Of a DNA stretch of 64,000 nucleotides, positions 1-64,000 are shown one piece after another (the stretch's first letter is position 1; each line of letters opens with the position of its first letter). The notes under the pieces are model-generated. The model was not told where the DNA came from. It made no database searches and saw only the letters and a program-made list of their open reading frames with translations. The stretch comes from Candidatus Methylopumilus turicensis. GTDB lineage: Bacteria > Pseudomonadota > Gammaproteobacteria > Burkholderiales > Methylophilaceae. The stretch spans positions 62,001 through 126,000 of the forward strand of contig NZ_LN794158.1 in the NCBI RefSeq assembly GCF_000953015.1, given 5' to 3'. The position numbers were made by a program, and so were the translations under genes.

Positions 1-1
1 A

Positions 2-2139
2 CACCTCATTGGCAAGCAAGTGAAGCTGCCTTTATGCAACCGTGAAATCCTGATTATTGCTGACGATTATGTGGATAAAGAGTTTGGCACAGGCGTTGTA
101 AAAGTGACGCCAGCGCATGACTTTAATGACAATATGGTCGGCCAAAGACAAGGTTTGGATAAGATCATTATCTTGAACCTTGAAGGTTTCGTACCAAGCA
201 CTGCAGAAGTCTATGCCGCCAATGGCGAGGCAAAACAATCGATCGATTTACCTAAAAATCTAGTGGGCTTAGAGCGCTTTGCGGCGCGTAAGCAAATCGT
301 TGCTGATTTAGAAGCGCAAGGCTACCTAGTTAAGATTGATAAACACAAACTTAAAGTGCCACGCGGCGACCGTACAGGCGTTGTAATTGAGCCGATGTTG
401 ACTGATCAATGGTTTGTGGCGATGAGTAAACCATCGGCAGATGGTAAGAGCATTACGCAAAAAGCGATAGATGTTGTGGCTTCTGGTGAGATTAAGTTTT
501 ATCCAGAAAATTGGGTCAATACTTACAACCAATGGCTCAATAACATTCAAGATTGGTGTATTTCTCGCCAGCTTTGGTGGGGTCATCAAATCCCTGCTTG
601 GTATAGCGATGATGGCAAAGTGTATGTGGCACATGATGAAGCCGAAGCAAAAGATTTGGCCGCCAAAGATGGTTATGCAGGTAACTTGAAACGAGATGAT
701 GATGTCCTTGACACTTGGTATTCATCAGCGCTTTGGCCTTTCTCACTTTAGACTGGACTGGCGACGAAGCGAAAGATGCTACCAATATTGCGCTACAACA
801 GTACTTACCTTCATCTGTGCTGGTGACCGGTTTCGATATTATTTTCTTCTGGGTCGCGCGCATGGTCATGATGACCAAGCACATCACAGGAAAAATCCCA
901 TTTAAAGACGTTTATGTGCACGGCTTAATCCGCGATGCGGAAGGTCAAAAAATGTCTAAATCAAAAGGCAACGTGCTTGATCCGATTGATTTGATTGATG
1001 GCATTTCGCTAGAAGATTTACTGAAAAAACGCACTACTGGCTTGATGAATCCTAAGCAAGCGGAAAGCATTGAAAAGAAAACACGTAAAGAATTCCCTGA
1101 AGGAATTTCAGCTTTTGGTACGGATGCGTTGCGCTTTACCTTTGCAAGTCTTGCCAGCCCTGGCCGTGATATCAAATTTGATATGCAACGCTGTGAAGGC
1201 TACCGTAATTTCTGCAACAAGCTTTGGAACGCAACCCGCTTTGTGCTGATGAATACTGAAGGCCAAGATTGTGGACTTGAGCAATGTAGCACTAAGCCAG
1301 AGAACTATTTGAGCTTCTCACAGGCAGATCGCTGGATTGTGAGTTTATTGCAACGTGTAGAAGCGGATATTGAAAAAGGGTTTGCAGATTACCGTTTTGA
1401 TAACGTCGCACAAAGCATTTATAAGTTTGTTTGGGATGAGTATTGCGATTGGTATTTGGAACTTGCCAAGGTGCAAATTCAGCAAGGGACAGACGCTGAG
1501 AAACGTGCAACTCGCCGCACCTTACTTCGCGTGCTAGAAACCATTCTTCGTTTGGCACACCCAGTGATGCCATTTATCACCGAAGAAATTTGGCAGACTA
1601 TCGGCAAAATGAGTGGCCGCACTGGCCCAAGCATTATGTTGGAAACCTACCCTAAAGCTCAGCCTGAGAAGATTGACGAGGCCGCAGAAGCTTGGGTGGA
1701 TTTGCTAAAAGAAGCGGTTGATGCATGCCGTAGCTTACGTGGTGAAATGAATATTTCGCCGGCAACTAAAGTGCCGCTAATTGCCGCAGGCGATGTCACT
1801 AAGTTGCAAGCTTATGCGCCACATTTAAAAGCCCTGGCTAAATTAGCGGATGTGGAAATTGTGGCTGATTTACCAGAAGCGGATGCACCTGTGGCATTGG
1901 CTGGTGACTTCAAGCTCATGCTAAAAATTGAAATTGATGTTGCGGCTGAAAAAGAGCGCTTGGGTAAAGAGATTGCGCGATTAAGTGGTGAGATTGCGAA
2001 AGCAAATGGCAAATTAACCAATGAGAGTTTTGTTGCCCGGGCACCAGCCGCTGTGGTTGAGCAAGAAAAGGCACGTGTGGCGGAGTTTTCTGCAAATTTA
2101 GAGAAGTTAAGTGCACAATTGGCGAAATTAGATAAATAA
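2..2139 (+). CDS. valS: Valine--tRNA ligase, C-terminal part (5' cut by window edge, one frameshift)
   Basis: Class I aminoacyl-tRNA synthetase that charges tRNA-Val in the cytoplasm. The frame is already open at base 2, so the true start lies outside the window and the GTG at 20 is internal. Visible are editing-domain sequence, the stretch [15 protein letters not shown], the KMSKS signature (codons from about 949), the anticodon-binding domain, and the charged C-terminal coiled coil typical of ValRS. The reading frame breaks at about 745: frame one stops at 749-751 just after WPFS, and the next frame resumes with [11 protein letters not shown]. One base appears to be missing, where S-T-L-D-W is expected. 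The gene is essential, so a sequencing or assembly deletion is more likely than real loss. Confidence 0.95.
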
Positions 2140-2154
2140 ACGCCAGTTAATTGT

Positions 2155-2199
2155 AAAAAAAGCAGCCTAGTTTAATTTAAAAGCTAGGCTGCCTTTTTT
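2155..2199. terminator. Bidirectional Rho-independent terminator between valS and the tusA-like gene
   Basis: Arms GCAGCCTAG (2162-2170) and CTAGGCTGC (2184-2192) form a 9-bp stem, with an A-run before and a T-run after, so it can end transcription from both sides. The stop codon of the minus-strand tusA-like gene (2184-2186) lies inside the right arm. Confidence 0.85.
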
Positions 2200-2429
2200 T
2201 GTATGTGGAATATATAAACCGTTATTTCGTCTTCTTTGATTTCTTCCAGTGAAAGCATGACATGGCCCGTTTGCTTGCAAAAGGCCTGAAAATCTTTGAC
2301 CGCGCCAGGATCGGTTGCGTAAGCTTTAAGTACTTGCGAGGCGGACAACTCAGATAATGCCTTTTTACATCGCAAAATTGGTAATGGACATTTAAGTCCT
2401 CGCGTGTTTAATTCTTGATCAAAGTGCAT
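2184..2429 (-). CDS. TusA/SirA-family sulfur carrier protein
   Basis: Small 81-residue cytoplasmic protein of the TusA family, which hands on persulfide sulfur for tRNA thiolation or other sulfur transfer. The family signature is clear near the N-terminus: LNTRGLKCPLPIL, a CPxP motif whose acceptor cysteine is Cys14. It starts 6 bp downstream of a single-domain rhodanese gene on the same strand, so the two probably act together in sulfur relay. Whether this is TusA itself or a paralogue cannot be told from sequence alone. Its last codons and stop are part of the terminator stem. Confidence 0.88.
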   Translation of the reverse strand: MHFDQELNTRGLKCPLPILRCKKALSELSASQVLKAYATDPGAVKDFQAFCKQTGHVMLSLEEIKEDEITVYIFHIQKKAA

Positions 2430-2435
2430 ATTGTT

Positions 2436-2765
2436 TTATGTGGTTGAAAGCTGAGTAAAGCCATAACCAGCATTTGCCCAAGCCAAAATACCACCGCGAA
2501 GATTGTAAACGCTAGCATCAATTTGATCCGCAACAAAAGCAGCAGCTTGCGCTGAACGCACGCCTGCATGACAATAAAAAACGACGGTTTCATTCTCAAG
2601 CGGCGAGAAGTCAACAGATGGGATGGATGACAGGGTGATAAAGGTTGCGCCGGGAATCACGCCCTGCGCAACTTCATCGTTGTTGCGAACGTCGATTAAA
2701 TAAACTTTCTGCGTATCGAGTAAGGCATGAAGCGCAGTCGAGTCGATGTCTTGAAATTTTTTCAT
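2436..2765 (-). CDS. Single-domain rhodanese (sulfurtransferase)
   Basis: A 109-residue protein consisting of one rhodanese domain. Features seen are the LIDVRNNDE motif near residue 25, the active-site loop CHAGVRS with catalytic Cys65, and the C-terminal NLRGGILAWANAG motif. No signal peptide is visible, so it is probably cytoplasmic; it resembles GlpE/PspE-type single-domain enzymes. It sits between a membrane-protein gene (18 bp upstream) and the TusA-like gene (6 bp downstream), forming an operon in which it probably passes sulfane sulfur to the TusA-like carrier. Confidence 0.9.
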   Translation of the reverse strand: MKKFQDIDSTALHALLDTQKVYLIDVRNNDEVAQGVIPGATFITLSSIPSVDFSPLENETVVFYCHAGVRSAQAAAFVADQIDASVYNLRGGILAWANAGYGFTQLSTT

Positions 2766-2783
2766 GAGATGGTTTTTTACGGC

Positions 2784-3335
2784 CTAGATTGATAACGATG
2801 TGGATTTTCTGATTAGCTTCAAAATAAGGCTAAATAATAGCATCATGATCGCGATGCCAAGTAAATCACCCACGAACATCGTTAAACAGTTTAGCCACGA
2901 GGTGGTTAATTCCGCGTAATAAAAATATAAATGATGCGTCAGTGCGTTAAAACCAGCAGAAAAGACACCCATTAAAATTAATACTTTTGCATTGAGATTG
3001 TTAAGCAGGAAGTCCACCTGGAAAAAGCGCTTTGTTACATGAATTGCCAAGTAAGGGTTGATTGCTGAAATAAGGCAGGTCGCCATCATGATCGTAATAT
3101 TGATCGATGAGCTTGTGATTAAAGCGCCAAGTAACAAACCAGCAACGCCAAGTTCTGCAAATAACAAGACTGCGATTAGACGAACACCCGCGGGCATAAA
3201 AAATAAGTTAACAAACTGATTCTTCTCAAAGTAAGAAAATAGGAGAGTGTTAAGCCTGAACAACATTGTCCATAGCAAAGCAACTCCTAAAATACAAACC
3301 GTCGCCTTTTTTGCGTCATTGAATAAATATTGCAT
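2784..3335 (-). CDS. Integral membrane protein, MASE1-like
   Basis: A 183-residue, very hydrophobic protein with about five to six membrane helices and almost no soluble part. The stretch FMPAGVRLIAVLLFAELGVAGLLLG resembles the second and third helices of MASE1 sensor domains, but no GGDEF, kinase or other output domain follows. It is 19 bp downstream of a winged-helix regulator and 18 bp upstream of the rhodanese gene, so it is part of the same four-gene operon. The function is unknown; a free-standing membrane sensor or transporter subunit are both possible. The MASE1 resemblance is judged by eye. Confidence 0.6.
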   Translation of the reverse strand: MQYLFNDAKKATVCILGVALLWTMLFRLNTLLFSYFEKNQFVNLFFMPAGVRLIAVLLFAELGVAGLLLGALITSSSINITIMMATCLISAINPYLAIHVTKRFFQVDFLLNNLNAKVLILMGVFSAGFNALTHHLYFYYAELTTSWLNCLTMFVGDLLGIAIMMLLFSLILKLIRKSTSLSI

Positions 3336-3354
3336 GGCGTGACAAGAGACAGCG

Positions 3355-3702
3355 TTATTGGCTGGCGGCTTTCATCATTAGCTTGCCCATTTTATTAAAA
3401 TAACTATCGGTCATGGACGTTGGTGAGACGTATTTAACCCGGTTATCTAATTCGTCAACCATTAGTTCAAGATAGCCTTTTTGGCGTAATTTTTTCAAGT
3501 AACGAAAAATAGTAGACGTTGAGATTTCATCCGTCATATGCATGGCTTCAACCACGGTGATTTTTTGTTTTGTTAACCAGTATTTGCTCAACAGAGCCAA
3601 CATTTTTTGTTCAACGGGATCAAGCGAAGGGAATTCTGATAGCTCTTCAACTGCGTTGGCTAGGTTCAGAAATTTTTGATAAATGTGCTTGAAATTAGCC
3701 AT
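3355..3702 (-). CDS. Winged-helix (MarR-like) transcriptional regulator
   Basis: A 115-residue protein with a helix-turn-helix at about residues 45-95 (KITVVEAMHMTDEISTSTIF, then RYLKKLRQKGYLEL and a short beta wing with DNRVKYV). This layout fits small MarR/PadR-like regulators that dimerise. It is the first gene of the operon HTH, membrane protein, rhodanese, TusA-like and probably controls it. The 214-bp AT-rich gap to the divergent EF-hand gene should hold both promoters. No effector-binding domain is visible, and the ligand is unknown. Confidence 0.65.
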   Translation of the reverse strand: MANFKHIYQKFLNLANAVEELSEFPSLDPVEQKMLALLSKYWLTKQKITVVEAMHMTDEISTSTIFRYLKKLRQKGYLELMVDELDNRVKYVSPTSMTDSYFNKMGKLMMKAASQ

Positions 3703-3916
3703 TGTTTGCCTTTTTTAGAAAGATTTTGTTAAATATTACATTATTAATATTATATGACAAATATTGATCATTACGCCCATTTTTCTGCAACGATTGTTGT
3801 TTGAAGGCATGATCGAAATTAGTCTCTATTAATTGATTTTTATCATTTTTCTTTGAACTCGCTGTGATAAAGTACTGTCACATTTAGGTGTTTTATTTTA
3901 TCAATGGGACGACATT

Positions 3917-4369
3917 ATGAAAAAAATTCAAGCTTTAATTTTGACAGCGCTTCTTACAACAGCAGGCAGTGCCTCTGCTGAGCATCAGGGCATGGGAGAG
4001 CATTGTAAAATGCATACCAAAGTTACTTTTGAACAGGCAGATAAAGACAAAAATGGCACCTTGGATCGTGAAGAAGCAAAAGCAGTTTGTGGTGAAAAAT
4101 TTGATGTCATGGACACAGATAAGGATGGCACACTTTCTAAAGATGAGGTGATGGTATGTGGCCGCAAAAAACATGATGAAAATGATCAGTTGCATGTAAA
4201 GAGGTCAAAAGAATTTGCAGCGGCGGACAAAGATTCAGATGGCACACTCACAAAAGAGGAAGCCAAAAAACTGAAAAAAGTTTACCAAAACTTTGACGCA
4301 ATCGATGCTGACAAAGACGGTACGGTTAGCCGAGAAGAAGTGCACAACTTTATGCACAAAGATAAATAA
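3917..4369 (+). CDS. Secreted EF-hand calcium-binding protein with four loops
   Basis: A 150-residue protein with a Sec signal peptide (cleavage near SAS-A, residue 21) and four canonical 12-residue EF-hand loops at about 42-53, 66-77, 104-115 and 130-141, each of the form DxDxDGT(L/V)xxEE or close to it. It is therefore expected in the periplasm, binding Ca2+ or similar ions. The loops lack the proline at position 2 that marks lanmodulin, so a lanthanide role is not supported by that feature, though the four-loop periplasmic layout is similar. It is monocistronic, followed by a strong terminator. The start ATG has GGGA 8 bp upstream. Confidence 0.85.
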   Translation: MKKIQALILTALLTTAGSASAEHQGMGEHCKMHTKVTFEQADKDKNGTLDREEAKAVCGEKFDVMDTDKDGTLSKDEVMVCGRKKHDENDQLHVKRSKEFAAADKDSDGTLTKEEAKKLKKVYQNFDAIDADKDGTVSREEVHNFMHKDK

Positions 4370-4393
4370 ATATCAGGATTTTATCTGCGCTAA

Positions 4394-4418
4394 AAGGCAG
4401 CTTTCGCTGCCTTTTTTA
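4394..4418 (+). terminator. Rho-independent terminator after the EF-hand gene
   Basis: Stem AAGGCAGC / GCTGCCTT with a TTTC tetraloop followed by a run of T. It ends 22 bp before the next start codon, so the SOUL gene needs its own promoter or read-through. Confidence 0.9.
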
Positions 4419-4440
4419 TTTCAAGATAGAGGATTTGAGA

Positions 4441-5052
4441 ATGTTACTATGGACGCTTGTTTTACTGCTTTTTTCAAATATAACGATGGCCACTGAAGAA
4501 CCTAAATTTGAATTACTCGAAAAAGACCAGTCTTTTGAGTTGCGTATGTATGAGCCCAAAATCCATGCTGAAGTGATCGTGACCGGCAATATGCGTGAGG
4601 CCTCGAGCAAGGGTTTTAGAATGATTGCTGATTTCATTTTTGGGGACAATGTGGCCATTTCTGGCCAATCTGAAAAAATCAGTATGACTGCACCGGTACT
4701 GATTGAACCTCGACCTGAAAAAATTTCGATGACCGCGCCCGTCGTCATTGAGCAGTCGAGTGCTGGGTGGAGAGTAAATTTTGTGATGCCTAGTCAATAC
4801 ACCCTAGCAACCTTACCCAAGCCTAACAATTCACTTGTTAAAATCAAATCTGTTCCGGCAAAGAAATTTGCAGTCATTCGCTTTTCAGGCTTAGTGGATG
4901 AAGAGAAGATGTCTAAAAAAGTGTCTGATTTAGAACAATGGATCAATAGTAAACAGCTAAAGGTCATCGGGAATGCTGAGCTTGCTCGATATAATCCGCC
5001 ATGGACACTGCCTTTCTTGCGGCGTAATGAGGTCTTGATTGAAGTGGAATAG
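4441..5052 (+). CDS. SOUL-family heme-binding protein with signal peptide
   Basis: About 203 residues with an N-terminal hydrophobic signal sequence (MLLWTLVLLLFSNITMA) and then a SOUL/HBP domain: FELRMYEPKIHAEVIVTG, GFRMIADFIFG, two copies of EKISMTAPV, and a C-terminal YNPPWTLPFLRRNEVLIE. SOUL proteins bind heme or tetrapyrroles; the bacterial secreted members have no agreed role. The ATG at 4441 is chosen over a TTG two codons earlier because AGAGGA lies at the right distance before it. It is probably periplasmic or membrane-anchored. Confidence 0.88.
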   Translation: MLLWTLVLLLFSNITMATEEPKFELLEKDQSFELRMYEPKIHAEVIVTGNMREASSKGFRMIADFIFGDNVAISGQSEKISMTAPVLIEPRPEKISMTAPVVIEQSSAGWRVNFVMPSQYTLATLPKPNNSLVKIKSVPAKKFAVIRFSGLVDEEKMSKKVSDLEQWINSKQLKVIGNAELARYNPPWTLPFLRRNEVLIEVE

Positions 5053-5171
5053 TGGCTTGTCATTGTGCAGTTGCGTTTAATTTCATGGATACGTGAAAAA
5101 GGAAAAGGCGATTGTGCGAGTTAAACCTATAATGCGTGATAATCCTTAATAGAATGGTAGATAATTTCAAT

Positions 5172-5963
5172 ATGCGTAATTTTTTCTCGTCAACAGTATT
5201 TGTTTTAATGGCATGCCTCATGGGTATTTCTTCTGCGCAAGCCGCCGATAAAATTGATCGCGATACTGAAACGGCGATTCCTCGCAGTAAAAATCTTTAT
5301 GGTATTGGCGTGGCTGTTCTTCCAAAAACATCAGGTTCAGACGAGTTTAGATTCATGGCATTGCCGATTATCAACGCCAATTATGCGGATCGTTTTTACA
5401 TCAATGCCCTACAAGCTGGCGTATGGTTGCTCGATTCAGATGACAAACGCCTTCGTCTTGGCGTGGCAGCTCAAGCAAGATTTGGCTGGGATGCAGGCGA
5501 TGGTAGGTTAACGCGCGGCATGCGAGATCGTGATTTCACGGTTGAAATCGGCCCCGCGTTGCGTTGGCAAACGGATTTTGGAACAATCAATGCGCAATGG
5601 GGACTTGATGCTGGCGGCGCAAGTAATGGGCAAACGGTAGATTTGCAATTCATCAAAAACCTTTATCGTGACAACGCGTTTAAGTTAAACGGTAGCGTGG
5701 GCCTCACATGGAGCGATAACAAGTTTAATGACTATTACTTTGGCGTGACTGCAAGTGAGGCTACTGTGAATAGGCCGCAATATGCTGCAGGCTCCAGTGT
5801 TGAATATAAAGCTGGGATTAATGGTTCTTACTTAGTCGGTACAAATAGCTACATTTTGTTTGGCGCTGCGGTCACTAGATTAGGCGATCAACAAGCAAAC
5901 AGTCCAATTGTTGAGACGCGATTCCAACCATTTGCTTATCTGGGATACTCGATTGCTTACTAA
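5172..5963 (+). CDS. MipA/OmpV-family outer-membrane protein
   Basis: About 263 residues with a signal peptide ending near SSAQA. The rest alternates short amphipathic strands and turns and ends in an aromatic residue (GYSIAY), as expected for a small beta barrel. The pattern fits MipA/OmpV: YGIGVAVLP, PIINANYADRFYINALQAGVWLL, and a repeat of G-A-hydrophobic strands. MipA scaffolds murein enzymes in E. coli, but most family members have no proven role. The start at 5172 directly precedes the signal peptide; the frame is open 12 codons further upstream. Confidence 0.85.
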   Translation: MRNFFSSTVFVLMACLMGISSAQAADKIDRDTETAIPRSKNLYGIGVAVLPKTSGSDEFRFMALPIINANYADRFYINALQAGVWLLDSDDKRLRLGVAAQARFGWDAGDGRLTRGMRDRDFTVEIGPALRWQTDFGTINAQWGLDAGGASNGQTVDLQFIKNLYRDNAFKLNGSVGLTWSDNKFNDYYFGVTASEATVNRPQYAAGSSVEYKAGINGSYLVGTNSYILFGAAVTRLGDQQANSPIVETRFQPFAYLGYSIAY

Positions 5964-5964
5964 G

Positions 5965-5987
5965 CACATCAATCTTTGATTGATGTG
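5965..5987. other. Perfect hairpin without U-tract between convergent genes
   Basis: Arms CACATCAATC and GATTGATGTG pair over 10 bp around a TTT loop, directly after the MipA-like stop codon and 20 bp before the end of the convergent DUF4399 gene. No T-run follows on either strand, so it is not a classic intrinsic terminator. It may protect mRNA 3' ends. Confidence 0.7.
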
Positions 5988-6007
5988 GTGAGATACGTCA
6001 TCAAGCG

Positions 6008-6406
6008 CTACTTTACCGTGATATGGATACTTTTGCGCATCGGTTCACCATAAGACTGATGTAATCCATTGGCAAATTGTAAAGTCAGCATATAGTTGCC
6101 TTTTGGCAAAGTAACTTCTGTTTCAGTTTGACCTTTTCCAAAATGTAAATGCTTTTCGTCCGCGGGCACCACTTCGCCTGCTGCAACACCCTCCACATTA
6201 ATCAGTAAATGATGGTGACCTGTATTCTGCGTTGTCTCACCTGCAGGAGCCACTTTCATGCCCATCACAGCAAATTTTACTTTGAATGGACTGGATACTT
6301 CATCGCCATTTTTAAGATCAACGAAATCTACCTGAGGTGATTCTGCCATTGCGGCATGCATGTAGAATGAGAAAAATAGGATTACAAAGTTTCTTAATGT
6401 TTTCAT
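6008..6406 (-). CDS. DUF4399 secreted protein
   Basis: A 132-residue protein with a signal peptide (cleavage near AMA-E, residue 21) and one DUF4399 domain. Typical features are VDFVDLKNGDEVSSPFKVKF, the histidine cluster NTGHHHLLIN, KHLHFGKGQTE, and an ending in YMLTLQFANGLHQSYG. The histidines could bind metal, but the domain has no known function. It is transcribed convergently with the MipA-like gene and is probably periplasmic. Confidence 0.85.
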   Translation of the reverse strand: MKTLRNFVILFFSFYMHAAMAESPQVDFVDLKNGDEVSSPFKVKFAVMGMKVAPAGETTQNTGHHHLLINVEGVAAGEVVPADEKHLHFGKGQTETEVTLPKGNYMLTLQFANGLHQSYGEPMRKSIHITVK

Positions 6407-6528
6407 GGCAACCTTTCGATTTTGATTGGATGATTATTGCACATAAGCCAAGCTCATGTAGCAACGGGTTAAGAAGATCGAGGTTAGCTTAAATTGGACT
6501 AACGTTGCTTCCCCGGAAAAATTTCGTT

Positions 6529-7134
6529 TTACTGAGTTAATAGCGAGGCAAAGTTGTGGTTGACGTCTCGATGGTTCATTTCGTCATTTCTTACCGCCAT
6601 GATGACATCTGACAATCTTGCATCTTCATTAAGGTGCCAATAGTTAATTGCAATTTGCGGTGCGGCAATGTTTTCATATTTTCCGCTCTCAACGCCATTT
6701 AAATATTCACTGTAACTATAAACTGCTTCCTCCTCAAAGTAGCCCACTAGCCTGTGAGCAGTTTTTGCTGAGAACAAATAAAGCAGAAAAAACAGGTTGT
6801 AAAATATCCCTTGGGCGATAACAATCATTAGCCGCTCAAATGCATTTGGCCTCGCAATCTCAATAAAAGTCATTAAGTGCATACGCTCGTTTTCGGCTTC
6901 TTCTAAGAGTATGTTGATCCAGCCATCATCACTTTTCATCGTTCTTAATGATTTAAGATGTTGCAATGCCCCACCTACCATTCCTGGCACGGCGGCAACC
7001 GTCTCTAAAACGACAGCGCGATGTCCATATCGCCCTGCAAAAAAGGTATCTGCAAAAAAGCGCAGGAACTTAGTGCAAGCGAGCGCGAAATAGTCGGAGA
7101 AGTTAACGGCCTGAAAATGCGATATTTTTTTCAT
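6529..7134 (-). CDS. aox: Alternative oxidase (ubiquinol oxidase, non-electrogenic)
   Basis: A 201-residue di-iron membrane-associated oxidase that transfers electrons from ubiquinol to oxygen without pumping protons. All iron-ligand motifs are present: LET (Glu44), ENERMH (Glu83, His86), EEEA (Glu134-136) and RNDEMNH (Glu185, His188). The hydrophobic segment at about 100-122 fits the helix that embeds it in one leaflet of the inner membrane. It lacks the N-terminal extension of plant enzymes, as expected in bacteria. It stands alone, with a 253-bp upstream gap in which no clear regulator site was recognised. Confidence 0.95.
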   Translation of the reverse strand: MKKISHFQAVNFSDYFALACTKFLRFFADTFFAGRYGHRAVVLETVAAVPGMVGGALQHLKSLRTMKSDDGWINILLEEAENERMHLMTFIEIARPNAFERLMIVIAQGIFYNLFFLLYLFSAKTAHRLVGYFEEEAVYSYSEYLNGVESGKYENIAAPQIAINYWHLNEDARLSDVIMAVRNDEMNHRDVNHNFASLLTQ

Positions 7135-7387
7135 ATCAGTAAGAGAGTTTTTTAATTAAAGAGTTTCATGCTTTGCTAGATCGTCTTCTTTATTACATAG
7201 TATTTCAAATAAAAACGCCATTGAGTTAAACATCGACAGTGTGCCTATTTTAAAAAGTGGTATCGAGGTGTTGATTGTTTTATCGCCAATACTCGTAAGT
7301 TTTGATTGATAGCACATTTAAACTTTGCCTGTGATTCAAAGTCGTAATAACGGTTAATTTTTAAATTTAACAACCAAGGATGAGACC

Positions 7388-8498
7388 ATGAGCGCTAATC
7401 TTCTCACTAAAGCTGATCGTATGAGAGGCTTGTTATGGGGTTTATTTATCGGGGATGCACTCTCAATGCCAGTGCATTGGTATTACGATATTTCGGCATT
7501 AGCAAAAGACTTTGGCCAGATTCGTGATTATCAGGCGCCCAAAGCACATCATCCTAACTCAATCATGTCTTTAGCTAACACCAGCAAAAGCTGGTCGTGG
7601 CTCACAAGATGGAGATATTGTTGGGGATGTGATTCTGAAAGGAAAAAAACATCACTGGGGTCCTGCTAATCGCCACTACCACCAAGGAATGCATGCTGGA
7701 GACAATACGCTTAATTTGTTATGTACTCGTGTTTTGATGCGCGCTTTAAATGGCAAAGACCATTACGATAAAGCGAAATTTTTGAACGATTATATTCACT
7801 TCATGACGACGCCAGATCAGCATAACGATACTTATGCAGAATCTTATCATCGTGATTTCTTTGCAAACTTTGCTAAAGGGCTTGCCCCAGAAAATTGCGC
7901 AGGCGAGGAGGGTCATGACACAGCCTCTATCGGTGGTTTAGTAAGCTTGCCTTTGGTGATCCTCGCCAGCTTGGCAGAAAACAACCTTCAGGCCACTAAC
8001 GAAGCAGCCTTAACGCAACAAAGACTGACGCATCAATCATCCGTGCTTGAACGGTATACCCTTGAGCTAAGTAAGTTGCTGTTTAATCTTTTTCAACAGA
8101 CAAATCCAAATGTAGAGCAACTTGCTTATGAAGCAGCACAAAACTTGGGCTTTCCAGCGGATCAGGTGGTTGAGAATGTTTGCCTTCATCAAAGATCAGA
8201 CTTGGAAGTCATTGGGGGACTTCTCAGCCCCGCTTGCTATGTAGACCAAGCATTTCCTTCGGTACTTTATTTAGCTGCACGCTATCATAATGACTTTGAG
8301 AGTGCTTTGGTCGCTAATACGAATGCCGGAGGTGATAACTGTCATCGAGGGGCTGTGTTGGGAGCCATACTTGGAGCTGCTCTGGGGATGAGTGCTATTC
8401 CTCGGCGCTGGATTGATGGGCTCACGGCTCATGCTCAAATTAACGAAGAGATTGAACAGTTTGTTGCAAAGTATGCATCTGATGAGTTGATCGCTTAG
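7388..8498 (+). CDS. ADP-ribosylglycohydrolase family protein (one frameshift)
   Basis: DraG/ARH-family hydrolase that removes ADP-ribose from proteins or small molecules. The N-terminal part has GLLWGLFIGDALSMPVHWYYD (first metal-site region), and the C-terminal part has the family's TNAGGDNCHRGAVLGAILGA motif, which carries the second set of Mg2+ ligands. The two parts are in different frames. At 7586-7589 an AAAA run appears to hold one A too many; removing it gives AGRGSQDGDIVGDVILKG, joining the halves. Corrected length is about 370 residues. The substrate is unknown. The gene overlaps the convergent flavin-binding gene by 4 bp. Confidence 0.85.
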
Positions 8499-9055
8499 GG
8501 AACCAGCCACGCCCAAGTATCAGAGCTTATATTGGCGCGCCGATGGCCTTCTCTGGATAATTCAAGCCAATCGATTTGCTTTACCTCGGCAGTTAACACA
8601 GTGAACTGATGATTGTCGATGACGGTTTCTTGTTCAGTTATTGTGTTTGTTAAAGTGGTCCCAGGCGCTTCTGCACGCAAGTAATCCATTGCGCTTGGGC
8701 CGTCTTTAACGGTTTGCCACAAAGTATTTAGCATCGTTAAATCTGTCATCACTGATACCTCAACATCAACACGCAACTGCCAATTTAAACGTGCACTCCA
8801 AAACACAAAGATCGCTTTGGGTTGCTTAAGTATTTCACGTACTTTCAAACTGCGCTGGTCTGTAAAAATCATTAAGGATTGATTTAATCGATCTACTTTT
8901 CTTAGAACAACCGTCCTCGCATTCACCGAATCATCGCTTGATGTCGTCGCCATCACTGGCGTTCTCCAGGCATGATGCCGATCATGACAAGCTTTTTCTA
9001 GCTCTCGCCATACTTGCTGGCGAATATCATTTGGATTGTCTAATTTTGGCTTCAT
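8495..9055 (-). CDS. Pyridoxamine 5'-phosphate oxidase-like FMN-binding protein
   Basis: A 186-residue protein with the split-barrel fold sequence of PNPOx-like flavoproteins: NARTVVLRKVDR, LMIFTDQRSLKVREI, AIFVFWSARLNWQLRVDVEV, and a C-terminal WLELSREGHRRANI. This pattern fits the Alr4036-type group rather than true PdxH, whose C-terminal pyridoxal-binding residues differ. The substrate is unknown. It converges with the ADP-ribosylglycohydrolase gene and overlaps it by 4 bp. Confidence 0.8.
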   Translation of the reverse strand: MKPKLDNPNDIRQQVWRELEKACHDRHHAWRTPVMATTSSDDSVNARTVVLRKVDRLNQSLMIFTDQRSLKVREILKQPKAIFVFWSARLNWQLRVDVEVSVMTDLTMLNTLWQTVKDGPSAMDYLRAEAPGTTLTNTITEQETVIDNHQFTVLTAEVKQIDWLELSREGHRRANISSDTWAWLVP

Positions 9056-9199
9056 TATTATCTATACTGATCTAAGCGAGGTTTGTGATACATGGTATGA
9101 GGACTGTTGATTTGAAAAGAATCGAAAGTCATATGTTACCTCAGGAGAAGTCACATCTTCTAGACGATTAAATTAAGCCTGATTACGAATGCCAGGCGT

Positions 9200-9225
9200 A
9201 AAAAAAGCCCACATAAATGTGAGCT
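9200..9225 (-). terminator. Terminator for tRNA-Phe
   Basis: Read on the minus strand, GCTCACAT and GTGGGC arms (one G-U pair) around a short loop are followed by a run of six T. It lies 10 bp after the tRNA 3' end. Confidence 0.8.
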
Positions 9226-9234
9226 TGTTTAGTT

Positions 9235-9310
9235 TGGTGGCTGGGGGCGGAATCGAACCGCCGACACGCGGATTTTCAATCCGCTGCTCTACCAACTGAG
9301 CTACCCAGCC
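9235..9310 (-). tRNA. tRNA-Phe (GAA)
   Basis: A 76-nt cloverleaf on the minus strand: 7-bp acceptor stem GGCTGGG/CCCAGCC, anticodon stem GCGGA/TCCGC enclosing loop TTGAAAA with anticodon GAA, T-loop GTTCGATTC, discriminator A and genomically encoded CCA (9235-9237). Confidence 0.98.
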
Positions 9311-9347
9311 ATCATTTCATGGTGTTTGCACACTGCGAAAGACCGGC

Positions 9348-9353
9348 ATTATA
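9348..9353 (-). promoter_or_regulatory. -10 box of the tRNA-Phe promoter
   Basis: Minus-strand TATAAT, an exact sigma-70 -10 hexamer, lies 38 bp upstream of the mature tRNA 5' end. The -35 hexamer is not convincing (TGCCAC-like at about 9370-9375). Confidence 0.6.
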
Positions 9354-9468
9354 GCAAACTAAATCTATTGTGGCATCCTTTAATAGTAAATCTGTTGTGA
9401 TTCCGTTTGAAAAAGCTTGCCCTGTGCAATAATAAATACATTAAATGCTGTTTTCAATTGTGCATCTC

Positions 9469-10047
9469 ATGGATATTTTTCTAGTAAGACATACGACTCC
9501 AAAAATCGACTCTGAACTGTGCTATGGGCAATCTGATGTGGGGCTGGCGGATAGCTTTGAGGCGGAATGGTTGTCGTTCAGATCAAAAATTGCGCATCTA
9601 GAGTCTCCTCTCGTTTTCAGCAGTCCGCTGCAACGTTGCTTTAAATTGGCGCAAAAAGCCGTGACGCATTTTGATTTCTCAGAGCAGTTTATTGATGACC
9701 GATTGATGGAACTTAACTTTGGAGATTGGGAATTAAAGGCTTGGCGAGATATTCCGCAGGGGTTGGTTGGTGAGTGGACCGATGAGCATGTGAAGCAAGC
9801 ACCGCCAAATGGAGAGTCTTTTGTTGAGTTGCATGAAAGAGCCAAAGCATTTTTATATGATTTGGCTAAGCATCAAAATAATCAACAGGCGCTAGTTTTT
9901 ACCCATGCAGGCGTTATCAGAGCATTAGTAACTGAGGCTTTAAAGGTGCCTTTGCGAGAAGCATCGGGGGTGGAGGTGAATTACGGAAGCGTGACTCAGA
10001 TTGCATTAGATGCAGGAGTCACGCGACTTGAGTTTGTGAACCGTTAG
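9469..10047 (+). CDS. cobC: Histidine phosphatase, probable alpha-ribazole phosphatase
   Basis: A 192-residue member of the histidine phosphatase (phosphoglycerate mutase-like) superfamily. It has the N-terminal LVRHTTP motif (catalytic His and Arg), CYGQSDVGL typical of CobC, FSSPLQRC, ELNFGDWELKAW and the second catalytic His in FTHAG. CobC removes phosphate from alpha-ribazole phosphate in the lower-loop pathway of cobalamin assembly. Context supports this: it converges with a BtuM-like transporter and a BtuB-like receptor under a cobalamin riboswitch. The ATG at 9469 (MDIFLVRHT) matches family N-termini better than the one 8 codons upstream. General phosphatase activity cannot be excluded. 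Confidence 0.82.
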   Translation: MDIFLVRHTTPKIDSELCYGQSDVGLADSFEAEWLSFRSKIAHLESPLVFSSPLQRCFKLAQKAVTHFDFSEQFIDDRLMELNFGDWELKAWRDIPQGLVGEWTDEHVKQAPPNGESFVELHERAKAFLYDLAKHQNNQQALVFTHAGVIRALVTEALKVPLREASGVEVNYGSVTQIALDAGVTRLEFVNR

Positions 10048-10604
10048 GCTGTTTTACTTTGATGAATCGCTAGTTTTTGGAAAGCCGCTTGGGCAATCCA
10101 AGCTACGCCCAAGTAGAAAGCTGTGTAGCCGAGGTAGGGTGTGAAGTATTGAGCAACACGTGCTGAAAACTCAGCAATAGTTAAGCTGCTAACCTTATCT
10201 GAAAATGCATACCAAAACGCGTTCGATAAAACAAAAGCTAGGCTAGTAGCTATCAAAGCGGAAGGAACAAAAACTTGTAGTGCAAAAGGATTTTCTTGTT
10301 TAGCAATGTAGCGACCAACACCCCATACCATGGCATAAGTTGGGATTAAGCCCCAATAGCCTAATGACATGCAGTAGTCAGAAACGCCAGCAAAGCCCAG
10401 CGCGTAAAAATCCACAGCAAAAGCAACTGCGATAGCGATCGCTAACCAACGTAGTTTTTGCATCAACATGCCAGTTAAGAAAAGTGCTGCGATGGTTGCA
10501 TCAGGCAACAAAAAGCTAGTGCCAAAATGACTGCTACGCGTGAGCAAAATTAACGCAATAATCGCCATTCCAATGAGTGTTGAATTTTGTGTTTTTGAAG
10601 ACAT
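10044..10604 (-). CDS. btuM: BtuM-like inner-membrane cobalamin transporter
   Basis: A 186-residue protein with about six hydrophobic helices and no soluble domain. Size, position behind a BtuB-like receptor under a cobalamin riboswitch, and a conserved-looking cysteine in the third helix region (VSDYCMSLGYWGLIPTY, Cys78 with this start) fit BtuM. That family comprises solitary ECF S-component-like vitamin B12 transporters in which a cysteine coordinates cobalamin cobalt. The start at 10604 is chosen because GGAG lies 6 bp before that ATG; another ATG is 4 codons upstream. It overlaps the convergent cobC-like gene by 4 bp. The family call rests on recall and context, not on an alignment. Confidence 0.7.
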   Translation of the reverse strand: MSSKTQNSTLIGMAIIALILLTRSSHFGTSFLLPDATIAALFLTGMLMQKLRWLAIAIAVAFAVDFYALGFAGVSDYCMSLGYWGLIPTYAMVWGVGRYIAKQENPFALQVFVPSALIATSLAFVLSNAFWYAFSDKVSSLTIAEFSARVAQYFTPYLGYTAFYLGVAWIAQAAFQKLAIHQSKTA

Positions 10605-10635
10605 AACGAACTCCATAAATATTTAACGTTATTGT

Positions 10636-10670
10636 AACCCTTATCCGACGGTTTTTGTCGGATAAGGGTT
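10636..10670. other. Perfect 14-bp hairpin between btuB-like and btuM-like genes
   Basis: Arms AACCCTTATCCGAC and GTCGGATAAGGGTT enclose a 7-nt loop. On the operon's strand no T-run follows, so it is more likely a processing or stability element that sets different levels of receptor and transporter than a terminator. Confidence 0.75.
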
Positions 10671-10675
10671 GGGGT

Positions 10676-12736
10676 TTAAAAATTATAGCTTAGTGTTGCA
10701 AATACTGACCTTGGGTCACTTGGGTAGTAGTAGTAGCCGGCATAAAAACTTGGATTATTTTTATCTTGATAGCCACCGTAAGTTGCATAGCGCTCGTTGG
10801 TTAAGTTCTTAATTGCCAATTTCAAATCCCACTGATTAATTTTTTTATTCAGATACAAGTCGCTGACAATATAAGATGGCATTTTTGTATAAGCGCCTTT
10901 ATCATTTGCGCCATCGTAATATTGACTGCCAACGTAGTTAGTTACCAAGCCCAAAGACCAATCATTGTCGAATTTATAATTCACACGTGCATTAATTATA
11001 AGTTTCGGCACAAGATCAAAAGACTTTCCTTTATAAGGCCCATCTTCATAGATTGCTTCTTGTAGCTTTGAGTTTGTGTAAAAACTTAGGCGATCCGTAA
11101 TCAAAGATGCAGTGCTCAAGTAAACGCCTTTTCTTTCAACTATGTTTGCGTCATTGATGTTTTTTTGAGTGCTAACGTTATATCGAATTCCATCCTCTGT
11201 TCTTGTCCGGAAAACAGAGGTTGTAAGTCTTGTATTGCCTATTTCAAATGTTGAGCCAATTTCTGCCGTGCGATCTATTTGGGGATTGATTAAGCCTCCA
11301 AAGAAGGTGCGACCGCTGCTGCTATATCCCCAAAATTCATCAATGTTAGGGAATCGGAAAGATTGTCCGTATTTGACGTAAATTTTTTCGGCATCGGAGA
11401 ATTTATAGTTAAGCCCCAACTCCCAAGCGTTAGCGGAGGTGGTTTTTTGAGCATTGGATAAATCATATCCGTCATCGTCATTAGCACTTATTTGCTGAGT
11501 TTGTCTTCTGAATCCCCCTGTTAAATCTAATTTTTCTTTTATTGGCAATCTATGGTTTAGGTACAATGAATTGTCTATCAAAGAGGCGTTAGAATTTGAG
11601 AGTGCAGTGTAGCTGGTGAAAGTATTAGAGTCGTTTTGCGATCCATATGCGCGACCATAGTCGTATCCAATTATGAGGGTGCCCAGCTTTTCTAATTCAA
11701 CTTTTAAACGGGGTGAAAAGTCTATGCGCCATCGGCTATAGTTTGCGGTATAAGGATAATACTGAGGAGGGTTATAGAGGGCGTAGCCATTTAAAGGATC
11801 ACCTTGATTGTCGCCGTTTTTGAAAAACTCAGACTTTGTGTTTTTATAAGAAAAGTCACCTTCAAATTTAACGCTGTCTGTAACTTCAAAAGTAGTTCCT
11901 AATCCAAGTCCGTAGTTGTCATACTTATTGTTTGCTCCTTTGAAGCAACTATAAATGTCACATTTCACATCGCGCGGGTTGCCTTGTCCAATAGGCGCTA
12001 TCACAGCACCAGGCGTTTGATTTTTGTTGTGATTCCCGAAAACTTCTAGATAGGCAGAGCTTTTTTCGAAGTATTGAGTAATGCGGGCATTGATTGAATA
12101 CTGTTCTGAGGCCGTGTTTTGTCGCCAGCCATCTGAGTGGTTGGCATTGCCTGAAATCCTAAAAAGCGTGTCGTTAAATTTGTTCTGAAGGATTGCGTTC
12201 ATACCACTTGTGCCGAAGCTACCTATGGTTGCAGATGCTTGATTAATTGATTTCTGACTTTCATTGGTGACGATATTAATAACCCCACCCACTGCGCGAT
12301 CGCCATATTGAACCCCTGCGCTACCTTTAATGACTTCGATACGATCAATAGATTGAACTGGGATGATTTCCCATGGTGTGGCGCTGGAATCAATAGAACT
12401 AACTCTTTGTCCATTGATTAAAACTAAAGTTGTACTTCCTGCAGTAGCTCCATAACCACCAATATCAACAGTTGCACCTTGATTGAATTGGCCAAGGGCA
12501 GTCCCTGTGACATTTAACCCGCCTAGTTGCGAGAGAATCTGTGGGATCGAGGTTGCGTTGATTTCTTGAATATCTTCACGGCTAATCACCTTAATATTAG
12601 CTGGAATATTTTGAATTTTTTCATGGACGCGACTAGCTGTAACGATGACGTCTTTAGCGTTAATGTTTGTTTCTGCGGCTAAGATTGGCGTACTAAAAAG
12701 CAGGCCTATCAGGCCGGCAATGGTGGTTTTTTTCAT
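10676..12736 (-). CDS. btuB: TonB-dependent outer-membrane receptor, BtuB-like (vitamin B12)
   Basis: About 686 residues: signal peptide (ending near ILAAE), a TonB box-like DVIVTASR, a plug domain (IPANIKVISREDIQEI, then GSAGVQYGDRAVGGVINIVT), then a 22-strand-type barrel ending in Phe (LSYNF). Such receptors import ligands with energy from TonB-ExbBD. The cobalamin riboswitch just upstream and the BtuM-like gene downstream make vitamin B12 or a related corrinoid the likely ligand. The second ATG is taken as start because AGGG lies 6 bp before it. Expression should fall when cobalamin is plentiful. Confidence 0.9.
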   Translation of the reverse strand: MKKTTIAGLIGLLFSTPILAAETNINAKDVIVTASRVHEKIQNIPANIKVISREDIQEINATSIPQILSQLGGLNVTGTALGQFNQGATVDIGGYGATAGSTTLVLINGQRVSSIDSSATPWEIIPVQSIDRIEVIKGSAGVQYGDRAVGGVINIVTNESQKSINQASATIGSFGTSGMNAILQNKFNDTLFRISGNANHSDGWRQNTASEQYSINARITQYFEKSSAYLEVFGNHNKNQTPGAVIAPIGQGNPRDVKCDIYSCFKGANNKYDNYGLGLGTTFEVTDSVKFEGDFSYKNTKSEFFKNGDNQGDPLNGYALYNPPQYYPYTANYSRWRIDFSPRLKVELEKLGTLIIGYDYGRAYGSQNDSNTFTSYTALSNSNASLIDNSLYLNHRLPIKEKLDLTGGFRRQTQQISANDDDGYDLSNAQKTTSANAWELGLNYKFSDAEKIYVKYGQSFRFPNIDEFWGYSSSGRTFFGGLINPQIDRTAEIGSTFEIGNTRLTTSVFRTRTEDGIRYNVSTQKNINDANIVERKGVYLSTASLITDRLSFYTNSKLQEAIYEDGPYKGKSFDLVPKLIINARVNYKFDNDWSLGLVTNYVGSQYYDGANDKGAYTKMPSYIVSDLYLNKKINQWDLKLAIKNLTNERYATYGGYQDKNNPSFYAGYYYYPSDPRSVFATLSYNF

Positions 12737-12899
12737 TATCATTCCCTAGTAAAGGCGTACGTCCCCGTGCGCCAATATCAAAAATGAAAATGCCGAGTGT
12801 ATGACTCGATGAGATAAAAGATAGATTAAGTGGTGCTAACCTGACAAGATCAAACACAACAGAAACCGTCACCCCGCGGCATTTCCATGCTTAGGTTGC

Positions 12900-13076
12900 G
12901 TAGGCCGGTCTCCGGGCTTGTGAGGATATGATTTGCGCCTTCCCAAACTTTCGTTCAGTGGCATGTTGCAAATCTACAATCACTTACCGTTGCGGGGGCA
13001 GCATAGGATTTGTTTTAAGAACGCACCTATTTCCCAGTTTCACCTTTGTTGCTGAAAAGCAACGCGGGCACCTATC
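12900..13076 (-). promoter_or_regulatory. Cobalamin riboswitch (AdoCbl-type)
   Basis: On the minus strand the order of conserved blocks is complete: GATAGGTGCCCGCG, GAAACTGGGAA, TGCTGCCCCCGCAACGGTAA, the B12 box-related GCCACTG, GGGAAGGCG, and AGCCCGGAGACCGGCC. It lies about 165 nt upstream of the BtuB-like start codon, leaving room for an expression platform in 12737-12899. It should repress the receptor/transporter operon when cobalamin binds. Confidence 0.95.
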
Positions 13077-13215
13077 AACTTCAATCATTATATTGGATTT
13101 TAATTGGCGACGTTTAACAATTTAAATAAATGGACGCTTAGCAAGGTGCAGTAAAGCTTTCAGAGTAATCGCTTATAGGTTGACTAGATAAGGATTTAAC
13201 AATTATAGTGCGTGC

Positions 13216-13416
13216 ATGGATGCTGATTTAAAAGCTTTAGAAGAAAAGATTACACAACTCGTACAGTTGTGCCAATCGATGCGCGAGGATAATCATGACT
13301 TGAGGCAAATGCTTGCCCTAGCGCAGGATGCTGAGCGTCAACTAAAAGCGAGAATGCAGCAAGCCCAAGTGCGTATTGAAAACATTATTGATCGCTTACC
13401 AGAGGATGTCTTATGA
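13216..13416 (+). CDS. Small coiled-coil protein of the TIGR02449/ZapB-like type
   Basis: A 66-residue protein that is almost entirely one amphipathic coiled coil (LEEKITQLVQLCQSMREDNH, then further heptads) with a short C-terminal DRLPEDVL. This matches the small coiled-coil proteins that regularly precede zapA in gamma- and betaproteobacteria and are thought to act in cell division. Its stop codon overlaps the zapA start by 4 bp, implying translational coupling. Confidence 0.85.
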   Translation: MDADLKALEEKITQLVQLCQSMREDNHDLRQMLALAQDAERQLKARMQQAQVRIENIIDRLPEDVL

Positions 13417-13718
13417 GTGACGTTAAAGGTGTAGAAGTCAATATTATGGGGCGTGAATTTACCATTGCATGCCCACCTGATGAGCGTGAAAGTTTATTGA
13501 ACGCCGTCGGATATTTAGATAAAAAGATGTGTGATATTCGTGATGCGGGTAAAGTAGTTGGTGTTGAGCGCATTGCGATGATGGCAGCGCTAAATTTAGC
13601 GCATGAATTACTTTCGACTCGTTCCGGTGGTGTCGACGTTGGAGGCATGAAGGGTAAGATTGCGCGCATGCAAAGTTTGGTTGATACTGCGATCGCTGAA
13701 CAAAATAAATTGTTTTAA
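13413..13718 (+). CDS. zapA: Cell division protein ZapA
   Basis: A 101-residue ZapA, a cytoplasmic protein that bundles FtsZ filaments at the division site. Recognisable are the N-terminal VEVNIMGREFTIACPPDERESLL, the conserved ERIAMMAALNLAHELL helix and a C-terminal coiled coil. It follows the coiled-coil gene with a 4-bp overlap and is followed by 6S RNA, the common zapA-ssrS arrangement. Confidence 0.93.
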   Translation: MSDVKGVEVNIMGREFTIACPPDERESLLNAVGYLDKKMCDIRDAGKVVGVERIAMMAALNLAHELLSTRSGGVDVGGMKGKIARMQSLVDTAIAEQNKLF

Positions 13719-13751
13719 AACGTTTTCGATCGGTTGTTTTACAAGTTTCTT

Positions 13752-13932
13752 TTGTTCCCCGCGGTGTGGTTTAGGTTATATATTCCTTGAACTAGTTTCT
13801 AGCATAGGTTTCCGTTATTCAGGTTGCTGTGAGCGCGATCCACTGCGGTTGCGCCTAATGCGCTTTAGATGGTGACCACTTGAGCCTTTTTGGTTCAGGA
13901 TGCTAGCCTAGGCCGCATGCGGCGGGGAACTC
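13752..13932 (+). ncRNA. ssrS: 6S RNA
   Basis: The region begins with GTTCCCCGCGGTGTG and ends with GCATGCGGCGGGGAAC, which pair as the closing stem. In between is the long, interrupted double helix with a central bubble, as in 6S RNA, which mimics an open promoter and binds sigma-70 RNA polymerase. Position directly after zapA is the usual one. Ends are estimated from the closing stem to within a few bases. Confidence 0.9.
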
Positions 13933-13939
13933 CCATTTT

Positions 13940-14299
13940 CTAACGAAGTGCGTGATATTCAAGATCAGCAATGCTGATTTTTTCTAAGCACTTTTCATGT
14001 GTCGCTTCAAGAACGACTGGCGGAGCAAAGCCGGCCTCAGCAGCTTCTAGCCACCTTGATGCACATAAACACCATCGATCACCCGGTTGAAGTCCTTCAA
14101 ATCCGTACTCGGGACGTGGTGTGCTGAGGTCATTGCCCTGGGCCGAAGAGAAACTCAAAAACTCTTCTGTCACTTGCGCGCAAACGGTATGGCTTCCTGT
14201 GTCTTGAGGGCCAGTTTCACAGCACCCAGTGCGCGTAAATCCTGTCATTGGATCCAGACTACAAACCGCTAGAGATGTACCTAATACATTTTTTGCCAT
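13940..14299 (-). CDS. DUF2237 family protein
   Basis: A 119-residue protein covering the whole DUF2237 domain: NVLGTSLAVCSLDPMTGF, RTGCCETGPQDTGSHTVCAQ, GNDLSTPRPEYGFEGLQPGD, RWCLCASRWLEA and VVLEATHEKCLE. Six cysteines are conserved-looking, suggesting metal binding or disulfides, but no function is established. No signal peptide is visible. It is divergent from the EVE-domain gene, with a 79-bp gap that must hold both promoters. Confidence 0.9.
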   Translation of the reverse strand: MAKNVLGTSLAVCSLDPMTGFTRTGCCETGPQDTGSHTVCAQVTEEFLSFSSAQGNDLSTPRPEYGFEGLQPGDRWCLCASRWLEAAEAGFAPPVVLEATHEKCLEKISIADLEYHALR

Positions 14300-14378
14300 G
14301 ATGCTTTTCTTTTTTAAGATTAAGTCAGGTTATGATAAGCGCATATTTGAATAATCAGGAAATATTGAGGAATAAATA

Positions 14379-14837
14379 ATGCGTTATTGGTTGATGAAGT
14401 CTGAGCCTGCTGATGTTTCGATTGATGATTTGGCATCTTTCCCAAATCAAACGGTGGATTGGTATGGGGTGCGGAATTACCAAGCACGTAACTTTATGCG
14501 TGATCAAATGCAAGTCGGTGATGGGGTTTTGTTCTACCATTCGAACTGCGATCAGCCTGGCATTGCAGGACTTGCAGAAGTCTCAACACTCGCTTATCCA
14601 GATCGATTACAGTTTATCAAAGATCATAAATATTATGATCCAAAAGCGACGCCAGAAACACCGCGTTGGTTTAATGTGGATGTGAAGCTGGTGCGTAAGA
14701 CGCGATTGCTGAGCTTAAAAGAAATGCGCGAAAATCCTGCGCTAGAAAACTTAAAAATTTTGCAGCGGGGCAATCGGCTCTCGATTACGCCCGTTGATCC
14801 AAGAGATTGGCAAACGATTATGGCTTTGTTAGCCTAA
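14379..14837 (+). CDS. EVE domain protein
   Basis: A 152-residue single EVE domain: YWLMKSEPADVSIDDL, WYGVRNYQARNFMRDQMQVGD, LFYHSNCDQPGIAGLAEV, WFNVDVKLVRKTRLLSL, LSITPVD. EVE domains are PUA-related and bind modified bases; human THYN1 recognises modified cytosine. In bacteria, stand-alone copies like this are common housekeeping-type genes of unknown target, whereas fused copies occur in modification-dependent restriction. No restriction gene is near. Confidence 0.92.
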   Translation: MRYWLMKSEPADVSIDDLASFPNQTVDWYGVRNYQARNFMRDQMQVGDGVLFYHSNCDQPGIAGLAEVSTLAYPDRLQFIKDHKYYDPKATPETPRWFNVDVKLVRKTRLLSLKEMRENPALENLKILQRGNRLSITPVDPRDWQTIMALLA

Positions 14838-14843
14838 GCCAAT

Positions 14844-14874
14844 AAAAAAGCCCTGAAAATTCAGGGCTTTTTTA
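14844..14874. terminator. Bidirectional terminator
   Basis: AGCCCTGA / TCAGGGCT stem with AAAT loop, A-run before and T-run after, between the convergent EVE and beta-propeller genes. Confidence 0.92.
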
Positions 14875-14905
14875 TTAATCACTAAAGATAAAACTGATCT
14901 AGTTC

Positions 14906-15955
14906 TTAAGGCTGGTCTAGGCTACCCATCGATTTAGGATAAGTCACCACGCCCCAAGGCATTTCCTTATTAGCAATTTCTTTGGTTTTTTCTAGCGTTT
15001 CAGTGTCAATCACCATCACCGCTTGAGATTTACCACACGCAAGTAAGATCTGTTTGTCATCTGGCGTAAAACTAAAATGCCAGCAACGATTGCCAGTGCT
15101 GATGTCATTAATCTTCTCAAACGTTTTTGCATCATAGACTTGCAAGGCTTTTTCTTTTGAAGAGGCAACATAAATCCGTTCGCCCTTTCGATCAAAAGAA
15201 ACACCATAAGGCGATTGGCCGGTTTCAACAGTTCGAATGACATCAAGCTTTTTGTCCAAGACTAAAAACTTATTGCCGTATTCCAAAGTGGCTAAGTAGG
15301 TGTTGCCATCAGGTGAGACTTTTATGCCGCGTGGGCGATCGCCATACTCTTTTGTCGATACCGTTTTGAGTAGCTTGCCGGTACTAAAGCTATGGACTGT
15401 AATTGTATTGTCCGCTTCATTGGTGATGATGATTTTTTTACCATCTTTGGAGAATTCAATGCCTTCAGTTTCAGGACCGCCAACGATTTCTCTTACCTTT
15501 TTGCCTTTTTTTACATCCACAACGGCAATAATTGCGGGTGACTTGTCGTCGTCGTCTTCCTCTTTGACTGCTTCACCTGGCTTAGGTGGCGGGCCACCTT
15601 TTGAGCTGGGTTCTGTTGAAACAAAGACAAGGCCCTTGTGTACTCTAACGAACTCTGGATTTTTACCAACAGGAATAAGCTTAACGAGTTGTCCGCTGGC
15701 ACGGTCAATCAACGAAATGTTGCCATCATCCTTATTCGCGGTAATCAGGTATTTACCATCAGACGTGACCGCGATCCCGCGGGGGCTTTTGGCTTGAATA
15801 TCAATATTGCCCGTGGTCTCCATCGTATCCAGATCGATCACGCTGACGCCGCCATCTTGATTTGACACATAGGCGTTACCCTTTCCTGCTGCAACGCTGT
15901 GTAAACTCATGGCTGAAATCATGAGTGCTGTTAAAAGTACTGAGAAATTTTTCAT
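14906..15955 (-). CDS. Secreted YVTN-type beta-propeller protein, possibly PQQ-associated
   Basis: A 349-residue protein with a signal peptide (ending near SVAAG) and about seven blades with repeats such as AYVSNQDGGVSVIDLDT, YLITANKDDGNISLIDR and IYVASSKEKALQVYD. It closely fits periplasmic seven-blade proteins annotated as PQQ-dependent catabolism-associated. An acidic proline-rich insertion (GGPPPKPGEAVKEEDDDDK) interrupts the blades near residue 125. The partner enzyme is not encoded nearby. It is probably a periplasmic scaffold or cofactor-related protein; the PQQ link is inference. Confidence 0.75.
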   Translation of the reverse strand: MKNFSVLLTALMISAMSLHSVAAGKGNAYVSNQDGGVSVIDLDTMETTGNIDIQAKSPRGIAVTSDGKYLITANKDDGNISLIDRASGQLVKLIPVGKNPEFVRVHKGLVFVSTEPSSKGGPPPKPGEAVKEEDDDDKSPAIIAVVDVKKGKKVREIVGGPETEGIEFSKDGKKIIITNEADNTITVHSFSTGKLLKTVSTKEYGDRPRGIKVSPDGNTYLATLEYGNKFLVLDKKLDVIRTVETGQSPYGVSFDRKGERIYVASSKEKALQVYDAKTFEKINDISTGNRCWHFSFTPDDKQILLACGKSQAVMVIDTETLEKTKEIANKEMPWGVVTYPKSMGSLDQP

Positions 15956-16035
15956 ATCGCTGATTTCCTTTATAGAGTGACCTATTTTAGTCAGTTGTCT
16001 GTTGCTTAGGTTCTATCTAATCCTAAGTCGGGAAT

Positions 16036-17547
16036 TTATCCTAAAAAAAGCTTGTAGGCAGGGTTGTTGGTTTCGTCCCAATAGGGATAGCCAAGCTGAT
16101 CTAAAAAGACTTTAAATGCGGCGCGATCACTTGGGGGGACTTGCATGCCGACTAATACACGTCCGTAATCAGCCCCATGGTTGCGATAATGAAATAAGCT
16201 GATATTCCAATCATGTCCCATGGTGTCGAGGAAATTCATCAGCGCGCCAGGTTTCTCTGGAAACTCAAACCGGTAAATGACTTCGTTTGTTGCTTGAGGC
16301 GCATGGCCACCCACTAAGTGACGTAAATGTAGTTTTGCAACTTCGTTATCGCTTAGGTCTAGTGCAGGTAATTCGTTTGCTTTAAGCATTTCCACTAATT
16401 GGCTTGGTGCTTTGTTGTCGTTAATCGCAATGCCCACAAAAATGTGTGCTGATTGAGGATCTGAATAACGATAATTAAATTCCGTAATGCTGCGGCCGCT
16501 CAGGAGACGGCAGAACTTTTTAAAGGAGCCGGGTTTTTCAGGGATGGTCACCGCTAAAACGGCTTCACGCTTCTCACCAATTTCTGCGCGTTCCGCTACA
16601 AAACGCAAACGGTCAAAATTCATGTTGGCACCAGAAGCAATCCCCACCATGGTTTTACCGTGCGTGTGATTACGTGCGATATAGGATTTCATTCCAGCGA
16701 CCGCTAACGCCCCAGCGGGCTCTAAGATTGAGCGCGTGTCTTCAAACACGTCTTTGATCGCAGCACAAATCTCATCATTGTCGACTAAAACCATCTCGTC
16801 GACATAGGCTTGGCAAAGCTTGAATGTATGCTCACCGACCTGCTTCACCGCAGCACCGTCAGCAAACAGTCCCACTTGATCTAGCATCACGCGCTTCCCT
16901 GCTTTAAGAGATTGTGTCATCGCATCCGCGTCAACTGCTTCAACGCCAATCACTTTAATGTCAGGACGTAAGGCTTTTACATATGCGGCAATCCCAGCGA
17001 GCAAACCACCACCACCCACGCAACAGAATATCGCTTCTATTGGCTCTGGATGTTCATTAAGGATTTCCATTGCAATCGTTCCTTGGCCTGCAATGACCTC
17101 AGGATCGTCGTAAGGGTGAACAAAAGTCAGCCCTTCAGACTTTTCAAGCTCTAGGGCATGAAGGTAAGCATCAGAGTATGAGTCGCCAAATAAGACCACC
17201 TCTCCGCCCCGGCTTTTAACGGCATTAATTTTAATTTGTGGGGTTGTCGTCGGCATCACAATGACCGCCCGACACTTAAGTTTTTGTGCAGATAAAGCGA
17301 CGCCCTGGGCATGATTGCCGGCAGATGCTGCAATGACGCCACGTGCCAACGATTCTTTTGAAAGATGCGCCATCATGTTGTAGGCGCCGCGGATCTTGAA
17401 AGAGAACACTGGCTGCATGTCTTCACGTTTGAGTAAGACGCGGTTATCTAGACGTGCCGACAAATTTGGTTGGTATTCGAGAGGCGTTTTTTTAGCAACG
17501 TCATAGACGAGTGCGGCACGAATTTTTTCTAAGTAGTCGTTTTTCAT
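16036..17547 (-). CDS. ilvA: Threonine deaminase, biosynthetic
   Basis: A 503-residue PLP enzyme that converts threonine to 2-oxobutanoate, the first step of isoleucine synthesis. The PLP lysine lies in FSFKIRGAYNM (Lys51), the glycine loop is GGGGLLAGIA, and two C-terminal ACT-like regulatory domains (from about residues 325 and 420) mark the isoleucine-inhibited biosynthetic form. It is monocistronic and divergent from rpiA across 96 bp. Confidence 0.96.
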   Translation of the reverse strand: MKNDYLEKIRAALVYDVAKKTPLEYQPNLSARLDNRVLLKREDMQPVFSFKIRGAYNMMAHLSKESLARGVIAASAGNHAQGVALSAQKLKCRAVIVMPTTTPQIKINAVKSRGGEVVLFGDSYSDAYLHALELEKSEGLTFVHPYDDPEVIAGQGTIAMEILNEHPEPIEAIFCCVGGGGLLAGIAAYVKALRPDIKVIGVEAVDADAMTQSLKAGKRVMLDQVGLFADGAAVKQVGEHTFKLCQAYVDEMVLVDNDEICAAIKDVFEDTRSILEPAGALAVAGMKSYIARNHTHGKTMVGIASGANMNFDRLRFVAERAEIGEKREAVLAVTIPEKPGSFKKFCRLLSGRSITEFNYRYSDPQSAHIFVGIAINDNKAPSQLVEMLKANELPALDLSDNEVAKLHLRHLVGGHAPQATNEVIYRFEFPEKPGALMNFLDTMGHDWNISLFHYRNHGADYGRVLVGMQVPPSDRAAFKVFLDQLGYPYWDETNNPAYKLFLG

Positions 17548-17643
17548 TCAGTCTTGCTAAGTGTATGATTGAGGGTAGCTTGTAATTATAAAGAAAACGC
17601 ATCATTAAAGAATTTTATTATGCAATTTGAAGGATAAAAGAAC

Positions 17644-18303
17644 ATGACAACGCAAGACGAATTAAAACAACAAGTCGCAAAAGCGGCGGTCGAGTATGTA
17701 AAAGGTGGCATTATCGGTGTGGGCACAGGCTCAACAGCTAACTTTTTCATTGATGAGCTTGCAAAAGTAAAATCAAAAATTGACGGGGCTGTCGCTAGCT
17801 CAGAAGCAACTGCGCAGCGTTTGCGTGCGCATGGTATCGAAGTGTTTGATTTGAATGCGGTTGATGGCATGGAAATTTATGTAGATGGTGCGGATGAAAT
17901 TACTGAACATCTTCACATGCTTAAAGGTGGTGGTGGTGCGTTAACGCGCGAGAAAATCGTGGCAGCTTGTGCAAAAAGCTTTATCTGTATTTGCGATGAG
18001 AGCAAATATGTCCCAGTACTCGGTAAATTTCCTTTGCCTGTAGAAGTGTTACCAATGGCGCGTAGCTATGTGGCTCGTGAGTTAGTGAAGCTGGGTGGAC
18101 AGCCAAAATTGCGTGATTTCACAACAGATAACGGCAACATGATTTTAGATGTGCACGGATTAACGATTAGCAACCCAATTGAAATGGAAGCGAAAATCAA
18201 TCAAATCGTGGGTGTGGTGACCAATGGTTTGTTTGCGGCGCGCCCAGCAAATGTCCTGCTGCTCGCAACTGCGCAAGGTGTTAAAACTTATACATCAAAA
18301 TGA
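17644..18303 (+). CDS. rpiA: Ribose-5-phosphate isomerase A
   Basis: A 219-residue enzyme interconverting ribose 5-phosphate and ribulose 5-phosphate in the pentose phosphate (and, in methylotrophs, ribulose monophosphate) pathways. Signatures: [36 protein letters not shown] and CDESKYVP. Its stop codon overlaps the start of a candidate Pho box in front of phoU. Confidence 0.96.
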
Positions 18304-18328
18304 CATCAAACTGTCATAAACATAGTCT
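18300..18328 (+). promoter_or_regulatory. Candidate PhoB box upstream of phoU
   Basis: Two 7-mers in the same orientation, ATGACAT (18300-18306) and CTGTCAT (18311-18317), are 11 bp apart as in PhoB direct repeats, with a weaker third half-site ATAGTCT at 18322-18328. It lies 53-80 bp before the phoU start codon. It suggests induction of phoU-ppx under phosphate limitation; phoB is not in the window. Confidence 0.55.
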
Positions 18329-18380
18329 ATGCTTTCCCATTTAATGCTTTTGCTATTCATTTTTAATAAGGATATTTCGG

Positions 18381-19088
18381 ATGCAAACTGAACACACCTA
18401 TAAGCAGTTCGATGCTGAACTTGAAGCTGTGCGCGCAAAAGTCCTGCAAATGGGCGGCTTGGTTGAGCAACAAATTGTAAACGCGTTAGAGTCACTTATC
18501 AGCGTGAATCCAAAGTTAGCAGCGGAAGTGATGGAGACTGACCAACGCGTGAATGCGTTGGAAGTTCAAGTGGATGAAGACTGCAGTCATATCATTGCGC
18601 GTCGCCAGCCAGCAGCAAGTGATTTACGGATGATTATGATGGTCGTTAAGACAATCACGGATCTTGAACGTATTGGTGATGAAGCGACAAAAATTGCGCG
18701 CGTTGCTCAGAAGATTTATGAGTCAGATCGGATGTACAAGCCACGTTTTAATGAAATTAAAACAATGGTGACTCTAGTGCGTGAAATGCTCCGTACGGCA
18801 TTGGATGCGTTCGCACGTTTAGATGTGACAAGAACAGTTGAGGTTGCTCGTCAAGATGAACAAGTGGATGAACAATTCCGCGCGGCGATGCGACAATTAA
18901 TCACCTTTATGTTGGAAGACCCACGTACAATTTCAATGTCATTAGAAGTGTTGTTTGTGGCTAAAGCGATTGAGCGTATCGGTGACCATGCCAAAAATAT
19001 TGCAGAATACGTTGTTTACATGGTCAAGGGTAAGGATGTTCGCCACACCTCTGTTGATGAGATGGAGCGCGAAACACTCGCACCATAA
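18381..19088 (+). CDS. phoU: Phosphate signalling regulator PhoU
   Basis: A 235-residue all-helical protein with two PhoU repeats. Metal-binding signature stretches are TDLERIGDEATKIARVA and KAIERIGDHAKNIAEYVVYM (the E/D-xxxD-x3-N motifs). PhoU restrains the PhoR kinase and the Pst transporter when phosphate is sufficient. Here it is separated from pst genes and instead precedes ppx, linking it to polyphosphate turnover. Confidence 0.95.
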   Translation: MQTEHTYKQFDAELEAVRAKVLQMGGLVEQQIVNALESLISVNPKLAAEVMETDQRVNALEVQVDEDCSHIIARRQPAASDLRMIMMVVKTITDLERIGDEATKIARVAQKIYESDRMYKPRFNEIKTMVTLVREMLRTALDAFARLDVTRTVEVARQDEQVDEQFRAAMRQLITFMLEDPRTISMSLEVLFVAKAIERIGDHAKNIAEYVVYMVKGKDVRHTSVDEMERETLAP

Positions 19089-19123
19089 TTTTTTTGTTGT
19101 TGTGTTAAAAATAAAGGTTGGTC

Positions 19124-20617
19124 TTGGTCAATAGTAAACCAACTTTCTCTGAAATTGCTGCAGTTGATTTAGGCTCTAATAGCTTCAGGTTGCAGCTTGC
19201 AAGGGTGGTTGATGATCACCTGATTTTCCACGATTCCTTGCGCGAAGTCGTCAGGCTTGGTGCAGGGTTAGGTGATGACAAAGTCCTGAGTGATGAAGCC
19301 CTGAACCGTGCAATTGAATGCCTCAATCGTTTTGGTGAGCGATTGCGCGGTTTGCCTCCACAAGCGGTCCGTGCGGTAGCAACAAACACATTTCGTGTCG
19401 CCAAAAATGCCCCTCAGCTTTTAAAAGCAGCTCAAGAAGCACTTGGTTTTCCGATAGAAATTATTGCAGGGCGTGAAGAGGCTCGAATGATTTTTGTAGG
19501 GGTTAGCCACAGCCTTCCTAAAGCTGAGCACAAGCGCCTCGTGATTGATATCGGGGGCGGCTCAACCGAATTCATTATTGGCGAAGGCTTAGAACCATTA
19601 GAGATGGAAAGTCTCTACATGGGCTGTGTCAGCTATAGCCTCAAATATTTTGCCGATGGAAAAATAACGGAGGAAGCATTTGAGCGTGCTCAAATTGCAG
19701 CAGCCACAGAAATCCAAACAATTTCCAAAAACTTTAAATCTAAACATTGGCAAGAAGCCGTCGGCTCCTCTGGAACTGCTCGCACGCTTGGCGAAGTCCT
19801 TAGACTGAATGGTCTGACAGATGGGGCCGTGACGATAGAGGGCTTGTATCAATTGCGTCAGCTGTTGATTCGCGCTAAGGATGTGAAAAAAATACAACTT
19901 AACGGACGACTCAGTGTCGATCGCTCCTCAGTCATCTCTGGTGGCTTAGCCATCATGATCGCTGCGTTTGAGGGATTGAGCATTGATAAGCTAACTGTTG
20001 CGAATAGTGCATTAAGAGAAGGCGTGCTTTATGAATTGCTTGGTCGTATGCAGCATGATGATACGCGTGATGCGACGGTCAATAGTTTTATGCGTCGATA
20101 TCATGTAGACCGCGATCAAGTAAAGCGTGTTCAATCGTTAGCGTTAGTCCTGCTCTCGCAGGTGGCACACAAGTTAAGCATGGATACTCAAGTAGCCAAG
20201 CAATATTTGGTTTGGGCAGCTAAGTTACACGAAATTGGAGTTTCTATTGCCCATGGTGGATACCACAAGCATTCGGCTTATATTATTGAAAATGCCGATA
20301 TGCCTGGATTCTCAAAAATGGAGCAAGAGATTCTAGGTTTCTTGGTCCGAGCACAGCGAAGATCAATGACAAAGATGGCTTCACCATCCCTATTTGATCA
20401 TCACACTGTGTTGATGATGATTTTTAGGCTGGCCGTTTTGTTTCATCGCAATCGTTTAGATATCACGCCGCCTGAACTTAATTTGGCTTGGCATAAAGCA
20501 GGCTTCGGATTGGATGTGGAGCCCGGATGGCTAGCAAAGAATCCTCTGACGGATGCTGAACTAGCGAGTGAGGTCATTTATTGGAAAGAAATCAATATTA
20601 CCTTGTCGCTCGCTTAA
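19124..20617 (+). CDS. ppx: Exopolyphosphatase (Ppx/GppA family)
   Basis: About 497 residues. ASKHA-fold motifs are present: AAVDLGSNSFRLQLA, REEARMIFVGV, DIGGGSTEFIIG, and GSSGTARTLGE, followed by a C-terminal HD-like helical domain (KLHEIGVSIAHGGYHKHSAY). The enzyme degrades polyphosphate and/or pppGpp. No ATG is available; TTG at 19124 is preferred because AAAGG lies 6 bp before it (TTG at 19118 is alternative). It runs convergently into ppk with a 4-bp overlap, pairing degradation and synthesis. Confidence 0.93.
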   Translation: MVNSKPTFSEIAAVDLGSNSFRLQLARVVDDHLIFHDSLREVVRLGAGLGDDKVLSDEALNRAIECLNRFGERLRGLPPQAVRAVATNTFRVAKNAPQLLKAAQEALGFPIEIIAGREEARMIFVGVSHSLPKAEHKRLVIDIGGGSTEFIIGEGLEPLEMESLYMGCVSYSLKYFADGKITEEAFERAQIAAATEIQTISKNFKSKHWQEAVGSSGTARTLGEVLRLNGLTDGAVTIEGLYQLRQLLIRAKDVKKIQLNGRLSVDRSSVISGGLAIMIAAFEGLSIDKLTVANSALREGVLYELLGRMQHDDTRDATVNSFMRRYHVDRDQVKRVQSLALVLLSQVAHKLSMDTQVAKQYLVWAAKLHEIGVSIAHGGYHKHSAYIIENADMPGFSKMEQEILGFLVRAQRRSMTKMASPSLFDHHTVLMMIFRLAVLFHRNRLDITPPELNLAWHKAGFGLDVEPGWLAKNPLTDAELASEVIYWKEINITLSLA

Positions 20618-22710
20618 CTCTTGAGCGCTTCTTGAACTGGTAAATCCTGGCCATATAGTTGCATCAAAGACTGTTGCGCTGAATTTTGCAGGCCGCGTTT
20701 ATGTGCCAGTTGATACGTGCTATCAGGCATCATTTCCCAAGCATTCACATTGTCTTTTAGATAGATATCTAAGCCTTCTTGAATCACACGTTTTTTAGCT
20801 TTGGGATCCAAAATTGGAAAGCAGACTTCGATACGTTTAAAGAAATTGCGATACATCCAATCGGCACTTGATAAATACACGTTCTCCTCTCCTTCATTGA
20901 GGAAGTAAAAGATACGCGTATGTTCTAAGTAGCGCCCAACCACAGAGCGTACCCTAATATTTTCAGAAACGCCCAGCACACCTGGCTTAAGGGCACATAC
21001 ACCGCGCACCAATAAGTCAATTTCGACGCCAGCACAAGAGGCCTCATACAGTGCTCTAATCACATCGCTTTCCAATAAGGCGTTCATTTTGGCAATGATG
21101 CGTGCTTTCTTGCCCGACTTCGCAAGCTCAGTTTCTTTGTGAATCGCTTTAATTAAGTTGCTATGGAGTGTGAATGGAGACTGCCATAGATGATTAAGTT
21201 TATTAGATTTACCCAGACCGGTAAGCTGGGCAAACACATCATTGACGTCAGCACAGATTTGCTCGTTACAAGTAAATAGACCAAAGTCGGTATAAAGTTT
21301 TGCGGTACGTTGGTGATAGTTGCCAGTGGCAAGATGAGCGTAGCGGCGCAAGATGCCATCTTCCCTGCGAATCACCATGGCCATTTTGGCATGGGTTTTG
21401 TGACCAACAACACCATAAACAACATGCGCGCCTGCATCTTCAAGCTTTGCTGCCCAATTGATATTCGCTTCTTCGTCAAATCGCGCAAAAAGCTCCACAA
21501 CAACCGTCACCTCTTTGCCGCGTTTAGCCGCTTCAATCAGTGATTTCATTAAAGTGGAATCTGCGCTGGTGCGGTAAAAGGTTTGTTTGATTGCTAACAC
21601 GTTTGGATCTTCAGCTGCTTGCGTAATGAAGTCCGTCACGGCATTAAATGACTGAAATGGATGATGCACTAAAATATCTTGTTTACGTATCGCTTTAAAC
21701 ACATCGGACTCTTTAACGAGTTCTTTGGCTTTTGAGGCCGTGTATGGCGGATATTTGAGGGCAGGTTTGTCTACCAAGTCTGGAATTTGCATCAAACGGA
21801 CGAGATTAACAATGCCGTTTACTTGATATAAATCTTCTTTATGTAAGCCAAATTGACCAAGTAGAAAATGTGACATTTCAGCAGGGCAATTGTCGGCCAC
21901 TTCAAGCCTTACCCCGTCACCGAATTGACGATGAGATAACTCACCTTGTAATGCAATCTTTAAGTCTTTTGTCTCTTCATCATCCAGTGTTAATTCACTA
22001 TCACGAGTCACTCGGAATTGATAACACCCTTTAACGGTCATGCCTGAAAAAAGCTCGTTCACATGGGCATGCAAAATAGACGATAAAAATACAAAGCCAT
22101 GGTCACATTGAGCGATTTCAGGGGGTAAGCGAATGACTCGTGGGAGCGCTCTGGGCGCTTGAACAATGGCGATGCCAGAATTACGCCCGAATGCATCTTT
22201 GCCATCTAGCTCCACTGCAAAATTTAAACTCTTATTGAGTACTCTTGGAAAGGGATGTGCCGGATCAAGTCCAATGGGAGTCAGAATAGGCATCAACTCT
22301 CTAAAAAAGAACTCTCTAATCCATAGGCGCTGCGCATCATTCCAGCTTGTTCTTCTGAGAAAGTGAATGTTTTCTTCTGCAAGTTTAGGTAGCACAACTT
22401 CATTGAGAATTTTGTACTGATGATCAACCAGGATGTGGGCTTCAGCACTGATTTTTGCGAAGGCTTGTTTGGGCAGAAGACCATCTGGGCCTGTTTGCTG
22501 ATCGTTATATTTGATTTGGTCTTTAATGCCTGCCACGCGGACTTCAAAAAACTCATCCATGTTACTGCTAAAAATACACAGAAATTTTAGGCGTTCTAAC
22601 AAAGGCACTCGCTCGTCTTCTGCTTGAGCAAGTACGCGTTTATTAAAGGCTAGTAAGCCAAGTTCACGATTGACGAAGTGTTCAGAGTTCAATTTGATGG
22701 CACGCGACAA
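20614..22710 (-). CDS. ppk1: Polyphosphate kinase 1
   Basis: A 698-residue membrane-associated enzyme polymerising ATP gamma-phosphate into polyphosphate. The N-terminal domain has NRELGLLAFNKRVL and FSSNMDEFFEVRVAG. The catalytic phospholipase D-like repeats include VVGHKTHAKMAMV (phospho-acceptor histidine) and YAHLATGNYHQRTAKLYTD. Start codon TTG at 22710 has AGGA 7 bp upstream. It converges with ppx by a 4-bp overlap, so antisense effects between the two are possible. Confidence 0.96.
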   Translation of the reverse strand: MSRAIKLNSEHFVNRELGLLAFNKRVLAQAEDERVPLLERLKFLCIFSSNMDEFFEVRVAGIKDQIKYNDQQTGPDGLLPKQAFAKISAEAHILVDHQYKILNEVVLPKLAEENIHFLRRTSWNDAQRLWIREFFFRELMPILTPIGLDPAHPFPRVLNKSLNFAVELDGKDAFGRNSGIAIVQAPRALPRVIRLPPEIAQCDHGFVFLSSILHAHVNELFSGMTVKGCYQFRVTRDSELTLDDEETKDLKIALQGELSHRQFGDGVRLEVADNCPAEMSHFLLGQFGLHKEDLYQVNGIVNLVRLMQIPDLVDKPALKYPPYTASKAKELVKESDVFKAIRKQDILVHHPFQSFNAVTDFITQAAEDPNVLAIKQTFYRTSADSTLMKSLIEAAKRGKEVTVVVELFARFDEEANINWAAKLEDAGAHVVYGVVGHKTHAKMAMVIRREDGILRRYAHLATGNYHQRTAKLYTDFGLFTCNEQICADVNDVFAQLTGLGKSNKLNHLWQSPFTLHSNLIKAIHKETELAKSGKKARIIAKMNALLESDVIRALYEASCAGVEIDLLVRGVCALKPGVLGVSENIRVRSVVGRYLEHTRIFYFLNEGEENVYLSSADWMYRNFFKRIEVCFPILDPKAKKRVIQEGLDIYLKDNVNAWEMMPDSTYQLAHKRGLQNSAQQSLMQLYGQDLPVQEALKS

Positions 22711-22776
22711 AATAATCCTAAACTGTATGCGTCTATGATGACGATTTTATGACAAAAAAGCGATTTGGCTGGATGA

Positions 22777-23049
22777 TCAAGCTTGTGGTGGAATATAGCC
22801 ACTGGCTTTGTCAGCACCATCACCAAAGAAGTAAGCTTCCGTTTGCTCTTTGAGATACTGACGCGCTTGCGCATCTGCAAGACTTAAACGATTTTCGTTC
22901 ACCAACATGGTTTGTTGTTTGAGCCATGCCGCCCAAGCTTCCTTAGAAACGCTTTCAAAAATCTTCAGGCCTAATGGGCCCGGGTATGGAGGGAAGTCCA
23001 TACCATCTGCTTCTTTACCTAATTTGATGCAATTAACTGTACGTGCCAT
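22777..23049 (-). CDS. Probable Fe(2+)-trafficking protein YggX
   Basis: About 90 residues, near-complete match by eye to Ygg[25 protein letters not shown], the [14 protein letters not shown] segment, and YFFGDG. The single N-terminal cysteine (C7) is the conserved one. YggX helps protect iron-sulfur proteins from oxidation. It stands between ppk1 and a TonB receptor gene. Confidence 0.95.
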
Positions 23050-23137
23050 ATTCATCTCTTTAATAGAAAATTATCTAGAGTGTTCATGATAGCGCAAGCG
23101 CAGAAACACTGCACCTGAGTATCAGGCAAAACCCCCA

Positions 23138-25168
23138 CTAAAATTCACCGCGTAAGCCAAACAAAACTGAGCGACCGCCCATCGGGGCGATTTCCTTCAA
23201 GAACGAACTGTGGTCTCGAATATCTTCATCTAATAAATTCCGCGCCTTTGCAAAGGCTTCGAGATGAAGTGCGGTTTTAAGGCGGTAGCTAATGGTTGCG
23301 TTAACAAGTGTGTAGCCATCAGTCGCTAACTCATTCGTGGCAACCCTATCTTGTTTGAAACCATGCAGAACATCAACTTTCGATGCAAATCCGGCAAATT
23401 GATAATCAAGACCTGTGCCAATTCTCATTGGTGCAATTCTAGAAAGCGGGGTATCAGTGATTTCGTTTGTGGCTCTGACATAATCTCCGCGTACATTAAG
23501 ATCTAAGTCGCCAATCCCTTCATAAATACGAAATTTACCTTGTGCTTCCATTCCTGTAAAAGTTGCTGGCACACCAATAGTATTGGCTTCTTTAAGGCCT
23601 TCATTGATGATGCCCGTATTGTAAACATTAATAAAATTATCAAATTTTGTGTAAAAGGCGCTTATGTTGAAGCTGTGTTTCTGAGATTTCCAGCGAATTT
23701 GTGCGTCTATACCATTGGCTTTTTCAACTGCTAAATTTTTATTACCAACTTCATACTGATTGGTTGCCACGTGCGCGCCATTTGAAAACAGTTCATTCTG
23801 TGTTGGGGCGCGTTCTGTATGGGTAATGTTTGTCGCAATACCCCAGTGCTCATCAATACTAAATAAAGCGCCAGCTGAAAGATTCTTTGGGGTGAATTGT
23901 TTCGATGTTGCATCGCCAAATTTGGGAAGTAAGGTGTTTTGATCATCAGCACCACCGCCAGCTGATTTGACCGTGGTCTTATCAATCCGACCACCTACAG
24001 AAAGTTTTAAGCGATCAATTGGAAGCTCTTCGTATAGATAAACTCCCTGACTAGATGTGCGAGTAGATGGCACAAAAGCTTCATCGCCTAAAGCTGAGAA
24101 TCTAGTGTTTTGGGTTTGTAGACCAATTACCCCAGATAAATTACCTATTTTGGCATGGCCTGCTTCAAGCGTACTCTCCACACCTTTGTTTAAGAATGTA
24201 GTGCCAATCGTCCCATCGTCAATTTCTTGATGTTTATAATCCGTGAACGCCATGCGGAATTTAACCCGCTCTATAAAGCTTTCAAGATGATGTGCTTCTG
24301 ATGAAAAGTCCCAGCGCTTACTTTTCATATGCACTTTTACACTGGGTTCAGCGACAGTGCCATAAAAGTTATTAGATTCTGAATATGAGACGCCGACATG
24401 TCCTTTATCAAACGTTAATGATGCACCAAAAGCACCTCCGTCTGACTTTGCCGCACTATTGGCAAGTTTGCCCTTATTGACATGCTCGGCTCTTCCGGAG
24501 CCGATGAGTTTGTTTTGCGCACTGCTTGGAATGCTTAAGTCATCTGTTTTTCGTGTGTAAACATCGGCGTGAATGGCAAATGTGCCATTGCCGACATCAA
24601 TGACAGCTGCACCACTTCGCTCATTGTCTGCACCACCGAATCTTGTTTCTCCACGACCCATGACACCATTCAGTGGCTCTTTGGGAATGCGGTGATCGAT
24701 CACGTTCACCACGCCGCCAATCGCACCTGCACCATAAAGTACGGTAGCGGGTCCGCGAATGACTTCAATTTGCTCTGCAATTAAAGGGTCGATTGCAACA
24801 GCATGGTCTGGGCTGAGAGAAGATGCATCAAGCGCACCCACGCCATTTTGCATGATTCTTACGCGATCCCCATCCATGCCACGGATAATTGGGCGTGAAG
24901 CATTCGGACCAAAATAGCTAGAGCTGACCCCGGGTGTGCCAGTAAGGGTTTCGCCTATGGTTGATTCACGCGTAATGGATAATTCCCGACCACTTAATAC
25001 ATACACGGGAACAACTAATTGGTCTGAGCCAGCGCCAAGCGGATTGCCGGTGATTGGCACTGAGGGCGCTTTAATTGAAGTGCTTTCAGCCGCTTGAGCT
25101 GGATTGAATGATGTCGCTTGCATGGCTATCAAGCCAACAAAAGAGATCAAAGATTGCTTGGTTTTCAT
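23138..25168 (-). CDS. TonB-dependent receptor, ZnuD-like (zinc or other metal/heme)
   Basis: About 676 residues with signal peptide (ending near PAQAAE). The plug motif STIGETLTGTPGVSSSYFGP, then ASRPIIRGMDGDRVRIMQNG and ALDASSLSPDHAVAIDPL, is characteristic of the ZnuD group of zinc-piracy receptors; the barrel has FTDYKHQEIDDG and ends in Phe. Unlike many ZnuD proteins, no long His-rich extracellular loop is seen, so ligand identity is open. The ATG at 25168 is preferred: AAAGGTGG is 5 bp upstream. It is preceded on the same strand by two small genes that are probably co-transcribed. Confidence 0.82.
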   Translation of the reverse strand: MKTKQSLISFVGLIAMQATSFNPAQAAESTSIKAPSVPITGNPLGAGSDQLVVPVYVLSGRELSITRESTIGETLTGTPGVSSSYFGPNASRPIIRGMDGDRVRIMQNGVGALDASSLSPDHAVAIDPLIAEQIEVIRGPATVLYGAGAIGGVVNVIDHRIPKEPLNGVMGRGETRFGGADNERSGAAVIDVGNGTFAIHADVYTRKTDDLSIPSSAQNKLIGSGRAEHVNKGKLANSAAKSDGGAFGASLTFDKGHVGVSYSESNNFYGTVAEPSVKVHMKSKRWDFSSEAHHLESFIERVKFRMAFTDYKHQEIDDGTIGTTFLNKGVESTLEAGHAKIGNLSGVIGLQTQNTRFSALGDEAFVPSTRTSSQGVYLYEELPIDRLKLSVGGRIDKTTVKSAGGGADDQNTLLPKFGDATSKQFTPKNLSAGALFSIDEHWGIATNITHTERAPTQNELFSNGAHVATNQYEVGNKNLAVEKANGIDAQIRWKSQKHSFNISAFYTKFDNFINVYNTGIINEGLKEANTIGVPATFTGMEAQGKFRIYEGIGDLDLNVRGDYVRATNEITDTPLSRIAPMRIGTGLDYQFAGFASKVDVLHGFKQDRVATNELATDGYTLVNATISYRLKTALHLEAFAKARNLLDEDIRDHSSFLKEIAPMGGRSVLFGLRGEF

Positions 25169-25223
25169 CGTGCCACCTTTAAAAATAAACAGCATTCCTC
25201 TCCTGAATCAAGAGAGAAAATAA

Positions 25224-25239
25224 AACGCATATTTGCGTT
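25224..25239. promoter_or_regulatory. Inverted repeat in the ZnuD-like leader
   Basis: AACGCA-TATT-TGCGTT, a perfect 6-bp dyad 56 bp before the receptor start codon. On the minus strand it is followed by TTATTTTCTC, so it could be a weak terminator of the small upstream genes or an operator. A second dyad CTCTC...GAGAG follows at about 25199-25217. Confidence 0.4.
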
Positions 25240-25251
25240 AGAGCGATTTAA

Positions 25252-25566
25252 TTAAACGTGCAATGGGGGAGCGCGGGCAGAATAAACAGCATAGGTATTG
25301 CTGAAGTCCTGAAGGATAAGATGCGCAGTTTGGTCACAGTTAAAAGCAGAAAGTTCGATTGCAAATGATTTGCATGTAATGCTGTTGGCCAATTCGCCAA
25401 AGCTCACACATTTTTCACAAAAGCTAAGATGTGTTGTCTTATCTTGTTTTTGCGTGTTTTGTTGCACGTCTGAAATATGAGATATCTCATGCGTAACAGC
25501 TGCTTGCTGTGTCAATGCGAACAGCAAGGCAAAAGTAAAATAAATAAAATAACGACGAATCATCAT
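25252..25566 (-). CDS. Small secreted protein with CxxC motif, upstream of the ZnuD-like gene
   Basis: A 104-residue protein with a signal peptide (MMIRRYFIYFTFALLFALTQ) and a mature part with histidines (THEISHIS) and the motif FCEKCVSFGELANSI. Small secreted proteins with His and CxxC motifs often sit beside ZnuD-type receptors in betaproteobacteria, so a periplasmic metal-related role is plausible. No family name is recognised. It is 83 bp upstream of the receptor and 10 bp downstream of the 83-residue gene. Confidence 0.6.
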   Translation of the reverse strand: MMIRRYFIYFTFALLFALTQQAAVTHEISHISDVQQNTQKQDKTTHLSFCEKCVSFGELANSITCKSFAIELSAFNCDQTAHLILQDFSNTYAVYSARAPPLHV

Positions 25567-25575
25567 TAAATTGTA

Positions 25576-25824
25576 TCAGATTAAAAAATCTTGAATGGTG
25601 TTAAGTTCTTGCATGGCATCCGGGTAATCCTCAAAACGCACCTGGCAACGGGCGTACCAGTATTGACTGTTGTTTTTGTCCCCTTCAATTTTGTGGAGCA
25701 CCGCATGTATCCAACAAGCATAGGCGTGTTGCTCGTCCTGTACGATAACGTGTGACGCAGCCCATTCTCCTGCTTGCGCCAGATTAACTGCTTTTAGTAA
25801 TCGATTCTTTAAGGATTTGTCCAT
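25576..25824 (-). CDS. Conserved hypothetical protein (83 aa)
   Basis: No signal peptide or membrane helix. The sequence WAASHVIVQDEQHAYACWIHAVLHKIEGDKNNSQYWYARC resembles a small conserved betaproteobacterial hypothetical family with a single helical repeat-like fold. Function unknown. The start at ATG 25824 is chosen over a GTG two codons earlier. It is the first gene of a probable operon with the CxxC protein and the ZnuD-like receptor. Confidence 0.6.
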   Translation of the reverse strand: MDKSLKNRLLKAVNLAQAGEWAASHVIVQDEQHAYACWIHAVLHKIEGDKNNSQYWYARCQVRFEDYPDAMQELNTIQDFLI

Positions 25825-25845
25825 GATCACTGTTTCGTTTCAGCA

Positions 25846-25880
25846 TTAAAAAAGCCCAGCTAACAAAGTAGGCTGGGCTT
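25846..25880 (-). terminator. Terminator of sodB
   Basis: AAGCCCAGC / GCTGGGCTT 9-bp stem followed on the minus strand by a run of T, 18 bp after the sodB stop. Confidence 0.9.
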
Positions 25881-25897
25881 GATGCTAAATACGTAAT

Positions 25898-26482
25898 TTA
25901 AGCGCTGAAATTTGCTGAAGCAAAGTCCCAGTTAGCAAGTGATGCCAAGAACACTTCTACAAATTTTGCACGTGCATTGCGGTAGTCAATGTAATAAGCA
26001 TGTTCCCAAACATCGATGGTCAACAGTGCTGTGTCACCTGTTGTGAGTGGTGTGCCAGCTGGACCCATGTTAACGATATCGACAGAGCCGTCAGCTTTTT
26101 TAACTAACCACGTCCAGCCTGAACCAAAATTACCCACTGCTGAAGCTTGGAAAGCTTTCTTAAATTCATCAAATGAACCCCATTTTGCATTGATTGCATC
26201 AGCCAACGCGCCAACTGGAGCAGCACCGCCGTTGGGTTTCATACAATTCCAGAAAAATGTGTGGTTCCAAACTTGTGCTGAATTATTGTAAATGCCAGCT
26301 GAAGATTTTTTTACGATTTCCTCAAGGCTGCTATTTTCAAACTCAGATCCTTTGATTAAGTTATTGAGGTTGGTTACATACGTTTGGTGGTGTTTGCCGT
26401 AGTGAAAATCAAACGTTTCCTCTGAAATGTGTGGAGCGAGCGCATCTTTCGCATAAGGTAGCGCTGGTAATTGATGTTCCAT
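25898..26482 (-). CDS. sodB: Superoxide dismutase [Fe]
   Basis: A 194-residue Fe/Mn-family enzyme that dismutates superoxide in the cytoplasm. Metal ligands are visible as His27, His74, Asp157 and His161 (DVWEHAYY). The [11 protein letters not shown] stretch and the [12 protein letters not shown]-like segment favour the iron form. Single gene with its own terminator. Confidence 0.96.
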
Positions 26483-26578
26483 GAAAATTCCTTAGTAAGG
26501 GTTGGCAAAAAATTTTGAAATTCGATTTTGCCACATTAGTGAAAGATAAAAAACAATGCTCTAGTTATGGGTAAGTGA

Positions 26579-27460
26579 TTATTTCTTCTTGGCCCGCGGG
26601 TGCGCTTGATCATACACTTTAGCAAGATGCTGAAAATCAAGGTGAGTGTAGACTTGAGTGGTGCTGATATTTGCATGACCCAGCATTTCTTGCACGGCGC
26701 GCAAGTCACCGCTTGATTGCAAAACATGCGTTGCGAAGCTATGTCGGAGCATATGGGGATGCACATCGCTATTAATTCCCTGTTTAACCGCCCATTCTTT
26801 TAAGCGATATTGAATTGCACGTGGGCTAATGCGATTGCCTTGTTTTGTAATAAATAGAGCGGGTTGGTCTGCCTTTGAAATTGCGGCTCTCGCCGTTAGC
26901 CAAGTTTTAATCGCATGCACAGCGTGGCTCCCCACTGGAACGATGCGGGTTTTATTGCCTTTGCCGGTCACCGTAATAGTGCCATTGGCTAGATCTAAGG
27001 TATTAAAATCCAGCCCAACTAACTCAGCTAAACGCAGTCCTGAGGAGTAAAAAAGCTCCAGGATTGCATGGTCACGTAAGCTCAGTAAATCATCTGACTT
27101 AATATCAACTAATTGCACTGCTTGATCAGCTGAAAGCGCTTGAGGGAGGCTTTTTGCAGATTTTGGAGCGCGCATGCCGATGCAAGGATTGCTGCTGAAT
27201 TGATGTTGTTTGACGAGATAATCAAAAAATCCTCGCCACGCAGAGAGCATCCGAGCAATGCTTTTTCCGCCCAGTCCACGGCCGTGTAATTTGGCAATGA
27301 GCTGTCGAATGTGCGCTGGTTTTAATGCATCTAATGGGGGTAAGTGATCTGCACTTGCATCAATGAGTAATTTGATATCCCTTGTGTAATTGTTTTGCGT
27401 CAGCTTACTGAGGCCTCGCTCGAAGGTGATGTGGTTGAGATAAGCTTCTAAGTAATTCAA
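26579..27460 (-). CDS. xerC: Tyrosine recombinase XerC
   Basis: A 293-residue recombinase that, with XerD, resolves chromosome dimers at dif. It has an N-terminal core-binding domain (FERGLSKLTQNNYTRDI) and a catalytic domain with Arg in YSSGLRLAELVGL, HMLRHSFATH, GHANISTTQVYTHLD and the nucleophilic Tyr. It is last in the dapF-DUF484-xerC cluster, the standard arrangement, which separates it from phage integrases. Confidence 0.95.
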   Translation of the reverse strand: MNYLEAYLNHITFERGLSKLTQNNYTRDIKLLIDASADHLPPLDALKPAHIRQLIAKLHGRGLGGKSIARMLSAWRGFFDYLVKQHQFSSNPCIGMRAPKSAKSLPQALSADQAVQLVDIKSDDLLSLRDHAILELFYSSGLRLAELVGLDFNTLDLANGTITVTGKGNKTRIVPVGSHAVHAIKTWLTARAAISKADQPALFITKQGNRISPRAIQYRLKEWAVKQGINSDVHPHMLRHSFATHVLQSSGDLRAVQEMLGHANISTTQVYTHLDFQHLAKVYDQAHPRAKKK

Positions 27461-27491
27461 TCCAAGTTGCCTTCGAGCGACCGGCTCAACA

Positions 27492-28169
27492 TTAAGCGAG
27501 ATGCTGGCTAAGCGCAGCGCTGAAAAGCTCGCCGATCCGCTTTACAAACAAGGTGCCCATGTCTGGATAGAAGCGATTTTCGTCATTTGATGCCAAGATT
27601 AACATGCCGACAGGCGTGCCAATTTCTAATAGAGTGATGGCGTAAGATTTCGCTTCGTTGTTCTTCATCATGCCTGCAAGGTTCTCATTAGGAAATGCAC
27701 CACAATAGGGTTCAATTAAACCTTCCGCCCATGCTTTTGAAATATCATCCACTTCATCAAATGCTGCATGATTTGCGTCCTCAGTCCGTTTTGGCTCAGT
27801 CCAAAGAATGATTTTTGTGTTCGAAATATCAAAGTCATTTTTGAGGCTAGTATTGAGAGTATCGATTACTTCGGCTAGGTGAGTTGCTACTAATAATGAC
27901 AAGGTTAGCTTGTGAACTTTATTGCTCTTTTCTTCATTGTCGATACCAAATTGCAGAAGTTCGTTATATTTTCGTTCAATTTGACGGATTTTGTCGCGCT
28001 GGGCGACTTGTTGACGCTCTGCAAGTGATACTGTTCCGCTACCATGCGGGTTGGGCAAGTACATTGTGGCAAGTATGCCAGCATGGTTTGAGAAAAAAAG
28101 CGGATTGCTTTGTAAGTATTGGGCAACATCTGCTTCGTTGATCATTGGATTATTTTCTTGATTTTCCAT
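27492..28169 (-). CDS. DUF484 family protein
   Basis: A 225-residue protein with N-terminal DVAQYLQSNPLFFSNHAGIL, a coiled-coil linker (AERQQVAQRDKIRQIERKYNELL) and a C-terminal GAF-like domain (LGMLILASNDENRFYPDMGT-like segment). It is always found between dapF and xerC in many proteobacteria; function unknown. Gaps to both neighbours are about 30 bp, consistent with co-transcription. Confidence 0.92.
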   Translation of the reverse strand: MENQENNPMINEADVAQYLQSNPLFFSNHAGILATMYLPNPHGSGTVSLAERQQVAQRDKIRQIERKYNELLQFGIDNEEKSNKVHKLTLSLLVATHLAEVIDTLNTSLKNDFDISNTKIILWTEPKRTEDANHAAFDEVDDISKAWAEGLIEPYCGAFPNENLAGMMKNNEAKSYAITLLEIGTPVGMLILASNDENRFYPDMGTLFVKRIGELFSAALSQHLA

Positions 28170-28196
28170 CGTTACATTCCAGCGGTAGGTGTTAAA

Positions 28197-29027
28197 TTAA
28201 ATAGTAATTTCGCCTGAAAATACATGGACTGCCGGCCCTGTCATCATGACAGGGCTGTTGCCACCATTCCAGCAAATGTTGAGATTGCCGCCCCGCATCA
28301 TGACCTTGACTGGTGATTGTAATTTACCTAAATTTATCCCAGCGACCGCTGCAGCACATGCGCCTGTGCCACACGCCAATGTTTCACCTGCACCACGTTC
28401 AAAGACCCGCAGACGAATTTCGTGTGGATGAATGATTTGCATAAATCCTGCATTCACACGCTGTGGGAATCTCGGATGATTTTCTATGATGGGGCCATGC
28501 ACGCTAACTGGGGCTGTATTAATGTCTTCAACGATTTGAACTGCATGTGGATTGCCCATTGAAACGGTGGAAATTTCAACTTCGGTATCTGCGACATTGA
28601 GTTGATAGGTGATTGCATTGGCATCAGCAATAAAAGGAATTTGACTGGGCTCAAATTGAGGCGCCCCCATATTGACGGTGACCAAGCCATTATCCTCAAG
28701 GGTTGGGTAAATGAGTCCGTTCGCTGTTTCAACCGTAATCTGCGTTTTGGTAGTCAGTTTTTTGTCGTGAACAAAGCGAACAAAACAGCGTGCACCGTTC
28801 CCGCACTGTTCAACTTCACCGCCGTCTGCATTAAAAATGCGATAACGAAAATCTGCGCTAGGGTTTGTTGGTTTTTCAACCAATAGTAATTGGTCACATC
28901 CAATCCCAAAATGCCGATCAGCAAGTTGGCGAATTTGATCTGAGGTCAATTCAATCGCTTGGCTATAAGCATCAATGACAACAAAGTCATTGCCTATTCC
29001 CTGCATTTTTGTGAATGATATATGCAT
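28197..29027 (-). CDS. dapF: Diaminopimelate epimerase
   Basis: A 276-residue cofactor-independent epimerase turning LL- into meso-diaminopimelate for lysine and peptidoglycan. The two catalytic cysteines are seen in QCGNGARCF and ACGTGACAAA, plus the N-terminal [15 protein letters not shown]. First gene of the dapF-DUF484-xerC cluster; divergent from metK. Confidence 0.96.
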
Positions 29028-29042
29028 ATTTAATTGATCAAG

Positions 29043-29092
29043 CTACCTGAATAATTACCCATATTGTATGGGATTGTTTCAGGCGAAGGTAG
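29043..29092. other. Nested inverted repeats in the dapF-metK intergenic region
   Basis: Outer arms CCTGAA/TTCAGG (29046-29051, 29078-29083) enclose inner arms CCCAT/ATGGG (29058-29062, 29068-29072). CTACC (29043-29047) can instead pair with GGTAG (29088-29092), which competes with the outer stem. It lies 70 bp before metK. It could be an operator or a leader structure; no known SAM riboswitch class is recognised. Confidence 0.35.
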
Positions 29093-29161
29093 TCGTCATT
29101 TTGCGAATGAGGCTTATTTTGCTATCCTAGTCATCTTTGTAAAATTTATTGATAATTCATT

Positions 29162-30319
29162 ATGTCCGAATATTTATTTACCTCAGAATCTGTTTCTGAG
29201 GGCCATCCAGATAAACTTGCTGATCAGGTGTCTGACAGTATTTTAGATGCGATTTTAGAGCAAGATCCAACTGCACGTGTGGCAGCAGAGACCTTAGCGA
29301 ACACTGGTTTGATTGTGCTTGCAGGTGAGATCACCACAACAGCGAACGTTGATTACATCAAGGTTGCTCGTGAGACGATTAAACGCATTGGTTACGACAA
29401 CACAGAATATGGCATCGACTATAAAGGCTGTGCTGTATTGGTTGCTTATGACAAACAGTCTCCTGATATTGCTCAAGGTGTGGATAAGGCAGAAGATGAT
29501 CCACTAGACCAAGGTGCTGGTGACCAAGGTTTAATGTTTGGTTATGCGTGTGATGAAACACCACAAATGATGCCATTACCAATCTGGCTATCGCACCGGA
29601 TCATGGAACGTCAATCTCAACTCCGTAAAGATGGCCGTTTGCCATGGCTTCGTCCTGATGCGAAATCTCAAGTGACGATTAAATATGAAAACGGCAAACC
29701 CAGTGCCATTGATACTGTGGTTGTTTCAACACAGCACGCGCCTGAGATGGAATTAAAAGACATCCGTGAAGCGGTGATTGAAGAGATCATCAAACCAACA
29801 TTGCCTAAAGAACTCATCAAGGGTGATATTAAGTTCTTAGTGAACCCAACCGGTCGCTTTGTGATTGGCGGCCCACAAGGCGATTGCGGTTTAACTGGTC
29901 GTAAGATTATTGTCGACACTTACGGCGGTGCAGCCCCTCATGGTGGTGGTGCATTCTCTGGTAAAGACCCTTCTAAAGTAGACCGTTCAGCCGCTTATGC
30001 AGGTCGTTATGTGGCTAAGAATATCGTTGCAGCAGGATTGGCTTCACGCTGCCTAGTGCAAATCTCTTACGCAATTGGGGTGGCACAGCCTACTTCTATC
30101 ATGGTCGAGACTTACGGTACAGGTAAGGTATCAAATGAGGTGCTGACAGCGCTTGTGCGCGAACACTTTGACCTACGTCCTAAAGGCATTGTGAAGATGC
30201 TTAATCTGCTCCGTCCGATTTACACAAAGACAGCGGCTTACGGCCACTTCGGTCGTGACGAAACTGAGTTCTCTTGGGAAGCGATTGATAAGGCGGCAGC
30301 GCTCAAAGCTTCTATTTGA
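29162..30319 (+). CDS. metK: S-adenosylmethionine synthetase
   Basis: A 385-residue enzyme making S-adenosylmethionine from methionine and ATP. Signatures: [29 protein letters not shown], and [16 protein letters not shown]. It begins the methyl-cycle block metK, ahcY, metF, although metK has its own terminator before the riboswitch-controlled ahcY. Confidence 0.98.
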
Positions 30320-30338
30320 TTATCTTTTTTTGAAATTT

Positions 30339-30373
30339 AAAGCCTCAATCATGAACTGATTGGGGCTTTTTTG
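30339..30373 (+). terminator. Terminator of metK
   Basis: AAGCCTCAATCA / TGATTGGGGCTT stem (one G-U pair), loop TGAAC, then a T-run. Confidence 0.92.
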
Positions 30374-30424
30374 TGTCTTCATTCAGGTATTTTGAAAACA
30401 CTAATTAAGGCTAATGTGTTGAAT

Positions 30425-30452
30425 TTGTGTAAAAACAATATTTGCGTATAAT
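30425..30452 (+). promoter_or_regulatory. Sigma-70 promoter of the ahcY riboswitch transcript
   Basis: TTGTGT (30425-30430), 16 bp, then an exact TATAAT (30447-30452). Transcription would begin near 30459, just before the riboswitch. Confidence 0.75.
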
Positions 30453-30461
30453 AGCCGACAT

Positions 30462-30522
30462 TCCGAGGAGCGCTGCGAGAGAAAAACTCCCAGGCTCGGA
30501 AAATGTTTTAACGGCGCTCACC
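30462..30522 (+). promoter_or_regulatory. S-adenosylhomocysteine (SAH) riboswitch
   Basis: Conserved elements in order: CCGAGGAGCGCTGC, a short variable hairpin, CCAGGCTCGG pairing with the first segment, then AACGGCGCTCA, which pairs with GAGCGC to close the pseudoknot. This matches the SAH riboswitch, which turns on ahcY when SAH accumulates. About 125 nt separate it from the ahcY start and contain further GC-rich pairing (GTGCCGGGCACGG). Confidence 0.93.
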
Positions 30523-30648
30523 ATATTAACCGTGCCGGGCACGGGATACGGGTGAGAGTGTTAGAACTTCAAGTGGCATCACTTCTAGTTTTTCAAGCAA
30601 CTCCAAATTTTCCGCATTCCCTCCGGTCACACCATTCAAGGAAAAAAC

Positions 30649-32058
30649 ATGAATACTGTGACTGATATTAAAGATTATGTAGTTGCTGATATTAATTTAG
30701 CTGGTTTTGGCCGCAAAGAAATTGCGATTGCTGAAACTGAAATGCCTGGTTTGATGGCGATTCGCGAAGAGTTTTCAAAAGCGCAGCCGCTAAAAGGCGC
30801 ACGTATTACTGGTTCATTGCACATGACTATCCAAACTGCGGTGTTGATTGAAACACTCAAGGATTTGGGTGCGGAAGTGCGTTGGGCATCATGCAATATT
30901 TATTCAACGCAAGATCATGCTGCTGCTGCGATTGCTGCTGGCGGCACCGCAGTGTTTGCAATTAAAGGCGAAACATTAGAAGAGTACTGGGATTACACAC
31001 ATCGCATTTTTGAATGGACTGATGGTGGCTATTCGAACATGATTTTGGATGATGGTGGCGATGCTACTTTGTTGTTACATCTTGGTACGAATGCTGAAAA
31101 AGATATTTCTTTGCTGAACAATCCTGGTAGCGAAGAAGAAGTATGTTTGTTTAACGCCATCAAAGAAAAGCTTAAAACAGACCCAACTTGGTACTCAACA
31201 CGTCTTGCTGAAATTAAAGGTGTGACAGAAGAGACAACAACAGGTGTTCATCGCTTATATCAAATGCACAAAGAAGGCCGTCTAGCTTTCCCAGCAATTA
31301 ACGTGAATGACTCTGTGACAAAATCAAAATTTGACAATTTGTATGGTTGCCGCGAATCATTGGTTGATGCAATCAAGCGTGCAACAGACGTCATGATTGC
31401 AGGAAAAATTGCAGTGGTTGCAGGTTACGGCGATGTAGGTAAAGGTTCAGCACAGGCTTTGCGTGCTTTATCAGCGCAGGTTTGGGTAACAGAAATTGAT
31501 CCAATCTGCGCGTTGCAGGCGGCGATGGAAGGTTATCGTGTAGTGACAATGGACTATGCTTGTGAGCATGCTGATATTTTTGTCACAGCAACAGGTAATT
31601 ATCACGTGATTAGTCACGACCATATGATGAAAATGAAGGACCAAGCCATTGTATGTAACATCGGTCACTTCGATAACGAAATTGATGTTGTTTCAATCGA
31701 AAAGTATGAGTGGGACGAAATCAAACCACAAGTTGACCATGTGATTTTCCCTGATGGCAAAAAGATTATTTTGTTAGCAAAAGGCCGTCTAGTTAACTTG
31801 GGTTGCGGAACTGGTCACCCAAGCTATGTGATGAGCTCATCTTTTGCAAATCAAACGATCGCACAGATCGAATTGTTTTGTAACACTGAAAAATACCCAG
31901 TCGGCGTTTATACGTTGCCTAAGCATTTGGATGAAAAGGTTGCAGTATTGCAATTGAAAAAACTGAATGCTCAGCTAACGCGTTTATCAGACGAACAAGC
32001 AGCTTATATCGGTGTTTCACAAAACGGCCCATTCAAGCCTGATACTTACCGCTATTAA
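30649..32058 (+). CDS. ahcY: S-adenosylhomocysteine hydrolase
   Basis: A 469-residue NAD-dependent enzyme splitting SAH into homocysteine and adenosine, which removes the inhibitor left by methyltransferases. Visible are the [19 protein letters not shown]-binding loop, [11 protein letters not shown], and the canonical C-terminus KPDTYRY. It has the long insertion typical of bacterial and plant-type enzymes. SAH riboswitch control is directly upstream; metF follows after a perfect hairpin. Confidence 0.98.
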
Positions 32059-32102
32059 TTAAGACATTAGCAGGTCGCTCGTCGACCTGCTAATGTCTTA
32101 AT
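32058..32102 (+). other. Perfect 20-bp hairpin between ahcY and metF
   Basis: Arms at 32058-32077 and 32083-32102 are exactly complementary over 20 bp with a 5-nt loop (CTCGT). The left arm begins on the last base of the ahcY stop codon. There is no T-run, so it may be an mRNA processing or stabilising element within an ahcY-metF transcript, or a factor-dependent attenuator. Confidence 0.85.
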
Positions 32103-32131
32103 AATAGAAATTGTAAGAGAAGAAAGCATTT

Positions 32132-32964
32132 ATGAAACCTGAAATTAGTGTTGAGTTTTTTCCGCCAAAAACGGAAGAGGGCGTATTAAAGCTTCGTGAA
32201 ACGCGAAAGCAGTTAGCGCGACTTAATCCGAAGTTCTTATCAGTGACTTTTGGTGCTGGTGGTTCAACGCGTGATCGCACGATGGATGCAGTGCTTGAAA
32301 TTCAAGCTGAAGGGTTTGAGGCGGCGCCTCATATTTCAGGCATTTCTTCATCTAAAGAAGAAATATTAAGTCTCCTTAAGACTTACCAGAGTCATGGCAT
32401 TGGCGCCTTGTCGTCTTGCGTGGTGATTTACCTTCAGGAGAGGTGAGTAGCGGTGACTTTGCTTACGCCAGCCAGCTGGTCGCATTCATACGCAAAAAAA
32501 CGGATGACTGGTTTCAAATTGAGGTGGCGGCTTATCCTGAAACACATCCTGAAGCACGCTCGGCTAATGCCGACTTAAAACACTTTAAGACCAAAGTAGA
32601 CGCCGGTGCTAACGCAGCAATTACGCAATACTTCTATAATGCAGATGCCTATTTTCAATTTGTTGAGCAATGCCAGAAAATGGGGATTGAAATTCCAATC
32701 GTCCCAGGTGTCATGCCTATTTACAACTATACGCAGTTAGCACGTTTTTCTAACGTATGCGGCGCAGAGATTCCACGCTGGTTAAGATTACGCCTGGAGG
32801 ATTACGGCGATGATATGGTTTCACTTCGTGCACTTGGCTTAGATGTTGTGACGGATTTATGTGGAAAACTGATGGCAGGTGGTGCGCCAGGGCTTCATTT
32901 TTATACATTAAATCAATCGAGTACTATTAGTATCATCGCTGAAAGACTGGGCTTGATAAAGTAA
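32132..32964 (+). CDS. metF: 5,10-methylenetetrahydrofolate reductase (one frameshift)
   Basis: FAD enzyme making 5-methyltetrahydrofolate for methionine synthesis. The first frame has ISVEFFPPKTEEG, LSVTFGAGGSTRDRT and HISG; the second has LRGDLPSGEV, ANAAITQYFYNADAY and IPIVPGVMPI. The break is at about 32404: inserting one C in GGCGCC would read GIGRLVVLRGDLPSG, as expected. Corrected length is about 278 residues, normal for MetF. An assembly deletion is likely. Confidence 0.92.
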
Positions 32965-33000
32965 TCCTTGGTGAAATAATCCTTGGTGCAATAATCTTAG
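32962..33000 (+). repeat. Short tandem repeat at the metF stop codon
   Basis: A 15-bp unit TAATCCTTGGTGAAA is repeated as TAATCCTTGGTGCAA and then partly as TAATCTTAG. The first TAA is the metF stop, so the repeat places in-frame stops after it. It looks like replication slippage. Confidence 0.8.
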
Positions 33001-33031
33001 CTAGCTAATCTAGAAGTGTTGCTTTATAAAA

Positions 33032-33065
33032 TAAAAAAGCCTAGACGCAATCTAGGCTTTTTTAT
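33032..33065. terminator. Bidirectional terminator between metF and smg
   Basis: AAGCCTAGA / TCTAGGCTT stem with CGCAA loop, A-run before and T-run after. Confidence 0.93.
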
Positions 33066-33085
33066 TGAGAAAAAATGATGAACGG

Positions 33086-33544
33086 CTAATGAAACGTTGG
33101 GCTATCATCACCGAAAACGGCATCTTCAACAAACAAAAAATCGTCCGTGCGGCCTTGTTTGCGGAGTGCCATTAATGCAGTCCAGCGGATTTCATCTAAG
33201 CCGACATGTTCTTGTGAAAGCGCCATGGCACGATCCATAATGACTTCATGCAATGCGTGATTGATGACATTCGCTTGCATCAAAAACATCAAAAAGCTTA
33301 AGCCTTCAACGTCAATTTTTTCGGTTTCAACATCACTATAAATGCGCGTTGATTGAGTAAGGCCGCTTGGTGCGTTTCCTGCCTCATCAGCCATTGACTC
33401 TAAGGAACTAAACCAATCGAATGCACCATTGATATCGGAGCTGTCAAAGCCTGCTTCAAATAACTCTTGAGCAAGGGTGTTATGGTCAGGCTGAATATTT
33501 GCCTCGACGTAGTTTTCGAACATATAAACCAAGACTTCAAACAT
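33086..33544 (-). CDS. smg: Smg protein (DUF494)
   Basis: A 152-residue acidic helical protein matching Smg: MFEVLVYMFENYVEAN, FDWFSSLE, RIYSDVETEKIDVEGLSFLMFLMQ, and the C-terminal EEIRW-like DEIRWTALMALRKQG. Function is not established, though smg is regularly next to dprA. The start at 33544 is supported by TAGGAG 5 bp upstream. Confidence 0.92.
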   Translation of the reverse strand: MFEVLVYMFENYVEANIQPDHNTLAQELFEAGFDSSDINGAFDWFSSLESMADEAGNAPSGLTQSTRIYSDVETEKIDVEGLSFLMFLMQANVINHALHEVIMDRAMALSQEHVGLDEIRWTALMALRKQGRTDDFLFVEDAVFGDDSPTFH

Positions 33545-33583
33545 AGATTCTCCTATCAAATTTATATGGTCAAATTTATTCAG

Positions 33584-34678
33584 TTAGCCGATACGCTGAT
33601 AACGACCTCCTGGTAGAGAAGCTATTTTATTTTCCAACTCCAGCACGAGTAGTGTGGCCGAAAGGCCTTCACTCGTCAAGTTGGTCAGCGCAATGAGTGC
33701 TTCCATATTAATGGGGTCAAATCCCATTAAGTCAAGCAAGGCCGTGTATTCTGAGCTTTCAGGTTTTTCCGAAGCTGGGCTAATGAGGTGTGCGAGATGT
33801 GGCGCCAATTCGTTTGTGATGTCTTGAATGCAATCGACTAATTTTGCACCTTGTTTAATGAGCTCGTGACAGCCTTTGGACATTGGAGAATGAATGGAGC
33901 CAGGGATTGCAAATACCTCGCGACCTTGGTCAGCAGCAAATTTTGCAGTAATGAGTGAGCCGCTTTGCGTGTTCGCTTCCACCACTAAACACCCCAAACT
34001 TAGGCCGCTAATAATGCGATTCCGCCTTGGAAAGTTTTGTGGGCGAGAGGGTGTGCCAATTGGAAATTCTGAGATGATCAAGCCTTGGCCGACAATTTTG
34101 TGCGCGAGTTCGCGGTGCTTAGCGGGATAAACGATGTCTAAGCCAGTGCCAACTACTGCAATCGTTCTCCCTTGCTTATTTTTTAGTGCGCCCCGATGTG
34201 CAGCTCCGTCGATGCCAAGTGCCATGCCACTGACAATGCAAAACCCTTGTTCGCTTAATGCATATGCAAAGTCTTCAGCATTTTTTTCACCCTGCACAGA
34301 AGCGTTTCTACTGCCGACCATCGCGATGGTCGGCATCGTTAAGCAGCTTAAATCACCTTTGGCATAAAGCACGGGCGGGGGGTCGGGAATTTCTAAAAGT
34401 GCTTGAGGATAATGCGTCTCAGCAAGTGTAATAAGATGGTTATTTTCTTTTTCTAGCCAAGCCAATACTGATGCCGCTTCATCTAGATTAGTGCCTTGCT
34501 TAATTGAGCTGGCGACATCTTCCGAAACCACTTGCTGGAGGGCTTGATGTGAGGCGTTAAAAATATTTTCTGGAGAACCAAACTGCTGAAGTAGCTTACA
34601 GATCCCCTGGCCACCAAGGCCATGAATGTTCTGTAAGCATATCCATAAAGAATTTTCTTTGTTTTCTTGAATGGTCAT
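33584..34678 (-). CDS. dprA: DNA processing protein DprA
   Basis: A 364-residue protein that protects incoming single-stranded DNA and loads RecA during natural transformation. The Rossmann-like domain shows MVGSRNASVQGEKNAEDF, VSGMALGIDGAAHRGAL and TAVVGTGLDIVYPAKH-like motifs, followed by a C-terminal winged-helix DprA domain. It is between smg and a decayed LysM gene. Other competence genes are not in the window. Confidence 0.95.
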   Translation of the reverse strand: MTIQENKENSLWICLQNIHGLGGQGICKLLQQFGSPENIFNASHQALQQVVSEDVASSIKQGTNLDEAASVLAWLEKENNHLITLAETHYPQALLEIPDPPPVLYAKGDLSCLTMPTIAMVGSRNASVQGEKNAEDFAYALSEQGFCIVSGMALGIDGAAHRGALKNKQGRTIAVVGTGLDIVYPAKHRELAHKIVGQGLIISEFPIGTPSRPQNFPRRNRIISGLSLGCLVVEANTQSGSLITAKFAADQGREVFAIPGSIHSPMSKGCHELIKQGAKLVDCIQDITNELAPHLAHLISPASEKPESSEYTALLDLMGFDPINMEALIALTNLTSEGLSATLLVLELENKIASLPGGRYQRIG

Positions 34679-34745
34679 TTTGAGCTTTTTTATTGGGGGG
34701 CTTCTACTAAGTCATCATTTCTGATGGGTTTGGTGGATTGTACAA

Positions 34746-35030
34746 TTATGCGTAAGAAATACGTTCAAACGCACTTAACACAATCAACAAGCCTATCCGC
34801 TCATTGGGTAGTTTAATGCGTTTTGAGTTGATCGATGGTTTATTAATTTCCCATAAATGCGGCCATCGCCATGGATCCTTGAGAAACTTAGCAGAAATTC
34901 CCCATGAGGTGTCACCTTCAGTGACGACATAGCGATCTGAGTGGTTATCTTGAAGTTCAATCATGCTATTTGCCGCATGCGCAGTTAAACAACAAAACAT
35001 AAGCAGGGTTATAATAGAGCGAAGAATCAT
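34746..35030 (-). pseudogene. LysM-domain protein, internally deleted and C-terminally shortened
   Basis: The 94-codon ORF starts with a signal peptide and a LysM domain (YVVTEGDTSWGISAKFLKDP, then WRWPHLWEINKPSIN), then jumps directly to SKRIKLPNERIGLLIVLSAF and ERISYA and stops. The secreted LysM proteins normally found between dprA and def are about 300-400 residues. They have a long segment between the LysM NPHxIYPGD end and a later LPDERxGLLMVFRTFxRVSYAL motif. Here that middle and the real C-terminus are missing. Most likely a remnant from internal deletion. Confidence 0.65.
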
Positions 35031-35136
35031 ATGGGCTTTGTAAACGGCGTTAAGTTTCAGTTGAGAAGCGGTGAAGCTGTATTAGATTCTGCATTTAATT
35101 TGTATAACAATCAAGTTTTTATGGCAATGAATTCAG

Positions 35137-35637
35137 ATGGCAATATTAGACATACTTAATTATCCAGATGCACGTTTATATACGGTTGCAAAGCCGGTGG
35201 TGCAAGTGGACACAAAAATCCAGCGTTTGATCGATGACATGGCTGAAACCATGTACGAAGCGCCAGGCATCGGTTTGGCTGCGACTCAGGTGAATGTGCA
35301 CCAACAAATTATCGTCATTGATATCAGCGAATCTAAAAATAAGCTGCAGGTATTTATCAATCCTAAAATTAAGGCTAAGACGGGCTCGCAAGAATATGAA
35401 GAGGGTTGTTTATCTGTTCCTGGTGTTTATGAAAACGTCACGCGTGCAGAGGCCGTAGTGATTGAGGCCTTGGATAGAAATGGGACGCCTTTTGTGATGG
35501 AAGCCGACGGCTTGATGGCTGTATGTATTCAACATGAAATGGACCATTTGCTTGGGAAGGTCTTTGTCCAATATTTGTCTCCGCTTAAACAGAATCGCAT
35601 TAAAACCAAAATGCAGAAAATGCAGCGCGGTCGATAA
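35137..35637 (+). CDS. def: Peptide deformylase
   Basis: A 166-residue metalloenzyme removing the formyl group from nascent proteins. All three motifs are seen: [24 protein letters not shown] (metal Cys), and [10 protein letters not shown] (metal His pair and catalytic Glu). The stop codon is 1 bp before the fmt start, forming the classic def-fmt pair that continues into rsmB. Confidence 0.97.
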
Positions 35638-35638
35638 C

Positions 35639-36577
35639 ATGAAGCCACTCAAGATTATTTTCGCAGGGACGCCGGATTTTGCTGTCCCAGCTTTAGCGGC
35701 GCTTATTAAAGCTGGACATGATGTAGTGCTAGTGCTTACTCAGCCAGACCGCCCTTCTGGGCGAGGGATGAAGCTGAAGGCTAGTCCTGTTAAAGAACTC
35801 GCTTTGCAACACGCAATAGCGGTTTTTCAGCCTGAAACATTGAAAGATGTTGATGCGCAAGCGCGGATTGAGGCGGTGAAAGCGGATGTGATGATTGTCG
35901 CTGCTTATGGCTTAATTATCCCAACTAACGTTTTGCAAATGCCGCGATTGGGTTGCTATAACATTCATGCTTCATTATTGCCACGTTGGCGTGGTGCCGC
36001 ACCAATTCATCGCGCCTTGTTAGCAGGCGATGCTGAAACGGGGGTTACCATTATGGAAGTAGTGCCAGCACTTGATGCCGGCGCCATGGTTTCTAAAGGT
36101 GTGCTGCCCATTAGCGAACGCGATACTTCTCAATCTTTGCATGATGACCTTGCCCATATGGGAGCAGATTTAATGGTCGATGCTATGCAACAGCTTGCTG
36201 AAACTGGCAATTTGCCAGCGACAATTCAAGATGAGTCTTTAGTGACTTATGCGGCCAAATTGCAAAAAGCGGAGGCGAGCATTGATTGGACTCAATCTGC
36301 CGATTTAATTTCACGGCAAGTGCGTGCATTTAATCCGTTTCCTGTTGCCCATGCCATATTGAATGGTGAGGTTTGTCGTATTTGGATGGCGACACAATCT
36401 GATGTTGTTAGTCATGTAAAACCTGGCACTATTTTGGATGTTGGCACCAATATTCAAGTTGCTTGTGGGCAAGGCGCGCTCATTGTTGAGGAGTTGCAAC
36501 TTCCTGGCGGGAAACGATTGAAAGCTAAAGATTTTATTGCTGGGCAGAACCTGAAAGTGGGACAACATTTTGAGTAA
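35639..36577 (+). CDS. fmt: Methionyl-tRNA formyltransferase
   Basis: A 312-residue enzyme that formylates initiator Met-tRNA. Visible: LKIIFAGTPDFAVPAL, QPDRPSGRG, NIHASLLPRWRGAAPIHRAL (Asn-His-...-SLLPRWRG active site), and a C-terminal OB-like domain with DFIAGQNLKVGQ. The frame is open upstream inside def, but the ATG at 35639 matches family N-termini. Confidence 0.97.
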   Translation: MKPLKIIFAGTPDFAVPALAALIKAGHDVVLVLTQPDRPSGRGMKLKASPVKELALQHAIAVFQPETLKDVDAQARIEAVKADVMIVAAYGLIIPTNVLQMPRLGCYNIHASLLPRWRGAAPIHRALLAGDAETGVTIMEVVPALDAGAMVSKGVLPISERDTSQSLHDDLAHMGADLMVDAMQQLAETGNLPATIQDESLVTYAAKLQKAEASIDWTQSADLISRQVRAFNPFPVAHAILNGEVCRIWMATQSDVVSHVKPGTILDVGTNIQVACGQGALIVEELQLPGGKRLKAKDFIAGQNLKVGQHFE

Positions 36578-36617
36578 GTTTATTTTTTATATTTCGATGA
36601 GATTGGTCAAATAACAC

Positions 36618-37901
36618 GTGCATATCTCACAACAAATTGCCGCAGAGGCAATTGGACAAGTTTTTGCGGGCCGCAATTTAGGCGTCGTACTAGACGGCTT
36701 ATTTTCTAGATATTCAAATATCACACCTCAGCAACGTGCAGTTGCTCAAGATTTGAGTTATGGCACTTTGCGGTTCTACGGTGCAATACAGTCTTTGTTG
36801 GATCAGCTTTTGCAAAAACCGTTGGATGACGCACGTTTACAGTGCTTGTTGTTGGTTGCAGTCTATCAGCTGCAATACGACAAAGCGGCTTCGCATACGG
36901 TGGTCGATCAAGCGGTCAAGGCTGCTTCGCAGTCTAAAAAAACGTGGGCAAAAGGTTTGGTCAATGGCGTGTTACGTAACTTTCTACGTCAACAAGCCGA
37001 ATTGTTGACGAATATTCAAGATGACGAATTCGCGAAATACTCTTACCCAGCTTGGTGGATTACTAAGCTGAGATACCAATATCCAAACAATTGGCAGGAA
37101 ATGCTGGAAGCTGGAAATCAGCATCCGCCGATGATATTACGTGTCAATCAGCGACAAATTTCATCTGCTGATTTTATCGCCAAACTCAGTGCGGAAGGGA
37201 TTGCCTCCCAAGCGCTTGGTGCGAATGCAGTAATGTTGGAAAAGCCTATTCCTGTTGATCTTATCCCAGGCTTTGCAGATGGCGAAGCTTCGGTACAGGA
37301 TTACGCAGCACAAGTCGCTGGTTATGCGCTGGATTTACAAAGTGGGCAACGTGTTTTAGATGCTTGTTGCGCTCCAGGGGGTAAAACAGGCCAAATTTTA
37401 GAGTTGGCAGATGTCGATTTAGTCGCAGTGGATAATGATGAAACGCGTATCGCACGGACTCAAAGTAATCTTGAGCGTTTAAAACTGAAAGCGACTTTGC
37501 TGGTTGGGGATGCAGGCAAGTCAGCAGACTGGTGGGATGGCAAGCCATTCGATCGTATTTTGGCGGATGTCCCGTGTACGGCTTCAGGCATTGTGCGACG
37601 TCATGTGGATATTAAATGGTTACGTCGCGAGGCCGATATTGCTTCATTCACTAGACAGCAAGCGCAGATATTGCCATCTTTGTGGCAGCTATTAGCAAAG
37701 GGTGGTAAATTGCTTTACGTGACTTGCTCAGTGTTTCAAGAAGAAAATCAGCGGCAAATTGATAGTTTTTTGAAGTTGCATGCAGATGCGGAGCAATTGC
37801 CTTTAAATGAACCAATTTCAGGCTTGACTTTAAACGATGGACAACTAAAACCGGGTGCCCAGCATGATGGTTTATTTTATGCGTTACTACAGAAGCACTA
37901 A
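36618..37901 (+). CDS. rsmB: 16S rRNA m5C967 methyltransferase
   Basis: A 427-residue enzyme with an N-terminal NusB-like RNA-binding domain (residues 1-140) and a C-terminal SAM domain: CCAPGGKTGQILELA, DVPCTASGIVRRH and YVTCSVFQEEN (catalytic cysteines). Start codon GTG at 36618. It continues the def-fmt-rsmB set and overlaps the DUF4390 gene. Confidence 0.95.
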   Translation: MHISQQIAAEAIGQVFAGRNLGVVLDGLFSRYSNITPQQRAVAQDLSYGTLRFYGAIQSLLDQLLQKPLDDARLQCLLLVAVYQLQYDKAASHTVVDQAVKAASQSKKTWAKGLVNGVLRNFLRQQAELLTNIQDDEFAKYSYPAWWITKLRYQYPNNWQEMLEAGNQHPPMILRVNQRQISSADFIAKLSAEGIASQALGANAVMLEKPIPVDLIPGFADGEASVQDYAAQVAGYALDLQSGQRVLDACCAPGGKTGQILELADVDLVAVDNDETRIARTQSNLERLKLKATLLVGDAGKSADWWDGKPFDRILADVPCTASGIVRRHVDIKWLRREADIASFTRQQAQILPSLWQLLAKGGKLLYVTCSVFQEENQRQIDSFLKLHADAEQLPLNEPISGLTLNDGQLKPGAQHDGLFYALLQKH

Positions 37902-38466
37902 GCGTCTTTACGCACATGTTTGCCTCGTCATTATTGCGTTAACATTGGCTTTTAGCCAGTTAGCGAATGCGGCAGGTAGCGCCATTCATATTAAAAGTGC
38001 AGAGTTGCTTCCAGTCGAAGAAGCCTACACATTGATTGCTGATTTTGATATCAGTTTTAGTTCCGTCATTGAAGACGCGTTAAATAAAGGCGTACCACTT
38101 ACATTTCTCGTTGAGTTTCAATTAAGCTCACCTCGTCGTTATTGGTTTGATGATGAAATTGTTACTCAAACGCAGTATTTGACGATAAGTTATCACGCAC
38201 TTTCACGACAATATTTAGTCAATCGCAACAATCATCAACAATCATTTGCAAACCTGCAACAAGCCAAAGACGAGTTTTCAAAAATTAAACCATGGCCAGT
38301 TGTGGATAAAAAATTACTCAAAAAAGGGGACGCATATGTTGCCGCGATAAAAGTGCGTCTCGATCAAACAAAGCTACCCAAACCTTTACAAGTGGAAGCG
38401 ATTGGTTCTGATGATTGGAATATAGCGTCAGAACGATATCGCTGGACACCTGTATTCGCTTTTTAA
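37879..38466 (+). CDS. DUF4390 secreted/membrane-anchored protein
   Basis: About 195 residues with an N-terminal membrane or signal segment (HVCLVIIALTLAFSQLANAA) and one DUF4390 domain: YTLIADFDISFSSVIEDALNKGVPLTF, RRYWFDDEI, YHALSRQYLV. It overlaps rsmB by about 23 bp and lies 15 bp before the sensor kinase, a conserved context suggesting it works with NtrY/NtrX, perhaps in the periplasm. Function unknown. Confidence 0.85.
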   Translation: MRYYRSTKRLYAHVCLVIIALTLAFSQLANAAGSAIHIKSAELLPVEEAYTLIADFDISFSSVIEDALNKGVPLTFLVEFQLSSPRRYWFDDEIVTQTQYLTISYHALSRQYLVNRNNHQQSFANLQQAKDEFSKIKPWPVVDKKLLKKGDAYVAAIKVRLDQTKLPKPLQVEAIGSDDWNIASERYRWTPVFAF

Positions 38467-38481
38467 GATGAGCACTTACTG

Positions 38482-40653
38482 ATGCGATATATCGTTTTTA
38501 TTACTGCTTTGCTCGGTGCAGGCCTGCTCTATCTGCTCTCGCATGCGAGTGGAAATGGCAATGTTTCCGGCGCAGATTACACGATGTTGCTTGGCCTTAA
38601 TATTGGTCTTGCTTCGGCCTTGCTGTTGCTGATCGCATACCAGTTATCGTTACTTTTCAAGCAGATGCGAGCAAGAGTAATCGGCAGTCGCCTGAATTTA
38701 CGACTGTTAGGAGCATTTGCATTGATGGCGATTACGCCAGGCGTTCTTGTTTATGGGGTGTCGGTCAATTTTCTTACGCATTCGATTGAATCGTGGTTTA
38801 ACGTCAAGGTTGAAGCCGCCCTTGAAGGGGGTGTAAAGCTTGGTCAGAGCTCATTAGATGCGATGTTGGCAGACCTCAAGCAAAAGGGTGATGGAATGGC
38901 GCTAAATCTTGCTTTCCAGCCGACCAACGCGCAGCTAACCGTGCTAAATGACTTGCGTGAAAAAAGTGGCGTGCAAGATGCCGTTTTGCTGACGATGCAA
39001 GGCAAAATTTTAGCCTTTTCTAGTAGTGACGCCACCAGCTTCTTGCCCGATACGCCAAGTTTAGAGCAGCTTAGACAAGCACGCCAAAAAGATTTTGGCA
39101 TTATTGAGCCTATCGCGGGCAAGGGCTTATATTTGCGTGCGTTAGTACCAGTCAATATGAATGATATTGGGGGGGAAACTCGGATTTTACAATTACTCCA
39201 GCCAGTTCCGAGTCAACTCTCGAATACAGCTGAAGCCGTCCAAAACGTTTATCAAGATTATCAAGAGCTGTCATTAAGTCGCGAGTCACTTAAACAGGTA
39301 TTTTCTCTCACACTTACTTTAGTGTTAATGCTAGCCATGCTAACCGCTGTCTCGGTTGCTTTCGTATTGAGCCGTCGCTTATCATCGCCGCTTGGTGTTC
39401 TGGCCGAAGGGACTAGGGCGATTGCGCGGGGCGATTATGAGACCGTACTCCCTGTACACGGCAACGATGAATTGGGTATTTTAGTTCAATCTTTTAATAG
39501 TATGAGTAAACAGCTTGGTGAGGCAAAACAAGCTGCAGAAGCCAATCGCGCAAGCGTGGAAGCGGCAAGAGGTTATTTAGAAACGATCTTAGCGCATTTG
39601 TCATCTGGTGTTTTGGCTTTGAACGACAAAGGTGAATTGCGGACTTATAACGCAACTGCGTCAAATATATTAGGGGTTGTGTTAGGACATTTTTCCGGAC
39701 AGCCCTTCACTAAACTCGGGCAGGCATTTCCTAATTTAGCCGCGCTGACCGATACCATTCTTCAAAATGCGAGCGAATCAAAAACGAATGACTGGCAAGC
39801 AGAAATGGAGATTGTGACCACACAAGGTCAGCGCACGCTTCTCCTTCGGGGAACGCGACTGCCTTATAGTGCCGATAGTGGTTATTTAGTCGTATTTGAT
39901 GACATCACAATGATGGCACAAGCTCAGCGCGATGCTGCATGGGGTGAGGTAGCAAGACGCTTGGCCCATGAAATCAAAAATCCACTGACGCCTATTCAAC
40001 TTTCAGCTGAGCGAATTGAACATAAGCTTTCAGCTAAGCTAGACGTCGCAGACAGTGAGATGTTGAAGCGAGCGACAGGCACGATTGTTGCCCAGGTGGA
40101 TGCATTAAAAACGATGGTGAATGAATTCAGTGAGTACGCTCGAGCGCCAGTGCTTAATTTAAGCCAATTAGATCTTAATCAATTAGTGCGTGACGTCCTT
40201 GATCTGTATGAACTGACAGGGGTGACGCTTAAAGTAAATCTCGCTAAGCAGACACTTGATGTGCTTGGGGACAACACGATGTTGAGACAGGTGTTACATA
40301 ATCTGTTGCAGAATGCACAAGATGCGTTAGAGGGCGTGGATGCACCAACCATTGAGGTAACAACATCAAAGCTTGTTGATCATGTTCAATTAACTGTCAT
40401 GGATAACGGTGCCGGCTTTCCTATCGAGATTATGTCTCGTGCATTTGAGCCATATATGACGACTAAACACCATGGCACAGGTTTGGGGTTAGCGATCGTG
40501 AAAAAAATTGTAGAAGAACATCAGGGTACGATCAATATCGAGAACCGAAAAGGTGCGTCTCATCAAGACAGCGGAGCCATTGTGATTGTGACCTTGCCGC
40601 TTCAACAATTAGCATCTAAAAAACCAAGTATTAACGGTAAAAAGGCAGATTAG
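38482..40653 (+). CDS. ntrY: NtrY-like sensor histidine kinase
   Basis: A 723-residue inner-membrane kinase. It has several N-terminal transmembrane helices (about residues 1-100), a periplasmic or sensory stretch, another helix near 275-300, HAMP (RRLSSPLGVLAEGTRAIARG), PAS (LETILAHLSSGVLALNDKGE), H-box VARRLAHEIKNPLTPIQLS with phosphorylated His, and ATPase motifs NLLQNAQDAL, DNGAGFP, GTGLGLAIV. It pairs with NtrX 2 bp downstream. The family senses nitrogen or redox state; the signal here is unknown. Confidence 0.93.
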   Translation: MRYIVFITALLGAGLLYLLSHASGNGNVSGADYTMLLGLNIGLASALLLLIAYQLSLLFKQMRARVIGSRLNLRLLGAFALMAITPGVLVYGVSVNFLTHSIESWFNVKVEAALEGGVKLGQSSLDAMLADLKQKGDGMALNLAFQPTNAQLTVLNDLREKSGVQDAVLLTMQGKILAFSSSDATSFLPDTPSLEQLRQARQKDFGIIEPIAGKGLYLRALVPVNMNDIGGETRILQLLQPVPSQLSNTAEAVQNVYQDYQELSLSRESLKQVFSLTLTLVLMLAMLTAVSVAFVLSRRLSSPLGVLAEGTRAIARGDYETVLPVHGNDELGILVQSFNSMSKQLGEAKQAAEANRASVEAARGYLETILAHLSSGVLALNDKGELRTYNATASNILGVVLGHFSGQPFTKLGQAFPNLAALTDTILQNASESKTNDWQAEMEIVTTQGQRTLLLRGTRLPYSADSGYLVVFDDITMMAQAQRDAAWGEVARRLAHEIKNPLTPIQLSAERIEHKLSAKLDVADSEMLKRATGTIVAQVDALKTMVNEFSEYARAPVLNLSQLDLNQLVRDVLDLYELTGVTLKVNLAKQTLDVLGDNTMLRQVLHNLLQNAQDALEGVDAPTIEVTTSKLVDHVQLTVMDNGAGFPIEIMSRAFEPYMTTKHHGTGLGLAIVKKIVEEHQGTINIENRKGASHQDSGAIVIVTLPLQQLASKKPSINGKKAD

Positions 40654-40655
40654 GT

Positions 40656-41933
40656 ATGACCACGAGACAAGTCCTAGTGGTGGACGATGAAATCGGCATT
40701 CGTGAACTATTAAGAGATATCTTGCAAGACGAAGGCTATCAAGTACAACTCGCAGAGAATGCAGCTGAAGCCAGAGAATATCGCCAACACACCCGTCCAG
40801 ATGTTGTTCTTCTCGATATTTGGATGCCAGATTGCGATGGTATTACGCTCTTAAAAGAATGGGGCACTGGCGGTATGTTGACCATGCCAGTGGTCATGAT
40901 GTCTGGACATGGCACGATTGATACCGCTGTTGAAGCTACGCGGATTGGTGCTTTTGATTTTCTTGAAAAACCAATCGCGCTTCAAAAGCTACTCAAGACA
41001 GTGAACGCTGCCCTAAAACATAGTGAGCAACTTCCAAGATCTGATATGAGTTTGCTTAATCTTGGCAAAAGTGTCGTGATTAATGAGCTGCGTCAGCGAC
41101 TAGAGCAAGTCATGATGAGCAAAGCACCGCTATTGCTTATTGGTGAAAAAGGAAGTGGAGCTGAACTTTGCGCGAAATTTTTACATCAGGCCAACACCCC
41201 ATGGATGGAACTCCTCGAATCTCAACGACTTGCAGATGCGCCACTCGATGTCTTGGAGCAGCTACGTGAAGGAGTTTTATTTATTCCCGAGGTAGCTGAT
41301 TTAGATAAGACCCAGCAAAAAGGCTTGTTGGTGCTGCTGGCAAAAGCGGAAAAATATGGAACGCGTGTGGTATGTGGCACATCCAAACCTCTCCCTGATC
41401 TTGTCACAGAAGGAATGTTTGATAACGGCTTATTACAGACCTTGTCCGTCAGCACCTTACGAATTCCAAGTCTCGCAGACCACAGAGAAGATATCCCTGA
41501 TTTAGCCCGTGCCTTAGCATTTCTGTTGGTCGAAACCACAGCATCTCCTTACCGAGAGTTTGAGACAGCCGCGCTCAATATGCTGAGAAACGCCGATTGG
41601 CCCGGTAATCTCTCGCAACTCGATAGCGTAATTCGTAATTTGATGCAATCAAGTTTAGGGGAGAAAATCACATTAGACGATGTGCATCGTGTGATGGAGC
41701 AATTCTCACCACTGCAGTCCGCGTTGATGGAGCCGGCATCTAAAGAAGGTAGCGGCTTGCCTATTGATTTTGATTTGCCATTACGAGAAGCACGCGATGA
41801 ATTTGAGCGATTATATTTTGAGTATCATATTCAAAAATCAGAGAAGAACATGACTCGTGTAGCTGAAGCGGTTGAGCTTGAGCGCACCCATTTGTATCGC
41901 AAGCTCAAGCAATTAGGCATTAAAACGAAGTAA
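40656..41933 (+). CDS. ntrX: NtrX-like response regulator with degenerate AAA+ domain
   Basis: 425 residues: receiver domain (VLVVDDEIGIRELL, phosphorylation site Asp54 in VLLDIWMPDCDG, Lys in FLEKPI), a central AAA+ region, and a Fis-type helix-turn-helix at the C-terminus (MTRVAEAVELERTHLYRKLK). The central domain is damaged for sigma-54 activation. Walker A reads GEKGSGAE where GExGTGKE is normal (Lys lost), Walker B reads LFIPEVADL rather than LFLDEIxxL, and the GAFTGA loop is absent. It probably regulates without ATP hydrolysis. Confidence 0.92.
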   Translation: MTTRQVLVVDDEIGIRELLRDILQDEGYQVQLAENAAEAREYRQHTRPDVVLLDIWMPDCDGITLLKEWGTGGMLTMPVVMMSGHGTIDTAVEATRIGAFDFLEKPIALQKLLKTVNAALKHSEQLPRSDMSLLNLGKSVVINELRQRLEQVMMSKAPLLLIGEKGSGAELCAKFLHQANTPWMELLESQRLADAPLDVLEQLREGVLFIPEVADLDKTQQKGLLVLLAKAEKYGTRVVCGTSKPLPDLVTEGMFDNGLLQTLSVSTLRIPSLADHREDIPDLARALAFLLVETTASPYREFETAALNMLRNADWPGNLSQLDSVIRNLMQSSLGEKITLDDVHRVMEQFSPLQSALMEPASKEGSGLPIDFDLPLREARDEFERLYFEYHIQKSEKNMTRVAEAVELERTHLYRKLKQLGIKTK

Positions 41934-41935
41934 AT

Positions 41936-43066
41936 CTAATTGGCTTTTAATCGCCAAAGTGAAGTAATTTCAGCTTTTCTCGCCTGGTGCAATCTATCTG
42001 TCTGATCCATGACCTTGCCATGCTTTGGCGTAATATCTATTTTTTCTTCAACGACTAAACCAGCGTGAGCAATTGCGTTTTGGAATTCATCTTTGGTCCT
42101 TAGGCCTAAGTTTTCAGCAAAGTTAGACATAATCAGCCAGCCTTCACCCTCTGGCGTCAGGTGATTTTTTAGCCCATTTAGAAATGCCATCAACATACGG
42201 CTATTTGGATCGTAAACTGCATACTCAATCGGTGAGCTTGGCTTGGCTGGTAACCATGGCGGGTTGCATACAATCAAGGGTGCTTTACCTTCAGGAAACA
42301 TGTCAGCTTGTTTGACTGAAACCTGTTGTTGATAACCTAAGCGGGTGATGTTTTCTTTAGCACAAGTTAAGGCACGCGGATCTTGGTCAGTGGCGATAAT
42401 CTTTTTGACACCACGTTTAGCAAGCAGCGCGGCAATCACGCCTGTTCCTGTCCCAATATCAAAGGCGAGCTCTCGACTCGGTAACGGTGCATTGGCGAGC
42501 AATGCTAAATACTCGCCGCGGATCGGCGAAAATACACCGTAATGTGGATGAATGCTGGCACCTAAGGCTTCAATCGGCACGCCTTTTTTACGCCATTCAT
42601 GTGCACCAACCAAGCCTTGTAGCTCGCGTAATGAAGCTACAAATGGGCTGGTAAATTCGCCATAGGCTTCCGAGCAAGCTTGCTGAAAATCTGGTGCTCT
42701 CTTCAGGCGTACTTGAAAGTTTTCTCCGACTTCGATCAGCAGCATCCCTAATACTCTTGCGCGCTGTGCTTGCGCAACACGATGTAAATTAAAGGCTTGC
42801 TTAAGGTCTATTGTTGCAGATTCTTGGTTGATTTTTTTTGGTGATTTTTTTTGGTCACAGCGTCTCGCCATTGCTTGTAGGAGTTGGCGCGCATTGTGAA
42901 AGTCACCACGCCACAACATCGCTGTGCCTTCACAAGCTAGCCTATAGGCTGTGTCAGCGTTAATGGTGTCATCAGCAATAATGACCCGCTGAGGCGCGGC
43001 AACACCAGCTTCGGATTGCCAGCGTGCACTGAGCGTGGCGCCGCCTTCTACCCAACTAATCAACAT
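41936..43066 (-). CDS. Class I SAM methyltransferase, N5-glutamine type
   Basis: A 376-residue protein whose C-terminal half is a SAM domain: ELAFDIGTGTGVIAALLAKRG, IIATDQDPRALTCAKENI, and the catalytic NPPW motif (IVCNPPWLPAKP), which marks amide/amine-N methyltransferases such as PrmB/PrmC/RlmG. The N-terminal half is unassigned. The substrate (rRNA base or protein glutamine) cannot be chosen from sequence. It shares one base with the stop/start of xthA upstream, suggesting coupled translation. Confidence 0.85.
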   Translation of the reverse strand: MLISWVEGGATLSARWQSEAGVAAPQRVIIADDTINADTAYRLACEGTAMLWRGDFHNARQLLQAMARRCDQKKSPKKINQESATIDLKQAFNLHRVAQAQRARVLGMLLIEVGENFQVRLKRAPDFQQACSEAYGEFTSPFVASLRELQGLVGAHEWRKKGVPIEALGASIHPHYGVFSPIRGEYLALLANAPLPSRELAFDIGTGTGVIAALLAKRGVKKIIATDQDPRALTCAKENITRLGYQQQVSVKQADMFPEGKAPLIVCNPPWLPAKPSSPIEYAVYDPNSRMLMAFLNGLKNHLTPEGEGWLIMSNFAENLGLRTKDEFQNAIAHAGLVVEEKIDITPKHGKVMDQTDRLHQARKAEITSLWRLKAN

Positions 43067-43833
43067 TAATGATTGAATTCCAGTACCACAGGGGTGTGGT
43101 CACTAGGACGCTCTAATTTACGTGGGGCTTTGTCGATATAGCTAGCTGTGCTGACTTTGCTGAGTTCAGGCGTCACTAAAATGTGGTCAATTCGCATACC
43201 TAAATTACGTCTAAACCCTGCCATACGGTAATCCCACCAGCTAAATTGTCCTTCACCTTTTTCAAATAGGCGGAAGCTGTCTTCTAACCCTAATTGCGTA
43301 AACGCTTTGAAAGCTTCACGCTCTGGTTCACTCACGAGTACTTGGCCTACCCAGGCCACAGGGTCGTGACAATCAATATCTTCTGGTGCAATGTTGTAAT
43401 CACCTAACAAGGCAAGCTTAGGGTGCTGTTTGATTTCGGTGCTGAGCCAAGCAGTAAATGCCTGTAACCAACCAAGCTTGTAAGCGTATTTGTCTGAACC
43501 TACTGCTTGGCCATTTGGGATATAAACACACACAATACGAACGCCATTAATCGTCGCGGCAATCAAGCGTTTTTGCTCGTCTGCAAAATGAGGAATGCCC
43601 ATGTGGGTATCGTCTAATTTGTGAGGACTAATAATGGCAACACCGTTATACGTTTTTTGTCCGCTGTGAATCGCGTTGTAGCCAGCTTCTTTTAACGCTT
43701 CATAAGGAAACTTGCTGTCTTCTTGTTTGGTTTCTTGCAAGCACAAAGCATCGGGCTTGTTGGCGACGAGCCAATCCAACACGTGTGGCAAGCGCACATT
43801 GAGTGAGTTAACGTTCCAGGTGGCGATTTTCAT
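43066..43833 (-). CDS. xthA: Exodeoxyribonuclease III
   Basis: A 255-residue Mg2+-dependent AP endonuclease/3' exonuclease of base-excision repair. Motifs: IATWNVNSLNVRLPHVLDWL, LCLQETKQED, LLGDYNIAPEDID, RRNLGMRIDHILVT and SDHTPVVLEF. Confidence 0.95.
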   Translation of the reverse strand: MKIATWNVNSLNVRLPHVLDWLVANKPDALCLQETKQEDSKFPYEALKEAGYNAIHSGQKTYNGVAIISPHKLDDTHMGIPHFADEQKRLIAATINGVRIVCVYIPNGQAVGSDKYAYKLGWLQAFTAWLSTEIKQHPKLALLGDYNIAPEDIDCHDPVAWVGQVLVSEPEREAFKAFTQLGLEDSFRLFEKGEGQFSWWDYRMAGFRRNLGMRIDHILVTPELSKVSTASYIDKAPRKLERPSDHTPVVLEFNH

Positions 43834-43851
43834 AAAATATCTAAAAGAGGA

Positions 43852-45912
43852 TTATGCCGAAGCGGTCATGCCATTATGGCGCAGTAGGGCTTCAATATCT
43901 GGTGCACGACCACGGAACGCCACAAAAGACGCTAAGGCTGGACGTGAACCGCCTTTAGCTAAAATTTCATGCCAAAAGCGTTGGCCTGTTTCTGCACATA
44001 GCACACCATTTTCTTCAAACATGCTGTATGCATCTGCTGAAAGGACCTCTGCCCATTTGTAGCTGTAATAGCCAGCTGCGTAGCCGCCTGCAAAAATATG
44101 GCTAAACCCATTTGGAAAGCGGTTCCATTTTGGTGGGCGAACCACTGCAACTTCGTCACGAACTTGTTCGATTAAATCGAGTGCAGTTTGTTTGCCATTT
44201 GGGTCAAATTCACCATGCAAACGCATATCAAAAAGTGAGAACTCAATCTGACGAACAGTTTGCATGCCTGCTTGGAAGTTCTTAGCGGCAATCATTTTGT
44301 CGAACAATGCACGAGGCAAGCTTGCGCCTGTTTCCACGTGCTTGGTCATATAACGAATCACATCCCATTCCCAGCAGAAGTTTTCCATAAACTGACTTGG
44401 CAGTTCCACTGCATCCCATTCAACACCTTTGATCCCAGACACGCCGTAGTCATCAACTTGTGTAAGCATGTGGTGCAAACCATGTCCGAACTCATGGAAC
44501 ATCGTAATGACTTCATCGTGCGTGAATAGCGCTGGTTTGCCGCCCACTGGTGCTGAAAAATTGCAGGTGAGGTAAGCGACAGGGGTGACGATATTGTCTT
44601 CGCCATTTTTATCATCTTGTTTGCGGCGGGTGATAGCTTCATCCATCCAAGCACCACCCCGCTTGTTGTTACGTGCATATAAATCTAAATAAAACTGACC
44701 AATTGCTTTTCCGTGCTGGTCACTAATTTCATAAAAGGCTGCATCAGCATGCCAAACTGGCGCTTGAGATTTTTTAACGTGCACACCAAAAATGGTTTCG
44801 ACCACTTTGAATAAGCCTGCTAACACTTGTGCTTCAGGGAAGTATTGTTTTACTTCTTGATCTGAAAACGCATATTTTTCTTCGCGTAATTTTTCTGACA
44901 CGAAAGCCACATCCCATGCTTGCATATCAGCAATGCCAAGCTTCGCAGCATACTCAGTGAGTTCTTGCATATCGCGTTTTGCAAAAGGTTTTGCGCGCTG
45001 CGCCAAGTTATCTAAAAACGAGATGACATCTGCTGGTGCATCAGCCATTTTGGTAGCGAGTGACATTTCAGCATAGTTTTTGTAACCTAATAAAGTCGCC
45101 GCTTCGCGGCGAAGTGTCAGAATTTCGCTGATGAGCGGGGTGTTATCCAGTTCGCTTTTGCCAAACTCTGAAGCTCTTGTTGCATAAGCGCGGTAAAGTA
45201 ACTCTCGCAGTGGGCGATTTTTGCAATATTGCAATACAGGCATATAAGAAGGAAAGTGTAGCGTGAATTTATAACCTGATTTTCCATCGCTGGAAGCTGC
45301 TTCTTGCGCGGCTTGAAGTGCATCCTCTGGTACGCCTTTTAGCTCAGCGACATCTTCTACAAAGTGTGAAAAATCATTCACGGTATCCATCAAATTTTCT
45401 TCAAACTTGGTGGTGATTTTGGAGAGTGATTCTTGTATGGACTTGAAGCGAGCTTTTTCTGCGTCCGCTAGCTCAGCACCACCTAAACGAAAGCTAAGTA
45501 GTTCGTTCTCTACGATTTTTTGTTGGGCAGTATTGAGCGTGTCGAATTCAGCACTATTTTTAAGCGCGCGGAATTTTGCATACAAGCGTTCGTCTTGGCC
45601 CAAATCAGAATAAAAGTCAGTCAGTTTTGGCAGGCTGGCATTGTAAGCTTCGCGAAGTTCGGGACTGTTGACGACAGCATTCATGTGACCAACTTGCGAC
45701 CACGCACGCGAGAGCTTTTCTTCCATGTCCTCTAATGGCTTGGCAAAATTAGCCCATGTGGGCGATTCGCTTGATGACGCTAGTTTTTCAACAGAGCTGC
45801 GACCCGTTTCGAGTAAGTGGTCAATTGCAGGTTCAACGTGCTCTGCTTTGATTTGGTCAAATTTTGGTAAGCCAGAAAAGCTCAATAACGGATTGTTTGC
45901 TAAGTCGGTCAA
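43852..45912 (-). CDS. prlC: Oligopeptidase A (M3 metallopeptidase)
   Basis: About 686 residues, zinc peptidase that degrades signal peptides and short peptides in the cytoplasm. The active-site helix FHEFGHGLHHMLTQVD holds the HExGH zinc motif, with GVEWDAVELPSQFMENF further on. The TTG at 45912 is preferred as start (AAAGGA 7 bp upstream, giving MTDLANNPLLSF); a GTG 8 codons upstream is possible. Confidence 0.94.
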   Translation of the reverse strand: MTDLANNPLLSFSGLPKFDQIKAEHVEPAIDHLLETGRSSVEKLASSSESPTWANFAKPLEDMEEKLSRAWSQVGHMNAVVNSPELREAYNASLPKLTDFYSDLGQDERLYAKFRALKNSAEFDTLNTAQQKIVENELLSFRLGGAELADAEKARFKSIQESLSKITTKFEENLMDTVNDFSHFVEDVAELKGVPEDALQAAQEAASSDGKSGYKFTLHFPSYMPVLQYCKNRPLRELLYRAYATRASEFGKSELDNTPLISEILTLRREAATLLGYKNYAEMSLATKMADAPADVISFLDNLAQRAKPFAKRDMQELTEYAAKLGIADMQAWDVAFVSEKLREEKYAFSDQEVKQYFPEAQVLAGLFKVVETIFGVHVKKSQAPVWHADAAFYEISDQHGKAIGQFYLDLYARNNKRGGAWMDEAITRRKQDDKNGEDNIVTPVAYLTCNFSAPVGGKPALFTHDEVITMFHEFGHGLHHMLTQVDDYGVSGIKGVEWDAVELPSQFMENFCWEWDVIRYMTKHVETGASLPRALFDKMIAAKNFQAGMQTVRQIEFSLFDMRLHGEFDPNGKQTALDLIEQVRDEVAVVRPPKWNRFPNGFSHIFAGGYAAGYYSYKWAEVLSADAYSMFEENGVLCAETGQRFWHEILAKGGSRPALASFVAFRGRAPDIEALLRHNGMTASA

Positions 45913-45958
45913 TTCAAATTCCTTTTGGTCGTGCACATGTGTTGGGTTTTGTTATAAT

Positions 45959-47682
45959 TTAGAGATTCATTTTTTGGAGTAAAGGTTCAATCTTGTCGCT
46001 GTCATGGCTAGACAAAATCTTACGTGCGGTGGGGACTAATTTTACAAGATCACTTTGTAATACTTGATGCTTGACTGACAAAATGTGCGATGGGTGCATA
46101 GAAAACTGACGCAAGCCCAAGCCTAACAATAGACGTGTTAACTTTGAATCGCCAGCCATTTCACCGCAAACCGACACCTTTTTACCAAGCTTAAGACCAG
46201 CTTTAAGTGTTATTTCAATTAATTGCAGAATCGCTGGGTGAAGTGGGTTATACAAGTGCGAAACGCTATCATCAGTTCGATCGATGGCGAGTGAGTATTG
46301 AATCAAATCGTTGGTGCCGATAGAGAGAAAATCCAATTCTTTAGCAAAAGCTTCTGCACACAAAGCGGCTGCTGGAATTTCAATCATGCCGCCAACTTCA
46401 ATCTCATTATTGAATCCAATTTTTTGGACACGCAAACTTTGTTTAGCGCGCTCGATTAATAACAACGTTTGCCTGAGTTCAGTCAGTGAAGACAACATTG
46501 GAATCAGAATCTTAATGTTGCCAAAAGCGGAGGCACGTAACAACGCTCTCAACTGGATGTGGAACATTTGTGGTTCAGCTAAACATAAGCGAATTGCACG
46601 CAACCCAAGTGCAGGATTCGTGCATGTACGCTCTGTATCAGCATTCATTTGTTTGTCAGCGCCTAAATCCAGCGTTCGAATGGTCACTGGTTTGCCATCC
46701 ATCGCTTCTGCTACTGCTTTATATGCTTCGAATTGTTCTTCTTCATTAGGGGCTTCTCTGCGGTTCATGAATAAGAATTCGGTGCGATAGAGGCCAATGC
46801 CGGAGGCCCCTGAGGCTTTTACTTGAACAACATCATCAGGCACTTCAATGTTCGCGTATAAATCAATCGCTGTGCCATCTAAAGTCACTGCTTTGGTGAG
46901 CTTGATACGCTTTAGTTTTTGTTGCTCGATTTGCCATTGCTCTTGTCTGAGCTTGTATTCAGCCAGCGTGTCTTTGTCAGGGTTAACAATGACAACGCCC
47001 TGCGTTCCATCGATGATCAGTAATTCACCATCGCGGATAAGTGTTCTTGCACGTTGCAGCGCAACAATAGATGGAATATTGAGACTACGTGCCAGAATGG
47101 CAGTATGCGAGGTTGCGCCGCCGACATCCGTACAAATGCAGCAAATTGGTGATGCTTAAACTGAATGGCATCCGCTGGTGAAATATCGTGTGCAACTAAA
47201 ATAATGGCTTTTTCTTGCTCCAGCACAGGCACTTGGCTAGGCCGTCCAAGCAAGACTTTAATAATGCGTTCTACAACTTGTACGACGTCATGTTTACGTT
47301 CACGTAAGTATTCGTCTTCGATCTGGTCGAACTGCTCGACGATACTTTCCATCTGCTGTTTGAGCGCCCATTCGGCATTGCAGTGCTCATTTTTGATGGT
47401 GAGTTTTGGGTCTTCAGCGAGCGTGTGATCATTCAAAATCATCAAATGTGTATTGATGAAAGCAGTCAGTTCGGCAGGTGATTTGCTTGGGAGTTGTGCT
47501 TTTACGGTTTCTAAATCATGTTTAACCGTATTAATTGCTTGGTCAAAACGCGCAAGCTCTTGATCGATTAGATGCTTTGGCACTTGGTAATGGACGACTT
47601 CTAACAGGGCGTGCGAAACCAAATGGGCATGGCCGATGGCAATGCCGTTTGATACCCCTACCCCATGAATAGAAAAGCTCAT
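45959..47682 (-). CDS. ptsI: Phosphoenolpyruvate-protein phosphotransferase, enzyme I (one frameshift)
   Basis: EI takes phosphate from PEP and passes it to HPr. The N-terminal frame has FSIHGVGVSNGIAIGHA and ends in HHQFAAF before drifting out of frame. The next frame supplies CTDVGGATSHTAILARSLNI with the active-site His in GGATSHTA, then GASGIGLYRTEFLFM, and a C-terminal PEP-binding barrel with SVCGEMAGD. One T appears to be missing at 47133-47137. Corrected length is 574 residues, typical of EI. It overlaps the HPr stop by one base. Confidence 0.93.
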
Positions 47683-47948
47683 TACTCTGGCTCACCAAAA
47701 CGATTGTTAATGAGGGCAACGAGCGCATCCATTGCTTCAACTTCGTCAGCGCCATTAGCTTCTAAAGTGACTATGCTGCCCTTGCTGGCAGCTAACATCA
47801 TGACGCCCATAATGCTTTTTGCATTCACGCGACGTCCGTTGCGCTCTATCCAAATGTCGCTTTTAAATTGGCTGGCTGTTTGCGTCAGCTTTGTTGACGC
47901 GCGGGCATGGAGGCCGAGCTTATTAATAATGAGAATTTCTTGCTTCAT
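47682..47948 (-). CDS. ptsH: Phosphocarrier protein HPr
   Basis: An 88-residue phosphocarrier. The EI-phosphorylated histidine is in KLGLHARAS (His14) and the HprK-phosphorylated serine in VNAKSIMGVMM (Ser45). Presence of both sites matches the hprK gene three genes upstream. It overlaps EIIA by 4 bp and EI by 1 bp, so the three are translationally coupled. Confidence 0.96.
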   Translation of the reverse strand: MKQEILIINKLGLHARASTKLTQTASQFKSDIWIERNGRRVNAKSIMGVMMLAASKGSIVTLEANGADEVEAMDALVALINNRFGEPE

Positions 47949-48370
47949 TTGCTCGCATCCTTAGCCGAACTTTCTTTGCAGGCGGCTTCTGTAAAATTAA
48001 TCACACCTTCTTGCCCGCCACTCATGGCTTTTTCTGCAAGCTTGGCTAGGTCAACATTGCGATACGTGAGGGCACGGACAAGCATCGGCAAATTCACGCC
48101 AGCAATGCCCTCTACGCTATTTTGTTTCACTAATTTGCTCACGATATTACAAGGGGTTGCACCGTAAATGTCTGAAAGGATTAGCACCCCATCACCTTCA
48201 TCAAGATCTTTTACTACCTTTTGCATCACAGGTAACAAGGTCGCTGGGTCGTCGTGGGTATCAATCCCAAACTGCTCTAATAATGCTGGGCGTGCGCCCA
48301 TGACATGCGTAGCGCATTGAATAAGGCTTTCGCCAAGTGCTCCGTGCGCGACAATTAAAATACCAATCAT
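47945..48370 (-). CDS. PTS EIIA component, mannose family
   Basis: A 141-residue EIIA-Man domain with the phosphorylatable His in IVAHGALGESL (His9) and DIYGATPCNI. In alpha- and betaproteobacteria with an incomplete PTS, this protein is a phosphorylation-dependent regulator rather than a sugar-permease subunit; no EIIB, EIIC or EIID is near. It overlaps rapZ and HPr by 4 bp each. Confidence 0.92.
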   Translation of the reverse strand: MIGILIVAHGALGESLIQCATHVMGARPALLEQFGIDTHDDPATLLPVMQKVVKDLDEGDGVLILSDIYGATPCNIVSKLVKQNSVEGIAGVNLPMLVRALTYRNVDLAKLAEKAMSGGQEGVINFTEAACKESSAKDASK

Positions 48371-49206
48371 AAAGATAGTTCCAGTTCTCGATGTCTGATT
48401 AAGACTTGTTGTTGCTGTGAAAAGTGTTTGCCCAGCTCTTCAACAATATGAACAGAGCGATGTTGTCCACCCGTGCAACCAATGGCAATGGTGAGGTAAC
48501 TACGATTTTCTTGGACGAAGCTTGGTAACCAGCGTGTGACAAAGTTTTCAATGTCTTGGTACATATCATGCACCATAGGTTGCTGCGCTAAAAAAGCTTT
48601 CACCGGCGCATCACGGCCTGTCATTGGTCTGAGTAGTGGGTCGTAATGTGGATTTGGCAAGCAGCGCACATCAAATACAAAATCTGCATCAAGCGGAATG
48701 CCATGCTTAAACCCAAAAGAGGCGAATAAGAGCGTGATTTCTTTATTTTCTTGAGCGACAAAATCTTTCACCCAGCCCCGTAAGGTGTTCGCGCTTAATT
48801 CACTCGTGTCAATGTGATGTCCCAACTCAGAAAGTGGTGCTAATAATTCACGCTCAAGTTCTATGCTTTCTCCGAGCGTAATATCCTCATTGCTGAGTGG
48901 GTGTCGCCGACGCGTTTCACTAAATCTTTTAACTAAAGCTTGTTTGGTCGATTCAAGAAACAACACTTGAACGTTAACGCCTACAGCTTTTAATTTTTTA
49001 ATATTCTCAGGCAGGGCTTCTAATGCCCCGCTTCTGGTATCAGTGCTAATCGCCACTCGATTCTGAGTGCCTTTTAAATTTTCATAGATTTGCGGGAGCA
49101 GGGTTGCGGGCAGATTGTCCACGCAATAATAGCCAGTGTCCTCAAGGGCTTTGAGGACCACGCTTTTACCTGAGCCAGATAGGCCTGTGACGATAATCAG
49201 TTGCAT
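48367..49206 (-). CDS. rapZ: RNase adapter protein RapZ (YvcJ family)
   Basis: A 279-residue nucleotide-binding protein. It has Walker A in VTGLSGSGKSVVLKALED, ISTDTRSGALE, and a C-terminal domain with GCTGGQHRSVHIVEEL (sensor of amino-sugar precursor in E. coli). In enterobacteria RapZ directs RNase E to GlmZ. The gene shares bases with hprK (1 bp) and EIIA (4 bp), the usual betaproteobacterial order. Confidence 0.95.
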   Translation of the reverse strand: MQLIIVTGLSGSGKSVVLKALEDTGYYCVDNLPATLLPQIYENLKGTQNRVAISTDTRSGALEALPENIKKLKAVGVNVQVLFLESTKQALVKRFSETRRRHPLSNEDITLGESIELERELLAPLSELGHHIDTSELSANTLRGWVKDFVAQENKEITLLFASFGFKHGIPLDADFVFDVRCLPNPHYDPLLRPMTGRDAPVKAFLAQQPMVHDMYQDIENFVTRWLPSFVQENRSYLTIAIGCTGGQHRSVHIVEELGKHFSQQQQVLIRHRELELSL

Positions 49207-50156
49207 CAGTCTTGATTCGCATTATTTTTAAGTTCGCGTGCTTGCCTATCCATAAATTGCTTGGTGCCATTGACGCCGCGCAATAAAAGCATGTGATTGC
49301 GAACAGCTACTTCGACTAAAACAGCAATGTTGCGACCAGCAGCAACAGGAATGACAACTTTTTGCACCTTGATGCCTAGCACGTCTTCATCATGTGATTT
49401 GATTTTGAGTCTATCTAAATTTTGTGGGGCTAATGTGTCAGCCATTTCAAGCTGAATAATTAAATCAAGCGGCTTAGTTGGCTTCACAGCGCTATCACCA
49501 AAGAGCGCACGGATATTCAAAATGCCCAATCCGCGCACTTCTAGAAAATCTTGCAATAAAGGCGGGCAGCGGCCTTCAATGCGCTCAGGTGATACACGAT
49601 AAAAATCGACAATATCGTCAGCGACTAAACGATGGCCGCGTGATATCAGCTCTAATGCCAACTCACTTTTACCAATAGCCGGGCTACCTTTAATCAGCAC
49701 ACCAAAGCCCTGAACCTCAATGAATACGCCATGTGCACTGGTTGATTCAGCCAGAGCTTGTGCTAAATGATGGCTTAATAAATCCATTAAGTTTGGGCTA
49801 GCCAACGGCGATGTCATTAAAGCAGTCTGGTGATTGTCTGCTGCCACCATTAGCTCAGTCGGTACTTTCTCTCCATTGGCAACGATGAGGGCTGCAAGTT
49901 TTTGAGAGAATAAATGATTAATCGACTGTTTTTGTTCTTCTGGATCTAAGCCGTTCAAGTAGTCCATTTCCGCACAACCTAGGACTTGAACGCGGTTGGG
50001 ATGGACGAAATTACGATGACCAGTTAAAGCCAGCGAGGGCTTGGAAACTGTCTCACTGTTTAATAAATTGTCTCCGCCAGATTTACCCGCCACCCAAGTG
50101 AGTTTGAGCTTGCGGCGGGTTTCTTGGTGAAGCTGGTGTACGCTAATTTCGGCCAT
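49206..50156 (-). CDS. hprK: HPr kinase/phosphorylase
   Basis: A 316-residue bifunctional enzyme that phosphorylates and dephosphorylates the HPr serine. The C-terminal kinase domain carries Walker A GSPAIGKSELALELISRGH (GxxxxGKS intact, though S-P-A-I replaces the usual D-S-G-V/I), ADDIVDFYRV, and the signature LEVRGLGILNIRALFG. Between hpf and rapZ; the ptsN gene often found at this position is absent. Confidence 0.94.
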   Translation of the reverse strand: MAEISVHQLHQETRRKLKLTWVAGKSGGDNLLNSETVSKPSLALTGHRNFVHPNRVQVLGCAEMDYLNGLDPEEQKQSINHLFSQKLAALIVANGEKVPTELMVAADNHQTALMTSPLASPNLMDLLSHHLAQALAESTSAHGVFIEVQGFGVLIKGSPAIGKSELALELISRGHRLVADDIVDFYRVSPERIEGRCPPLLQDFLEVRGLGILNIRALFGDSAVKPTKPLDLIIQLEMADTLAPQNLDRLKIKSHDEDVLGIKVQKVVIPVAAGRNIAVLVEVAVRNHMLLLRGVNGTKQFMDRQARELKNNANQD

Positions 50157-50174
50157 CAGAAGTTACCTAGTGAA

Positions 50175-50501
50175 TTACTCAGTTGCTTGATGCTTCACAG
50201 CACCATTTGTTTTGTGATGATCCGCATTTTTTTCTTTATGTTTCAATACCTGACGATCAAGCTTGTCGGCCAATAAATCAATGGCGCTATACATATCTGC
50301 ATCACTTGATTCGGCATGCAAATCAGCCCCAGGAACATGAATCGTCGCTTCAACTTTTTGTACCAGTTTTTCCACCGACAATGTCACTTTAACATCAATC
50401 ATATGGTCAAAATGATTGCTGAGTTTAGCCAATTTTGTTTCGATATATTCACGTAACGCTGGAGTAACTTCTAAGTGATGCCCCGTTAAGTGTAAATTCA
50501 T
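50175..50501 (-). CDS. hpf: Ribosome hibernation promoting factor, short form
   Basis: A 108-residue HPF/RaiA domain: LHLTGHHLEVTPALREYIETKL, VTLSVEKLVQKVEATIHVPGADLHAESS, DMYSAIDLLADKLDRQVLKHKEK. It lacks the dimerisation domain of long HPF, so it would act like E. coli HPF in 100S ribosome formation. The ATG at 50501 is preferred because AAGGAG is 7 bp upstream. Directly after rpoN as in most proteobacteria. Confidence 0.95.
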   Translation of the reverse strand: MNLHLTGHHLEVTPALREYIETKLAKLSNHFDHMIDVKVTLSVEKLVQKVEATIHVPGADLHAESSDADMYSAIDLLADKLDRQVLKHKEKNADHHKTNGAVKHQATE

Positions 50502-50531
50502 GATTAACTCCTTTTGGTAGTGATGCAAGTC

Positions 50532-52013
50532 TTACAAGGACTTGCGTTGGTTGGCCGCAGGTATGTTAAGAGACTCGCGGTACTTAGCGATTGTACGTCT
50601 TGCAACGACAATGCCTTGTTTTGATAATACTGCAGTTAGTTGATTATCTGAAAAAGGTTTTTTTGGGTTTTCTTCTGCCACCAATTGTTTAATCAGAGCT
50701 CGAATGGCTGTTGCTGAACATGCGCCACCTGTATTTGTCGAGACATGGCTTCCAAAAAAATATTTTAACTCGTAAACGCCACGTGGTGTGAGCATGTACT
50801 TTCGCGTCGTTACACGTGAGACAGTTGATTCGTGTAAACCAAGTGCATCTGCAATTTCACGGAGTATCAAGGGTCGCATTGCAATCTCGCCATGTTCGAA
50901 GAACTGACTTTGTTGGTCAATGATTGCCTGAGACACTCTTAAAATCGTGGAGAACCGTTGCTCAATATTTTTAATCATCCATTTTGCTTCTTGCATTTGG
51001 CCATTTAAATATTGGCTTGAGCTATCTCGATTACGTTTCAGAATATCGGCATAGAGCTTATTAATACGTAATTTAGGAACGACCTCATCATTCAAACTTG
51101 CAAGCCATTGCCCTTTGACTTTTTTCACCATAATTTCATGTTGAATATAATGACCTGAGGCGAGTTTTGTGAATTCACTTCCTGGGCGCGGATCGAGATG
51201 CTTAAGCATTTTCTGGGCTAAGCGAAGGCTCTCATCATCGCAACGGAGGTTTTTTTTCAGTTTGGCAAAGTCGCGTGACGCGAGTGATGGTAAATGTTGC
51301 TCCGCCATTTGCAGGGCTAAATCAAACACGTTTTTATTCTCTTCTCGCAGTTCATTTGGCAGCAGCTTGAGTTGCAATGTGAGGCATTCGGATAAGTTTC
51401 TAGCCCCCACGCCTGGTGGGTCAAGGTGTTGTATGTGTTTGAGTGCAGTTTCAAGTTCCAGCATGTCCACTTCAAGTTCTGCGTTGAGAATTTCAGCGAT
51501 TTCTTCGAGAGATTGCTCTAGGTATCCATCTTCATTAATCGCATCAATGAGCACCATTGAAAGCAGTTGATCTCGATCTGAGAGCGGCATTAAATGAAGT
51601 TGACTGATGAGGTGTTCGCGCAAGGAAGGTACAACGACTTCTTGAAATGTGTAGTCGATATCTTCATCAGCATGGTTGTTTTCTTCCCAACGATGATTGC
51701 TGGTTCCACCAAAGTAATCATCGCTTAATGAGTCTTGAAATGCGCTTTCGTTCTGATTTTGCTCGTTTGTTTGGGCAGGAGTAATGCTAACCACTGAATC
51801 TGCTGTCGCAAACCCTTCTATGCTGAATTCGTTTATATTGTCTGACCCATCGTCATTTTTATCCGTGCGTTCGAGCAATGGGTTTTCTTGCAAGATGGTT
51901 TCAAGCTCTTGATTGAGCTCTTGTGATGAAAGCTGGAGGAGTCTAATAGACTGCTGCAGTTGCGGGGTTAGCGCTAAGTTTTGTGAGAGTTTGAATTGTA
52001 AGCTTTGTTTCAT
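50532..52013 (-). CDS. rpoN: RNA polymerase sigma-54 factor
   Basis: 493 residues with the three regions of RpoN: glutamine-rich region I (LALTPQLQQSIRLLQLSSQE), acidic region II, core-binding region with DPPGVGARNLSECL, HTH region (LHESTVSRVTTRKYM), and the RpoN box in VARRTIAKYRESLNIP. Directs transcription of nitrogen, motility and other genes with AAA+ activators. Note that the NtrX protein in this window lacks the GAFTGA loop needed to work with it. Confidence 0.96.
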   Translation of the reverse strand: MKQSLQFKLSQNLALTPQLQQSIRLLQLSSQELNQELETILQENPLLERTDKNDDGSDNINEFSIEGFATADSVVSITPAQTNEQNQNESAFQDSLSDDYFGGTSNHRWEENNHADEDIDYTFQEVVVPSLREHLISQLHLMPLSDRDQLLSMVLIDAINEDGYLEQSLEEIAEILNAELEVDMLELETALKHIQHLDPPGVGARNLSECLTLQLKLLPNELREENKNVFDLALQMAEQHLPSLASRDFAKLKKNLRCDDESLRLAQKMLKHLDPRPGSEFTKLASGHYIQHEIMVKKVKGQWLASLNDEVVPKLRINKLYADILKRNRDSSSQYLNGQMQEAKWMIKNIEQRFSTILRVSQAIIDQQSQFFEHGEIAMRPLILREIADALGLHESTVSRVTTRKYMLTPRGVYELKYFFGSHVSTNTGGACSATAIRALIKQLVAEENPKKPFSDNQLTAVLSKQGIVVARRTIAKYRESLNIPAANQRKSL

Positions 52014-52042
52014 TGAGTGCTTGATTTGGCTGATCTCGCTGA

Positions 52043-52765
52043 TTAAAGACGAAAATCTTTCCCTAAATAGACTGCTCTCACGTCTTGGTTTTCAATAATT
52101 TCTGCAGAAGTGCCAGAGGCAAAAACACGCCCCTCATTCACAATATATGCGCGATCACAGATACCCAATGTTTCTCGAACGTTATGGTCGGTAATCAGCA
52201 CACCAATGTTTTTGGCCGCTAAAAATTTGATGGTTTTTTGAATGTCCAGCACGGCAATTGGGTCAATACCCGCAAAGGGTTCATCCAATAAAATGAATTT
52301 TGGGTCAGTAGCTAAGCAACGTGCAATCTCAACGCGACGCCGCTCCCCGCCAGACAAACTGATGGCTAAGTTGTCACGTATATGAGAGATATGCATCTCC
52401 TCCATGAGTTCATCAAGCCGCGTCTCTAGTGCACCAGGTGTAATCTTCTTTAACTCCAATACAGCACGCACATTATCTGCTGCACTTAACTTTCTGAATA
52501 CAGAGGGCTCTTGGGGTAAATAAGAAATTCCCATTCTTGCACGCTGGTGAATGGGTAAACGGCTAATGTCTTTACTATTTAGAATAATGCGCCCATCGTC
52601 AGAGGGGACTAAGCCAACAATCATGTAAAAGCTGGTTGTTTTACCGGCACCATTAGGCCCTAGCAAGCCTACAACTTCTCCACTTTTAATGTGTAGCGAG
52701 ATGTCTTGTACGACAGTGCGTGCTTTGTATTTCTTGCGTAAATTTTGAACAATTAACTCGGTCAT
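52043..52765 (-). CDS. lptB: LPS export ABC transporter ATP-binding protein LptB
   Basis: A 240-residue ATPase: Walker [21 protein letters not shown]-loop [17 protein letters not shown], signature [15 protein letters not shown], Walker [14 protein letters not shown]. It powers extraction of LPS by LptFG from the inner membrane and sits after lptC-lptA and before rpoN in the standard order. Confidence 0.97.
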
Positions 52766-52774
52766 GGTGATGCT

Positions 52775-53305
52775 TTATTGATTATCTTGCGCTGGTTTAC
52801 TTTTAGGTTGAATAATTGCCTTTACACGACCCGTTGGCGTTGCTGGTGTGGCAGACTTTGATCCGCCGCCAATGACTTCAGAGTATTCGGCATTAGCGTC
52901 ATACATAATGTAGTCGCCATGCACGATATCGTTGGCACGTTTTACCCATGCTTTGGAGTAAAGCTGGACTTTATCCATCCGACCATCATATTCGATACGT
53001 TGTGCAGAGCCTTCCATGTACTCATCTTTTCCTTCACGCTTTTGTTTAAACGTCGTAGGATTGCCGTAAGAGGAGCTGTGTTGAAAGCCGGACTCGTCTT
53101 CACGCACCACTAACTTGTCTGCTTTGATGAGTAATGTCCCCTGTGTAACAATCACATTCCCAGTGTAAACGCTAATTTTCTTGGCATCATTCACCGTCAC
53201 AGTATCTGCTTCAATTTCAATTGGTTTGTCTTTGTCCGCCTTTTCAGCCCAAGCGGGTGTGACAAACAAGGCAATCAGGCAGTAGAGAAAAAAATGACGC
53301 AGCAT
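52775..53305 (-). CDS. lptA: LPS transport periplasmic protein LptA
   Basis: About 176 residues with a signal peptide (MMLRHFFLYCLIALFVTPAWA) and an OstA/LptA beta-jellyroll domain (IEIEADTVTVNDAKKISVYTGNVIVTQG). It forms the periplasmic bridge between LptC and LptD. The second of two adjacent ATGs (53305) has GGAG 5 bp upstream. Ends 9 bp before lptB. Confidence 0.92.
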   Translation of the reverse strand: MLRHFFLYCLIALFVTPAWAEKADKDKPIEIEADTVTVNDAKKISVYTGNVIVTQGTLLIKADKLVVREDESGFQHSSSYGNPTTFKQKREGKDEYMEGSAQRIEYDGRMDKVQLYSKAWVKRANDIVHGDYIMYDANAEYSEVIGGGSKSATPATPTGRVKAIIQPKSKPAQDNQ

Positions 53306-53318
53306 CATGACTCCGAAA

Positions 53319-54050
53319 TCAGTTTTTCTTGTTATCGCGATTTGATTTTCGCGATGAGGTTGAAGTTTTGTTGACATTATTTGCCTTGTTATTTGAGGTT
53401 GTTTTATTTGTCACTTCCTTGGGGTTTACCTTAGCGCTTGATTCGTCTTTAGGCAATACTGAAAGCGTTGATTTGACATGGGGCTTTTCATAATGGACAC
53501 GGACTCTTTTTTGCAATGTAAAGTTTTTGCCATCTTTATCATAAATCATTCCAGTGCCATGAATGATCGTTTTAGGATCTTGGGTAATCACAACATCACT
53601 GTCAGTAGTCGCGTACTCAGTTTTAGGTAAAATTTTCAAATAGTCTGTTTTTAAGCGCATCTCACCACGCCCCTCAAATGCTTGTCTAACAATAATAACC
53701 TTATCTTTAAACACCACTTCTTCACCATTGGCAGAGATAAACCCTCGTTGCGCTTCGATTTGCGTGTAAGGTTTGTTTTGCCCGAATTGCGTGAAGCGAG
53801 GTCTGATCAGTTCTGTCGTATCATCATCGGGATAATGTCGCATTTCAACCGCTGCAAGCATGTGGCGGAGATTGCCATTGACGTCAGTTTTTGTCGTGAC
53901 AAAGTTTTCTACAAAGTAATCAACATCGTGACGATGACTACCGTCGATTCTTTTGGTGTCAGATTGGACGGTACTATTAATCCAAAAAGTAATGAATGCG
54001 AGCACACTCAATACAACCAGTGGAAAAATAATCGTGTTTCGTCCATTCAT
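53319..54050 (-). CDS. lptC: LPS export protein LptC with low-complexity C-terminal tail
   Basis: About 243 residues: an N-terminal transmembrane anchor (TIIFPLVVLSVLAFITFWI), an LptC jellyroll domain (YFVENFVTTKTDVNGNLRH, FISANGEEVVFKDKV, TIIHGTGMIYDKDGKNFTLQ), then about 40 residues rich in K, N, S and T with no hydrophobic pattern. Typical LptC ends shortly after the jellyroll, so the tail is an extension. The start at 54050 is chosen because AGG is 6 bp upstream and the anchor begins there. Confidence 0.85.
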   Translation of the reverse strand: MNGRNTIIFPLVVLSVLAFITFWINSTVQSDTKRIDGSHRHDVDYFVENFVTTKTDVNGNLRHMLAAVEMRHYPDDDTTELIRPRFTQFGQNKPYTQIEAQRGFISANGEEVVFKDKVIIVRQAFEGRGEMRLKTDYLKILPKTEYATTDSDVVITQDPKTIIHGTGMIYDKDGKNFTLQKRVRVHYEKPHVKSTLSVLPKDESSAKVNPKEVTNKTTSNNKANNVNKTSTSSRKSNRDNKKN

Positions 54051-54081
54051 ATCAAGCCTAGCGCTAAAAAATGGCGTCAGT

Positions 54082-54621
54082 TTATTTAAGGAACTTTGCC
54101 ATTTGGCCGTCAAACGTTCCTTGCGCTTTCATGAGCAATTCGCAAAGCTCACGCACTGCCCCATGTCCAGCTTCACGAGTGGTAATGTAATGCGCATATT
54201 CTTTTACCAATGGCATGGCGTGTGGAACGGTCACCGCTAATCCAGCCCGGCGCATTGGTGGTAGATCAATCACATCATCCCCCATGAACATACATTCTTC
54301 AGCCGTGACGTTTAAGTCTTTCAGAATCTCATTAAACGCTTCTAATTTATCTTCAACACCTTGGTAAATGTGCGTGATTTTGATGTTTTCAGCGCGCTTA
54401 GTGACCACGTTAGAAGTTCGACCTGTCACAATGGCCATCTTAAGACCCGTATTGTGAAGAAGCTTTAAACCTAAACCATCTTGCGAGTGGAAGTTTTTGT
54501 ATTCCAAGCCATCATCCCCGAGCATGAGGCCGCCATTGGTCATGACGCCATCCACATCAAAAATCACTACTTTGATTTTCTTAGCGCGTTCTTCAATTGA
54601 AATATTGTCTGTTAAAGCCAC
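54082..54621 (-). CDS. kdsC: 3-deoxy-D-manno-octulosonate 8-phosphate phosphatase
   Basis: A 179-residue HAD-family phosphatase: VVIFDVDGVMTNGGLMLGDDG (nucleophile Asp), AIVTGRTSNVV, and MGDDVIDLPPMRRAGLAV. It makes Kdo from Kdo-8-phosphate for the LPS inner core. Two bp separate it from kdsD. Confidence 0.95.
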   Translation of the reverse strand: MALTDNISIEERAKKIKVVIFDVDGVMTNGGLMLGDDGLEYKNFHSQDGLGLKLLHNTGLKMAIVTGRTSNVVTKRAENIKITHIYQGVEDKLEAFNEILKDLNVTAEECMFMGDDVIDLPPMRRAGLAVTVPHAMPLVKEYAHYITTREAGHGAVRELCELLMKAQGTFDGQMAKFLK

Positions 54622-54623
54622 TG

Positions 54624-55622
54624 TTAAACCACCTTTGCGATCAGTAAATCGTGCATATTTAATGCACCTAATAAGTCACCTTGTTGGTTTACGACCAACA
54701 AGGCAGTAATTTTTCTTTGCTCCATGATTTCAACAGCCTCTACAGCAAGCTGTTCTGGGTGGATATTTTGCGGATTTGCATGCATCACATCGCGAATCAC
54801 CGTTTGATTAACGTCAACGCCATTTTCAAAGGCGCGACGTAAATCGCCATCGGTGAATATCCCCACCACTTTGTTTTGATTATCCACAACAGCAGTCATG
54901 CCTAGTCCTTTGCGAGACATTTCAATCAGCGCATCTTTTAAGCTGGCTTGAATGTGTATGCTAGGAATCGCGTCACCCGTTCGCATAACGTCTTGAATGC
55001 GGATGAAAAGCTTACGGCCGATACTGCCGCCTGGATGGGAGCGTGCAAAATCTTCTGCTGAAAATCCACGTTGATCTAGCACCGCTAAAGCAAGTGCATC
55101 ACCTAGTGCTAGCATTGCAGTGGTGCTGGCTGTTGGTGCTAAGCCAAGTGGGCAAGCTTCAACGGCAACTTCTGCATCTAAATGCACGTCACCTTGTCTT
55201 GCAAGTGTTGAATTATTTTTGCCGGTCATGCTGATGATTTTTGTGCCCATGCGTTTAAGCAATGGCAAAATAGTGAGAAGTTCATCACTCTCGCCAGAGT
55301 TGGAGAGCGCGATCACAACATCGTCTTTAGTAATCATGCCTAAATCACCGTGGCTTGCTTCCGCAGGGTGCATAAAAAAAGCGGGTGTGCCAGTGCTTGC
55401 TAATGTGGCTGCAATTTTATTGCCAATATGGCCAGATTTTCCCATACCACTCACCACAACCCGGCCTTGGCATTGTAAAATAAGGCTTACTGCCTGAGTG
55501 AAGTTGTCGTCTAGCTTTTGTGCAAGTGCTTCAACCGCATTTGCTTCGATTAACAGCACTGTTTTTGCTAGCTCGATAGGCGTTTTGTTGGCGCTTGATT
55601 TTTGTAATGATGATTTTTCCAT
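54624..55622 (-). CDS. kdsD: Arabinose-5-phosphate isomerase
   Basis: About 332 residues: SIS sugar isomerase domain (VVVSGMGKSGHIGNKIAATLASTGTPAFFMHPAEASHGDLGM region) and two C-terminal CBS domains (DVMRTGDAIPSI; VIRDVMHANPQNIHPEQ). It supplies arabinose 5-phosphate for Kdo. The frame is open 28 codons further upstream, but the ATG at 55622 gives the usual family length. It is divergent from the KefC-like antiporter gene. Confidence 0.92.
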   Translation of the reverse strand: MEKSSLQKSSANKTPIELAKTVLLIEANAVEALAQKLDDNFTQAVSLILQCQGRVVVSGMGKSGHIGNKIAATLASTGTPAFFMHPAEASHGDLGMITKDDVVIALSNSGESDELLTILPLLKRMGTKIISMTGKNNSTLARQGDVHLDAEVAVEACPLGLAPTASTTAMLALGDALALAVLDQRGFSAEDFARSHPGGSIGRKLFIRIQDVMRTGDAIPSIHIQASLKDALIEMSRKGLGMTAVVDNQNKVVGIFTDGDLRRAFENGVDVNQTVIRDVMHANPQNIHPEQLAVEAVEIMEQRKITALLVVNQQGDLLGALNMHDLLIAKVV

Positions 55623-55726
55623 ACCCGCCAAGTATAAAAGGGAATCCATCACGAATAAAGGATACATTTGCAAATAAAACCGACTTTTAGCAAAGTCGGC
55701 ATACATTTTGCATCATTTAAGAACTT

Positions 55727-57700
55727 ATGCACGAAACCCTCCCAGCTATTCTGTTATTGCTCGTCAGCTCAGTGCTTGTTGTTGCACTATTTCGTGCGCT
55801 TAAATTGCCTGCAATGTTGGCCTATATTTTGGTCGGTTTGTTGCTGGGGCCGAAAAGCTTTGGGTTTTTGCCTGATACAGAAGCTAACCGTCAGCTTGCC
55901 GAGTTTGGGATTGTTTTTTTGATGTTTAGCATAGGCTTAGAATTCAGCCTTGGTCAGCTATACGCGATGCGCAGAATTGTATTAGGGATTGGTAGCTTAC
56001 AGGTCCTCATCACGATGGGGGCCATCATGCTGTTGTGCTTGAGCTTTGATCTTGACTGGAAGGCTGCATTGGTCGTGAGTGGCGCATTGACCATGTCATC
56101 GACAGCGATTGTTTCAAAACTGCTGGTTGAGCGCTTGGATCTCAATGCGCGTCATGGTCGAATTGCTATTGGCGTGTTGCTTTTTCAAGACCTCGCGGTT
56201 GTCCCGTTGTTAGTGTTGATTCCTGCCATTGCAAGCCCAACTGGATCATTGGCTTACACACTCGGGATTGCTTTTTTAAAAGCAGCTGTGATGCTGTCTA
56301 TTCTTTTCTTTTTCGGTAAAAATTTAATGAATCGCTGGTTTGGGATTGTAGCTAGACAGCGGTCACGCGAATTATTCGTGATGAACGTTTTGATGGTCAC
56401 GATGGTGTTGGCATATGCAACGAAAGTGGCGGGCTTATCCTATGCGCTGGGTGCTTTTATTGCGGGGATGTTGATTTCTGAAACACGTTTTCGCTATCAA
56501 GTGGAATCTGATATTGCCGCGTTTCGTGACATATTAATGGGCTTATTTTTCATCACTATTGGCATGCTCTTGGACTTCAATAGTTTAGTAGGCAATCTCT
56601 CCAGTATTTTGCTGGTGATGGTTGGACTGATTATTTTCAAAGCATTAGTCGTCGCCATGCTGAGTCGCTTTTTCCGGTATGAGCCAGGTGTGGCAGTTAG
56701 GGCAGGCGTGACTTTAGCGCAAGCAGGTGAATTCTCGTTTGTGGTCTTCTCGCTTGGCTTGGAAAACGACTTAATTGGTAACGGCGTCTTACAAATCGTC
56801 CTTGCCGCCTCATTGCTCTCTATGTTTATTGCGCCATTCATTATTCAGCGTAATTTACAGATCGCTGAGTTCTTCTCTCGCAGTTATACCCGCAATCGCA
56901 AAAATCAAATTGAGGGCATTGAAAGCGTCGGCAAGCAACTTAAAGATCATGTCATTATTTGTGGTTTTGGACGAAGCGGTCAGTATCTAAGCCGCTTCTT
57001 AAAAGAAGAAAAATTTCCTTTCATTGCATTGGATATTGACCCTGCGCGGGTACAAGAAGCAGCCAGCGCTGGTGAAAATGTGATGTATGGCGACGCAGGT
57101 AAGCGCTTGGTCTTGGATGCGGCCGGTGCTGCACGCGCTAAAGCGCTAATCATTAGTTACGATGACCCACCATCGGCGATTAAAATTTTACACTTAGTGA
57201 ATGACTACTTTCCGAATTTGCCTGTTGTGGTCAGGACTGTCGATGATACTAATATGGAGCGTTTCCGAGATGCGGGTGCATCAGAGGTTGTACCAGAAGT
57301 CTTGGAAGGCAGTTTGATGCTGGCTTCACACGCATTGGTCTTGTTGGGTGTTCCTCTTAACCGCGTGGTGAAGCGCATTCGTTTGTTTCGTGAAGAGCGA
57401 TACAAAATGTTCAAAGGCTTTTTCCATGGCATTTCGGATGGGGATGAAGCCGTTGAGCGAGCAGTGCCACGCTTACATTCTGTTCCTATCAATGCACTTG
57501 CTTATTGTGTAGGTAAGCCACTTAAAGATATTTATTTTGGTCTTTGCAAAGCAGAAATTACAGCGGTGAGGCGCGATGCTCACCCCGAGGAGGTATCCCC
57601 AGACTTTGTCTTTAAGGAAGGGGATGTCGTTGTGATTCTCGCCAAGCCACATGATTTGGTCTTGGCGGAAAGAATATTGCTCACAGGTAAAGATACGTGA
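55727..57700 (+). CDS. KefB/KefC-type cation:proton antiporter with RCK domain
   Basis: A 657-residue inner-membrane protein: about 12-13 helices of the CPA2 Na+/H+ exchanger domain (FGIVFLMFSIGLEFSLGQL, GALTMSSTAIVSKLLVERL, ALGAFIAGMLISETRFRYQ), then a TrkA-N (RCK) domain with NAD-site HVIICGFGRSGQYLSRFLKEE, and a TrkA-C domain at the end. It likely exports K+ in exchange for H+; glutathione gating as in E. coli KefC is not proven. The last codons overlap the next gene by 4 bp. Confidence 0.93.
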   Translation: MHETLPAILLLLVSSVLVVALFRALKLPAMLAYILVGLLLGPKSFGFLPDTEANRQLAEFGIVFLMFSIGLEFSLGQLYAMRRIVLGIGSLQVLITMGAIMLLCLSFDLDWKAALVVSGALTMSSTAIVSKLLVERLDLNARHGRIAIGVLLFQDLAVVPLLVLIPAIASPTGSLAYTLGIAFLKAAVMLSILFFFGKNLMNRWFGIVARQRSRELFVMNVLMVTMVLAYATKVAGLSYALGAFIAGMLISETRFRYQVESDIAAFRDILMGLFFITIGMLLDFNSLVGNLSSILLVMVGLIIFKALVVAMLSRFFRYEPGVAVRAGVTLAQAGEFSFVVFSLGLENDLIGNGVLQIVLAASLLSMFIAPFIIQRNLQIAEFFSRSYTRNRKNQIEGIESVGKQLKDHVIICGFGRSGQYLSRFLKEEKFPFIALDIDPARVQEAASAGENVMYGDAGKRLVLDAAGAARAKALIISYDDPPSAIKILHLVNDYFPNLPVVVRTVDDTNMERFRDAGASEVVPEVLEGSLMLASHALVLLGVPLNRVVKRIRLFREERYKMFKGFFHGISDGDEAVERAVPRLHSVPINALAYCVGKPLKDIYFGLCKAEITAVRRDAHPEEVSPDFVFKEGDVVVILAKPHDLVLAERILLTGKDT

Positions 57701-58785
57701 GTGAACATGTCGTCATCGTTGGCGGTGGCATTGTAGGCTGCATGACGGCGATGGCCCTTGTTGACAGCGGTTACAAGGTCACGATTGTCGAACGCAATCA
57801 AATCGCTAGTCAAACTTCTGGTGAGTCATCGTGGGCAGGCGGCGGTATTGTTTTCCCCTTGCTTCCTTGGATGTATTCCGCGCCTGTCAATCAACTCACT
57901 GCTTATGGTGCAAAGGCCTATCAGCAAATTTGTGAGCGCTTAACCCGTGAAACAGGTTTGCCCACAGGGTTTATTAAATCAGGTTTTTTGTTACTCCCGC
58001 CTTATGACCAAGCAGCCGCGATTCGTTGGTGTGAGCAACATCAGCAGGACTATACTTTGTTGGATAACGTGGATGAGCAACTTGCAATTAATCAGTCGCC
58101 GCATCCATCACTTTGGATGCCAGATGTATGCCAAATTAGACCGCCTTATTTAATGAAGGCCCTTCGCCAATGGTTAGTACAAAATCATGTGACCTTGTTA
58201 GAGCAAACCGAGCTGAGCCCGCTAGACGAAAGCAAGCCACTTAAAGCATGGAGCACTTTAGATGGGCTTGAAATTAAAGCAGATAAATTTTTGGTCACGT
58301 CTGGGGCTTGGAGCTTTCAGCTATTAAAAACGGTCGCTGGAAAGCTCAATATCAAGCCGATGCGTGGCCAGATTTTGCTTTATCAGCCAACCCAAAATTT
58401 AGATCAAATTGTTTATAAAGATGGCTTTTATATGATTCCGCGAGACGATGGTTATCTTCTCGCGGGGAGTACGCTGGAAGATGTCGGCTTTGACGCTACG
58501 GTGACCGATGCCGTGAAAGCTGAGCTGGCGGCCAAGGCGGAAGCGATCATGCCGGCATTAAAAGACCAAGCTGTTATCAAGCACTGGAGCGGATTGCGGC
58601 CAGGCACCCCTGAAAATTTACCCACAATTTCAGCGCATCCACGCATAGAAAATCTCTATCTCAACACAGGACATTTTCGCTATGGCTTGACCATGGCGCC
58701 AGCCAGTGCGCGATTAATTGCGGCGTTGATGACAGAACAAACCCCATTTATTGACCCAGCTCCTTTTCAGTTGGTCATGGATTAA
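57697..58785 (+). CDS. FAD-dependent amino-acid oxidase, ThiO-like
   Basis: A 362-residue flavoprotein of the DAO family: VVIVGGGIVGCMTAMALVDSGYKVTIVER (dinucleotide fold), SGESSWAGGGIVFPLLPW, and the C-terminal HWSGLRPGTPENLPTISAHP with NTGHFRYGLTMAPASA. This pattern suits glycine oxidase (ThiO), which makes iminoglycine for thiazole synthesis, but no thi genes are nearby, so a general D-amino-acid or glycine oxidase is equally possible. Start codon GTG overlaps the antiporter gene by 4 bp. Confidence 0.85.
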   Translation: MSEHVVIVGGGIVGCMTAMALVDSGYKVTIVERNQIASQTSGESSWAGGGIVFPLLPWMYSAPVNQLTAYGAKAYQQICERLTRETGLPTGFIKSGFLLLPPYDQAAAIRWCEQHQQDYTLLDNVDEQLAINQSPHPSLWMPDVCQIRPPYLMKALRQWLVQNHVTLLEQTELSPLDESKPLKAWSTLDGLEIKADKFLVTSGAWSFQLLKTVAGKLNIKPMRGQILLYQPTQNLDQIVYKDGFYMIPRDDGYLLAGSTLEDVGFDATVTDAVKAELAAKAEAIMPALKDQAVIKHWSGLRPGTPENLPTISAHPRIENLYLNTGHFRYGLTMAPASARLIAALMTEQTPFIDPAPFQLVMD

Positions 58786-58868
58786 AAATTATCCGCCACG
58801 AATCAGGATTGCTTCTGCGAAGCCAACTTTTATAAAATGCCAACATTACGCACAGTAAAGTGATGACC

Positions 58869-59807
58869 ATGAAAACGATTATCTTAGGCTTGTATGCCGC
58901 TTGTATTTTATTTGTCCATTTTCGTGGCAAAGCCAGATTGCCATTTTTTCGGCAAATATTTGACCACTCTTCTGTGGTTTCGCCGATTAATATTTTCATT
59001 TATCTATTTTCAAAAGTATCCACCAAGCAAGCCTATATTCCAGTGACGGAATTCAAGGGCTTAAAGCTTTTGGAAGATAACTGGCAGGTGATGCGTGATG
59101 AAGCGCTGGCACTTAATAAGCTTGAGAAAATTAAAGCGGCTGAAAAGAATGACGATGCTGGTTTTAACTCTTTTTTCAAAAAAGGCTGGAAGCGTTTTTA
59201 TCTAAAATGGTACGAGGCAAAACACCCATCAGCACTTCAATTTTGCCCAAAAACAGTGGCATTATTAGCACAGGTCCCCGAAATAAAAGCCGCCATGTTT
59301 GCAGAGTTGCCACCAGGTGCAAAGCTCAATCCTCATCGAGATCCTTACGCAGGATCACTGCGCTACCACCTGGGTTTATCGACCCCTAATGATGATCGTG
59401 CTTTTATTGATGTGAACCAACAGCCTTATAGTTGGCGTGATGGCGAAGGCGTGATTTTTGACGAAACTTACATTCATTGGGCGATTAATCAAACCGAACA
59501 AACCCGTATTATTTTGTTGTGCGATGTGGAGCGTCCAATGAAATATCGCTGGGCAACAGCGATTAATCGCTGGCTAGCAAAGGTAGTGATGTCAGCCGGG
59601 AGTTCGCCTAATGAAACGGGTGATCAAACGGGCGGTATAAATAAAATCTTCCGCTTTTTTTGGCTGGTGGGTAAATACAGACGCAAACTTAAACAATTTA
59701 GCAGGCCTTTATATTTGGCCATCAAGCTTGGATTGGTGTTTGGCTTTATTGTTTGGTTGATAGGCGCAGATCATTTATTGCGCTTAATACATTGGCTTGC
59801 TACTTAA
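58869..59807 (+). CDS. lpxO: LpxO-like aspartyl/asparaginyl beta-hydroxylase family protein
   Basis: About 312 residues with one N-terminal transmembrane segment (TIILGLYAACILFVHF), a 2-oxoglutarate/Fe(II) dioxygenase domain (NPHRDPYAGSLRYHLGLSTP, then GVIFDETYIHWAINQTEQTRIIL, holding the HxD...H iron triad and the Arg that binds 2-oxoglutarate), and a C-terminal membrane segment. LpxO hydroxylates the secondary acyl chain of lipid A at the inner membrane. The third in-frame start (ATG 58869) has the best RBS spacing. Confidence 0.88.
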   Translation: MKTIILGLYAACILFVHFRGKARLPFFRQIFDHSSVVSPINIFIYLFSKVSTKQAYIPVTEFKGLKLLEDNWQVMRDEALALNKLEKIKAAEKNDDAGFNSFFKKGWKRFYLKWYEAKHPSALQFCPKTVALLAQVPEIKAAMFAELPPGAKLNPHRDPYAGSLRYHLGLSTPNDDRAFIDVNQQPYSWRDGEGVIFDETYIHWAINQTEQTRIILLCDVERPMKYRWATAINRWLAKVVMSAGSSPNETGDQTGGINKIFRFFWLVGKYRRKLKQFSRPLYLAIKLGLVFGFIVWLIGADHLLRLIHWLAT

Positions 59808-59809
59808 GC

Positions 59810-59935
59810 TTATGCAAGCCAGTGCCCCGATTTGCCACCTTGTTTTTCTAGCAGTTTAATCTCGCCCATTACCATGCCGCGGTCAACGGCTTTGCTCATA
59901 TCATAAATGGTCAGCAATGCTACGCTAGTGGCGGT
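59810..59935 (-). pseudogene. moaC: 3' fragment of moaC (last 41 codons)
   Basis: The minus strand encodes [20 protein letters not shown] followed by [21 protein letters not shown] and a stop, which matches the C-terminus of MoaC (cyclic pyranopterin monophosphate synthase, molybdenum cofactor). Upstream of the first threonine the homology stops abruptly; the frame runs only a few codons (GFD before it) to a stop near 59951. MoaC is normally about 160 residues, so roughly three quarters are missing. The break coincides with the start of the integrase region, so moaC has been cut by an integration or deletion event. Confidence 0.85.
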
Positions 59936-60083
59936 GTCAAAACCATAGAATCAACAAGTTATCAAAATTAAAAAATCCTAAATCTGTAGTTTTTTAAAAT
60001 TCACTAGACCATATTTCGGACGAGTGATTTGAAAAGAATATCACTTAATTCGAGTTTTAATCTCCCTTTAAAAATAAAAAACG

Positions 60084-60102
60084 AGCGTCTAGTTACTGGA
60101 CG
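60084..60102 (+). repeat. 19-bp dyad element, left copy
   Basis: AGCGTCTAGTTACTGGACG; its exact reverse complement is at 63407-63425. The sequence is itself a near-perfect dyad, GCGTC-t-AGT-t-ACT-g-GACGC in the extended left copy, so it looks like a protein binding site or a transcript hairpin. Confidence 0.85.
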
Positions 60103-60114
60103 CTTTGTTAAAAA

Positions 60115-60149
60115 GTAGTCGATTCGTAGTTAACGACTTTTTCGACTAC
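60115..60149. repeat. Inverted pair GTAGTCGA / TCGACTAC with a third copy after the integrase
   Basis: GTAGTCGA (60115-60122) and TCGACTAC (60142-60149) are exact inverted copies. TCGACTACA recurs at 61442-61450, two bases past the integrase stop codon. Such short repeats around an integrase can be arm-type or core-type recombinase sites, but the length is too short to exclude chance. Confidence 0.45.
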
Positions 60150-60210
60150 AAATACAGGTAGCTCAAGCACAAAGTTATCATTAATAATTAATCATTTTGA
60201 GGCTCTCAAA

Positions 60211-61440
60211 ATGATAGGAATTGATACTTTTGATCAAATTAACATCCCAACTCGTCATCGCACCGCAGCAATCCCAGGAACGGTTACGCCAGTTCCACAC
60301 TACCCAAGAAAGTTAAAAGTTTATCTGAACAACGCTTCGCCATACTGGTGGGCAACCTATTTTGATAGAGGAAAGACTTATCGTCATAGCTGTAAAACTC
60401 AGGATAAATTTGAAGCTTTCAGAGAGGCGAGAGTATTTTACGAAAAGCTTCTGATAACCAAATATCAGCACCCAGCCCATTTGCTAGAACATCAGATTAG
60501 TGATGCGAATATGCCTGTCAAGGGGATACAAGTTGATTTGCGATTGAAGAAAATCGCATCGCAATGGCTGTCTCGTCGCGCTTCAAAATGGACACCTGCG
60601 CATACAAAACAGGTTGAGAGCAGGCTAATCAATAACATTCTTAAGTATGTTGCCGATAAAAATATACAGCGAATTACGAGAAATGACTTGCTCGGGCTAT
60701 TACAGAAAATGGAAGAGCGCGGAGCATATGGTTTAGCTCGCCGTGTACTAAATGACTGTCGCCAAATATGGCAATACGCAATCATCATTGGTGTATGTAA
60801 ACATGACATTACCATCGGTTTAAATAAAGCATTACATGAGCATACTGTCGTTCATTTTAATGCTGTAACACCCAAAGAATTACCTAAGTTAATGAGTGAC
60901 ATCGCAGGATATGAAAAATTAGGTGATTCAATTGTGAGATATGCCTTACAACTTATGGCGCTGACATTTGTTCGCAAGAATGAATTATTACAAGCCACTT
61001 GGGATGAATTTGATTTAGAAAAGGCTATATGGAAAATTCCAGCAGAGCGGATGAAAATGAGGCTTGAGCATGTTGTGCCATTGAATAAACAAGCTCTCTT
61101 AATACTTAATCATATTAAATCTTCTTATCCAAGCGATGGCTATGTATTTCATAAAGCAAAAAAACCATTAGTTGATCACGCATTAATTTATGCGCTTTAT
61201 TGGATGGGATACAAAAACAGAATGACAGTACATGGATTTAGGGCAGTCGCTAGTACTGTTCTTAATGAAAACGAATTTAGACCTGATGTGATTGAAAGAC
61301 AGTTAGCTCATACTGATACTAACCAAGTCCGTCGAGCCTATAACCGAGCGCAGTACCTAAATGACCGAATTGCGCTAATGAATTGGTGGGGCAATTACTT
61401 GGAAAAAATGACGCCTTTCAAAGTCAATTTGATAATATAA
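60211..61440 (+). CDS. Tyrosine-type site-specific integrase
   Basis: A 409-residue phage/island integrase. It has an N-terminal arm-binding-like region (PRKLKVYLNNASPYWWATYF), a core-binding domain (about 105-205), and the catalytic domain with Arg255 (LTFVRKNELLQATWDEFD), Lys282, His341/Arg344 (HGFRAVAS), His367 and nucleophile Tyr377, so the active site is complete. GAGG lies 8 bp before the ATG. It reads away from the broken moaC end, the usual position of an integrase at one edge of an integrated element. Confidence 0.93.
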   Translation: MIGIDTFDQINIPTRHRTAAIPGTVTPVPHYPRKLKVYLNNASPYWWATYFDRGKTYRHSCKTQDKFEAFREARVFYEKLLITKYQHPAHLLEHQISDANMPVKGIQVDLRLKKIASQWLSRRASKWTPAHTKQVESRLINNILKYVADKNIQRITRNDLLGLLQKMEERGAYGLARRVLNDCRQIWQYAIIIGVCKHDITIGLNKALHEHTVVHFNAVTPKELPKLMSDIAGYEKLGDSIVRYALQLMALTFVRKNELLQATWDEFDLEKAIWKIPAERMKMRLEHVVPLNKQALLILNHIKSSYPSDGYVFHKAKKPLVDHALIYALYWMGYKNRMTVHGFRAVASTVLNENEFRPDVIERQLAHTDTNQVRRAYNRAQYLNDRIALMNWWGNYLEKMTPFKVNLII

Positions 61441-61491
61441 ATCGACTACATTTTTGTTCCGGAATTAGTTATTAAAAATCATATACATAAC

Positions 61492-62652
61492 CCAGTCTTA
61501 GGTGATGCTGGTGCGTTAGTAGCATTCGCATCTACAGCAAACGCTGGTATCACAATCCCAGCTGGTGATTGGACTGTTGACATCGGTGGTAACGTTAACG
61601 CTTACTACACAAACACAAACTTCAGTGGCAATCTTAACAAAGAAACAACAAACACAATTCAAACTGGTTTGTTGCCAACAGCGCTTGCTATTGGTGCTAA
61701 AACACGTCAAAACGACTTAGACGTTGCTGTTCAATTCTCATTCTGGACTGGTATTAACGCTTCTTCAGCTGACAACTTGAATGGTTCAGGCGCTTCTAAC
61801 GGCGGTTTGGGTTACAGCTCATTGAACATTCGTCAATCATTCTTGTCATTTGGCGATGCTTCATGGGGTACTGTGAAGGCTGGTCGTGATCTAGGTGTAT
61901 TCGGTTCTGATGCTATCTTGTCAGACATGACATTGTTAGGCGTAGGTTCTAACGCTGGCTCTACTGGTTCATCAACATTGGGTCGTATCGGTTCAGGCTA
62001 CTTGTATGCTGACTGGTTAGCTCAATTACAATACCAAACTCCAAACTTCAATGGCTTCCAAGCAACTGTTGCAGTTCAAGAAGCGTTGGGTCAAGTTGAC
62101 AACAGCAACCTAGGTTATGCTGGTAAAGTAACTTATGATTTCGCAGCTAATGATGTAACTGGTCGCGTATGGGTTGGTGGTGTTACTACTAAACGTCAAA
62201 ACGGTGCAGCAGCTCGTGGTGCTGACGGCCTAGCAGTATCTGCTAGCGAAGTTACTGCGGACGCATATGAAGTTGGTGCAAAAGTTGCATACCAAGGTGC
62301 TGAATTGGTTGGTTACTACTACGATGGTCAGAACATGGACGGCGGCGTAGGTCAATTCCCTGGATCAACATTCGCTGGTGCTGCAATTGCAGAAACAAAG
62401 AACTCAGGCGGTTATGTACAAGGTACATTCAAATTGCCAACAATCGGTACTAAACTTGGCGCTTCATGGGGCGTAAACAACATTGGTGCTGCTTCACGTG
62501 AAGCTTGGATTGTTGGTGCTTACCACCCACTTACTAAGTCAGTTAACTTAGTAGCTGAGTACAACAACCTTGAGACAGATACTGGCGTTGCCGGTGCTAA
62601 TGCAACAGGTAAAGCTCGTACAGTTTCACTTGGCGCGATCTTATTCTTCTAG
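61492..62652 (+). pseudogene. Gram-negative porin gene without start codon (5'-truncated)
   Basis: The mature porin is complete in style: GITIPAGDWTVDIGGNVNAYY after a signal-peptide tail (LVAFASTANA), glycine-rich strands, NIRQSFLSFGDASWGTVKAG, and a C-terminal LGAILFF. Upstream codons lack any ATG, GTG or TTG: the first usable start in frame is TTG at 61669, inside the barrel. About 8-15 signal-peptide residues, the RBS and the promoter are missing. Its codon use is strongly biased (AAC, GGT, CAA, ACA), as in a highly expressed gene, unlike the neighbouring integrase. It is probably silent here. Confidence 0.85.
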
Positions 62653-62680
62653 GATTAAATTCTTAGTTTAATATGAATAA

Positions 62681-62706
62681 AACGGCACCTTCGGGTGCCG
62701 TTTTTT
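62681..62706 (+). terminator. Terminator after the porin
   Basis: AACGGCACC-TTCG-GGTGCCGTT with a stable tetraloop followed by six T: a very strong intrinsic terminator, as expected for a highly expressed porin. Confidence 0.95.
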
Positions 62707-62719
62707 ATTGGATAAAAAA

Positions 62720-62974
62720 ATGAAAAAAATTACTTTATTAGTACTCTTAAGTTTGAGTGGCTGTGCACAATTAATGCATGGTGCTGTTCAACCTGTCACG
62801 GTTAAAAACTTACAAGAGAGGATTTATTTTACGACTTGTTCTGGTGTTGTTGAGACTTCTGGGACGTGTCAAGATAAGGCTAGAGAAACTTGCCAAGGTG
62901 GTTTCAATGTTATTGAGCGATATGAGACACCAACTGGTGCTCGTCGTGAATTAACATTTCAGTGCAAAAAGTGA
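62720..62974 (+). CDS. Small cysteine-containing lipoprotein, copy 1
   Basis: 84 residues with a lipoprotein signal (LLSLSGC, lipidated Cys15) and a mature domain with four further cysteines in the pattern C...TCQDKARETCQGGFNV...RRELTFQC. No named family is recognised. The next gene and a downstream fragment share the same C-terminal pattern, so this is one member of a tandem family. The ATG at 62720 is chosen because the lipobox then falls at the usual distance. Probably anchored in the outer or inner membrane. Confidence 0.65.
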   Translation: MKKITLLVLLSLSGCAQLMHGAVQPVTVKNLQERIYFTTCSGVVETSGTCQDKARETCQGGFNVIERYETPTGARRELTFQCKK

Positions 62975-63029
62975 TTTTTAGTGGTGGGAAGAAATGGCAG
63001 TACTTTAAGAAATCTTATTTTGGGTTTAT

Positions 63030-63251
63030 ATGAAAAAATACTTAGTAATATTAGTGTTTCTTTTGTCAGCGTGTGGTGGGGTTAATCAACCTGATGTGCG
63101 CAGATGGGAAACTGTTTCATGTAGCAGCAACAAAGGCTGGGATGCTTGCATGAGTGTTGCAGCTAAGTCATGTCCTAAAGGCTTCGATCTTAGAAACCAA
63201 GAAGAAGATATGATGACGCAGAAACGAGTTATGCAGTTTTCTTGTAAGTAA
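63030..63251 (+). CDS. Small cysteine-containing lipoprotein, copy 2
   Basis: 73 residues with lipobox LLSAC (Cys15) and a mature part VSCSSNKGWDACMSVAAKSCPKGFDL...KRVMQFSCK. Shared with copy 1 are the spacing of the four mature cysteines, the G-F-[DN] turn and the K/R-R-x-x-x-F-x-C ending. Function unknown; two disulfides in the periplasm are likely. It is 55 bp after copy 1 and runs directly into a third, broken copy. Confidence 0.65.
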   Translation: MKKYLVILVFLLSACGGVNQPDVRRWETVSCSSNKGWDACMSVAAKSCPKGFDLRNQEEDMMTQKRVMQFSCK

Positions 63252-63255
63252 TTAA

Positions 63256-63369
63256 GCTGATTGCCATGACCGCGCAAAGCAAACCTGCCCTAATGGCTAT
63301 GACTTGAAAGAAAGAAACCAAAGCCCTGTGGGTGGAAAACGTGAGTTGGTGTTTCAGTGTAATAAATAA
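63256..63369 (+). pseudogene. Fragment of a third lipoprotein copy
   Basis: In the frame after a TAA at 63253-63255 the sequence reads ADCHDRAKQTCPNGYDLKER...GGKRELVFQCNK and stops. This aligns with the C-terminal halves of copies 1 and 2, with both cysteines, the CP(N/K)G(Y/F)DL turn and the RELxFQC ending kept. There is no start, lipobox or N-terminal half. It begins 4 bp after the copy 2 stop codon, as expected from unequal recombination or deletion in a tandem array. Confidence 0.8.
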
Positions 63370-63406
63370 TTTAGCAGTCAAAACACCTGCTAAATTTTCC
63401 ATTGAC

Positions 63407-63425
63407 CGTCCAGTAACTAGACGCT
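63407..63425 (-). repeat. 19-bp dyad element, right copy (inverted)
   Basis: Exact reverse complement of 60084-60102. It lies between the lipoprotein fragment and the terminator of the AAA+ gene, about 3.3 kb from the left copy. Confidence 0.85.
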
Positions 63426-63431
63426 TGAATT

Positions 63432-63462
63432 GAAAAAAGCAAAGGTGCTTTCGCACCCTTGC
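63432..63462 (-). terminator. Terminator of the AAA+ ATPase gene
   Basis: On the minus strand GCAAGGGTGC-GAAA-GCACCTTTGC (one mismatch) is followed by a run of T. Confidence 0.88.
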
Positions 63463-63469
63463 CGTTTAA

Positions 63470-64000
63470 TTAAACATAGTGTGTTTGCTGAATGCGTCCA
63501 GCGTTGTGATTACGCTGAATATCACTGAGCGTGTCAAAGTACTTGCGCATATCACTTAAGCTCTGTTTGGTTTGTAATTGACCCAATACATAGCTATCTT
63601 TTAGCTTGATATTTTCCTGCCCTAAAATCTGCTGTGCGCGAGGCAGGAAATCATCTGCTGTGATTAGCCCAAAGTCCAATAACTGAAAGCGAGAGCGAAC
63701 TGCTTTCTCGATTTTCATAAAGTCATTCGCTGTGGCAATCACAATCACTTTGTCATTGAATGTATCCATTGTTTGCCAAAGTGCTGCCAAGCTATTCTTT
63801 ACCTTATCAAGCTCGTCAAAAAGTACGTACTGATACTTTTGAGCAGCCCATCCAAAGTTGTTAATGGTGCTTAGCTGATTGATCGCATTACTCACATCAA
63901 ACTTCTCCTCACCAACTAAATGAACAGTATTGGGAGGGAAGCCTTCAATCAAAATCGGCATTAAGTGTGCTGCTGTACTTTTGCCTGTGCCATTTGTGCC
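63470..64000 (-). CDS. AAA+ ATPase, clamp-loader-like (5' end beyond window)
   Basis: The frame stays open to the window edge. Walker A GTNGTGKST is encoded at about 63974-64000, Walker B-like YVLFDELDKV with sensor ATANDF and an arginine-finger-like VRSRFQ follow, then a helical lid. The short, simple layout resembles phage or plasmid clamp-loader/replication ATPases (T4 gp44-like) rather than chromosomal DnaX, which has a zinc module. At least 176 residues are in view. It likely belongs to the mobile element's replication or maintenance functions; the partner genes lie beyond the window. Confidence 0.75.
   Translation of the reverse strand, partial: GTNGTGKSTAAHLMPILIEGFPPNTVHLVGEEKFDVSNAINQLSTINNFGWAAQKYQYVLFDELDKVKNSLAALWQTMDTFNDKVIVIATANDFMKIEKAVRSRFQLLDFGLITADDFLPRAQQILGQENIKLKDSYVLGQLQTKQSLSDMRKYFDTLSDIQRNHNAGRIQQTHYV

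Follow-up and report, generated by a model that had tools for sequence, protein, structure and literature searches.

Tyrosine integrases that lie directly in front of start-less porin genes in Candidatus Methylopumilus turicensis probably recombine at a short site, GCTGGTGC, within the porin signal-peptide codons and, judging from the comparison of sequences, swap the expressed porin-lipoprotein cassette. The locus that led to this proposal is in the window, by which we mean the whole stretch of 64,000 nucleotides that was analyzed. There, an integrase of 409 aa (60211-61440, plus strand; Pfam Phage_integrase 1.8e-20, Phage_int_M 2.9e-20) lies directly 5' of a porin body (61507-62652, plus strand), an open frame that lacks the conserved start and the first signal-peptide codons and is here termed headless. 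The flank of the integrase takes the place of the leader, the start codon, and the initial codons of the signal peptide; the frame is open from the integrase stop onward, and no ATG, GTG, or TTG occurs in frame before 61669, far into the gene. The proposed arm-type site, TCGACTAC, is at 61442-61449 and the proposed exchange core, placed by alignment of the junctions, at 61507-61514, both on the plus strand. The window porin is 62-67% identical to the porins of relatives and 67% identical to the headed copy of its own genome. Pfam Porin_4 (PF13609) matches the headed copy at 1.5e-21, and the window copy alone is without a Pfam match; its structure model resembles the general porins PorB, Omp32, and OmpF, with a mean confidence of 65.8 at which details are weak.

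The genome, a single contig of 1.755 Mb, contains four porin-lipoprotein cassettes, one headed and three headless, each of the latter behind an integrase, and in all its headless porins the integrase flank passes into signal-peptide codons at the core. Only the copy at 1,610,415-1,611,629, beside dgt (in the order aroK-aroB-dgt), has the leader and initial codons that relatives conserve, and an extended form of the core (up to two mismatches) is found exactly four times in the genome, once per porin. A scan for consensus promoters gave no distinction between headed and headless loci, with promoter-like sites no more frequent than in shuffled sequences at either; thus, what is said here of the leader rests on its conservation.

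The association of headless porins with integrases extends across the Methylophilaceae. In a set of 20 loci plus the window, an integrase ending at most 112 bp upstream on the same strand is present at 9/9 headless as against 0/12 headed porins, and a dgt-like gene lies 5' of the porin in 11 of the 12 headed loci. In a second set of 80 named loci, kept from 98 relatives whose titles include Methylophilaceae, Methylobacillus, Methylotenera, and Methylophilus, all nine integrase-adjacent porins are headless and none of the 67 headed porins has an integrase (Fisher 3e-10, with related genomes not being independent). Six of these nine loci are shared with the 20-locus set, and the two counts are not independent. 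The 80 also include two headless porins without an integrase (L169, L176) and two cut by the contig start (L123, L173); L174 is counted as headed, with a deletion, and four other headed loci (L120, L125, L128, L162) have less than 600 bp of upstream sequence. At L169 (Methylophilus rhizosphaerae) and L176 (Pseudomethylobacillus aquaticus), the headless porin without this integrase is near position 6001, and a headed porin is on the same contig in opposite orientation.

A search of 187 genomes of the family yielded 24 integrase matches in 20 genomes. The 16 integrases with at least 55% identity are followed by a headless porin of this family in 14 cases and by a headless Porin_5 porin in two; the eight at 41-45% identity all lack a porin behind them, and two of them are back to back with a seemingly headless one. 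These last two porins, without an evident start, are at L191 1-1198 (G064) and L192 1-1196 (G135), next to different integrases (44% and 42% identity). The Porin_5 cases (L184 from 2735 and L198 1328-2689, in G007 and G009; Pfam 2.4e-23 and 4.2e-21) have integrases with internal stops; the docks may also serve a second family of porins. In 11/16 loci with porin-type integrases, TCGACTA or TAGACTA precedes the core by 63-66 bp; one of the remaining five has GCTGGTGC 78 bp on, and four are without a match to the core. The pattern GACTAC-N45-74-GCTGGTGC proved unspecific, with 15 matches in 10 genomes of the genus, eight of them integrase-porin junctions, and four matches for the reversed control pattern. 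Internal stops are present in 4/16 porin-type integrase genes and one more is split between frames, indicating that some docks are dead. Five of the 14 integrase-porin loci have no lipoprotein match (L182, L183, L185, L186, L188); hence, the lipoprotein is not needed for exchange. Order-wide, 5/399 genomes match at E 1e-85, namely the organism's own and four at 43-48% identity.

Comparison of loci between species, with one genome per species, bears on whether integrases and porins have kept company. In three locus pairs, the integrases are 95-98% identical in DNA and the porins behind them 64-74%. Over the 1.2 kb left of the core, taken in 100-bp steps, identity is 87-100% in three pairs, save for a single step at 74% beside the core, and 70-88% in a fourth; right of the core, it is 83-93% in the first 100 bp and mostly 40-75% in the rest. 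Synonymous divergence of integrase and porin at matching loci is 0.073/0.869, 0.198/0.821, and 0.239/0.764, so that the difference between the porins is not only a matter of fast protein evolution. The fourth pair is reversed, with an integrase dS of 1.80 versus 0.90 for the porin, and counts against exchange. Placing the integrase pairs as sisters on the porin tree is rejected in three of four cases (AU p 6.6e-6, 3.8e-75, and 0.016), and the window's own pair, at p 0.12, is not rejected, which again counts against exchange. Among the eight headless loci, integrase and porin distances are uncorrelated (r -0.17), and those of porin and lipoprotein go together (r 0.73, with 39/20,000 permutations as high); for all 20 cassettes, the latter correlation is 0.50 (0/5,000 permutations as high). 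The nearest relative by integrase is the nearest by porin in 0/8 loci, and the nearest by porin is that by lipoprotein in 5/8. On the porin tree, headed and headless loci are intermixed, with 7 changes between the two labels (mean of shuffles 8.4, 118/500 as low).

A rival account is that homologous recombination between porin paralogues shuffles the cassettes, with the integrases as bystanders. The first 100 bp past the core are 83-97% identical between copies and could serve such an exchange, and the right-hand boundary marked by the lipoprotein tail scar in the window (see below) lies away from any core. However, homologous recombination would not fix the left boundary at one 8-bp core beside an integrase and an arm motif at a set spacing, nor would it confine these integrases to porins (16/16), and we regard this account as quite improbable.

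Larger rearrangements also have their ends at these sites. Between the genomes G000 and G002, a segment of ~18.7 kb, bounded by two inverted integrase-porin junctions, is inverted relative to the outer flanks, with its ends at cores; from their sequences, we take its genes to be metX-, metW-, and aspS-like. The integrases keep to the outer flanks. At one end of the inversion, the porin moves with the segment (the porins of G000 site C and G002 site B are sisters, 98/94), and at the other end the porins differ between the two genomes. The head site of G000 has the same orientation as site B, and the ~10.9 kb between them are arranged as in an integrated island. In metagenome-assembled contigs of at least 10 kb (44 of the 80 loci), the porin gene is near a contig end in 13/44 versus 2.2 expected, which fits mixed populations and also plain repeats.

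The ~10.9 kb between these two sites of G000 carry toxin-antitoxin genes, a second small integrase, and a clamp-loader-like gene, as would be expected if the porin signal-peptide codons were simply the attachment site of integrative elements, the headless porins being by-products and the cargo of the island being what matters. By-products should decay, yet the headless porin bodies have no stop codons, and dN/dS for three headless pairs is 0.22, 0.22, and 0.30, beside 0.39 and 0.19 for two headed pairs and 0.28 and 0.39 for two mixed ones. These codon-level comparisons indicate that the putatively silent bodies are kept open and are under purifying selection. Further, the element side brings a whole divergent porin and a lipoprotein, and at site C of G000 and G002 the gene map has only integrase, porin, and lipoprotein between chromosomal genes. 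We therefore think it unlikely that the porins are mere passengers, although an element that swaps the porin on integration would allow both accounts to hold. “Silent” is to be read as putative because an ATG just before the core could provide a short signal peptide at three loci (L061, L063, L113). Across 19 porins, six longer or disordered loops are the most variable (majority residue 0.16-0.43) and the short turns and the constriction loop the least (0.74-0.99); we infer which of the loops face outward.

Downstream of the window porin are two small lipoprotein genes and a fragment, which a preliminary description of this DNA had interpreted as a tandem family with a decayed third member; the start-less porin behind the integrase, the chief feature of the locus, did not figure in it. 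Copy 1 (62720-62974; 84 aa) belongs to a porin-linked type A, copy 2 (63030-63251; 73 aa) to a type B, and the 37-codon fragment (63256-63369, 4 bp past the stop of copy 2) is a 3' scar left by a former lipoprotein of type A; all are on the plus strand, and the positions agree with those first given. Each of the two copies has the lipobox cysteine and four more cysteines, and the fragment, a 3' end, stays open over its 37 codons. The cysteine pattern that had been seen in all three is beyond chance: C50, A54, C58, R76, F80, and C82 (P0004 numbering) are invariant in six sequences of the genome, and the profiles of the copy 1 subfamily (22 sequences) and the copy 2 subfamily (9, including copy 2) align at E 7e-19. 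A profile of four own-genome copies recovers copy 2 at E 2.7e-4. Thus, the sequences form one homologous family in an accessory region, as had been supposed, and one without a name, because all Pfam and NCBIfam matches are below the cut-off. The suggestion of an immunity-type protein found no support here: its sole hint is an NCBIfam T6SS-immunity lipoprotein match of copy 2 at E 0.0088, whose score of 16 bits is below the cut-off of 43.

The fragment resembles another subtype of the copy 1 subfamily. Its DNA is 89% identical over 109 bp to the 3' end of the lipoprotein gene in the matching island of G001, another genome of the genus and the source of its best relative, and 85-86% identical to the 3' ends of two lipoprotein genes of its own genome. 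Similarity between the window and the G001 island runs from 60069 through the integrase, porin, and hairpin to 62710, is interrupted, and restarts at ~63260, inside the fragment, for another 3.6 kb; the fragment is for this reason seen as what is left of a previous occupant. This alignment suggests that an older porin, together with most of its lipoprotein, gave way to a cassette that comprises a porin and copies 1 and 2. Copies 1 and 2 come from different subfamilies and so did not arise by simple duplication in tandem; with two subfamilies and a scar present, we rejected the tandem expansion of a single lipoprotein family. Of the recombination first envisaged, the traces are supported; growth and decay in place are not. 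A second exchange site in the lipoprotein gene was not apparent, the scar boundaries of the window, L058, and L030 agreeing within about ten codons and not to one base. At L030 (G004), a lipoprotein tail at ~1500-1640 is shortly 3' of a TCGACTAC motif, perhaps a deleted dock; porin and integrase matches are absent from the 3.1 kb examined.

The search for partner genes beside homologues, proposed in the preliminary description, had a uniform outcome for the copy 1 type: all 22 full-length members are preceded, at ~70-110 bp, by a same-strand porin. A profile search found lipoprotein matches at E 0.01 or better in 20/61 genomes; its 39 rows comprise the 22 full-length type A members, 5 truncated or interrupted ones, and 12 weak, mostly type B-like ones including copy 2. 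These 12 are near a porin match only in the window, and type B is not porin-linked in the relatives searched. The organism's own genome has three more full-length copies, each directly downstream of a porin. Between porin and copy 1 is a terminator-like hairpin (62679-62706, plus strand; a consensus scan reported it on the minus strand only, since the T run was counted as stem), and a G+C-rich hairpin followed by T-rich sequence is present in each of the 21 porin-lipoprotein gaps read of the 22. The presence of the hairpin in all of them suggests that the lipoprotein is probably made by read-through, which would hold its dose low relative to the porin. The lipoprotein would be on the periplasmic side of the outer membrane, serving its own porin type, and a physical partnership with the porin is a possibility that we put forward tentatively. 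Cys15, 40, 50, 58, and 82 are kept in 22/22 members and may pair as disulfides; following the signal helix, the model has a strand-strand-helix-strand-strand order (pLDDT 83.5, pTM 0.64).

There are also phage connections. The phage family phrog_9924 is matched by 21/22 members at E 0.1 or better (best 6.9e-6) and by P0004 at E 3.2e-7 over residues 35-83, the mature domain. A homologue from Burkholderia phage JC1 (profile E 3e-13) is the sole match among 50,697 phage records, and the best match in a viral structure search is a phage lipoprotein (E 8e-4). These matches are what one would expect of a phage-derived receptor-blocking or exclusion lipoprotein that is no porin helper. Nevertheless, matches to the Cor exclusion family (phrog_1119; E ~0.06-0.07) are confined to residues 1-18, 1-22, and 1-19 of P0001, P0002, and P0004, and the gene is tied to a porin in 22/22 cases and varies with it, making such a blocking role, as read from sequence, an unlikely one. 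The JC1 homologue, JC1_17, is followed by JC1_16 at L014 6001-6589, on the strand opposite to its nearest neighbors; a terminator annotated 18 bp before JC1_17 recalls the porin-lipoprotein gap. The best VIA structure match is chain 7bgl_1 (Z 5.7, 66 residues, rmsd 5.0, 17% identity), presumably the YecR lipoprotein of the Salmonella flagellar LP ring; a Z below 8 may mean only a common arrangement, and middling VIA matches were not used as homology. Pfam gave ten weak families for the 22 members, with no YecR model among them. Sequence comparison with solved structures gave one chance match (E 2.4), and Foldseek against the PDB with the lipoprotein model gave none at 1e-3. Among viral contigs, neither the 14 candidate stretches for the lipoprotein nor the 20 for the porin included a relative, and integrases were limited to three distant ones at 34%. 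Plasmids gave four weak matches; of two opened, one is without an annotated porin within 4 kb and the other is unannotated there.

Past the scar, the first gene of the island encodes a clamp-loader-like AAA protein (63470-64000, minus strand; Pfam AAA 1.3e-8) and leaves the window. Its gene order is the same in four related loci, and the related L055 copy matches PHROG clamp loaders. A conserved island core of a small tyrosine integrase, two unknown proteins, and the clamp-loader-like AAA protein is seen at five loci in four genomes (e.g., L055 7754-11087, and window 63470-64000 with L074 180-2719). Another tyrosine integrase, of 335 aa (L074 7495-8502), is at the far end of the window's island, and similar ones are at island ends in G005 and G009. 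Frequent neighbors of the porin-lipoprotein pairs are TPR proteins, which match glycosyltransferase-9 weakly or methyltransferases clearly, and DUF6445 proteins (L054 5983-7365, L058 5576-7237, L070 5169-6308, L068 5155-5838); these neighbors may modify the surface.

The closest known system is the Bacteroides SusC/SusD shufflon, in which the tyrosine recombinase Tsr0667 acts, SusD is the partner lipoprotein, and several genes without promoters share a single start that bears one. In Bacteroides fragilis, Tsr0667 is described as a master invertase of shufflon-type multiple inversions at outer-membrane protein gene clusters (PMC4747536). Both systems have a tyrosine recombinase (at the window locus, the Phage_integrase protein at 60211-61440) and one headed gene with several headless alternatives joined within N-terminal codons. 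They differ in that the shufflon concerns TonB-dependent SusC in local clusters, whereas here the protein is a general porin barrel, and the silent copies are at several chromosomal sites, each with its own integrase and some in mobile islands. On integration in icd, phage 21 and e14 bring a replacement part of the target gene and form an in-frame hybrid; that part is a short, nearly equivalent 3' end, unlike the whole mature porin, with 26-36% different DNA, and the lipoprotein gene found here. Phage PA-2 changes a host porin through lysogenic conversion by its Lc porin, but this is a complete porin gene with its own signals and not a start-less body spliced onto a host head. The E. coli PinQ inversion is described as a recombinase-driven change of phage adsorption at porins (PMC12529663). 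In that account, PinQ is a serine recombinase that makes a chimeric blocking protein and leaves the porin genes unchanged (PMC12529663), whereas here the porin itself would be exchanged. The flexible islands of the Methylophilaceae are described as variable and linked to phage evasion, in a paper that also describes insertion clusters with xerC at their borders and large inversions (PMC10872708); its main text does not contain the word porin and ties other islands to phage evasion. Among open-access papers, we found no report of integrase-driven porin exchange.

Taken together, we propose a two-gene outer-membrane cassette of porin body, terminator-like hairpin, and lipoprotein that exists as one expressed-looking and several silent-looking copies. 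The integrase would act on the core site in the head and on that before the silent cassettes, direct sites leading to excision or integration of an island and inverted sites to inversion of the segment between them. By either route, the single head would be joined in frame to another porin body, porin and lipoprotein would change together, and the old cassette would fall silent but stay intact for reuse. The benefit would be a changed surface under phage pressure; that phage evasion drives the exchange is plausible, at somewhat less than an even chance. More generally, exchange of a major porin would be expected to alter permeability and phage receptors. At the level of the family, the chances are nearly balanced that the Methylophilaceae carry a chromosome-wide porin exchange in which lineage-specific tyrosine integrases hold a reservoir of start-less porins (general porins, and Porin_5 in two genomes), often with their own lipoprotein. 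These porins would be fused in frame to the single expressed signal-peptide head, in part through large inversions of the chromosome, and a population would vary its phage receptors in this way. The exchange is directly testable, each proposed junction being placed to the base; isolates of Ca. Methylopumilus exist, as described in PMC10872708. The proposal also provides a first hypothesis for the role of a lipoprotein family that is common to phages and bacteria here. If true, surface variation would have a new source in the exchange, at an integrase site within the signal peptide, of a whole general porin together with its lipoprotein; this would concern abundant freshwater bacteria and would link mobile islands, chromosome inversions, and phage receptors.
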